A stretch of 34,071 bases of DNA from a virus: positions 1 through 34,071 of the IMG/VR virus record IMGVR_UViG_3300028388_001250; one strand, written 5' to 3'. The translations under genes were made by a program, and so were the position numbers. Below the pieces are notes generated by a model that was not told the DNA's origin, searched no databases, and worked only from the letters and a program-made list of their open reading frames with translations. Shown here in pieces: positions 1-34,071 of the stretch (position 1 is the first letter of the stretch; each line of letters opens with the position of its first letter).

Positions 1-24
1 CGCCCCCACCCCACACCACTACAT

Positions 25-59
25 CGTTGCATCTGCAACGACCTACCCCGGTACGGGGT
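25..59. repeat. two tandem palindromes at the left edge
   Basis: A perfect inverted repeat, CGTTGCA-TC-TGCAACG (25-40), is followed after 4 bp by ACCCCG-GTA-CGGGGT (45-59). Neither is followed by a T-tract, so they look more like protein-binding dyads or cruciform elements than terminators. They sit in a gene-free stretch (1-202) together with the direct repeats listed separately. Function unknown. Confidence 0.5.
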
Positions 60-78
60 GATCGAGGTGCCGGGGAGG

Positions 79-101
79 TGTGGTCGGGATATGTGGTCGG
101 G
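79..101. repeat. 10-bp direct repeat
   Basis: TGTGGTCGGG occurs at 79-88 and again at 92-101, a 13-bp period (about 1.2 helical turns). It lies between the left-edge palindromes and the 25-bp repeats, in non-coding DNA. It could be a tandem protein-binding site; nothing identifies the protein. Confidence 0.45.
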
Positions 102-111
102 TATTGGCCCA

Positions 112-136
112 CCTACATGCAATCCGCGCGTAACAA
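112..136 (+). repeat. 25-bp repeat, copy 1
   Basis: First of three same-direction copies of a 25-bp element. It starts CCTACATGC and ends with the shared core ATCCGCGCGTAACAA. Copy 2 begins exactly 30 bp downstream. All copies are intergenic and each is followed by an A/T run. It is a candidate iteron, phage regulator site or phage-specific promoter. Confidence 0.75.
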
Positions 137-141
137 TTTTT

Positions 142-166
142 CCTACAGGCAATCCGCGCGTAACAA
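142..166 (+). repeat. 25-bp repeat, copy 2
   Basis: Second copy, starting CCTACAGGC and carrying the same core ATCCGCGCGTAACAA. Its last bases run into the A-tract of the terminator for the leftward gene that ends at 203. Compared with copy 1 only one of 25 positions differs (T/G in the left half). Confidence 0.75.
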
Positions 167-204
167 AAAACCCCCCGACACTGGGCCGGGGGGCTTAGGT
201 TTTT
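165..204 (-). terminator. rho-independent terminator of the leftward peptidase-like gene
   Basis: Stem CCCCCCG (171-177) pairs with CGGGGGG (187-193) around a 9-nt loop. On the minus strand the stem is followed by a run of six U residues (165-170). It lies immediately beyond the stop codon of the gene at 203-958. The plus-strand side has only a broken T run, so the minus direction is the convincing one. Confidence 0.85.
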
Positions 205-958
205 ATGACCGGAGGTACTCGCGAAGCTGTTCCCTCGGGATCACGGACGTGGCCGCCTTCAGTTCTGATAGGGTACTCGCTACCTCGTCCCAATCGTAAC
301 ACGTCCGAGTCAGGTCCAGATGCCCGTCTTCGAACAGGGCGTCCAACTCAGGCGGAAGGTCCAGCCAGTACTGGTTCCGGCTGCCGGGGTAACTATCAAC
401 CTCGATAGTTGCCCCCAGTTCCCGTGCCAGCCTCTGGGCTTTCTGGTAGGCCGTGCGGTCTGCCTTCTGGTAGGCGCGGTCGGCATCGAGGCGCTGCTTG
501 AGGGTCTTCATCTTGCCTGCCCGGTCGGGCATCTCGACAATCTCAAGCACCGACGCGACCCGTGCCCTGCGGGCGACTCGCTCATCCCTTATCGAGACGA
601 CCTTGCCGACGATCCCACAGGCGTACCGTCTCCCCGTGATTAGTTGCCAGTGATGGCCCGCTAATACGAGGAACACACGACCCGGTGTCCGTATACCTTT
701 GGAGTCTTTCAGCCACCGTGCCAGTGTCGGATGCCGTCCATTGGCTTTCTCCACGAACACGCCGCGCATCTCGTACCCGGCTAGCTTGAAGACGTGGAGT
801 AGGTCCGCTCGGTACGTCCCACGTACCGCCGTCCGTCCATTCCGTTCCCGGATCAGCCTCGCCACGTCAGACGTGTTGAGACCGGTGACGAACGATACCA
901 CGGCGGGGCCGCAATAGCGGTTGTCGCCACGACCACGGTTCAAAGGCTTTAGGTCCAT
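203..958 (-). CDS. papain/C39-like cysteine peptidase-related protein
   Basis: A 251-residue soluble protein with no signal peptide or membrane segment. Near the N-terminus is Y-C16-G-P, followed by a helix-like stretch, as at the active-site cysteine of bacteriocin-processing (C39) and other papain-fold peptidases. The motif G101-H102-H103-W-Q-L-I-T-G matches the strand carrying the catalytic histidine. Residues 145-190 are Lys/Arg/Gln-rich and probably helical; the C-terminal third is not recognised. ATG 958 is preceded by a good AGAAGGA ribosome-binding site. This is the only leftward gene in the left half of the window, and it has its own promoter (1023-1051) and terminator (165-204). That arrangement suits an early or lysogeny-expressed gene acting alone, perhaps on host proteins. 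The fold call rests on two motifs; a non-catalytic relative is possible. Confidence 0.55.
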   Translation of the reverse strand: MDLKPLNRGRGDNRYCGPAVVSFVTGLNTSDVARLIRERNGRTAVRGTYRADLLHVFKLAGYEMRGVFVEKANGRHPTLARWLKDSKGIRTPGRVFLVLAGHHWQLITGRRYACGIVGKVVSIRDERVARRARVASVLEIVEMPDRAGKMKTLKQRLDADRAYQKADRTAYQKAQRLARELGATIEVDSYPGSRNQYWLDLPPELDALFEDGHLDLTRTCYDWDEVASTLSELKAATSVIPREQLREYLRS

Positions 959-1022
959 TGGTCATTGGTCCTTCTGTTAGGTTGTCAAAGAGCCAACACA
1001 CTCATCACCTCGTTACACCCCT

Positions 1023-1051
1023 AGTATAGACAAGTGTTCAGGTAAGATCAA
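1023..1051 (-). promoter_or_regulatory. sigma70-type promoter for the leftward peptidase-like gene
   Basis: On the minus strand TTGATC (-35, 1046-1051) is followed after exactly 17 bp by TATACT (-10, 1023-1028). It faces the gene starting at 958, giving a leader of about 55-60 nt. It is among the best consensus matches in the window, so expression by unmodified host RNA polymerase is likely. Confidence 0.7.
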
Positions 1052-1154
1052 CATCTTTTTTTAGAAAGTTTTGTTTGATTCCAGGGGGTTACAGGGTATC
1101 AAAATCAGTATAGGTACCGGCCCCGTGTTTGTAAGTACGCCTCACCGGTTTTCG

Positions 1155-1193
1155 TTGACACAGGTCATTGCACCGGGCATACCTATACCCGGT
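1155..1193 (+). promoter_or_regulatory. candidate promoter with overlapping 22-bp dyad (operator-like)
   Basis: A perfect TTGACA (1155-1160) is followed 17 bp later by CATACC (1178-1183), a weak -10. Overlying the -10 is an interrupted palindrome, ACCGGG (1172-1177) and CCCGGT (1188-1193), with inner ATA/TAT arms. Its 22-bp span and position across the -10 fit a dimeric repressor operator. The first gene downstream starts at 1210. The promoter is tentative because of the poor -10; the dyad is directly visible. Confidence 0.4.
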
Positions 1194-1209
1194 CAAGACG
1201 GAGGGATAG

Positions 1210-1395
1210 ATGTTTCAGATTGAAGTGACCAAGGCACGGGAACTGGCTGCCGCGCTGGTCGATGCAGCCGACAAGTTGCAGGACCGGGAAGACATGACAT
1301 GGGTCTGCATCGACCCGGTACGGGACCGCCTCGTCGCCACGGATGAAGTGGGCACGACCTGTACAATAATCACGGTTATCCGTCCTACGCCCTGA
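1210..1395 (+). CDS. small unknown protein, first gene of the rightward side
   Basis: A 61-residue protein. ATG 1210 is preceded by a strong GGAGGG ribosome-binding site. The first 27 residues form a likely amphipathic helix (start MFQIEVTK, Ala/Leu/Asp-rich). The rest (about 30-58) has alternating hydrophobic residues suggesting beta strands. There is no recognisable helix-turn-helix. It is a one-gene unit: a promoter/operator candidate lies 17 bp upstream and a strong terminator follows within 30 bp of the stop. Facing the leftward peptidase-like gene across a control region, it holds the place where temperate phages often keep a Cro-like or anti-repressor gene. That role is only positional inference. 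Confidence 0.6.
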   Translation: MFQIEVTKARELAAALVDAADKLQDREDMTWVCIDPVRDRLVATDEVGTTCTIITVIRPTP

Positions 1396-1421
1396 CCGGC
1401 TACCACTCACGGAAAACAACT

Positions 1422-1452
1422 AAGGCCCTCGGAAAATTCCGGGGGCCTTTTT
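1422..1452 (+). terminator. rho-independent terminator after the 61-aa gene
   Basis: A 13-bp stem with one G-U wobble, AAGGCCCTCGGAA against TTCCGGGGGCCTT, with a tiny AA-centred loop, followed by TTTTTC on the plus strand. The symmetrical A-rich 5' side could also stop leftward transcription. It insulates the 61-aa gene from the integrase region. Confidence 0.85.
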
Positions 1453-1453
1453 C

Positions 1454-1674
1454 ATATTCACGTAAGTCATTGAAGATGAAAGAAATCTTAATTTCTTAAT
1501 TCTTTATATTTCACACCTACATACTATCCGCGCGTAACAATTCTTTCTTCTCTTTAATCTCTTCATTCTTCAATATGTTTAAGAATATTATATTCTATAT
1601 TATTCTCTTTATCATCTTACGATGAAGTATACACATAGTAGATGTAGCTGTCAATACCCTTTCTCATGGAAGAT
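1454..1674. other. AT-rich non-coding island (possible origin or regulatory region)
   Basis: About 220 bp with a base composition far more AT-rich than the rest of the window, with long runs of T/C/A. It contains copy 3 of the 25-bp repeat (1516-1540) and small perfect inverted repeats, such as AGAAAT/ATTTCT (1481-1496) and AGAATA/TATTCT (1582-1596). I see no gene here: open frames across it lack ribosome-binding sites and have low-complexity translations. Easily melted DNA beside repeats would suit a replication origin, but foreign DNA or a plain regulatory spacer is also possible. Confidence 0.4.
1516..1540 (+). repeat. 25-bp repeat, copy 3
   Basis: Third copy, starting CCTACATAC and ending with the invariant core ATCCGCGCGTAACAA, in the same direction as copies 1 and 2 but about 1.4 kb away on the other side of the two control-region genes. 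It is embedded in the AT-rich island. The exact conservation of the right 15 bases across all three copies argues for a bound protein. Confidence 0.75.
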
Positions 1675-1760
1675 AAAAAAGGCCCCCGTGCGCAGGAGAA
1701 ACGCGACGGGGGCCAGTTGAGCAGAAAGGAGACACACACTCGTACAACAGGGAGGTTCGT
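1675..1760 (-). ncRNA. candidate leftward small RNA with CU-rich anti-Shine-Dalgarno boxes
   Basis: The minus strand carries a typical intrinsic terminator: GGCCCCCGT/ACGGGGGCC (1681-1714) plus an inner GCG/CGC, then six U residues (1675-1680). No leftward protein gene ends here. A TTGACC-17-TACACA promoter candidate lies just upstream, so the predicted transcript is about 86 nt. It contains three CUCC motifs: ACCUCCC near the 5' end, GUCUCCUUUC in the middle, and UUUCUCCUG displayed in the terminator loop. All could pair with AGGAG-type ribosome-binding sites, a design known from CU-rich alphaproteobacterial small RNAs. It runs antisense to the 5' flank of the integrase gene and does not overlap the coding part. 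Prediction from sequence only. Confidence 0.45.
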
Positions 1761-1766
1761 GCCCCC

Positions 1767-1795
1767 TGTGTAGCACCTACCCGTACTGTGGTCAA
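1767..1795 (-). promoter_or_regulatory. candidate promoter for the leftward small RNA
   Basis: On the minus strand TTGACC (1790-1795), then 17 bp, then TACACA (1767-1772). The -35 is good and the -10 matches TATAAT at three of six positions. A start about 7 nt downstream would give the 86-nt transcript ending at 1675. Alone it is weak; the downstream terminator with no gene makes it worth noting. Confidence 0.35.
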
Positions 1796-1808
1796 TATCA
1801 AATTTCAG

Positions 1809-1837
1809 TTGACGCCCTGTTCTGCGTGCTGTAAGGG
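1809..1837 (+). promoter_or_regulatory. int: candidate integrase promoter
   Basis: TTGACG (1809-1814), a 17-bp gap, then TAAGGG (1832-1837). The -35 is good and the -10 is weak, so a low-level or activated promoter is possible. It would give a leader of about 25 nt before the ATG at 1870. It lies back-to-back with the leftward small-RNA promoter candidate, so the two could interfere. Confidence 0.35.
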
Positions 1838-1869
1838 TGGTTGTTGCTACCCGAACAGAGGGCGTGACC

Positions 1870-2943
1870 ATGCAAGTGAAATACCTAGAAACCCGATACC
1901 GTGCTGACGGCACCCCGTACTACGCCGTGAACCCTTCCGGTACTGCCCGGAAGAAGCTGGGCGTACGCTACAAGGCCTTTGCTACGCGTGCGGAGGCCAT
2001 CGAATACGCCACTGAGGTGGCCGTACGGCTGGACGAGCATCGGCGCAAGAATACGCCGGGGTCCGCGTACGTGGACGACAGTACCGTCTCCGGCCTGCTG
2101 GAATACTTCCGGCAGACAAACGATTGGCGGCGGCTGTCCGATAACTCCAAGCGTTCGTACCTGCGCATGATGGCGATTGCGGAAAGCATGCGTATCGGCA
2201 CAGCCAACACCACCTTCGGCGAGATGCTGGTGTCGAACGTGAAGCCGGAACACGCTGACAAGTTCCACGTGGCCGTGGCTAACCGGCACAGCATGCACAC
2301 CGCGCACCACACCGTGAAGGTGCTTCGCCGGGTGTGGAACGTGGGACTGCGCCACGGGAAGGCCCGCTTCAACCCGTGGTCCCGGATGGGTCTTCAGCAG
2401 TTGCCCGACCGCGTCGTGGTGTGGACACCGCAGCAGGTGGATACCTTCATCCGTACCGCTGACGAGATGGGGTACTGGTCTCTCGGGACGATGGCCCTGA
2501 TGTGCTACCACCTCTGCCAGCGTCCCGGTGATGTCCGGAAGATGCGGTGGTCTGATCTGAAAGACGGCGTCTTCGACTTCGTACAGGAGAAGACCAAGAC
2601 CCGTGTCGAGGTACCGGCATCCCCACAACTCATGGATCGTTTGCGGGGACGCTGGCCGGAAGAGGATGGCTACATCGTCCTCTACGAGTCCACCGGTCGC
2701 CCGTACGACCGCCGCATGTACTCCAAGCTGGCGGCTCTGGTGCGTGAGCGGGCGGGTCTGCCTGATGAATTAAAGCTGTCCGACCTTCGTCGTACCGGGG
2801 CCACCGAGATGGCCGAGGCGGGCTGCACCGAGGACGAACTCCGGTCTGTGACCGGTCACCAAAGCCGGGACGTGCTGTCGATCTACGTACGCCCCACCCG
2901 AAACCTCGCCAAGAGCGGCATCATGAAAAGGTTTGTGAAATGA
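1870..2943 (+). CDS. int: tyrosine recombinase / phage integrase
   Basis: A 357-residue site-specific recombinase that would insert and excise the phage genome. The N-terminal 60 residues resemble an arm-binding domain, residues ~65-170 a SAM-like core-binding domain, and ~180-357 the catalytic domain. Catalytic residues visible are R218 (in C-Q-R-P-G-D), the lysine region E-K-T-K-T-R, R307 (in D-L-R-R-T-G), H330 (in T-G-H-Q-S) and the nucleophile Y339 (in S-I-Y-V). The usual histidine before the box-II arginine is a serine here (L-S-D-L-R). ATG 1870 is chosen over the upstream GTG 1837 because GAGGG lies 8 nt before it. Its stop overlaps the next ATG. The probable target, a tRNA-fMet 3' end, is about 2 kb downstream rather than adjacent. 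Confidence 0.92.
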   Translation: MQVKYLETRYRADGTPYYAVNPSGTARKKLGVRYKAFATRAEAIEYATEVAVRLDEHRRKNTPGSAYVDDSTVSGLLEYFRQTNDWRRLSDNSKRSYLRMMAIAESMRIGTANTTFGEMLVSNVKPEHADKFHVAVANRHSMHTAHHTVKVLRRVWNVGLRHGKARFNPWSRMGLQQLPDRVVVWTPQQVDTFIRTADEMGYWSLGTMALMCYHLCQRPGDVRKMRWSDLKDGVFDFVQEKTKTRVEVPASPQLMDRLRGRWPEEDGYIVLYESTGRPYDRRMYSKLAALVRERAGLPDELKLSDLRRTGATEMAEAGCTEDELRSVTGHQSRDVLSIYVRPTRNLAKSGIMKRFVK

Positions 2944-3191
2944 ACGATAACAGCGTCGAAGCCCCGGACATGGATCAGCAGGTCGAGGAGGCGTTCAAAC
3001 TCGCCCGTATCGTCGGCGAGAACGCCCCCGAGGTGTCGTCTGTGGGGCAACTTGCCCTCTTCACCGCCCTCGTCTGGGACTTGTTCAACGTGAGCGATGA
3101 TGAGGCCGCACGCGTGGCCCAGCGGTCCATGCATATGCTGGGCAAGGTGCGTGACTACCTTGAAAACGAGGGGAGAAAATTCGATGCCTGA
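2940..3191 (+). CDS. small acidic unknown protein behind integrase
   Basis: An 83-residue, acidic, predicted all-helical protein with no motif I recognise. It begins at an ATGA overlap with the integrase stop, so it is translationally coupled to integrase. Its own stop overlaps the next gene's start. Being co-expressed with integrase it could be an excision or directionality factor. However, such factors are usually basic, with a winged-helix/MerR-like pattern, and this protein shows neither, so I do not call it Xis. Confidence 0.65.
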   Translation: MNDNSVEAPDMDQQVEEAFKLARIVGENAPEVSSVGQLALFTALVWDLFNVSDDEAARVAQRSMHMLGKVRDYLENEGRKFDA

Positions 3192-3429
3192 CCGCGTCGT
3201 CTACATCCTTGGATATTCCACTCACGACCACGAAGAGGAGATGGAGGGGTTGTACTCCTCCGCTTCCAAAGCCGTGGACGCCCTGTGGAGCCACGCGGAA
3301 GAGGTTCAGGAGACCTCGCCAAAGGAAACGAGGGTGAGGCTACTGTCCCACCTCCGTACGAGTGGCTTCGCGTCCAGCGGGACAGAGAGTGGGGTGATCT
3401 ACTACATCTGGAGGAGGCTGGTACAGTGA
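3184..3429 (+). CDS. small unknown protein
   Basis: An 81-residue protein starting at ATG 3184, with a strong GAGGGGAGA ribosome-binding site inside the end of the preceding gene. The N-terminus (D-R-V-V-Y-I-L-G-Y) looks like a beta strand, followed by a His/Glu-rich loop (H-D-H-E-E-E) and a helix with two Trp/His positions. The protein ends in a short strand (V-I-Y-Y-I-W). No family recognised. The stop overlaps the thyX GTG start, so it is part of the integrase-to-thyX translational chain. Confidence 0.6.
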   Translation: MPDRVVYILGYSTHDHEEEMEGLYSSASKAVDALWSHAEEVQETSPKETRVRLLSHLRTSGFASSGTESGVIYYIWRRLVQ

Positions 3430-4283
3430 AGATCACATACAAGTACCACTCAGGGAGCGACCTTGAAGTGGTCAACGCCGCCCGCGTGTCCTTCGACAAG
3501 GAAAGCGAGTGGGAAGAGAAACCCCTCGTTTATTACGCTGACGGGAAATACCACTCCAGAGGTTCCTACCGCCTCAAAGAGGGGGACAAGAGGCTGATCC
3601 AGTTCCTTGCCCGCGGGTGTACCAGTGGGGATTGGGAAGGTCTTCTTAATCAAATTGAGGAGAGAGGCCTGACTGCGGGGTATCACGGGGATAAGTTTGC
3701 GAGACGAGACCTAAGAGAGTTGGTGAACTGTGTGCGGCACATGCCGACCCACTGGACCCCCTTCGGTCAGGTGAACGTCGTGTGCCATATCAAGTGCCCG
3801 ATCTTCGTGGCGCGGCAGATCATGAAGCACACGGTGGGCTTCGTCTGGAACGAGGTGTCTCGGCGGTACGTTACGTATGACCCCGAGTTCTTCGAGCCTG
3901 ATGTCTGGCGACAGGCTGCTGGCAACGTGAAGCAGGGATCGAGCGACGAGCCGGTGGACAATCGAGACATTTGGGCTTCCTACGCAGATGTTGAGATTGA
4001 CCCTAGGGACATCAACCACGCCGCCTTCATCCTGTACACGAGGATGCTGGACGTGGGCGTCTGCCCCGAACAGGCCCGCATGGTCCTGCCGCAGTCCATG
4101 TACACCCAAATGCGGGTGAACGGCACCCTGTACGCGTGGGCGAACATGTATCTTCAGCGTACAGATCCGCATGCCCAGAAGGAAACACGCATGCTGGTGG
4201 AACAACTCGACCCAATCATGCACGAACACTTCCCGGTGTCGTGGGAAGCCCTGACAGGAGGACGTAGGGATGACAAAGTTTAG
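3426..4283 (+). CDS. thyX: flavin-dependent thymidylate synthase ThyX
   Basis: A 285-residue enzyme that methylates dUMP to dTMP using methylene-tetrahydrofolate, FAD and NADPH. The family signature is present at residues 130-148: R130-Q-I-M-K-H, then W-N142-E143-V-S145-R-R147-Y. The usual R-H-R triplet reads K-H-T. The N-terminal strand V-N-A-A-R-V-S-F is the typical dUMP/FAD-binding start, and P-Q-S-M-Y-T-Q-M is the usual late helix. GTG 3426 is chosen because GGAGGAGG sits about 9 nt upstream and the N-terminus then matches the family; a longer frame reaching back to 3285 adds an unrelated N-terminus. It overlaps both neighbours. Together with the reductase and MazG-like enzyme it feeds phage DNA synthesis. 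Confidence 0.93.
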   Translation: MKITYKYHSGSDLEVVNAARVSFDKESEWEEKPLVYYADGKYHSRGSYRLKEGDKRLIQFLARGCTSGDWEGLLNQIEERGLTAGYHGDKFARRDLRELVNCVRHMPTHWTPFGQVNVVCHIKCPIFVARQIMKHTVGFVWNEVSRRYVTYDPEFFEPDVWRQAAGNVKQGSSDEPVDNRDIWASYADVEIDPRDINHAAFILYTRMLDVGVCPEQARMVLPQSMYTQMRVNGTLYAWANMYLQRTDPHAQKETRMLVEQLDPIMHEHFPVSWEALTGGRRDDKV

Positions 4284-4461
4284 CGTGCTGAAAGACGACC
4301 CAAGTGTCGTTGAGGTTGTGCAGGCTGACGCCTTCACAATCAACAACAGCGGGGCGTTGATCTTCTATGACTTTGCGGTAGACCCTCGTATGGGCACCTC
4401 TACAGCGAAGCATACCTACGCCTTCGCTCCGGGCCACTGGATAGAGGTGTGGATGTCGTAA
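4270..4461 (+). CDS. small unknown protein between thyX and the nuclease
   Basis: A 63-residue protein whose ATG lies inside the end of thyX, with a GGAGG site 9 nt upstream. It is predicted mostly beta (V-V-E-V-V-Q-A-D-A-F-T-I and G-A-L-I-F-Y-D-F-A-V), with a C-terminal aromatic strand. It has no cysteines, no membrane segment and no recognised domain. The TAATG junction at 4459-4463 couples it to the nuclease gene. Confidence 0.6.
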   Translation: MTKFSVLKDDPSVVEVVQADAFTINNSGALIFYDFAVDPRMGTSTAKHTYAFAPGHWIEVWMS

Positions 4462-4805
4462 TGAAAACGAATTTCTACCTCTACAAGGCTGTGGTTGTCT
4501 CCGTTTATGACGGGGACACCATCCGTTGTGACGTGGACCTTGGCTTCAATACGTGGATACGGAACATGACCCTGCGGCTGTATGGCATCGACTCTCCTGA
4601 AATCAGGGGTGAAGAGAGGCCGCAGGGTCTGAAGGCCCGTGATTGGCTGCGGGAAGAACTGCCGGTGGGCACTGAGGTGCTGATCGAGACGATCCGGGAT
4701 CGTACGGGTAAATATGGACGCTATCTGGCCGTCGTGTGGAAGGATGGCACGGATATGAATAAAAAGATGATCCGCAAGGGGTATGCGGAACCTTACCCAA
4801 AATAA
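4461..4805 (+). CDS. staphylococcal-nuclease (thermonuclease) family protein
   Basis: A 114-residue single SNase domain, a Ca2+-dependent phosphodiesterase of the OB fold. By alignment with staphylococcal nuclease, the calcium ligands and active residues are all present: D17-G-D19-T, R39 (L-R39-L-Y-G-I-D44-S-P-E47) and R87 (K-Y-G-R87). ATG 4461 overlaps the upstream stop; GAGGTG lies 12 nt upstream. An in-frame GTG at 4449 is possible but less likely. There is no signal peptide, so it would act in the cytoplasm, perhaps in host DNA/RNA breakdown or recycling. It is the last gene before the attachment-site region. Confidence 0.85.
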   Translation: MKTNFYLYKAVVVSVYDGDTIRCDVDLGFNTWIRNMTLRLYGIDSPEIRGEERPQGLKARDWLREELPVGTEVLIETIRDRTGKYGRYLAVVWKDGTDMNKKMIRKGYAEPYPK

Positions 4806-5031
4806 CTACCCTAATTAGGTAGTCGGTGTGGTGTTTGAGAGGGTTACGTCCACGGATATCAGCACCACACAACAACAGACAGCAAAAACTAATGAAATCA
4901 GTAGTTTGGTTGCGGGGGTAGGATTTGAACCTACGACCTTCAGGTTCTGCGGTACGTGTTAACTATCAAACACTTACAGGAACCGAAAATGGGTATTCCC
5001 ATAACCATCACACAATGCTAGGGTACCTCCT
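4806..5031. other. attachment-site region (non-coding)
   Basis: A 226-bp gap in an otherwise packed operon. It contains an imperfect hairpin ACTACC/GGTAGT (4805-4823). Two nested inverted pairs follow: GTGTGGTG (4826-4833) with CACCACAC (4863-4870), and GTGTTTGA (4831-4838) with TCAAACAC (4966-4973). The tRNA-like core lies at 4907-4946, and a short dyad ATGGG-TATT-CCCAT at 4989-5002. The inverted octamers bracket the core the way integrase arm sites do. No ribosome-binding site or frame supports a gene here. Confidence 0.6.
4907..4946 (-). other. attP: probable attP core: 3' half of an initiator tRNA-fMet
   Basis: Read on the minus strand, these 40 bp give the 3' side of an anticodon stem (AACCTGAAGG), then a T-arm with stem GTAGG/CCTAC around the loop TTCAAAT. 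The acceptor strand CCCCGCA, the discriminator A and an encoded CCA follow. The A at position 72 and the CCTGAAGG sequence are marks of bacterial initiator tRNA-fMet. The match breaks off exactly in the anticodon loop (next bases CTGCGG instead of the ATGAG complement). It is therefore not a functional gene but the tRNA identity block used by integrases that insert at tRNA 3' ends. The integrase gene is about 2 kb away. Confidence 0.82.
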
Positions 5032-5808
5032 ATGTACAGCTATGGTGATCAGATAGAACTACTGAAACCGATCCGGGTAAAGGATGGGGAGACCCGTCGT
5101 ATTGACTGCCCGTTTTGTGGTGGTAGGAACACCTTCACCTTGTCGAACGTCGATGGGAAGCGGGTGTGGAACTGCTACAAGGCTTCCTGCGGCATTCGTG
5201 GGGTAGCATCCGGTGAACGTACTCTGGATGGTCTAAGGCGAAAATTGAATGGGGGTATATGCGATACGAATACACGACGTAGAGTCGAGTTACCACGGCA
5301 CACGTCAAATCCTCGCCACCATGAGGATGTGATGAGGTACCTACAGGCGGTACACTCGATTGAAGCGTTTAACGAGGGCTTGTGTACTATCAGGTTCAGC
5401 CCAGCAGATAACAGAGTGCTGTTCTACATGAATTCCGGTGAGGGTGCGATGGGTCGTGCCTTGGATAACCGGAAACCCAAGTGGAAGGCCTACGGAAACA
5501 CTTCCGGTCTGCTTACGGTTGGAGAAGGCGACCACGCGGTCGTGGTAGAAGATGCTGCTTCAGCGTGTTCCGTTGCCCGTCTCCCCAACACCACCGGGGC
5601 GGCCTTACTTGGTACGAATATGAGTGCAGAGCAGAGGCGTCAGCTTTTGGGCTTTTCTAAAATCACGATTTGCCTCGATGCTGACGCGTCTGCCAAAGCT
5701 GTGAAGTTAAAGGGGAAGCTTGAGGGCCTGACGCTAACCCGCGTCCGGTTGATAGAGCAGGACATGAAGTACATGACGGCAGAACAGATAGAGAGGGTCT
5801 TATCATGA
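5032..5808 (+). CDS. phage DNA primase (zinc finger plus TOPRIM)
   Basis: A 258-residue primase that makes RNA primers for lagging-strand synthesis. The N-terminal zinc finger of the T7 gp4 type is C26-P-F-C29 ... C48-x4-C53. The TOPRIM metal-binding residues are E173-D174 (V-V-V-E-D-A-A-S) and D216-A-D218 (I-C-L-D-A-D-A). Unlike T7 gp4 it has no helicase half; the helicase is a separate gene 300 bp downstream. ATG 5032 has no clear Shine-Dalgarno sequence and is the only sensible start, because the zinc finger begins at residue 26. The stop overlaps the next gene (ATGA). Confident call. Confidence 0.88.
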   Translation: MYSYGDQIELLKPIRVKDGETRRIDCPFCGGRNTFTLSNVDGKRVWNCYKASCGIRGVASGERTLDGLRRKLNGGICDTNTRRRVELPRHTSNPRHHEDVMRYLQAVHSIEAFNEGLCTIRFSPADNRVLFYMNSGEGAMGRALDNRKPKWKAYGNTSGLLTVGEGDHAVVVEDAASACSVARLPNTTGAALLGTNMSAEQRRQLLGFSKITICLDADASAKAVKLKGKLEGLTLTRVRLIEQDMKYMTAEQIERVLS

Positions 5809-6008
5809 AGGCCAGAGGACTTATCCTAGTGGATTACGAACTGCCCGGTGGTTTCATGCAAGCTGCGGAAGAACAGAAGAAGCTTGAAGATGCCATGAAG
5901 GATTTGGTCAGAGGAAATCCACGCGTAGTGTTCTACGAGTGCGACATCAAGGAACGTAGGGGTGATCGACACCCGAACTTAAAAGACCTGAAGATCAGGA
6001 CTTCCTGA
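5805..6008 (+). CDS. small unknown protein coupled to primase
   Basis: A 67-residue charged protein starting at an ATGA overlap with the primase stop. Predicted fold: strand (G-L-I-L-V-D-Y), long helix (residues ~17-38), strand (R-V-V-F-Y-E-C), then a basic tail. Coupling to primase and a terminator 32 bp after its stop suggest a replication-related role. No family recognised. Confidence 0.6.
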   Translation: MKARGLILVDYELPGGFMQAAEEQKKLEDAMKDLVRGNPRVVFYECDIKERRGDRHPNLKDLKIRTS

Positions 6009-6039
6009 CGCCGGTCTACATCCTGATGGACTCCGGAGG

Positions 6040-6069
6040 CCCCGCACTAGATGCGGGGTCTTTTCTTTT
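6040..6069 (+). terminator. rho-independent terminator after the primase unit
   Basis: CCCCGCA (6040-6046), loop CTAGA, TGCGGGG (6052-6058), then TCTTTTCTTTT. A perfect 7-bp stem with a U-rich tail. It separates the primase unit from the helicase-polymerase unit, which therefore needs its own promoter. Confidence 0.88.
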
Positions 6070-6080
6070 GGGAGCAACTG

Positions 6081-6089
6081 TGGCATACT
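6081..6089 (+). promoter_or_regulatory. weak extended -10 promoter candidate for the helicase unit
   Basis: TGG-CATACT (extended -10 form TGn plus a hexamer matching TATAAT at four of six) lies between the terminator at 6069 and the helicase start at 6122. The -35 position falls in the terminator T-run and is poor. It is offered because the upstream terminator makes a local promoter likely. Confidence 0.3.
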
Positions 6090-6121
6090 AGGTACCCTAA
6101 CAGTTCCACGACGGGGTGACC

Positions 6122-7336
6122 ATGCTAGATGCCAGCCTTCTGAAGTCGCTTTTGACCCGCGACTTCTACGAACAATATTCGGACAAGCTGACCGACAGCC
6201 TGTTCGAAGAAGAGGTGCGTGACCTGTATAAGGTTATCGCGGAAGCCCATAACTCCTACACCCACGACCTGACTCCGCACGAACTGCTGCTTGTCTGGAA
6301 GAGCCAGAACCCGGTGGCGACTGCTGCGGAGGTTGGCGATATCGAGGCCGTGATCGACTCTGTGAGGCGTGCTGAACCGGTAGACCCGGAAGTCGCGGCG
6401 GATGTTATCGAGCAGTTCTGGCGTCGGGATATCGGTAAGCGTATCGCCAACATCGGTATCGCGATGTCGGAAGGCGATATGGATGCCCTGCAACAGCTAC
6501 AGTCTCTGCTGGACAAGCACGGAGAACACTACCTCCCAGACGACTATGGTGAACCCACCAGCGACGATATCGTCGAGTTGATCAGCGAGGTGTCCGACAC
6601 TGGCAGGTTCAAGTTCAATATCCCCTCCCTATCCCGACACGTATACGGCATCGGTCGCACCGAATTTGCCGTCTTCTTCGCAGTCCCTGAAACCGGGAAG
6701 ACGGCGTTTATCGTGTCCTTGGCCGTAGGGCCGGGAGGCTTCGTGGATCAGGGGGCCAAGGTACTTGTTCTCGGGAACGAGGAGAGTACGAAACGGACCG
6801 TTATCCGGGCGTGTTCTGCCGCCACCGGCATGACACAGGCCCAGATCGTGGAAAACCCTGAACTGGCCCGCGAGAAGTTTCGGGAAGCGAAGCAGGACCG
6901 TCTGCTGTTCAAGGACGTTCAGGATTGGGACATGGCCCGTATCGAAGGCTACATCGCCAAGGTGAAGCCGGATGTGGTCGTAATCGACCAAGCGGACAAG
7001 GTGTCCGTTGGCGGGAAGTTTAACGCGGGACACGAACGTCTCCGGTCGGTCTACCAGCAACTCCGGGAAGTGGCCAAGCGGCAGAACTGTGCCCTGATTG
7101 GCGTCTCTCAGGCGTCTAACGATGCACAGGGCAAGACCCGCGTGACCTACGACATGATGGAGGGATCGAAGATCGGAAAGGCGGCTGAAGCCGACCTGAT
7201 CATCGGTATCGGGAAACAGGACTTGGAAGAGGATAACTACGTCCGCTTCCTGACCGTCTCCAAGAACAAGCTGTCAGGTTGGCATGGGCTGGTCGTGGTT
7301 AACATCCAGCCTGAAATCAGCCGCTATATTTCGTGA
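6122..7336 (+). CDS. DnaB-like replicative helicase
   Basis: A 404-residue RecA-fold hexameric helicase. The N-terminal ~150 residues are helical, as in DnaB-type N-domains. Walker A is A-V-P-E-T-G-K193-T194 and Walker B is V-V-V-I-D289-Q-A-D. G-V-S-Q-A-S (about 327-332) is the typical DnaB/gp4 motif 3, followed by the D-M-M-E-G-S-K-I motif. The first glycine of Walker A is alanine here. ATG 6122 is preferred over GTG 6116 because GGGGTG lies just upstream of it. Primase is separate. The stop is followed within 10 bp by the next start. Confidence 0.85.
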   Translation: MLDASLLKSLLTRDFYEQYSDKLTDSLFEEEVRDLYKVIAEAHNSYTHDLTPHELLLVWKSQNPVATAAEVGDIEAVIDSVRRAEPVDPEVAADVIEQFWRRDIGKRIANIGIAMSEGDMDALQQLQSLLDKHGEHYLPDDYGEPTSDDIVELISEVSDTGRFKFNIPSLSRHVYGIGRTEFAVFFAVPETGKTAFIVSLAVGPGGFVDQGAKVLVLGNEESTKRTVIRACSAATGMTQAQIVENPELAREKFREAKQDRLLFKDVQDWDMARIEGYIAKVKPDVVVIDQADKVSVGGKFNAGHERLRSVYQQLREVAKRQNCALIGVSQASNDAQGKTRVTYDMMEGSKIGKAAEADLIIGIGKQDLEEDNYVRFLTVSKNKLSGWHGLVVVNIQPEISRYIS

Positions 7337-7344
7337 GGCTGCCG

Positions 7345-7881
7345 ATGACGAAGAGGACGATCAATTCCATCCGTATTCCGCTGAACAGCGAAGAAGTGCG
7401 TTTGGCTGAAGCTATCGCCAGTGACCGCATGGCTGTGACACGGGCGGCGGGATATCAGTCGGCCCGGCGCGACCGCACGCGTAGCGACTACGACATCGAC
7501 CTGATGGGGGCGAAGGGGGAGATAGCCTTCTCCAAGGCCTATGCACTGCCCAAGGCCTGCTGGGTGAGCGAGGGACCGGACGACGGCTGGGACTTTGAAG
7601 TGGGTGGTGCCCGGATCGACGTGAAGACGGGTACCTGCTACGCCTCCTACATGGTGTTCAAGGACGTGCACTTCCCGTGTGATATCGGCGTGTTCGTTCG
7701 CGAGACAGGTAACCCGGCAGTGATGGAAATCGTGGGATGGGCACACAAGGCCCACTTCCTTAACCACCGGGAGGAGGTTGCCTTTGGGTCTGACCGTCGT
7801 CCCGGTCTGCATGTGCAGCACCTGCGTAAGCCCCCGAGTCTGTGGGCTTTGCTGACACATGAACGCTTTAGAGAGGATTAG
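7345..7881 (+). CDS. PD-(D/E)XK nuclease-like protein
   Basis: A 178-residue protein with the restriction-endonuclease-fold signature: G-A-K-G-E59 on a helix, G-W-D83 and I-D92-V-K94 on adjacent strands. These could coordinate Mg2+ for DNA or RNA cleavage. It contains an Arg-rich stretch (R-R-D-R-T-R) before the core that may contact nucleic acid. ATG 7345 is chosen over GTG 7333 because TGAGG lies 7 nt upstream. Located between helicase and polymerase, it may process DNA ends, flaps or host DNA; the exact substrate cannot be read from the sequence. Confidence 0.65.
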   Translation: MTKRTINSIRIPLNSEEVRLAEAIASDRMAVTRAAGYQSARRDRTRSDYDIDLMGAKGEIAFSKAYALPKACWVSEGPDDGWDFEVGGARIDVKTGTCYASYMVFKDVHFPCDIGVFVRETGNPAVMEIVGWAHKAHFLNHREEVAFGSDRRPGLHVQHLRKPPSLWALLTHERFRED

Positions 7882-7885
7882 TAAA

Positions 7886-8065
7886 ATGCTGGGCGACGAC
7901 GAAATCAAAATCCTGAACGAGATGCTGGATCAGCGGGAGAAGTCCTACTACGGCGACTACACCAGCCGCCTGATCGACCTTCAGGTGCATTACCTGAAGA
8001 ACATCATCAAGATTCAGGAAGAAATACTTAACAGGATGAAAAATGACCAAGACAATAATCCTTGA
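7886..8065 (+). CDS. small coiled-coil-like protein upstream of DNA polymerase
   Basis: A 59-residue, highly charged and almost entirely helical protein. Residues 10-55 have a heptad-like spacing of Leu/Ile (L-I-D-L-Q-V-H-Y-L-K-N-I-I-K-I). ATG 7886 has GAGAGG 9 nt upstream and begins 4 nt after the previous stop. Its last 23 bp overlap the polymerase start, coupling the two. A polymerase accessory role is positional inference only. Confidence 0.6.
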   Translation: MLGDDEIKILNEMLDQREKSYYGDYTSRLIDLQVHYLKNIIKIQEEILNRMKNDQDNNP

Positions 8066-10169
8066 CCTTGAGACCACCGTGCAGCGGTTGGAGGGGAAGA
8101 TCGACAACTCTCCCTTCAATCCCAAAAATCGGTGTGTCTCGGCTCACTGGAAGATGCGGGGTGACCCGCAGGTACAGAGCCGGGTGTTCTACCACGTCGA
8201 GCAGGATACGCCGGACTCTCCCGCCGACCTGATAGCGGCCCTTGAGAGTGCCGACGTGCTGGTAGCCCACAACGCCAAGTTCGACGTGTTGTGGCTCCGC
8301 TCTATGGGCCTTCCGGTTCCTGAAAAGGTGTACTGCACCATGATCGGTGAGTACATCTTCGCTAGGGGCCAGAGGGCGGCCCTGTCTCTGCATGACTCGG
8401 CGCTGCGCAACGGCGTGGCTGCCAAGAAGTCGGACCTGATCGACGAGGCCTTCAAGAAGGAAAAGAAGGACTTCTCGGAAATCGATCTTGCCGACGTTCT
8501 GGAGTACGCCGAGGGCGACGTGGTGTCCTGCGAGGAGTTGTACGAGGTTCAGATAAAACGTCTGGCCGAGGACGTGAACGCTGGTCTGCACCCGGTGTTT
8601 GAGTTGATGAACGACATGCTGCTGTTCTTGGTCGAGATAGAGACGAATGGCGTCTGCATAGACCTTGCGGCGCTTAACGAGGTGGAGGAGGACTTCCTCC
8701 GCGAGAAGCGGGAAATCGAGAAGCGGCTGAACGAAATCGTGGAAGAGGTGATGGGCGATACGCCGATCAACCTTAATTCCGGCCCCGACCTTACGATGGT
8801 GGTATACTCCCGGCGGGTTATTGATAGGGAGAGGCACAAGGAAACCTTCAACATCGGTACGGATGCGCGGGGCAAGCCGTTGTATCCGCCCCGTATGTCT
8901 CCTTCCCAATTCACGCAAGCCGTCCGGGCGACTACGGAGGTGGTGAAGCGTACGGTCGCCGAGTGCTGTCCGGAGTGCAATGGCTCCGGATACTACTACC
9001 GCGTGAAGAATGACGGGACCAAGTACAAGAAGGCAAATAAGTGTAAGGGCTGTTCCGGTGAAGGTGTGGTGTACGTGCCCAATGGAAAGGTGGCGGGCCT
9101 GAAGCTGTCACCGGAAGGTCCGAGAGACGCGTCCATCAACGGCTTCAAGGCCGATAAGACTGTAGTGAAGCGGCTCATCGCACAGGCCGAGTCCAAGGGT
9201 AACCTGACGGCGGTGGAGTTCCTGACGAAGTTCAGCCGCCTGAATGCCGTGAACACGTACCTGACCAGCTTCGTGAACGGCATCCGGTACTGGACACGAC
9301 CGGACAGTATTCTGCACCCCAACTTCAACCAGTGTGTGACGGCTACCGGTAGGTTGTCCTCTTCCGACCCGAACTTCCAGAACCAGCCCAAGGGCGGGAA
9401 GTTCCCGGTACGGAGGGCGGTGGTATCCCGTTTTGAGGGTGGGGAAATTCTGGAGGCGGATTTCTCCGCTCTTGAATTCCGGGTAGCAGGCATCCTGTCT
9501 GGCGACCAGCAAATCCGGGATGACGTGCTGAACGGCAAAGATATTCATAGCCAGACGGCCATGATTATCAACCGCATCTCTTTGGAGGAGGTAACCAAGG
9601 ACCGTAGGCAGGCCGCGAAACCCTATTCCTTCGCTCCGCTGTACGGGGGACAGGGGGCCGAAGAACCTGATCATGTGAAGACCTACTTCCGGGAATTCTT
9701 TACGATCTACCGGGGCATGGCCCAGCAGCACCGGAAGTGGATGGATGGGGTTATGGAGGATGGGATCGTCCGTATCCCCTCCGGTCGTGAATACTACTGG
9801 CCCAACCCGACACGCTTCCGTTCTGGGCGGATCAGCAATGCTACTCAGGTGGTCAATTATCCGGTGCAGGGGTTTGCTACAGCCGACATCGTGCCTCTGG
9901 CCTGTATCCTCGCCTTGCACGCCTTCCGCCTTCGCAAGCTGAAGTCCCTGCTGATCCTTACCGTGCACGACAGCATCGTCGTGGACGTATATCCGGGGGA
10001 ACTGGAGGCCGTACGTGATGCCCTGAAGTGGGCCATGCTGGACGGGCTGTACGCGGCGATGGAGGCCCGGTGGAACTTCGTGTCGGACATCCCCCTCGCC
10101 ATCGAAATTCAGGCGGGTCAAAACTGGATGAATATGGAAGATGTCCCGTTGACTTGTTACCCCAGCTAG
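8043..10169 (+). CDS. family A DNA polymerase with inserted DnaJ-type zinc finger
   Basis: A 708-residue replicative polymerase. The 3'-5' proofreading domain has D8-L-E10, H76-N-A-K-F-D81 and Y155-A-E-G-D159. The polymerase domain has motif A D473-F-S-A-L-E-F-R, motif B R-R-Q-A-A-K-P-Y-S-F-A-P-L-Y-G and motif C V-H-D643-S (usually V-H-D-E). Between exonuclease and palm, residues 309-341 carry C309-x2-C312-N-G-S-G, 21 residues, then C334-x2-C337-S-G-E-G. That is a DnaJ-type zinc centre not found in T7 or E. coli Pol I. From memory, HMO-2011-type phages have this arrangement. The residue corresponding to E. coli F762 is Phe. There is no 5'-3' exonuclease domain. The stop is 13 bp upstream of the nearest downstream start of any reading, and a promoter overlaps the gene's end. 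Confidence 0.93.
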   Translation: MTKTIILDLETTVQRLEGKIDNSPFNPKNRCVSAHWKMRGDPQVQSRVFYHVEQDTPDSPADLIAALESADVLVAHNAKFDVLWLRSMGLPVPEKVYCTMIGEYIFARGQRAALSLHDSALRNGVAAKKSDLIDEAFKKEKKDFSEIDLADVLEYAEGDVVSCEELYEVQIKRLAEDVNAGLHPVFELMNDMLLFLVEIETNGVCIDLAALNEVEEDFLREKREIEKRLNEIVEEVMGDTPINLNSGPDLTMVVYSRRVIDRERHKETFNIGTDARGKPLYPPRMSPSQFTQAVRATTEVVKRTVAECCPECNGSGYYYRVKNDGTKYKKANKCKGCSGEGVVYVPNGKVAGLKLSPEGPRDASINGFKADKTVVKRLIAQAESKGNLTAVEFLTKFSRLNAVNTYLTSFVNGIRYWTRPDSILHPNFNQCVTATGRLSSSDPNFQNQPKGGKFPVRRAVVSRFEGGEILEADFSALEFRVAGILSGDQQIRDDVLNGKDIHSQTAMIINRISLEEVTKDRRQAAKPYSFAPLYGGQGAEEPDHVKTYFREFFTIYRGMAQQHRKWMDGVMEDGIVRIPSGREYYWPNPTRFRSGRISNATQVVNYPVQGFATADIVPLACILALHAFRLRKLKSLLILTVHDSIVVDVYPGELEAVRDALKWAMLDGLYAAMEARWNFVSDIPLAIEIQAGQNWMNMEDVPLTCYPS

Positions 10170-10177
10170 TGTAGTAT
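10149..10177 (+). promoter_or_regulatory. sigma70-type promoter for the ssDNA-binding gene
   Basis: TTGACT (10149-10154), exactly 17 bp, then TAGTAT (10172-10177), overlapping the last codons of the polymerase gene. It would give a leader of about 60 nt containing the hairpin at 10197-10223. Having its own promoter fits the high demand for a stoichiometric DNA-binding protein. Confidence 0.6.
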
Positions 10178-10196
10178 GTACCTTCGAACTGAGGTA

Positions 10197-10223
10197 GCTG
10201 TCGCGGTTCCTTGGCCGGACAGC
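10197..10223 (+). promoter_or_regulatory. 5'-leader hairpin before the ssDNA-binding gene
   Basis: GCTGTC (10197-10202) pairs with GACAGC (10218-10223), continued by CGG/CCG with a single bulged G, around an 8-nt loop. It lies between the predicted transcription start and the GAGAGG ribosome-binding site at 10231. There is no T-tract, so it is not a terminator. It could be a site for autogenous translational control or mRNA stability. Confidence 0.4.
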
Positions 10224-10246
10224 ACAAATCGAGAGGTACATCACAT

Positions 10247-11086
10247 ATGACGACGACCGAAGTCGCAACTATCGATCCGGCGGAACAGGCCCGCCTCGCA
10301 GCCCTGATGGGGGCTGATCCGGCAGCGGAACGCGATGCAAACCGCGTGCCGATGCTCAAGACCAACACGGACCTTGAAGACAACATGGGCCGCTCCCTCC
10401 CCCACGGGGCGTTCTACCTCAAGGGGCACGGGGAACCGGTGTACGCCACGTCGGTGAAAATCCGGGTGCTGGCCCACCACTTCCAGTACATCGATTATGA
10501 CCCCGAGCAGAAGAAGGTCGCCAACAAGACTCTGCTGGTCACGTCGTTCCAGCAGGAACTGCGGGACATGAAGGGCGGTATCCGTTGCGGTCGCCCGGAT
10601 GGCAAGGTGTGGCGCGAGATGGACGCGGACGCCCGGAAGAAGTACGGGAACATCACGTGCTTCCGGCAGCTTCGTTGTCTCGTCAGCTACACCGGGAAGA
10701 CTGCTGACGGGGAAGAGAAGACCGTCGAAAACGTCCCCGCAATCCTTCTTCTGAAGGGGGCCAACTTCATGGCCTTCGACGAAGAAGTGGTGCGGCAGAT
10801 TCCCTCCGGTCGCCGCCTGTGGGACTTCTGGATCGACGTGACGGCGGAGAAAAAGAAGAACGGCAGTGTGATCTACTACGTGATGCACTACAAGCCCGAC
10901 TTCGCGACTCCGGCTCCTCTTGATCAGACTACGGCGGAGACCATCGAACACTTCGCCCTGCTGATCAGCGAAGAGAACAAGAAGATCGACGAGGCCTACA
11001 ACAAGGCCCTGAACGATCTTCAGGGGGACGCAGACGCCTACGCGGCGCTGGACGACGATCTGGACAGTGATCTGGAAGACGCGTGA
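10247..11086 (+). CDS. probable single-stranded DNA-binding protein
   Basis: A 279-residue protein. ATG 10247 has GAGAGG upstream; an ATG at 10211 lacks one and would lie inside the leader hairpin. The body (about 45-230) is rich in beta-strand-like segments and aromatic/basic residues. The last 30 residues are very acidic and end D-D-D-L-D-S-D-L-E-D-A. A disordered acidic tail on a beta-rich body is the pattern of T7 gp2.5-type and other phage ssDNA-binding proteins, where the tail contacts polymerase and helicase. Position after polymerase, an own promoter and a following hairpin fit abundant production. No signature motif proves the family, so another replication or recombination protein is possible. 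Confidence 0.6.
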   Translation: MTTTEVATIDPAEQARLAALMGADPAAERDANRVPMLKTNTDLEDNMGRSLPHGAFYLKGHGEPVYATSVKIRVLAHHFQYIDYDPEQKKVANKTLLVTSFQQELRDMKGGIRCGRPDGKVWREMDADARKKYGNITCFRQLRCLVSYTGKTADGEEKTVENVPAILLLKGANFMAFDEEVVRQIPSGRRLWDFWIDVTAEKKKNGSVIYYVMHYKPDFATPAPLDQTTAETIEHFALLISEENKKIDEAYNKALNDLQGDADAYAALDDDLDSDLEDA

Positions 11087-11088
11087 AC

Positions 11089-11108
11089 GGAGGGGCTTCG
11101 GCCCCTCC
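11089..11108 (+). terminator. GC-rich UUCG hairpin after the ssDNA-binding gene
   Basis: A perfect 8-bp stem GGAGGGGC/GCCCCTCC closed by the very stable tetraloop TTCG, three bases after the stop codon. No T-tract follows, so it may be an attenuator, a partial terminator or a 3'-end stabiliser rather than a full stop; genes downstream continue in the same direction. Confidence 0.55.
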
Positions 11109-11135
11109 TACCCCCACTGAGGTAGGTGCTATACT

Positions 11136-11996
11136 ATGCTAGCCCAGATTATTGAGGCGACCCTCGTCTCCACCCTCGACAGGCTGTCGAACCGGGAACC
11201 GGTAGAGGTAAAGGACGAGTGGATCGAAGAGGCCGGTGAGCAGTTTAAGGCGGCTCTTCGGAAACAGTTCACCGTTACAGATGACGGGTTCACCCTGCGG
11301 ATGTCCAACATCGGTCGGCCTCTCTGCCAGTTGCAGATGGCCAAATCCGGTGTGGAGGGCACCCGCATGACCTATAACCACGTGATGCGGATGCTGATCG
11401 GGGATGCCGTGGAGGCCATCCTGCGGGTCATCATGAAGGCTGCCAAACTTCCGGTGACCAGTGACGGCGACGAGGTTGCGCTAAACGTGGGCGGTCACAC
11501 CATCACCGGTACGTCTGACGTGGACATCGACAACGAAGTCTACGACATCAAGACGTGCAGCCCGTGGGCGTTCAAGAACAAGTGGCAGAACGGCTGGGAC
11601 GGCCTCTACAAGAACGACGAGTTTGGATATGTGGGCCAGTTGTACGGCTACGCAGACGCCCAGAACAAGGAAGCTGGTGGCTGGATCGTCGTAGATAAAT
11701 CTTCCGGCGAGTTGACTGTGGTTCCGGCTGAACCCACCCAGAGTCAGCGTGAAGCCATCACCCACCACATCAATGGAAACGTGAGGGCCATCGTCAATGA
11801 CGAACCCTTTCGCCGGTGCTTCGAAGCGGAGGCGGAAACGTACTACGGGAAACCTACCGGGAAGACCCGCCTCCCAAAAGCGTGCAGCTTCTGTAGTTAC
11901 ATCAAGGCCTGTTGGCCAAACGCAGAATACAAAGCGCAGGAGGCGAGTAAGGCGGCGAACCCGCCCTACCACTGGTACGTCAAAGACGCGGGGTAG
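11136..11996 (+). CDS. Cas4/RecB-like Fe-S exonuclease (PD-(D/E)XK)
   Basis: A 286-residue protein with the full RecB-family signature: G89-D-A-V-E93, G125-T-S-D128, D137-I-K139 and Q168-L-Y-G-Y172. It also has four cysteines in the Cas4/AddB layout: C64 near the N-terminus, then C250-x2-C253-x5-C259 at the C-terminus, expected to hold a [4Fe-4S] cluster. Such enzymes resect DNA ends, usually 5'-3', to give single strands for recombination. Lying right after the ssDNA-binding gene, it may form a recombination pair with it. No CRISPR genes are near, so a Cas4 adaptation role is not supported. GAGGTAGG lies 9 nt before ATG 11136. Confidence 0.85.
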   Translation: MLAQIIEATLVSTLDRLSNREPVEVKDEWIEEAGEQFKAALRKQFTVTDDGFTLRMSNIGRPLCQLQMAKSGVEGTRMTYNHVMRMLIGDAVEAILRVIMKAAKLPVTSDGDEVALNVGGHTITGTSDVDIDNEVYDIKTCSPWAFKNKWQNGWDGLYKNDEFGYVGQLYGYADAQNKEAGGWIVVDKSSGELTVVPAEPTQSQREAITHHINGNVRAIVNDEPFRRCFEAEAETYYGKPTGKTRLPKACSFCSYIKACWPNAEYKAQEASKAANPPYHWYVKDAG

Positions 11997-12000
11997 GGAT

Positions 12001-12351
12001 ATGCCGATCAAGCCTACCTCTGCGAAGGCCAAGGGCAGACGCTTCCAGCAGCGTATACGGGACATGATCCTGACGTTGTGGCCCAATCTTCACCCGGATG
12101 ATGTGAAGAGTACCTCTATGGGGGCTGGCGGGGAGGATATCCAATTGTCTCCCGCCGCCCGGAAACATCTTCCCATCAGTATCGAGTGTAAGGCCCGTAA
12201 GTCCTTCGCGGTCTACAAGGACTACGCGCAGGCCGAGGCTAACTCCAACACCCACCAGCCGATCCTTTTCATCCAAGCGGACCGTAAGAAGCCTCTGGCG
12301 GTCGTGGATGCTGAATACCTGTTGGGTCTGCTGAAAAGAAAAGGGAAATAA
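12001..12351 (+). CDS. small PD-(D/E)XK protein, resolvase-like
   Basis: A 116-residue protein: basic N-terminus (A-K-A-K-G-R-R-F-Q-Q-R-I-R), then M-G-A-G-G-E45-D46, S-P-A-A-R, and I-E62-C-K64 followed by an Ala/Gln-containing helix (Y-A-Q-A). The G-E-D / E-x-K spacing is that of compact PD-(D/E)XK enzymes such as archaeal-type Holliday-junction resolvases and related phage nucleases. A junction- or branch-cutting role before packaging is plausible. ATG 12001 starts 5 bp after the exonuclease stop, with GGGGTAGGG just upstream; a longer frame from 11797 only overlaps the exonuclease gene. Confidence 0.7.
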   Translation: MPIKPTSAKAKGRRFQQRIRDMILTLWPNLHPDDVKSTSMGAGGEDIQLSPAARKHLPISIECKARKSFAVYKDYAQAEANSNTHQPILFIQADRKKPLAVVDAEYLLGLLKRKGK

Positions 12352-12355
12352 GTTG

Positions 12356-12703
12356 ATGGATATTACCATCAAGGATTTTGAGGATGTGGAAAACATCCCC
12401 GAAAATACGATGTTTATCCACATCGTTGTGGACCCGGAAGGCGGTATGCGTATCGCCAAGGGCCACAACTTTGGGGACGATATCCCGGAAGACATCGGTG
12501 GCGGCTATCTCGCCATCCTGAACGGGTTCCTCCTGATCCTAGACCTTGAACCGGAGTTACTCCTGCGGGCGTGGGCGTACGCCGCAGCGGGTCACTTCTT
12601 CATCTCCAAGGAGAAGGAGGCCGACCGGCGTATGGCGGCCAAGCTGGACGATGCACCGGGTCAGAACGTCGTCAAATTCAATCCCTTCAACCGGGAGGAG
12701 TAG
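12356..12703 (+). CDS. unknown acidic protein
   Basis: A 115-residue protein with an acidic N-terminal half (I-K-D-F-E-D-V-E-N-I-P-E-N) and a hydrophobic segment at ~48-75 (G-G-Y-L-A-I-L-N-G-F-L-L-I-L) interrupted by acidic residues, so probably a buried core rather than a membrane helix. A charged C-terminus ends N-P-F-N-R-E-E. ATG 12356 has AAGGGAAA upstream. Its stop is one base from the next start. No recognised domain; its place in the recombination/nucleotide cluster is the only clue. Confidence 0.6.
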   Translation: MDITIKDFEDVENIPENTMFIHIVVDPEGGMRIAKGHNFGDDIPEDIGGGYLAILNGFLLILDLEPELLLRAWAYAAAGHFFISKEKEADRRMAAKLDDAPGQNVVKFNPFNREE

Positions 12704-12704
12704 G

Positions 12705-13178
12705 ATGCCTTTTACTGAACGCTGCTGGGGATGCGGCGAGGAAATCAAAGGTACTACGTATAGCCGTAATGGTGGCCTGTATTGCTACAACTGTTTTTGG
12801 GACAGGGAAGAGCAGCAGTCGGAATGCCAGAATTGTGGTGACGATGTCACCCTGAATTACGGAGAAGGGGACGACATGCTCTGTCGGGACTGTGCCCACA
12901 TGGCTGCCATGATGCGGGCACTCCCCATCCCGCCGAATGAGCGGGGAAAAGTGAAATCCGATGGGGGCAGTACGTCGTACTACGAAATCCCCCAAGACGC
13001 CACTGAACTTCGTCACCTGATATCCCACAAGGGCATGTCCTTTGCCCGAGGGAACATCTTCAAGGCCCTCTACCGCCTTGGGGAGAAGGAAGGGACCGAT
13101 GTTCTCTACGACCTGAACAAGATCAAGTTCTTCGCCGAGGAACTGATAGCGATGTATCATAAAGGGGAAAAGCTGTGA
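12705..13178 (+). CDS. zinc-ribbon / LIM-like small protein
   Basis: A 157-residue protein. The first 70 residues carry four Cys pairs: C-W-G-C, C-Y-N-C, C-Q-N-C and C-R-D-C, the last followed by His. That is enough for two zinc sites in a LIM-like or tandem zinc-ribbon layout. The rest is helical and charged and may bind a partner. ATG 12705 is chosen because the previous stop ends at 12703 and GGGAGGAG precedes it; a longer frame from 12546 only shadows the upstream gene. A DNA-, RNA- or protein-binding regulator is likely; nothing specifies which. The stop overlaps the next GTG start. Confidence 0.65.
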   Translation: MPFTERCWGCGEEIKGTTYSRNGGLYCYNCFWDREEQQSECQNCGDDVTLNYGEGDDMLCRDCAHMAAMMRALPIPPNERGKVKSDGGSTSYYEIPQDATELRHLISHKGMSFARGNIFKALYRLGEKEGTDVLYDLNKIKFFAEELIAMYHKGEKL

Positions 13179-13684
13179 CGACGCGTAAACAAACCATCGA
13201 CGAGTGCCTGATGGAATTCTTCAAATCCTTCGGGGCGTCTCTGGACATGCGGCTGTGGATCAAGCTGATCCGGGAGGAACTGGATGAGTTGGCGGATGCG
13301 TTGGAGGAGAACGACGACGAAGCCATCCTGAAGGAGTTTTCCGACCTCTGTTACGTCGTCGTGGGGCTGTCCACCCTCCTTCCGGGCGACGTACGGGCCA
13401 ATGACATCCTGCCGGAGGAAGAGGCTGATGAACTTCGCCTCCTGATGTTCAAAGTGAACGTCTCCAAGAAAGTGCTGAAGGAGTACTTCGACCCCGACAT
13501 CCTCGACGAGGCGTTCCACCGCGTGCACGAAAGCAACATGTCCAAGCTGGGGGAAGACGGCAAACCCCTGAAGCGGGAGGACGGAAAGATTCTCAAGGGT
13601 CCGAATTATAAAGCCCCAGACCTGTCGGACCTTGTCGAACAGGCCCAAGCGAGGCGGGAACGGTCTGAGGCATCAATCCAGTAA
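13175..13684 (+). CDS. mazG: MazG-like NTP pyrophosphohydrolase
   Basis: A 169-residue all-alpha protein. The metal-binding signature is E-E-L-D-E-L-A-D-A-L-E-E (about residues 32-43), then E-F-S-D-L-C-Y-V-V-V-G (about 54-64), the ExxE...ExxD pattern of MazG/dUTPase-like pyrophosphatases. Such enzymes cleave NTPs or dNTPs to NMP and pyrophosphate. In phages they are proposed to clean the nucleotide pool or to lower (p)ppGpp signalling. It starts with GTG 13175 overlapping the preceding stop and lies 12 bp before the reductase gene, so a nucleotide-metabolism role fits well. The C-terminal 50 residues (K-P-L-K-R-E-D-G-K) look like an extension outside the catalytic core. Confidence 0.82.
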   Translation: MTTRKQTIDECLMEFFKSFGASLDMRLWIKLIREELDELADALEENDDEAILKEFSDLCYVVVGLSTLLPGDVRANDILPEEEADELRLLMFKVNVSKKVLKEYFDPDILDEAFHRVHESNMSKLGEDGKPLKREDGKILKGPNYKAPDLSDLVEQAQARRERSEASIQ

Positions 13685-13696
13685 CGAGGCAGGGAA

Positions 13697-15379
13697 ATGC
13701 AGAAATACAAATCCAATCTCAATCCGATCTTCAGGAACAAGTTTTCGGAAGACATCTTCCACCTGAAGTACCGGCACGACGGGGCTGACACGTGGGATGA
13801 ACTGGCCCACACTCTGGCGCATGACGTGTGCGGGGAATTTCTCCCCCCGGACATGGTCGAGGAAATCGCGCAGATGATAGCCAAGATGTGGTTCATCCCC
13901 GGTGGGCGGTACCTGTACTATGCTGGTCGTCCCAACAAGTTCTTTAACAACTGCTATCTGCTTAAAGCAGAAGAGGACACGCGTGAGGATTGGGCCAACC
14001 TGTCGTGGAAGGCTGAGAGTTGTCTCATGACCGGTGGTGGGATCGGCGTGGACTACAGTGTCTACCGCCCATCCGGTTCGATCCTTGCCGGTACTGGTGG
14101 GGAGGCGTCCGGCCCCATACCGAAAATGCTGATGATCAACGAAATCGGTCGTCGAGTGATGCAGGGGGGATCACGCCGGTCGGCTATCTACGCCTCGCTG
14201 GCTGAGTCCCACGCCGATGTCATGGACTTCCTATCCGCCAAGGATTGGCACAGCATGCCCGTTGGCCGCACCGGGAAGAGCCTGTGGGATATCAAGCAGG
14301 ACGACTTCAACTTCCCCGCCCCCCTCGACTACACCAACATCTCGGTCAACTACGGTACCCGTTGGCTGATGGAGTACTACAAAAGCGGTGAAATTGGGGA
14401 CGTGTTCCGGAAGAACGTGGAGCAGGCCCTGCGTACGGCTGAACCGGGCTTCTCGTTTAACTTCTTTGAGAAGGAAACCGAAACCCTGCGTAACGCCTGC
14501 ACGGAAGTCACCAGTGCGGACGACAGCGACGTGTGCAATCTCGGGTCCATCAACCTGTCCCGTATTCCGGACATCGAAACGATGCGGACCGTGACCGAGT
14601 TGGCCACCCTATTCCTCCTCTGCGGCACCCTGAAGGCCAAGCTTCCCTACGATAAGGTGTACATGGTGCGGGAGAAGAACCGTCGTCTCGGCCTTGGTCT
14701 CATGGGCCTTCATGAATGGCTGATCCAGCGTGGCTACGATTACGAGGTGACGCCGGAGTTACATAACTGGCTGTACGTCTACGAGAAGGTGTCCAACGAC
14801 ACTTCCAAGAAATGGTCGCATGAATTGTCCATCAGTAGCCCGGTGGCTAACCGTGCCATCGCGCCTACCGGGTCCATCGGTATCCTCGCCGGTACGACCA
14901 CGGGCATCGAGCCTATTTTCGCAGTGGCGTACAAGCGTCGGTACCTGAAGGGTACCCGGTGGCACTACCAGTACGTGGTGGACAGCGCCGCGCAAGACCT
15001 GATTGAGCGGTACGATGTGAAGCCTGACAGTATTCAGTCGGCTCTTGATCTGGCGGCGTCCTATGAGCAGCGGATCAAGTTTCAGGCTGATGTGCAGGAC
15101 TACGTGGACATGTCCATCAGTTCCACCATCAACCTTCCGGCGTGGGGTACGAAGCATAACAACCCGGACACCGTCGAACCCTTCGCCCAGACCCTCGCCA
15201 AGTATGCACCACGCCTTCGCGGCTTCACCGCGTATCCGGATGGTGCCCGTGGGGGTCAACCTCTCACGTCTGTGCCGTACCATGAAGCCGTGGAGAAGCT
15301 GGGCGAAGAGTTTGAAGAACACGTGGAGACGCACGATATCTGCGATATCACCGGTACCGGGGGATCGTGCGGCGTGTAA
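13697..15379 (+). CDS. nrdJ: ribonucleotide reductase, probably class II (B12-dependent)
   Basis: A 560-residue catalytic subunit converting ribonucleotides to deoxyribonucleotides. The radical/active-site motif N266-A-C268-T-E270 is present. The redox pair is C86 (N-N-C-Y) and C280 (D-V-C-N-L-G-S-I-N-L). The phosphate loop A-P-T-G-S-I-G-I-L-A-G-T-T-T-G-I-E-P is typical of class II enzymes. C549 and C558 near the C-terminus can relay electrons from thioredoxin. No NrdB small-subunit gene or ATP-cone is nearby, and there is no class III glycyl-radical motif, which supports adenosylcobalamin dependence. It is shorter than usual NrdJ (about 700+ residues). The ATG has a GGCAGGGAA-type ribosome-binding site. 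Confidence 0.85.
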   Translation: MQKYKSNLNPIFRNKFSEDIFHLKYRHDGADTWDELAHTLAHDVCGEFLPPDMVEEIAQMIAKMWFIPGGRYLYYAGRPNKFFNNCYLLKAEEDTREDWANLSWKAESCLMTGGGIGVDYSVYRPSGSILAGTGGEASGPIPKMLMINEIGRRVMQGGSRRSAIYASLAESHADVMDFLSAKDWHSMPVGRTGKSLWDIKQDDFNFPAPLDYTNISVNYGTRWLMEYYKSGEIGDVFRKNVEQALRTAEPGFSFNFFEKETETLRNACTEVTSADDSDVCNLGSINLSRIPDIETMRTVTELATLFLLCGTLKAKLPYDKVYMVREKNRRLGLGLMGLHEWLIQRGYDYEVTPELHNWLYVYEKVSNDTSKKWSHELSISSPVANRAIAPTGSIGILAGTTTGIEPIFAVAYKRRYLKGTRWHYQYVVDSAAQDLIERYDVKPDSIQSALDLAASYEQRIKFQADVQDYVDMSISSTINLPAWGTKHNNPDTVEPFAQTLAKYAPRLRGFTAYPDGARGGQPLTSVPYHEAVEKLGEEFEEHVETHDICDITGTGGSCGV

Positions 15380-15412
15380 GGGGTGGTTCGTATCTAGTAA
15401 AGGACGGGTAAC

Positions 15413-15604
15413 ATGTCGGTTCAGGTTCTGGAACAAGCGTATGAGCAGGGTCGGAAGGCTTTCTTTGAAGGCAAGCTGACCCCGCCATACGGGTTCAACA
15501 CCCTTCCGGGGAAGGAATGGGTGAGGGGTTTCAACTCCTCGTTCTTTCTTAATCTGCAAACACTGAAAAAGGGCCAGAAGCCCTTGACTTCTGACCCTTC
15601 ATAA
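15413..15604 (+). CDS. RMF/CrpP-like small protein
   Basis: A 63-residue protein with A-Y-E-Q-G-R-K-A-F-F-E-G ... P-Y-G-F ... W-V-R-G-F. This follows the pattern AxxxGxxA..G..PY...W..G(W/F) of ribosome modulation factor and CrpP-like peptides. RMF dimerises 70S ribosomes by covering the anti-Shine-Dalgarno region; phage versions are common but their roles are unsettled. AAAGGACGGG precedes ATG 15413. It is the last gene of the rightward block, and its 3' end forms an imperfect hairpin. Confidence is moderate because the match is short. Confidence 0.6.
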   Translation: MSVQVLEQAYEQGRKAFFEGKLTPPYGFNTLPGKEWVRGFNSSFFLNLQTLKKGQKPLTSDPS

Positions 15605-15618
15605 GCTACCTATGAGTC

Positions 15619-15636
15619 GTGGGTTTGGTCACCCAC
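15619..15636. other. small hairpin between converging blocks
   Basis: GTGGGT/ACCCAC with a 6-nt loop, without a U-tract, located between the last rightward gene and the main terminator. It could aid termination from either side or mark a processing point. Confidence 0.35.
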
Positions 15637-15652
15637 TTCTGTTAGGTAAAGG

Positions 15653-15680
15653 CCCCCGGTTAGCGCCGGGGGTCTTTTTT
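15653..15680 (+). terminator. main terminator of the rightward block (partly bidirectional)
   Basis: CCCCCGG (15653-15659), a 6-nt loop, CCGGGGG (15666-15672), then TCTTTTTT. The T-run overlaps the stop codon of the leftward late gene ending at 15679. On the minus strand the same stem is followed by only a short U run, so it stops the late transcript less certainly. It lies exactly where the two convergent transcription units meet. Confidence 0.9.
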
Positions 15681-18600
15681 ATTGCACGCCCAACATCCGC
15701 ATCTCCTGTAGGACACGATCCTCCTGCGAAGACATGGCCCCACCCGGCGTCACCGGTCGTGCTGCGTACGGGTCTTCAGTGGCCTCCAGATTGTCTTCCG
15801 GCGGCTGTTCGATGGACGAGGGCAACGGGTAGTCGAATTCCATGACCGGAAGACCTGCGTTCACCATAGCCGTGTTAATCCGGCTAAGGGCAATACGCTG
15901 CTGGGAGACCGTGCCACGCAGGGCACCCATCAGGGCCTCCGGGTCTTGAACCAGCGCCACCATCGCGTCTACGGTTTTCGACTTCGGCAGCTTGTCGATG
16001 TACTTCTGGAAGGCCGAGGCAAGAAGCTGGGCGTTCTGAAGCTGGGCACCCGTGTTCCCGCTGTTGGGCAGGTATTGGGCCACGTTGGCACCTACAATCC
16101 GGCTCATGTTCCGGAGAACATCCCCAGTGTCGGCCACCACCTGATCCACGTTACCCGGTGCCCGTTTCACCACTTCCAGACGCATGGCCTCAGCAAGGAA
16201 GGTGTTAAGGGCGACGGCTTCGTCTTGGGTCAGAAGGCCGTTCTGCATCATCAGGTCGATAGGCGTGGCACCGGTAGCACTGGTGCCCCGGTTCAGGGCC
16301 GTGGCAAGTTTGGTGAAGTCCAAGGTGCCGTCCGGCATCGTGGCCTTGTCCAGTGCCCAATCCAACGTAGCCGAACGAAGACCGGACAGGGCCTCCGCAT
16401 CGCCCTGTGCGGCGTCCACCAGCTTCGTGAATTCAGCATCCGGGGTGTTGGAGGTTACCGCCTTTCCGGCGACCACCGAGGGGTCTTCGATGTCGGCAGC
16501 CTTACCATAGGTGCCGACCATGTTGTCGGCCACTTCCTGTGCCCCAGCGGCCTGCGCCAAATCCTGCTTGATACGCGGGAAGCCGTCCAGAAGTCCCTCG
16601 TTCTCCTGAAGGAAGCGACGGGCCTGCGACGGATCGATCTGCCCGGTGGTCGGATCACGCATATCCGAAATCCGGGAGCGGATGAAGGTTTCCTGATTTT
16701 TCCGCATCTCCGGAGTGTAACGGATATCCGCACCGGAGGTAGCCCGGTAGTCGTCCGCAAGACGGGGGCCGGATTGCAGTTCTTCAAAGCTGGCCTGCCG
16801 CCCGGTAGGCGTGGTGCTGTACGCCGTCTCCAGCATCTGTCCGGGACGGATACGGTTAGCCCCGGAGGCGTCACGGGCCAGTGCATCACCGGGGAAGTAC
16901 CGGGTAAAGGCGTCGTTCAACTCGCGGGAGAAGGTACGGGCCACATCGATATTGGCGTCCCCCAACTCAGCCAAGTCTTCCAACGCCCCCTCTGCCATCA
17001 GTTCGTAGATCGAGGCGTCCGAGAAGTTGTTCTGCGCACGGGCATCCCGAGCCATCGACAGCATGCGGGAGCGGAACGTGACGAGTTCACCGGAAGTGGT
17101 TCCGCGTGCCCGTTCAAAGGGCATATCGAGGGTACGCATCAGGCCTTCGATGTCTTCCCCGTATTCGATGGGGTCGATGGCGTTGATGTTGTTCACCATC
17201 CAATCAGACAGCGGCGGGGACTTCTCCGGGGGAAGGAGGCGTGCACGAACCGCCTCCCACGCCTTCATGACGTTGTCGCCAGAAGATTCGATGTTCTGGT
17301 CGATCACACCCCACAGGTTTTGCTCGATCTGGCGGGCTTCGCGCATAGCCCTCTCCAGAACGTCGTAGGCGGCCTGTGAGGCTTCTGCGGCATTCTCCCT
17401 GCCAAACTTCGATGCGGCCACCACCGCCTCGTCTTGGGCGTTCTCAACCACCATCCCAAGCATCGTACGGAAGTACTGCTGTCGCACCGCAGCGGAGGCT
17501 TCCGCCGCACCCTCGATCCCGGATTTGGCGATAACGTCAATCGATTCCCGCATCTGTTGCAGCGCATCAGCGATAGACTGTTCCCGCACCCCGGCAAAAC
17601 TGGCACGCCGACCGGCCAAGGCCCGCTCGATGGCCAGCAGTTCCTTGTTACCGGTAAGTTGACCAGCGGTCAGGCCTTGGCTGCCTGCCGGACGATTTTT
17701 AAGGGCGGCCTCCAGTTCATCAGCGACCTTTTCCGGATCGATGCCTTGGTCTCGCAGGGCTTTGATGATTGCGCCGGACGCGGCTGCGGAGGCACCTGCT
17801 TCGCCACCAAACCAAGTCTGAATGGTCCTCTGCATCCCGGAGAAGGCCTTGGTACCGGCGTACGTCAGGACACGGGTTGGGGAGACGACTGATCCAACAA
17901 ATTCCCCGGCCATCTGGGCGTATTCGTTGTCCGGGGCGAAGAGTTGTGCGAGGGCGGCACCCTGTGTAGCACCGACAGTCGCGGCCACCTCGTTGGCCAT
18001 GTACAGGCGCGGGTTGGTTATGGCGGCCTGTACGAACGGATGTGTGACGCCTACACCGGCTTTGGCGAGGGCGAAGGGGGTGAACATGGGGAGGAGGTTT
18101 TCCCCCACCACACGGCCCGCCTGTGCGGCCATACGGTACTCCGGCGGCAGGTCTTGGATGCTGCGGATCATGCGCAGGCCCATAGGCCGCATCAGGCCCC
18201 GCAGCCACTCCGATCCGCCCACCGGGTTATCTGAGGACAGCAGGAAGTCGTCGGGGTTTGTGCTAAGATCGGTACCGGCCACGTTATTGATGCCGCGACG
18301 AACCGCCCCTTCCGCCATAGCCAGACCGGCATTCGCCATATCTACGGGGAGACCGGTAAGCCCGGTGAGACCGTAGTTCACCCCGGCACCAGCCGCATCA
18401 ACCTGACCGATAAATCCGTCCGGCATCTGTTCCAGAGGCACACCACGCGACAGGACTGCCACGATGTCATCATCCGACACCCCGGCCTGTCTGGCTTCGG
18501 CGAAGCGAAATGGCTGCCCGTTCACTTCAAGGGTAGTGGTGCCGGAAGCTATCAGGCTATCTACAATCCGCTTAGAGGGGACGCCGTTCTCCATGTCCTG

Positions 18601-18774
18601 ACGTATACGGGCCGCATCGTACGGGCGAGGCTCTTCGGCCTGTACCGGCTCTGGTGCAGGTTCAGGGGTCGGTTCCGAAGCCGTAAGACTGTCTACCGGG
18701 ACCGCGTCCGCGAACGGGTCATCATCCTGTCCGACAACTACCGCGTCCGCAAACGGGTCAAATTCCTGTTCCAT
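15679..18774 (-). CDS. large internal virion / ejection protein
   Basis: A 1031-residue protein, last in the leftward late block. The N-terminus has two copies of D-P-F-A-D-A-V (near residues 6 and 20), then a Pro/Glu-rich linker. Residues ~125-330 contain hydrophobic Gly/Ala-rich segments (such as G-L-T-G-L-T-G-L-P-V). The remaining ~650 residues are almost entirely helical, Ala/Glu/Arg-rich and mostly without cysteine. Size, helicity and position match the large ejection proteins of podoviruses (T7 gp16-like in role), which enter the cell envelope during infection. No lysozyme motif is visible here; that domain is in the neighbouring gene. ATG 18774 follows the previous stop by one base; an upstream start at 18804 would lie inside that gene. 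Confidence 0.7.
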   Translation of the reverse strand: MEQEFDPFADAVVVGQDDDPFADAVPVDSLTASEPTPEPAPEPVQAEEPRPYDAARIRQDMENGVPSKRIVDSLIASGTTTLEVNGQPFRFAEARQAGVSDDDIVAVLSRGVPLEQMPDGFIGQVDAAGAGVNYGLTGLTGLPVDMANAGLAMAEGAVRRGINNVAGTDLSTNPDDFLLSSDNPVGGSEWLRGLMRPMGLRMIRSIQDLPPEYRMAAQAGRVVGENLLPMFTPFALAKAGVGVTHPFVQAAITNPRLYMANEVAATVGATQGAALAQLFAPDNEYAQMAGEFVGSVVSPTRVLTYAGTKAFSGMQRTIQTWFGGEAGASAAASGAIIKALRDQGIDPEKVADELEAALKNRPAGSQGLTAGQLTGNKELLAIERALAGRRASFAGVREQSIADALQQMRESIDVIAKSGIEGAAEASAAVRQQYFRTMLGMVVENAQDEAVVAASKFGRENAAEASQAAYDVLERAMREARQIEQNLWGVIDQNIESSGDNVMKAWEAVRARLLPPEKSPPLSDWMVNNINAIDPIEYGEDIEGLMRTLDMPFERARGTTSGELVTFRSRMLSMARDARAQNNFSDASIYELMAEGALEDLAELGDANIDVARTFSRELNDAFTRYFPGDALARDASGANRIRPGQMLETAYSTTPTGRQASFEELQSGPRLADDYRATSGADIRYTPEMRKNQETFIRSRISDMRDPTTGQIDPSQARRFLQENEGLLDGFPRIKQDLAQAAGAQEVADNMVGTYGKAADIEDPSVVAGKAVTSNTPDAEFTKLVDAAQGDAEALSGLRSATLDWALDKATMPDGTLDFTKLATALNRGTSATGATPIDLMMQNGLLTQDEAVALNTFLAEAMRLEVVKRAPGNVDQVVADTGDVLRNMSRIVGANVAQYLPNSGNTGAQLQNAQLLASAFQKYIDKLPKSKTVDAMVALVQDPEALMGALRGTVSQQRIALSRINTAMVNAGLPVMEFDYPLPSSIEQPPEDNLEATEDPYAARPVTPGGAMSSQEDRVLQEMRMLGVQ

Positions 18775-18775
18775 A

Positions 18776-21508
18776 TTACTGGCCTTTTTGGATGGTCTCA
18801 CCAACCCGGAAACGGGAAAGGGACGGGTACATCTGCCGCAACTCCTCCGTCACCACGATAGGCTGACCGGAGTTGTACTGTTCAATGGGAGAGAGGCCTT
18901 CGGTTGCCGGTGCAGTGGCCGGTTCCGTGCTGGTCATACCTTCCGGGGGAGAGGCAAGACCCCCGCCAAGGTAATCCCCGGAGGTTGCAGGCTGTCCTTC
19001 TTCCATCACTTCTTCCAGACGTATCCGGTAAGACCGGAAGTAATTGCGAAGCTGGATAATCGGGATCAGGGACGTAGCCGCCTTACTCCGTGTGGCATAA
19101 TTTTGTTCGCCATCAACCACACCCTGCAATTCCACAATTTTATCAGTCAGGATATTTTCGAGGTTGGTGAAATCCTCGATAGCACGGGCCGGACCAGCAG
19201 TGATGCTGTTTGGCGTAGGCATTGTCTTCAGGATTTCCTTTTTCAGCATCACGCTATCCCGGACACCGGGGAAGGCCGAGACCATCTGCATCATCGTGAG
19301 AGTACGCAGGCTTTTCAGTGCCCCCTCTGCTTCGCGGGCATCCGGGCTGAACGACCCCAAGTTGAAAGCGTCGGTAAAGGTGTTCATGATGTTGTTGAAG
19401 AACCCGCTGAAGCCCAACGCCTTGGTGGGGTCTTCCAAGGCACCGATCCGGGCACCGAAGCCAAGGGCCTCCTGTTTCTCCTGCGCGGTAATGGTGACGG
19501 ATTCACCGGTTTCGTCATCGACGAAGTAGCCGGTGTCCCCCGTCATAGGAACGTCTTTAGGTTCACCGGCAATGGTGGCCACGTTCTCGGGAACCCCGCT
19601 ATCGATGTAGGATTGCGTGATTGCGCCATCGATGCGGTGAAGAACCTGACCGGTACCCTTGTTGATGATCGTGATCCGGCCAGAGCCGTCGTTCCGAACG
19701 TCGATGGCACCAGTGGCCATGAGACGGGCAGTACGTTCATCCATACCCGCATCCATGAAGGCCCGGACCTTGGCTTCCGACGTAAGGTTCCCGGCAGCTT
19801 TCAGAGCCTCTTCACGCACCACACGCTGGGTGGTAAGCCACTGGGCGGCTTCCTCCTGCTTCGCCGGATCGGGCGAATTCAGCATGTCCATGTACTTCAC
19901 CAGATCAGCCGTGTAGTTGGAGGTGGTGTAGGTGCCGGACCCAGAATCAGTGGACGTGGTAGTCTCCCATGTCCGCTTAAATTCCTGAAGCATCTGGATT
20001 TGCTGCCGGTTAGACGCCTGCCGGAATTCGTCGGACTGCGTCAGGGCACGCAGGGCAATGCCTTCCGCATCGGTGTCTGCCGTAGTGACCGCCTGCTGGT
20101 CTTTCACAAGCTGTTCGCCGAGGGCCATGATCTTGTCGGCTTGCTCCTGCTTACCGTTATCCACGGCTTCGGCGGCAAGTTGACGATAGTTTTTCGAGTC
20201 AACCTTGCCGAGGTTCATGTAGTCCGGCTCGTTTTCCAGCTTCTCGGAATTCACGTAGTCCATACCAAGGTCGGTGATGACCTTGGCCATCTCTTCATCA
20301 CCGGCCTGCCGTGCGGCAGCGGCGTAGGACCGGTAGTTATCCCCCGTGACCTTAGTCAGGTCTCTCCACGGGTGTTCGTCCTTGTCCTCTTCACCGGTGC
20401 CATAAATACGGTCGTACGTCTCACCCAGTTCCTTGATGGCGTTTGCCTGTTCCGTGTTGCCGTTGCGACGTGCTTCGGCTTCAAGGGAACGCCAGTTGTC
20501 CTTGCCCACGTTGGACAGGTCCATCCAATCGTATTCGTTCGTTTCCGGACGAAGGCGAATACGGGGCGGCCCCTCGTAGCCCGACGAGGTGGATTGCGTG
20601 GTCGTGGTGCCTCCTTGAGCCGGGGCAGCCTGTCCACCCGCCTGCGGCTGCACGGGGGTGCCCATATCCAGAATACCTGCCGTGGTATCCACGGGACCGG
20701 TGACTGCCTCGCTACCCATGCCATCCGGAACAAGGTCACTGACAAAAGTATTGTAGGCCCCGGTAGCGTAGGCGACACGCTTTTCGAGATGGGGGTCACC
20801 GGGAATCCAGTATTCTTTGGTCAGGATGGCCGTAGCCTCCGCAACACTGGAAGCGGAATTGGCGGATTCATACGTATCCGCGTACTTAGTACGCAGTTCC
20901 CAATCGTAGAAACTAAGTTGCGTATCGATGTTCCACGGGTCCAGCCCCCGCTCTTTCGCAAACCGGTTCAGAAGCTGCCAGCGTCCGGCAGGTTCGTTCC
21001 ACTGGCCGATACCCTTCGACGCCCCGTTATCCCCAACTGCACGGGGGTTAATCTGGATACCCTCGTCGGTGCTTTCCTGCATGAAGTTACCTACCGAGGC
21101 CGCCGCCAATTCCGGGGTGAAGCCATAGGTGTTAACCAGTTCGTTGAAGACGTAGGAGACGTTGTCCCCGTACTCCCCGGAATAGGGCTGGGTATTCCCA
21201 AAGCTACCGGTGCCACCGCCCTCAAAAGTCATGCGCGGGTAGTTCGTTTCAAACCAATCGTAGCCACGCGTCTCGATAAGCTGGGCCACACGGGGGCGGT
21301 AGGACGGGTCGATATCATACGTGGACATCGCCATTTCGATGTCCTTACGCAGTTTCGCGTCCTTCTCTTGCTGTTCCTTGAAGTAAGTAAGGTTCTTCAG
21401 TTCCAGTTCGCGTTCAAAGGCTTTCTGGTCCCGTTCCTCGATCCACTTCTGCTTCTGCTGATCGTCGTAGAACGAATTCAGCGCAACACCCAGCCCCATC
21501 ATACTCAT
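18776..21508 (-). CDS. internal virion protein with tail-lysozyme domain
   Basis: A 910-residue virion protein. Residues 1-65 are a charged helix. Residues ~117-250 match the phage tail lysozyme (Phage_lysozyme2) pattern: A-A-A-S-V-G-N-F-M-Q-E145-S, N-P-R-A-V-G-D, G-I-G-Q-W, then a D-T-Q-L-S-F...E-L segment; E145 is the likely catalytic acid. A Gly/Thr/Gln linker (270-320) follows. Next come three related ~40-residue units at ~326-366, 379-418 and 429-468, each with D/N-L-x-K/N-V...N-(Y/W)-R...A-E/A-A. The rest is helical. The domain would locally open peptidoglycan during genome entry. The gene starts in a TAATG overlap with the preceding one. Confidence 0.82.
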   Translation of the reverse strand: MSMMGLGVALNSFYDDQQKQKWIEERDQKAFERELELKNLTYFKEQQEKDAKLRKDIEMAMSTYDIDPSYRPRVAQLIETRGYDWFETNYPRMTFEGGGTGSFGNTQPYSGEYGDNVSYVFNELVNTYGFTPELAAASVGNFMQESTDEGIQINPRAVGDNGASKGIGQWNEPAGRWQLLNRFAKERGLDPWNIDTQLSFYDWELRTKYADTYESANSASSVAEATAILTKEYWIPGDPHLEKRVAYATGAYNTFVSDLVPDGMGSEAVTGPVDTTAGILDMGTPVQPQAGGQAAPAQGGTTTTQSTSSGYEGPPRIRLRPETNEYDWMDLSNVGKDNWRSLEAEARRNGNTEQANAIKELGETYDRIYGTGEEDKDEHPWRDLTKVTGDNYRSYAAAARQAGDEEMAKVITDLGMDYVNSEKLENEPDYMNLGKVDSKNYRQLAAEAVDNGKQEQADKIMALGEQLVKDQQAVTTADTDAEGIALRALTQSDEFRQASNRQQIQMLQEFKRTWETTTSTDSGSGTYTTSNYTADLVKYMDMLNSPDPAKQEEAAQWLTTQRVVREEALKAAGNLTSEAKVRAFMDAGMDERTARLMATGAIDVRNDGSGRITIINKGTGQVLHRIDGAITQSYIDSGVPENVATIAGEPKDVPMTGDTGYFVDDETGESVTITAQEKQEALGFGARIGALEDPTKALGFSGFFNNIMNTFTDAFNLGSFSPDAREAEGALKSLRTLTMMQMVSAFPGVRDSVMLKKEILKTMPTPNSITAGPARAIEDFTNLENILTDKIVELQGVVDGEQNYATRSKAATSLIPIIQLRNYFRSYRIRLEEVMEEGQPATSGDYLGGGLASPPEGMTSTEPATAPATEGLSPIEQYNSGQPIVVTEELRQMYPSLSRFRVGETIQKGQ

Positions 21509-22044
21509 TATACCGTCTCCTCTTCGTCGCCGTAGCCAAGCATGGCAGATTGCGTGGCCGCACCCATCGCGCCTTTAGGCGGCGACATCAGGCCTTCTTC
21601 CGGTTCGTTGTCCATCTCAGGCTCTTCAGCCGCCGGGGGTGCCAGTTTCTTGCGGCTCATGTACGCGTCCATCCGTTCCGGCGTCATGATCGTCGGGTTT
21701 TCCTGCCAGCCCCGTTCCGCCTTAACCCCGGCTTCTTTGGCCAAAACCTCGATAAATTTGGCAGCGGGACCGGCGGCCAGAACGCCTTGGTCAATTCCAA
21801 ACCGACCCTTGGCCACCCCTACCCGTACGAGGCCGCTGACCACGTCTAGGATCGTGTCGCCGTTATTCAGGGCAGTCATGACGAAGCCGACGCCTTCCGG
21901 AGACCCGATCTTCTTGACCATGTGGTCTACCACATCGACGTAATCCGCTTTTTCAGGAGGACGATGCCACGGGTAATTCTTGGTATCCGAGGTGTAATTT
22001 TCACCGGGGATAGGTGCATCGAACTTGATGTCAGTCTTCCGCAT
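21508..22044 (-). CDS. unknown virion-associated protein
   Basis: A 178-residue protein of mixed charge. The N-terminus (A-P-I-P-G-E-N-Y-T-S-D-T-K-N-Y-P-W-H) is a compact Pro/aromatic segment. Residues ~45-120 look helical with Gly-rich turns (G-L-V-R-V-G-V-A-K-G), and the C-terminal ~45 residues are acidic and Pro/Ala-rich, probably disordered. It lies between two large internal virion genes with overlapping starts and stops on both sides, so it is almost certainly a late protein. No enzymatic motif seen. Confidence 0.65.
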   Translation of the reverse strand: MRKTDIKFDAPIPGENYTSDTKNYPWHRPPEKADYVDVVDHMVKKIGSPEGVGFVMTALNNGDTILDVVSGLVRVGVAKGRFGIDQGVLAAGPAAKFIEVLAKEAGVKAERGWQENPTIMTPERMDAYMSRKKLAPPAAEEPEMDNEPEEGLMSPPKGAMGAATQSAMLGYGDEEETV

Positions 22045-22201
22045 CGTCAGTCACCTTTGTGGTCTTATTCTCCGACAGCATCTTGTCGAAGTAGTCCATC
22101 GTGTACTTGAATTCCTTCTCCGAGGCCTCGATGGCCTGTTCAGGAAGTTCACCCTTGTAGTAGGAGCGGATGGATTTATGGATAGCGTCTTTGAGTTTCA
22201 T
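22031..22201 (-). CDS. small charged late protein
   Basis: A 56-residue protein from ATG 22201, which overlaps the end of the preceding 752-aa gene by context (next stop at 22204). It is helical and Lys-rich in the first half and acidic at the end (D-D-A-E-D). The ribosome-binding site is weak, so translation is probably coupled to the gene upstream. It overlaps the 178-aa gene by 14 bp. No recognised family. Confidence 0.6.
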   Translation of the reverse strand: MKLKDAIHKSIRSYYKGELPEQAIEASEKEFKYTMDYFDKMLSENKTTKVTDDAED

Positions 22202-22203
22202 GA

Positions 22204-24462
22204 TCAGAACCAATCGAACATAGAGCCAGTGTCCATTCCCAAGAAGCTGCCGTCGCCGTTGATGGCGTCGAAACCTAGCCGAAGCCAGCCCATCGTGGAC
22301 TGCCCCTCGTAGATTTCTTCCTGCAACTCCACACCGGCTATGGCCGCTTCAGCCTGCCGGTCGGCAACGTACATACGAACTTCACGATCCAGTGCCGTCT
22401 CCGAAGACTTCCATGCGTAGTCCAGCAGGGCATCCTCCCGGTCCCACATACGGTTCATCGCTTCCTGAGACATATCGAAGAGGTTCTGGACATCCATCCG
22501 GGCGGCTTCGAATTGCATACCCGTGTTCTGGGTTTCGACAGTCTGCCGCCAACGGGCGTTAGCAAGGTCTACGTTGTACTGCATTTCCTTGTAGAATTGC
22601 TCCCGCGCCATCTCCATACGGGCGTTGAATTCGCTGGCGTCGTTGACTTCCCCGGCGTTGAACCGTTCCATAGCGTTCAACTGTTCCGTGTTGAACATGT
22701 TGATCTGGCTATTCAGGTTGTCGTAGAACTTGGCGAAATCGTTTTGCGCATCAGCCCGGAACATACGGGCCGCATTCTCCGCACGGGCATCCTCCAGAAT
22801 TGACTGAACCCGTGCCTGCGTGTTCACCACCTCCATCTGTTGCCGGTTGGAGAGGTTAGCAAGGTCCATCTGAAGGAAGCTTTTGGAATTCTCGACCGCC
22901 GCAGTCATGCGGGCGTCCATGTTCGCCAGTTCCATCTTGGCCAGTACGTTCGCCTTGTTCACGGTCATCTGCTGCCGGTTGTTCAGGTTGGTGACCGTCA
23001 GGGTCTGGAAGAACCGGGCATCCTCCATAGCGATGGGCAGAGAGGCTTCCATGATGGCTTGTGACATGGCCGCAGTTGCAGCCGTACCGGTCATGCCCTT
23101 GAAGGCCGCGATACGGCTGACGTTACGGGCTACACCGGCTGCCCACGGCGGGATCGTAGGTTCCCCGGTATTGGGGTCCGTGAATTGCTCAGACAGCAGT
23201 TTAAGCTGCCCTTCCACGGTGGCCTTGGCATCGACGTAATTCCCTTCCCCCATCTGCTGGGCCAGAAGCTGGCCGGAGACGGTGGAGGTGTCGATGACAG
23301 TCAGGCCCTGCGCCGCCCAATCGTTCAGGGCCATGCCGAGGTAGTTAATGGAGCCGTCTTCGTTGGTACCGGTAGCAGCACCCTGCATATCGGTAACCAC
23401 ATCCTCCGCGTCGATCTGGGAGGCGTCCGATACGGTTCCCTGTGCCGCCGTGCCCTGACCCATCCGCATGATAGTGTCCGTGGCACGGGCGGCATCGTAG
23501 AAGCGGGGCTGTTGCGGTAGTACACCGGATGCGGTGGAGGTATCCCCAAGGATTGCCGTCATCTCACCGGTGGTGGGGTCCATCTGGTACCCCTCAGACG
23601 ACATGATCGTTCCCGCTGCGTTGGGGTCCATCTGCGGGGTCTGCCCCTGAAGTCCCTGATAGAAGGATGCGGGGTCATCAAAGATCGTACCGGGCTGTGT
23701 ACCATCCCGTACTTCGTTGGCTACAGCCTCCAGCCCTTCCACACTATCGGCGGCCAATGCGCTGTTCAGGTAGTCACGAACCTGCTGGTCTTTCTGCGCA
23801 TCAGACAGGTTGGCGTTGTTCAGGATTTCATCAATGGCCCCATCATGTACCCCGTAACGATTTACTTGGTCCCCCATAGCGTCTTGGGAGGCCATGAATT
23901 CTTCCATCGTCTGCGGGTCAGCAGCGGGGAGAATACCGCGTGCCTGAAGCTTGGTGACGGTGTTAATCCCAAGACCCAGAGGAGCAGCTACAAGGCCGAC
24001 CACCCTACGGATTATCTGCGCCTGTTTGTACTGCTCCGGGGTGATGCTGGAGGACGGGTATTTATCATAATACGCACTGTATCCGTCTTCCGTGGCTTTC
24101 TCACCGGGTAGTGCTGCGACTTCGCTATAAGTGTATTGAGGCACCCCAGCCGCGTTATATTTGACCCCCGGAGGAACGTATGTGTAAGTGCTAGGCGTAG
24201 CTGTCCGTTCACCGGTAGCGTTGGAAAACGAGGCAACGAGTCTGGCGTCTGACCTGTCGCCCCTCTCTACTTCATCCCGGTAATTTTCATATGCATCTGG
24301 GGATGTGCGAGGGTTAGGCGCAGGGCGAATAGCATCGCCATTACGGTCTACACCGGCAATACTACCGCTGGTGTATCCACCATCATCACCACCACCGCCG
24401 CCGCCTCCGCCGCCTCCGAAGACGGGCTGCTTCATCTCCCAAGGACGGGCAAAACTATACAT
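22204..24462 (-). CDS. coiled-coil internal virion protein with polyglycine N-terminus
   Basis: A 752-residue protein. Near the N-terminus is a run of ten glycines followed by D-D-G-G. Residues ~50-470 are low-cysteine, acidic and Thr/Ser/Gln-rich; ~480-720 are a long helix. Within that helix the motif L-x-N-R-Q-Q-M occurs twice about 45 residues apart (near 494 and 539). This suggests a repeated coiled-coil module that could form part of an ejection tube. ATG 24462 is chosen (TGATG overlap with the Rz1 stop, GAGGG 7 nt upstream); an in-frame GTG 3 bp earlier is possible. Position between lysis genes and the lysozyme-bearing virion protein supports a virion role. Confidence 0.65.
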   Translation of the reverse strand: MYSFARPWEMKQPVFGGGGGGGGGGDDGGYTSGSIAGVDRNGDAIRPAPNPRTSPDAYENYRDEVERGDRSDARLVASFSNATGERTATPSTYTYVPPGVKYNAAGVPQYTYSEVAALPGEKATEDGYSAYYDKYPSSSITPEQYKQAQIIRRVVGLVAAPLGLGINTVTKLQARGILPAADPQTMEEFMASQDAMGDQVNRYGVHDGAIDEILNNANLSDAQKDQQVRDYLNSALAADSVEGLEAVANEVRDGTQPGTIFDDPASFYQGLQGQTPQMDPNAAGTIMSSEGYQMDPTTGEMTAILGDTSTASGVLPQQPRFYDAARATDTIMRMGQGTAAQGTVSDASQIDAEDVVTDMQGAATGTNEDGSINYLGMALNDWAAQGLTVIDTSTVSGQLLAQQMGEGNYVDAKATVEGQLKLLSEQFTDPNTGEPTIPPWAAGVARNVSRIAAFKGMTGTAATAAMSQAIMEASLPIAMEDARFFQTLTVTNLNNRQQMTVNKANVLAKMELANMDARMTAAVENSKSFLQMDLANLSNRQQMEVVNTQARVQSILEDARAENAARMFRADAQNDFAKFYDNLNSQINMFNTEQLNAMERFNAGEVNDASEFNARMEMAREQFYKEMQYNVDLANARWRQTVETQNTGMQFEAARMDVQNLFDMSQEAMNRMWDREDALLDYAWKSSETALDREVRMYVADRQAEAAIAGVELQEEIYEGQSTMGWLRLGFDAINGDGSFLGMDTGSMFDWF

Positions 24463-24704
24463 CACTGTTCCCTCGCTTCGATGCAGGCGCTAATCCGATC
24501 ACGCAGAGTAGCGTAATCTCCGAGGGCTTCCGGGATAGCAGTCACCCCGGAAGGTAGGCTCGACACTTCGTCTGCCAGTTTGGTATTGAATTCTTCGCCG
24601 TAGCTTTCCATCGGTGGACAGTACACCTCTAGGCGCGGTTCAGAGACCACGCTTGCGCAGCCGCTCAAGAAGAGACCGGCGAGTATTGTAGTCTTCCAGT
24701 TCAT
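24462..24704 (-). CDS. Rz1: o-spanin lipoprotein (Rz1-like)
   Basis: An 80-residue outer-membrane spanin subunit. A short signal peptide ends in the lipobox L-S-G-C16, the lipidation site. The mature part contains two further cysteines and a Pro-containing extended region rather than the classic proline-rich Rz1. It starts out of frame inside the Rz gene and overlaps it by 65 bp, the usual Rz/Rz1 arrangement. With Rz it fuses inner and outer membranes in the last step of lysis of a Gram-negative host. Confidence 0.82.
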   Translation of the reverse strand: MNWKTTILAGLFLSGCASVVSEPRLEVYCPPMESYGEEFNTKLADEVSSLPSGVTAIPEALGDYATLRDRISACIEAREQ

Positions 24705-24894
24705 GTTCCTGTTCCGCCATCTTCTTGTAGAAATCAGCCAAATCTTCGTTGGCCTTGGCCGACCGTTTCAGGTCTTCCACGTCGTCCTTCTTACGACCAG
24801 CGAAGACCCCGAAAATGTAGAGAAACGGCCCTAGCGCCAGCAGGGCCGCGATGATCCACGTTTTGATCTTCGTGGTGATCCACGCGAACATCAT
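24640..24894 (-). CDS. Rz: i-spanin (Rz-like)
   Basis: An 84-residue inner-membrane spanin subunit. One N-terminal membrane segment (about 12-32) is followed by a highly charged helical periplasmic part (R-K-K-D-D-V-E-D-L-K onwards) suited to a coiled coil. It starts in an ATGA overlap with the endolysin stop and contains the Rz1 start in another frame. It is shorter than lambda Rz (about 150 residues) but complete in layout. Confidence 0.8.
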   Translation of the reverse strand: MMFAWITTKIKTWIIAALLALGPFLYIFGVFAGRKKDDVEDLKRSAKANEDLADFYKKMAEQEHELEDYNTRRSLLERLRKRGL

Positions 24895-25616
24895 CGTTCT
24901 CCATCTTTATGATCGGTCCACCGGGCGTACGCGACTAGGGCGATGCCGAGGATCGTCACGACCAGAAAAGCGTTTTCCAAGACCGGTCCGTACGCTGCGA
25001 GTGGGTGAAGCTGGGCCGATACTTCGGCGAGGATGGTTCCAAGTGTGGCCGCAAACGCCCCCCACATGGTCCGGGACTTGGTCAGGGGTTTAGGCGCATT
25101 TGCGATGTTCTTCTGGGGAAGCGGTTTCCCGTCGTCGGACGGAAAAGGCATATCCATCGTGAATAGGGCAGCTTCCGCAGCACGGCGACGGGTCAGTCCC
25201 GGAAGTACGGTCTTAACACCATCCACGGTGGCCTTGTTCCACCGCATGAGTTGTTCCGGGATGTCTTCAAACCGACCGGCATTCAGACGCTTCAGGAGTG
25301 TGGAGGTACGGAACGCCCCCACCCCGACGTTGAAGGCGAAGCTTACCAGTGCGTCAAACTGCGCCTGACTAAGCGGTACCTCAACATGGTCCGACACCGC
25401 CTTCTCGTACTCTTGAAGGTCTTCAAGAAGGAATTGGTCCGCTTGTTCCTTGGTGATGTGCATCCCGGAGCGGACGCCCTTGGTGTGCCCGTACCCGATT
25501 GTCCATCTTCCTGCCGGGCACCGATAACTCCGGATACGGCCATCCTGCATCACCTTATGCAGGCCTTCGAACTTCTTGATCAGATCAACGCCTACGCGAC
25601 TCGTCTTCATAGCCAC
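24891..25616 (-). CDS. endolysin: GH24 lysozyme with C-terminal membrane segments
   Basis: A 241-residue T4-type lysozyme that cuts the MurNAc-GlcNAc bond. F-E17-G is the catalytic acid, D25/G26 and T39-I-G-Y-G-H-T45 complete the usual E-(D)-(T) active region, and A-L-V-S-F-A-F-N-V-G is the typical core helix. After a linker (160-180) come two hydrophobic segments, ~183-200 and ~214-232, and a basic/acidic tail. Ordinary GH24 endolysins end before these, and no separate holin gene is visible in the lysis cluster. The C-terminus may therefore anchor the enzyme or act as a holin. GTG 25616 has GAGG 8 nt upstream; ATG 25610 is the alternative, 14 nt from it. There is no N-terminal signal-arrest segment. 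Confidence 0.88.
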   Translation of the reverse strand: MAMKTSRVGVDLIKKFEGLHKVMQDGRIRSYRCPAGRWTIGYGHTKGVRSGMHITKEQADQFLLEDLQEYEKAVSDHVEVPLSQAQFDALVSFAFNVGVGAFRTSTLLKRLNAGRFEDIPEQLMRWNKATVDGVKTVLPGLTRRRAAEAALFTMDMPFPSDDGKPLPQKNIANAPKPLTKSRTMWGAFAATLGTILAEVSAQLHPLAAYGPVLENAFLVVTILGIALVAYARWTDHKDGER

Positions 25617-25626
25617 AACACTAACC

Positions 25627-26982
25627 TCAATAGGGGTTAGTCAGTGACCCGAACGCCGGTTGCTGATACTGAGACAGGTACTGCTGTGCCGTCTGCAACA
25701 TCTGGGGTACGTTCAGGGTCAACTGACCCGCATTCATACCGGTCGAATCGAACCGGTTCACAGTCAGGTTACCGGCACCATCCAGCGTACGGGAAAGGGC
25801 AGAGCCATCCTCGTTAACCGTATTCCGGATGAGGTTCCCCTGATCATCGAAGGCCCCCACCAGAGCCTGATACTGCTGGCGGATTTCAGGAGGAAGGTTA
25901 CCACCCACCTGCTGAAGGGCAGTACGGATGGCGGGAAGGGTCGAGTTAACCTGCCCTGCTTCGACCGCTGGTGCCGGGGCCTGCCCACCTTCCGGGGACA
26001 TGAGGCCGGTCGAACCGGCCACGGCCCGGTAAAGGTTGTCCTGTCCCTTTTGGACAGAGGTATTGAAGTTCCCGACATCCTGCCGGATAGCCTGCCCGGT
26101 GTTAACCACGGCGTTTTGAATGTCGTTGCGTTTCTGGTTTGCCAGTTTCACATCCCGGTCGTAACGATTGGTGAAATCATTCAGGCCACCCTGAACGCCA
26201 CCAATCTGCTGACCAAGCTGCTGCTGCGCCTGCGAGAGGCCTCCATAGTACGTGTCGAGACGGCCACCCACCTCTTCCATGTTCTGCCGGAGACGATCCT
26301 GCGCCTGCATCAGGTTGGCCTGCGCCGTATTGATGCCTTCTTGGTTAGCCGCAAACCCGGTGTCCATCCCCTGCGAGAGGGCGTCGTACAGGTTCTGGCG
26401 TTCCTGTTGTCCAAGGTTGCCCCACTGGCTCATGAGGCCGGACATGTCGTTGAAGCCGGAATTGATGTAGCCTTCGGCATCACCAATACGCCCCATGACA
26501 TTGTCTTGCATCCCGCCCACGGCACCGGCGAGGTTGGTCAGGGCATCCCCGGTCTGGGTGAAGCCGCCGTAGATCGTGTCGTTGATGTTGGTTAGGCCCG
26601 AGGACAGTTGGTCGTTAAGCTGGCCGCCGACCGTACCGAGTTGGTCGCCCAGAGAAGTGAACCCGGTGGTCATCTGCCCACCAAGATCGGTACGAACCTG
26701 ATTCAGGTTGTCGGCGACGTTCTGGTTCAGCGTCTGGTTTGCCTGATTGATGGCGTCCTGCGTACTGGTGAATCCACCGGCAAGGGCGTCCAGAGTGCCC
26801 TGCTGGGCATCCCCCAGTTGCTGGGTCAGAGAACCATACTGCTGGGTAGTCGTATCCGCCAACCCGGACAAAGCACCCGAGAGGTCGGCTTGGTTGGCAG
26901 TCAGATCAGCAAACTGCTCATCCCCGAGACCGGTCTCGTAGGTGTTGTAATAGTTTTTCGTCGTGTCGCTTCCGCCACTCAT
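25627..26982 (-). CDS. Gln/Asn/Gly-rich virion protein of unknown function
   Basis: A 451-residue protein dominated by Gln, Asn, Gly, Leu and Thr, with long amphipathic repeats of the type G-x-x-L-x-x-Q-(L/V)-G (residues ~30-290), so probably elongated or trimeric coiled coil. It has no cysteine and only four lysines (K9 and three between ~280 and 315). The C-terminal 100 residues alternate N/D/T with hydrophobic residues and look like beta strands. It begins in a TAATG overlap with the acyltransferase gene and is followed by the endolysin, so it is a late protein, perhaps a tail or internal component. No known domain recognised. Confidence 0.65.
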   Translation of the reverse strand: MSGGSDTTKNYYNTYETGLGDEQFADLTANQADLSGALSGLADTTTQQYGSLTQQLGDAQQGTLDALAGGFTSTQDAINQANQTLNQNVADNLNQVRTDLGGQMTTGFTSLGDQLGTVGGQLNDQLSSGLTNINDTIYGGFTQTGDALTNLAGAVGGMQDNVMGRIGDAEGYINSGFNDMSGLMSQWGNLGQQERQNLYDALSQGMDTGFAANQEGINTAQANLMQAQDRLRQNMEEVGGRLDTYYGGLSQAQQQLGQQIGGVQGGLNDFTNRYDRDVKLANQKRNDIQNAVVNTGQAIRQDVGNFNTSVQKGQDNLYRAVAGSTGLMSPEGGQAPAPAVEAGQVNSTLPAIRTALQQVGGNLPPEIRQQYQALVGAFDDQGNLIRNTVNEDGSALSRTLDGAGNLTVNRFDSTGMNAGQLTLNVPQMLQTAQQYLSQYQQPAFGSLTNPY

Positions 26983-27395
26983 TAGAACCTCCGGGTATGC
27001 CGCTTTGCGGGCCTCTGCTTGTATCGTTTAAAGTGTGCTTTGCCGTTTCCATACAAGTTATGGAAGAGGCCCTGCATTTCGCGCATGATCTTGGATGCGT
27101 GTCCGTACGGGGTGATAAACTCAATCCCCCACAACTCTTCACCGGTGTCCCTTGCATATATTTCCGGGGACATGCGAAGCTTGTAGGCGAGGAACAGTTC
27201 CCCCTCTTGCTTCGTCATCCAGCACCACGTCACCAGACCGATTGGGTTATCGTTGGCGTCGTAGAACAGTCGGGCCTTTCCGTGCATGAGCGGATACACC
27301 CAATACTCGACGAACTCGGTAAGACTGTATTTTGAATGCCACGGGGACTGTAGAAACAGGTGTAGTCCGTCGAGGACGACTTTGCTTTTATCCAT
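26982..27395 (-). CDS. HlyC-like toxin-activating lysine acyltransferase
   Basis: A 137-residue protein aligning by eye over most of its length with HlyC. HlyC is the GNAT-fold enzyme that moves fatty-acyl groups from acyl-ACP to internal lysines of RTX haemolysins. L-F-L-Q-S-P-W-H20 corresponds to the A-S-S-P-L-H segment holding the essential histidine. N-P-I-G-L-V-T-W-C-W matches Y-P-V-A-Y-C-S-W-A. L-W-G-I-E92-F-I-T-P-Y-G matches W-F-I-D-W-I-A-P-F-G, so the catalytic Asp position is Glu here. The C-terminus is very basic (K-R-Y-K-Q-R-P-A-K-R). ATG 27395 has no obvious Shine-Dalgarno sequence; a good promoter lies 40 bp upstream. No RTX toxin gene is present, so a virion protein may be the substrate. 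Confidence 0.75.
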   Translation of the reverse strand: MDKSKVVLDGLHLFLQSPWHSKYSLTEFVEYWVYPLMHGKARLFYDANDNPIGLVTWCWMTKQEGELFLAYKLRMSPEIYARDTGEELWGIEFITPYGHASKIMREMQGLFHNLYGNGKAHFKRYKQRPAKRHTRRF

Positions 27396-27411
27396 GTGCG
27401 GAGAATCAAGA

Positions 27412-27431
27412 ATAGCTGAAGGATCAGCTAT
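27412..27431 (-). promoter_or_regulatory. hairpin/dyad at the 5' end of the acyltransferase-lysis transcript
   Basis: ATAGCTGA-AGGA-TCAGCTAT, a perfect 8-bp inverted repeat with a 4-bp centre. The predicted start from the adjacent promoter falls at about 27429, so the RNA would begin with this stem-loop. It could protect the 5' end, or the DNA dyad could be an operator. Confidence 0.5.
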
Positions 27432-27435
27432 CTGA

Positions 27436-27465
27436 ATTATACCACGCCCTACCCTAGCATAGCAA
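27436..27465 (-). promoter_or_regulatory. sigma70-type promoter for acyltransferase and downstream late genes
   Basis: On the minus strand TTGCTA (27460-27465), 18 bp, then a perfect TATAAT (27436-27441), in the 73-bp gap between the tail fibre stop and the acyltransferase start. It is the only convincing promoter I see inside the leftward late block. It would boost the acyltransferase, the 451-aa protein, the lysis genes and the internal virion genes. Confidence 0.65.
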
Positions 27466-27468
27466 GGG

Positions 27469-29118
27469 CTAGACGTAGCTGCCCATGTAGTTCATCAGCA
27501 CGGTTCCGCTATCGAGGACGAAGTAGTGGTACAACTCAATGGCGTTTGATTGCGTGCCAGAACTACCGCCGCCACGAAGAACTTTATCGGCAGACCACTT
27601 AGCCGTCGTCGGGAACGTCACCGTGCGGTTACCCGTGCTGTCCTGCTTCATGGCGAGACTGCCCCTCTGTCCCACGGTAGTGGACAAGCTGGCGAAGGTC
27701 AGGGTGGTGTTGGTTTGCAGGGTAACAATAAAATTCTCCGACAGGTTGAAGTCGAGAGTGGTCGAAGAATTGGTAGCCGTCACTGCCGTGGAACGGAAAC
27801 CCAGACTACCGCGTGCCGTAGCACCATTCTGGGTGTTCCATTGGCTACCGTTACCGATGATGATATTGCCGCTTGTCTTGGACAAACCGCCCAAGTTACT
27901 CAGGTCTGCATCGTACGCCTGAACATCCACCCCTATTTCAAGACCGAGGTTCTGTCGGGCGGCAGACGCCGTACTGGCCCCGGTACCACCATCCGCGATA
28001 GCCAGATCGGTAATACCGGTAATGCTACCGCCGGTGATACTGACGTTGCTGGAGACGTACGGGTCACCCCCCACCGTGGTAGGCTGCCACGCAGAACCGG
28101 ACCACACGTACATCAGCTTTGCACCGGTGTCCCAATACAAAGCACCTTCAAGAAGGGTGTTTCCGTCGTTGTCTACGGCGGGTGCGGAGGCGTGTGGACC
28201 AAGGTACCGGTCATCGAAGCTGTCGTAGAGAAGGGCCGTTTCATCCCGGTAAGTCTCAGCCGTTTCAAGTGGCTCCACCCGCGTATTCAGGTAATCCAGA
28301 TTGACTGCGTCAGTACCTACCGTAGGGGTACCCAATCCGGTGACCGTGTTACCTCCCATCGTCAGGTCACCGGTCATGCTGTCGCCACTCTTCGCAACCT
28401 TACCGCTCAACGCCGTGGTTACCGTGCTGGCAAAATTCGGGTCATCCCCCAGAGCCGCCGCAAGTTCGTTCAGAGTATCCAGAGTACCCGGTGCCGAAGA
28501 GACAAGGCTGTTCAGTTGGGTGTCCACGTAATTCTTCGTGGCCGCGTCCGTAGCAAGAGACGGATCGGAGACGTTCTGAAGACGGGTGTTGGTGAAGTCT
28601 GCCGTACCGTTGACCGTCACGTTTTCAAGGGTGCTGGAACCCGAGGAAATTACGCCACCGGACAGCCACACGTCTTTGAACCTACGGGTGGTGTCCCCCA
28701 AGTCTACCGTGTTGGTGTTTTCCGGGTTCAGGACGTTGGAATCGTTAACTTTAGCATATTCATGCCAGACCGCTGCCCCGGTACTGGCGTCCACGCAAAC
28801 GTAGATTCGCTTGGTGTTCGTGTTCATCCAAAGCGAACCGACTCCGTACCCCTCAGTCTCGTCGTTGGTTACGATGGGATTGGACGTGGCGGCGAAGTTA
28901 CCTTGGCCACCCAGCCCGCCGTTCGCAACACTAAGAACCCCCGTAACCGATGTGGACAGGTTAATCGGGGGACCGTTCCCGGTAGAGCCGTCATGGGCAT
29001 GACCGGAAGTACCGTCGAAGGCCGCTTCGACTTGGTTCAATTCAGCCGTAACCGGCGGTGCGGTAATTTCCAGACCGTCAAGGATCGAGGCAAGAGATTG
29101 GCGAACGTACCCAGCCAT
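27469..29118 (-). CDS. tail fibre protein
   Basis: A 549-residue fibre-like protein. The N-terminal ~60 residues include H-A-H-D-G-S-T-G-N-G-P-P-I, common where fibres attach to the tail. Repeated fibre motifs follow: D-A-A-T-K-N-Y-V-D-T-Q-L near 190-205, D-S-M-T-G-D-L-T-M-G-G-N-T-V-T-G-L near 245-262, and A-D-G-G-T-G-A-S-T-A-S-A-A-R-Q-N-L near 375-393. The distal ~130 residues are Ser/Thr-rich strands ending in a hydrophobic segment and likely form the receptor-binding tip. No chaperone or esterase motif seen. TAATG overlap with the upstream gene; GGGAGA precedes the ATG. Confidence 0.82.
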   Translation of the reverse strand: MAGYVRQSLASILDGLEITAPPVTAELNQVEAAFDGTSGHAHDGSTGNGPPINLSTSVTGVLSVANGGLGGQGNFAATSNPIVTNDETEGYGVGSLWMNTNTKRIYVCVDASTGAAVWHEYAKVNDSNVLNPENTNTVDLGDTTRRFKDVWLSGGVISSGSSTLENVTVNGTADFTNTRLQNVSDPSLATDAATKNYVDTQLNSLVSSAPGTLDTLNELAAALGDDPNFASTVTTALSGKVAKSGDSMTGDLTMGGNTVTGLGTPTVGTDAVNLDYLNTRVEPLETAETYRDETALLYDSFDDRYLGPHASAPAVDNDGNTLLEGALYWDTGAKLMYVWSGSAWQPTTVGGDPYVSSNVSITGGSITGITDLAIADGGTGASTASAARQNLGLEIGVDVQAYDADLSNLGGLSKTSGNIIIGNGSQWNTQNGATARGSLGFRSTAVTATNSSTTLDFNLSENFIVTLQTNTTLTFASLSTTVGQRGSLAMKQDSTGNRTVTFPTTAKWSADKVLRGGGSSGTQSNAIELYHYFVLDSGTVLMNYMGSYV

Positions 29119-30755
29119 TAGCGTCTCCCTGACGTACCGAATTCGTAGACGATGCCCTGAACCGAATGCGGGGCGTAGTTACCGTAGGTGACGAAGGTCA
29201 GGCGTACGGAATATCCAGAGCCTTGGATGTTGGTAAACGAAACCGGTCGGTTGTTACCGCCGTAGACGATGCCTGCCCCGCCGTAGACGATTTCCCGACC
29301 GCCCCACACAACCGGTGAACCCTCGCCGGTGATGACATAATCAAGGGGGTTTGCGGCGTTGGCGTCCCCCCAATCGTATTCGACTGCAAGGTCCGTCGTG
29401 AACGTGCCTTCTGCGCGGAAGAAGACGTTAACACGATGAAGAACCTTGCGAACCTCAGTATCACCGAAGTCGAGGTACGGGGTGCTGAAGATCGACACCA
29501 CGTCGGAGCCGTTGAAAGTATTCCCTTGCTCCTGCCGGTAGACGTTGCCGTCATAGTCTCCATGAAGCACGTACTCTTCTGCCCCTACGTATTCTGAAGT
29601 GGTGCAGGACGCCCGAATACCGACCAGTTCAGAGAATTCCCACTGAACCGCCTCGTCACTCGCCGTCAGGCCGCCGAGGATACCGATGGAGTTTAGCGTA
29701 GCCGTACCGGTATCCCCTACGAACATGCGGTATTGGCTCTTCGACCGCACAACAACAGAGTTGAGAGTATGCAGGTCGTTATTTGCGATGAAGTCCAGAA
29801 GGCGTCCCTGAATAGGCCGCGAGATGGTGGCAATTTCCACGTCGCCAATACGGGACGTGCCCGCCACTGGTCTAAGGCCGTCAGGGGACAGGAAGATCAA
29901 GTCGCCACCGATTTCCTGCACGCTGTCCCGTGCGATGCAGCCCACGTTAGACGTGACGTTTTCCGTGATGAACCCGGCGTCTACGTCCGCAATAGCCTTT
30001 TTGATTGAGTTTGGCCCGAAGATGAACAGGCTGTCCCGGAAAGGCTTCAGGGTAACTACCGGGAAACCTGCGGTAAGCTGGCCACTCCCGGCTGCGGTAG
30101 TCCAAGTAAGCGGATCGTTGGGGGCCGAATAGGCCACGATGTTGTTGGCCCCACGGTCAGCGGCCAAGAACAAGTGGTTTTCAAACACCTCCACGACTAG
30201 CGGAGCATCCACTGTCTGATCCCCGCCGGGGCTTCCGGTACCACCGGTGTTCGCACTGTCCAGTTGGTACCAGTTGGTCCCATCAAAAAGGATTGCCCCG
30301 TTAATACCATCAACGAAAGCAATCCAGCTATGGGCACCGAAATTGAATTGTACGTGGCGAATCTTATCCACCGTGTACGTACCATCCGTGGTGGATTGAG
30401 TAGCACCGGTGGTGATTGCCTGCCACCCCACCCCGGCAGTATGCTTGTAGAAGGTGTATGTATTTCCGCTGGTGTCTTTTCTGGCGGCAATCACGTACGG
30501 GTCACCAATCACGTTGTTCTGGTAGTACGCCACACACAGAACCGCCCCCTCCGCTGAACCGGCCCCGACTTCCGGGTAATCCCCATCGAAGTAAGAATAA
30601 CCGTTGATGCGGCGGTAACCACCGTAGAGGGACGGCTCGTAATTCACCAGACGTGTAGCAGCCCCCGGCTCCGTCTCGGCTAGGCCGATATGAAACTCGT
30701 TGGAGTTAAGGCCACCCTGACAGATGGTCTTAAACGACTCAATTCTGTCTACCAT
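29118..30755 (-). CDS. tail tube / nozzle protein (T7 gp12-like or P22 gp10-like)
   Basis: A 545-residue, beta-rich, cysteine-poor protein with repeated blade-like segments (N-H-L-F-L-A, D-S-L-F-I-F-G-P, G-D-L-I-F-L-S-P-D-G-L-R-P-V). These patterns are typical of the propeller-like tail-hub/stabilisation proteins of podoviruses (T7 gp12 or P22 gp10 in role). The conserved context supports it: it follows the gp11/gp4-like adaptor and precedes the fibre. The C-terminus contains two G-G-(R/A)-x-I-V-Y-G-G repeats. Start in a TAATG overlap. The exact family needs a profile search. Confidence 0.75.
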   Translation of the reverse strand: MVDRIESFKTICQGGLNSNEFHIGLAETEPGAATRLVNYEPSLYGGYRRINGYSYFDGDYPEVGAGSAEGAVLCVAYYQNNVIGDPYVIAARKDTSGNTYTFYKHTAGVGWQAITTGATQSTTDGTYTVDKIRHVQFNFGAHSWIAFVDGINGAILFDGTNWYQLDSANTGGTGSPGGDQTVDAPLVVEVFENHLFLAADRGANNIVAYSAPNDPLTWTTAAGSGQLTAGFPVVTLKPFRDSLFIFGPNSIKKAIADVDAGFITENVTSNVGCIARDSVQEIGGDLIFLSPDGLRPVAGTSRIGDVEIATISRPIQGRLLDFIANNDLHTLNSVVVRSKSQYRMFVGDTGTATLNSIGILGGLTASDEAVQWEFSELVGIRASCTTSEYVGAEEYVLHGDYDGNVYRQEQGNTFNGSDVVSIFSTPYLDFGDTEVRKVLHRVNVFFRAEGTFTTDLAVEYDWGDANAANPLDYVITGEGSPVVWGGREIVYGGAGIVYGGNNRPVSFTNIQGSGYSVRLTFVTYGNYAPHSVQGIVYEFGTSGRR

Positions 30756-31498
30756 TACAGCCTCTCAACCAACCGGACTAGGGAACCGCTTTGGATAGAC
30801 TCCCCGCCAAAGTTAACCCGTGCGTCGTACACCTTGTCTTGGTGATTGATGTACATCGACCGCATGTTAGCCAATCCCATTTCAAAGGCCTGATACGCCA
30901 ATTGCGCGGCTTCCGGGTTATCCTTGAACATGTACATGTGGTACATCGCGCCATCGACGATCAGGCTGTCGAAGGCGGTAGGGATGCGGGATACGTCACT
31001 TGTGGCCGACAGATCGGTGTAGTTCAGCCAATACCTGAATTCGATCCGGTAGGTTTTGTCCGGGCTGGGGCTTACCCCAAAGCCGGTACCATGAGCCGGG
31101 AACACGTATTTCGGCATGCCGATACCAGACACACCGGCCTCGTAATCCGTGTCCCGCATGTACTGGTACCATTGGTCCCGGTCGATAAACTTCAGGGTGC
31201 GGTATTCGTTGGAGGTGGCCCCACCATCATCCTGAATCTGGAAAGACTGCCAATCTACGGTTTTAAGAGACGCAGGCCACGAATACTCGGTCTGACCGAC
31301 TACAAGGGCACCGCTTTCTTCCGCTGCGTTAAAGGGCCACTCGAATTCGGCTTGGTTGATGGTAGCCACCGAGTTTTTCACGGCGTCTTTAGCCAGTGCT
31401 TGGACGCCCCGTACCGATCCGAAATCAGCCGATTGAATTTCAACTTCATTCAGCCGCCGAAGAACCATGTTGGTTAGCGTGAGGTAATTGCTAGACAT
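30755..31498 (-). CDS. head-tail adaptor / tail tubular protein A-like
   Basis: A 247-residue protein with the layout of T7 gp11/P22 gp4-type adaptors. A helical N-terminus (N-M-V-L-R-R-L-N-E-V-E-I) is followed by A-L-A-K-D-A-V, F-E-W-P-F-N, and a beta region with P-S-P-D-K-T-Y-R-I-E-F-R-Y-W. A helix-rich C-terminus (A-F-D-S-L-I-V-D-G-A-M-Y-H-M-Y) completes it. It would sit in a ring between portal and nozzle. AAGGAAAG lies 7 nt before ATG 31498. It is followed directly by the nozzle-like gene, as expected for this pair. Confidence 0.78.
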   Translation of the reverse strand: MSSNYLTLTNMVLRRLNEVEIQSADFGSVRGVQALAKDAVKNSVATINQAEFEWPFNAAEESGALVVGQTEYSWPASLKTVDWQSFQIQDDGGATSNEYRTLKFIDRDQWYQYMRDTDYEAGVSGIGMPKYVFPAHGTGFGVSPSPDKTYRIEFRYWLNYTDLSATSDVSRIPTAFDSLIVDGAMYHMYMFKDNPEAAQLAYQAFEMGLANMRSMYINHQDKVYDARVNFGGESIQSGSLVRLVERL

Positions 31499-31509
31499 CT
31501 TGTCTTTCC

Positions 31510-34071
31510 TTAGAAGTCGTAGAACCGACGCTTATACGGATATGGAGCAAACCCACTGTCTGTCTTTGAGTTTGGATCAGAGGATATGTCGTTATCGGTA
31601 TCCGTGTACGGGGTTGTGGAGATGGTGCCGGAAGTCTCAGACAGGGGGTTTCCGGAAATAACACCGGTAGTTTCTGAGAACGGGGAACCGGAGATGACCC
31701 CTATGGTATCCTGATACGGGTGACCGCCCAGCAGGGAGAAGTACGTGAGTTCACCTGCACCAACCGCCTGAAGTGCAGGCAGGTCCACCGCCCCCTGTGC
31801 CTGACGGGACATGAAGCCCGCACCAGAGGCCTGTAGTCCCGGAAGTACGACAACACCGACTGCGGTCCGTGCACTCTCCCCCTGACCAAAGGCCTCAATG
31901 GTCGGGAGGGTAATGTCGCCAATACCGGTTTTGACGACTGCGGCGCTACCGGAAGCACTGATACTCGGAAGCGTAAGTGCACCAGAGCCGATCTTGCGGA
32001 TGAACGCACGACCACTGGCCGAGAAGGACGGCAGGGTAATGTCACCCGTGCCCCATCCACTACGCTTACCAGAGCCGCTGGCCGACAGGCTGGGGAGAGT
32101 AATGTCCCCGACGCCCGCCTTAACAAGGGCTGCCGAGGCCGAGGCGCTAATCGGGGGAAGGGTGATGTCCCCGACACCACGTATCCGACTTTCCCCGGTA
32201 GCGGTGATGGAGGGCAGGGTAATCTGACCCTGTCCTATTCTGTTAATTATACCACTTCCACTGGTGGTAATCAACGGGAGTACAACCGTACCGACACCCG
32301 TAACAACCACTTCACCCACAGAGGATACAGTCAGGCTGGGTAGGGTGATGTCCCCGGAAGCAGTAACGATCCGGTCGCCGGAGCCTGACACAGTAATGGC
32401 GGGCAGGAAAAGACCCCCATCACCCGCTTTCACCACCTCCGCAGTACCAGAAACCGTCAGAGCCGGAAGAGTGATATCACCCTGACCATCTCTCCCGACA
32501 GCACCTGCACCGGAAACCGTCAGGGCCGGGAGGCTAAGGCTGCCTGTACCCGTCTTCGTGATCGTCCCGGAGGCAGTGGCGGTAATCGCCGGGAGATTGA
32601 TGTCTCCTGCGCCAGTTTTTACTATCTCGCCACTACCGGATACGGTAACCCCCGGAAGGGTGATGTTACCGCTACCGGTCTTAACGATGTCACCGGTGGC
32701 AGATGCTGTGAGTGCTGGGAGGGTGGCGTCACCGGTGCCCGTCTTGGTGAGGCTGGAGGAACCACCCGACACAATAGCCGGTAGGGTAGCGTCCCCAGTA
32801 CCGGTGCGTGACAGGTAGCCGGAGGCAGATGCCGTGAGGGAGGGGAGAGTAACGTCACCGGTACCGGTCTTGATGATGCTGCCGGAACCAGAAGCCGTGA
32901 AGTACGGCAGTACGATTGCACCCAACGCACCGAAGGTTACCTGTACGGAACCTTCACCGGACGCGGTAATCGACGGGAGAGTAATATCACCGCTACCGGT
33001 TTTACTGATGTCTCCACTACCGGAGGCCGTGAGTGCGGGAAGGTCGATGCTACCGCTACCGGTTTTTACAACGTCCCCGGAACCCGACACCGTGAGTGAC
33101 GGAAGAGTGGCGTCCCCAGTACCAGTACGGGTAACCGTGGTATCAGCGGTAAGGGTGATGGCGGGCAGGGTGATGTCCCCGGCCCCAAAGCGGCTCAGAT
33201 AGCCCTCTCCAGCCGCCGTAAGGGCTGGTAGGGTGATAGACCCCTCGCCAGACAGTACAGCCGCCGCAGTGCCGCTCCCAGAGGCTGTGAGGGCCGGTAG
33301 GCTGATATCCCCACTACCACTCTTGACTAGAGCAGCAGAACCACCCGACACGATAGCCGGGAGGGTGATATCACCGCTACCGGTCTTCGTAATCTCGCCC
33401 GATCCGGAGACGGTAAGGCTGGGAAGGGTAATCTCCCCAGAGCCGGTTTTGGTGATATCCCCACTACCTGTAGCGGTAAGGGCAGGGAGGGTAACGTCCC
33501 CGGTAGCGGTCTTTACGATGTCCCCACTACCCGAGACGGTCAGGGAAGGGAGAGTAATATCACCGCTACCGGTCTTCGTAATCTCTCCGCTACCCGATGC
33601 GGTAAGACCGGGTAAGGCAAGATCACCGGCACCGGTTTTAATAAGTACGGCACTGCCACCAAACACCAGTGCAGGGAGCGTAGCATCTCCCGTACCCTCA
33701 CGGGAAATCTTGCCGCTTCCACTTGCCGTGATGGATGGCAGGGTAGCTGCGCCATCCCCGGTGATGGTTGCAACTACGTTACCCTCGCCCGACGCCGTCA
33801 GGGCGGGGAGGGTGATGTCTCCGCTACCGGTGTTTCCACCAGCTTCCTCCACCCGCATCTGCGCCCAAGTGACGAGGGCGTAGTTGGTGGGTGTCCCACC
33901 TGTGGGCTGGAACTCGACCGCGAGGCCCACGTTCTCCGCTGGCGACGTGGACGTGCCCCCGACCGTGTAGGACGTGGAGGCGGTGACATTGGGTGTCGTG
34001 TAGACCGCAACAACAAGGTCGTTGTACTCGGCAGAGGATGGTGCCCCTGTGTCGAGGTCGTAGTGTTCGGT
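31510..34071 (-). CDS. large repeat protein, probable surface/fibre component (partial)
   Basis: At least 853 residues; the reading frame stays open to the right edge, so the N-terminus is missing. The in-window start-like GTG at 33930 is probably internal. The first ~80 visible residues (Y-D-L-D-T-G-A-P-S, T-S-Y-T-V-G-G-T) look like a beta-sandwich. Then 33 tandem units of ~21 residues follow, with consensus G-(S/T)-G-D-I-T-L-P-A-L-T-A-S-G-S-G-x-(I/V)-x-K-T. The last 72 residues are exactly six 12-residue units beginning G-G-H-P-Y-Q-D-T and ending R-R-F-Y-D-F. No cysteines appear in the repeats. The pattern suggests a long beta-solenoid or fibrous stalk on the virion. It lies just upstream of the adaptor gene, where capsid-associated proteins are usual; decoration protein or adhesin are both possible. 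Confidence 0.75.
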   Translation of the reverse strand, partial: TEHYDLDTGAPSSAEYNDLVVAVYTTPNVTASTSYTVGGTSTSPAENVGLAVEFQPTGGTPTNYALVTWAQMRVEEAGGNTGSGDITLPALTASGEGNVVATITGDGAATLPSITASGSGKISREGTGDATLPALVFGGSAVLIKTGAGDLALPGLTASGSGEITKTGSGDITLPSLTVSGSGDIVKTATGDVTLPALTATGSGDITKTGSGEITLPSLTVSGSGEITKTGSGDITLPAIVSGGSAALVKSGSGDISLPALTASGSGTAAAVLSGEGSITLPALTAAGEGYLSRFGAGDITLPAITLTADTTVTRTGTGDATLPSLTVSGSGDVVKTGSGSIDLPALTASGSGDISKTGSGDITLPSITASGEGSVQVTFGALGAIVLPYFTASGSGSIIKTGTGDVTLPSLTASASGYLSRTGTGDATLPAIVSGGSSSLTKTGTGDATLPALTASATGDIVKTGSGNITLPGVTVSGSGEIVKTGAGDINLPAITATASGTITKTGTGSLSLPALTVSGAGAVGRDGQGDITLPALTVSGTAEVVKAGDGGLFLPAITVSGSGDRIVTASGDITLPSLTVSSVGEVVVTGVGTVVLPLITTSGSGIINRIGQGQITLPSITATGESRIRGVGDITLPPISASASAALVKAGVGDITLPSLSASGSGKRSGWGTGDITLPSFSASGRAFIRKIGSGALTLPSISASGSAAVVKTGIGDITLPTIEAFGQGESARTAVGVVVLPGLQASGAGFMSRQAQGAVDLPALQAVGAGELTYFSLLGGHPYQDTIGVISGSPFSETTGVISGNPLSETSGTISTTPYTDTDNDISSDPNSKTDSGFAPYPYKRRFYDF
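31513..31728 (-). repeat. six in-frame 36-bp (12-residue) repeats
   Basis: The C-terminal 72 codons divide without remainder into six 12-residue units sharing S-G-x-P-x-(S/T)-(E/D)-T-x-x-x-I. The first begins G-G-H-P-Y and the last ends F-Y-D-F at the stop codon. They form a second repeat family, distinct from the 21-residue family upstream. Confidence 0.8.
31745..33828 (-). repeat. 33 in-frame ~63-bp (21-residue) repeats
   Basis: Degenerate tandem repeats coding G-x-G-D-I-T-L-P-x-(L/I)-T-x-S-G-S-G. Units 3, 8 and 17 belong to a recognisable variant (V-x-G-G-S-x-x-L-x-K). Conservation is strongest at the L-P pair and the flanking glycines. DNA identity between some units is high enough for slippage or recombination to change their number. 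Confidence 0.85.

Follow-up and report, generated by a model that had tools for sequence, protein, structure and literature searches.

The window analysed here, the whole of a 34-kb virus record, carries in order an integrase gene (int), a thymidylate synthase gene (thyX), a staphylococcal-nuclease-like (SNase-like) gene, a block matching part of a tRNA, and genes for primase, helicase and PolA (Table 1). The int–primase–helicase–PolA order, together with a partial DnaJ sequence within PolA, placed the contig among the HMO-2011-type phages (subgroup III-like); the DnaJ CXXCXGXG insert in PolA is a feature reported for that group (PMC6918029). The integrase reading frame is intact and lies 2 kb from the block, with residues R229, K252, R318, H341 and Y350 invariant across 24 aligned relatives. 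Phage genes stand on both sides of the block, which marks it as an attP and not as an attL, an attR or a prophage end. The genes scanned included no recognisable repressor or excisionase gene, and a promoter scan of positions 4700–5200 gave no sigma-70-type site. At the other end of the window, positions 31510–33930 (minus strand) hold a long, repeat-rich reading frame in which GDITLPALTASGSG-like units recur dozens of times; its product is perhaps a tail-associated repeat protein.

Table 1. Genes and sequence features around the putative attachment site (window coordinates)
Feature	Position	Strand	Basis or remarks
Tyrosine integrase	1837..2943	+	PF00589, E=1.9e-13; PHROG integrase
ThyX thymidylate synthase frame, between int and attP	3285..4283	+	PF02511
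Staphylococcal-nuclease-like protein, adjoins attP	4449..4805	+	PF00565
IHF-consensus site, CCA side	4896..4908	+	AATCAGTAGTTTG (consensus WATCARNNNNTTR); A-tract at 4884-4888 before it; TTG enters tRNA end
Putative attP core region, tRNA-fMet 3' half (A37 to CCA)	4907..4946	-	Identity to host tRNA-Met(CAT) genes
IHF-consensus site, anticodon side	4964..4976	+	TATCAAACACTTA, perfect WATCAANNNNTTR; includes earlier-noted octamer TCAAACAC
Motif conserved downstream of attP in relatives; arm-site or regulatory candidate	4998..5005	+	CCCATAAC
DNA primase, first gene on the anticodon side of attP	5032..5808	+	PHROG 47
DnaB-type helicase	6116..7336	+	
Family A DNA polymerase with DnaJ CXXCXGXG insert	8043..10169	+	

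The block reads TGGTTGCGGGGGTAGGATTTGAACCTACGACCTTCAGGTT in the window; its minus strand, AACCTGAAGGTCGTAGGTTCAAATCCTACCCCCGCAACCA, comprises the 3' strand of the anticodon stem, the variable loop, the T-arm and the acceptor strand with A72, A73 and CCA. It is identical (40/40, through CCA) to the last 40 bases of alphaproteobacterial tRNA-fMet. The exact 40-mer was found in at least 119 stretches of bacterial and archaeal genomes, with Alphaproteobacteria titles predominating among the matches listed. Complete copies form the 3' end of 77-nt tRNA-Met(CAT) genes that start CGCGGGGTGGAGC, end CCCCGCAACCA and have the C1/A72 mismatch, a mark of initiator tRNAs. An exact 40-bp match of this kind to tRNA-fMet is, we conclude, not a chance resemblance. 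Identity between block and host stops in the anticodon loop (CGCAGAA in the phage vs CTCATAA in the host), and no complete tRNA was found within the window. The sequence-only reading had described the block as a copy of the 3' half of tRNA-fMet that ends in the anticodon loop, and the exact 40-bp identity bears this out.

Its further proposal, that the block is an attP on the initiator tRNA, is likewise supported: the block is identical to the host tRNA, a tyrosine integrase gene lies nearby, and phage CRP-3 provides a precedent (PMC6918029). The evidence thus supports a putative attP built on the initiator tRNA 3' half of an alphaproteobacterial host. We consider it very probable that the phage is a temperate HMO-2011-type podovirus whose integrase recombines attP (4896–4976) with the 3' part of tRNA-fMet. 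In such a reaction the 5' half of the host initiator gene and the 3' half from the phage would together make a complete tRNA-fMet, the customary means by which temperate phages enter a tRNA gene and leave it intact. The restored tRNA would then lie beside the nuclease/thyX/int end of the integrated genome and the displaced host 3' half beside the primase/replication-gene end. We infer a crossover 3' of the anticodon, inside the block, because an exchange 5' of the anticodon would give a CAG anticodon. In relatives, identity always extends through the 3' strand of the anticodon stem but the loop is variable, which makes the loop itself an unlikely place of exchange. Mapping from relatives did not separate the T-loop from the stem as the place of crossover; both the anticodon stem and the T-loop are common exchange subsites among tRNA islands (PMC4383910).

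The block and the synteny of the window recur at the same locus in CRP-3, CRP-212 and CRP-235. We compared 70 IMG/VR loci with related integrases (42–76% identity), nearly all of which carry the block with one to four differences, mostly 1.4–2 kb after int. Changes in the T-stem of the relatives' blocks were paired (GTAGG/CCTAC, GCAGG/CCTGC and GTGGG/CCCAC). After further scans, a tRNA 3' half was present in 139 loci with enough flank, most commonly that of tRNA-fMet. A second target group among these loci has the acceptor CGCCGGAG or CGTCGGAG, which we read as tRNA-Asn(GTT) 3' halves. A small third group (CGGGCCTA) matches genes that ARAGORN calls tRNA-Met(CAT), distinct from tRNA-fMet; its tRNA may be elongator Met or Ile2. 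The integrase tree required seven changes of target class against a minimum of four, which points to repeated target switching. On balance we favour a picture in which attP is a cassette, with two IHF sites 68 bp apart forming a fixed frame around an exchangeable tRNA 3' half. Integrases would have switched several times among tRNA-fMet, the other CAT-anticodon tRNA and tRNA-Asn, with the frame, and mostly also the place before primase, remaining constant. In three loci of one integrase clade (L008, L010 and L013) the tRNA half precedes int by ∼1.2 kb and has the opposite orientation, indicating that the attP–int module has been rearranged there.

The core is flanked by two IHF-consensus sites (Table 1). 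Relatives have motifs at fixed spacing on both sides, and both fit WATCARNNNNTTR: the CCA-side motif is ATCA-N5-TTGG and the anticodon-side motif TATCAAT-N2-GTTA. Only four strict IHF matches occur in the whole window, and two of them are the attP flank sites. Across 54 dereplicated attPs the strict matches numbered 47, where 3.3 were expected and no more than eight arose in any of 100 shuffles; 45 of the 47 fell at the two expected places, four of these being reversed, on the CCA side. When up to one mismatch was allowed, a site was found on the CCA side of 42/54 attPs and on the anticodon side of 48/54, compared with 0/216 control offsets. The IHF-like positions are kept where the target is the other CAT-anticodon tRNA or tRNA-Asn, and this persistence across differing tRNA targets suggests that the sites are part of the integration machinery and not of the tRNA. 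Consensus sites at conserved positions flanking the core are the layout of a predicted IHF-assisted attP. By analogy with the role of IHF for lambda Int, the predicted sites probably bend attP into a synaptic complex. A literature search returned no paper naming both HMO-2011 and integration host factor; the consensus string WATCAANNNNTTR itself occurs in PMC7581858.

Inverted octamers had earlier been proposed to bracket the block as arm sites. All four octamers are present (4826–4833, 4863–4870, 4831–4838 and 4966–4973), and the intergenic region (4806–5031) has no inverted octamer pairs besides these two. The bracketing does not hold for GTGTGGTG (4826) and CACCACAC (4863), both of which lie to the left of the block. 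Markov-shuffled versions of the intergenic region contained at least two inverted 8-mer pairs in 13.6% of cases, and the octamers were missing at corresponding positions in 24 dereplicated relatives; CACCACAC alone recurs among them (L011 and L050, at other offsets). Given this probability (P = 0.14 for two or more pairs), the pair that fails to bracket and the lack of conservation, we rejected the octamers as arm sites; the conserved flanks instead fit the IHF consensus. A repeat search for integrase arm-type sites between the two flanks gave nothing beyond chance in the window and p ≤ 0.1 in 11/54 attPs. Some relatives carry direct repeats of TAGTGTCAC at about −78 and +100. Direct repeats of TAGTGTCA(C) lie at about −80 and +100 around attP in L005, L015, L020 and L216, and are candidate integrase arm sites or operators.

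We also considered whether the CCA-side motif is conserved as a terminator for the restored tRNA. A strong terminator-like hairpin with a T-run was found in only about 13% of relatives, the window's own hairpin and T-run after CCA are weak (−2.1 kcal/mol), and the IHF consensus fits better, so this candidate was rejected. Strong terminator-like hairpins do follow the tRNA CCA directly, in the tRNA sense, in L011, L048 and L050, where they would end the restored tRNA transcript.

Searching genome contigs by integrase yielded no prophage, attL or attR of the window-type integrase family. The viral contigs gave none either, and not one of them carried an intact tRNA. A further search of 395 Shimia-family genomes was likewise negative, but it had no positive control and is therefore weak evidence of absence. 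The host prophage junction foreseen by the sequence-only reading was not recovered in these searches. Lysogeny may be rare, hosts may be undersampled, or some members may no longer integrate. Separately, genome contigs, mostly alphaproteobacterial, held tRNA-fMet 3' halves that start from the anticodon loop (CTCATAACC...) and stand without a normal 5' half (L080, L083, L086, L109, L112, L116, L125, L136, L138 and L149); another such orphan half (L143) has a bit more of the 5' side. These look like 3' halves displaced by other elements integrated at tRNA-fMet, which suggests that the tRNA-fMet gene is a common target.

The block constrains the host weakly. Among the matches listed for the 40-mer, record titles name Rhodobacteraceae, Pelagibacteraceae, SAR116, Rhodospirillales, Novosphingobium and Mesorhizobium. 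The exact 40-mer was present in 36/198 sampled genomes of the Shimia family and its TCCCGCA variant in 54/198. Assigning a host from the block was rejected because the 40-mer is common to many Alphaproteobacteria, and the earlier suggestion that the T-stem would narrow the host proved of little use, the same 40-mer being shared across several alphaproteobacterial groups.

Other explanations of the locus were weighed against integration at tRNA-fMet with IHF. The flank elements might be integrase arm-type or excisionase sites: their distance from the core is constant whatever the target class, as that of arm sites would be, and their assignment to IHF rests on sequence. We regard this as unlikely, since the elements fit the IHF consensus WATCAANNNNTTR and its four unconstrained central bases do vary. 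The IHF site H' of lambda has an upstream A-tract, and the CCA-side element resembles it in this respect.

The function of the block itself could also be read differently. It might be the relic of an ancestral integration at tRNA-fMet in a phage that is now effectively lytic and leaves the tRNA half unused, as the lack of prophages of the integrase family in the sampled genomes and the difference from the host at two of the seven anticodon-loop bases would allow. A decayed site is hard to reconcile with a block that is exact over 40 bp, an integrase frame that is intact with its catalytic residues, IHF-like sites that hold a fixed spacing in widely diverged relatives, and a relative, CRP-3, that integrates; we consider a relic very improbable. 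More improbable still is that the block is a tRNA fragment acquired for some other role, such as a tRNA decoy or a regulatory small RNA, and not an attachment site. Minus-strand transcription is possible, and the weak hairpin and T-run after CCA could be taken in its favour. Against it, the corresponding locus of relatives holds other tRNA 3' halves between the same flank sites, few relatives have strong terminator-like hairpins, and CRP-3 integrates at the corresponding site. An attP at the initiator tRNA therefore remains our preferred reading.

The closest precedent is CRP-3, a subgroup III member of the HMO-2011-type phages (PMC6918029, PMC9038755). A 2019 mSystems paper on RCA phages reported its integration into tRNA-Met(CAT) of host FZCC0040, on the basis of infected-cell sequencing (hybrid reads) and junction PCR, with a core that overlaps the 3' end of the tRNA-Met(CAT) gene (PMC6918029). 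A 2022 study of the HMO-2011-type group cites CRP-3 as the proven case (PMC9038755). The CRP-3 integrase is homologous to that of the window (49% identity), and the two phages share the int–thyX–attP–primase–helicase–PolA order, the tRNA-fMet 3' half in place and the IHF-like spacing. They differ in the block, where CRP-3 has the acceptor TCCCGCA (CCCCGCA in the window) and ceases to match fMet at loop position 38, and in the SNase-like gene that adjoins attP in the window. Roseobacter phages CRP-212 and CRP-235 have the block at the same locus; unlike for CRP-3, no integration is reported for them in the available part of PMC9038755. The window attP is thus a further putative case of a tyrosine-integrase attP that restores its target tRNA; the central reading was already known for HMO-2011-type phages, and to present targeting of the initiator tRNA as a notable novelty, as the sequence-only reading did, was an overstatement in light of CRP-3. 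The main additions are the IHF-site frame and the target switching. The attP marks an uncultured marine phage as putatively temperate and yields a testable integration junction, and its frame, two IHF-like sites around an exchangeable tRNA half, could serve the study of how integrases change target.

Roseobacter phage CRP-738 and related contigs illustrate such a change: the integrase is distantly related (34% identity) and the attP layout with IHF-like sites is shared, whereas the CRP-738 attP has a 3' half that, judged from its sequence, resembles tRNA-Asn(GTT) in place of tRNA-fMet. The attP of lambda-type tyrosine integrases similarly has IHF-consensus sites flanking its core; in the window, the core is a tRNA 3' half and the IHF sites are sequence-based predictions. 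Phages with tRNA-dependent lysogeny (PMC10865867) also use a tyrosine integrase at an essential host tRNA, but their identity with the host spans only ∼10 bp and they bring along an entire tRNA gene, whereas the 40 bp of the block would rebuild the gene and the window contains no tRNA gene.
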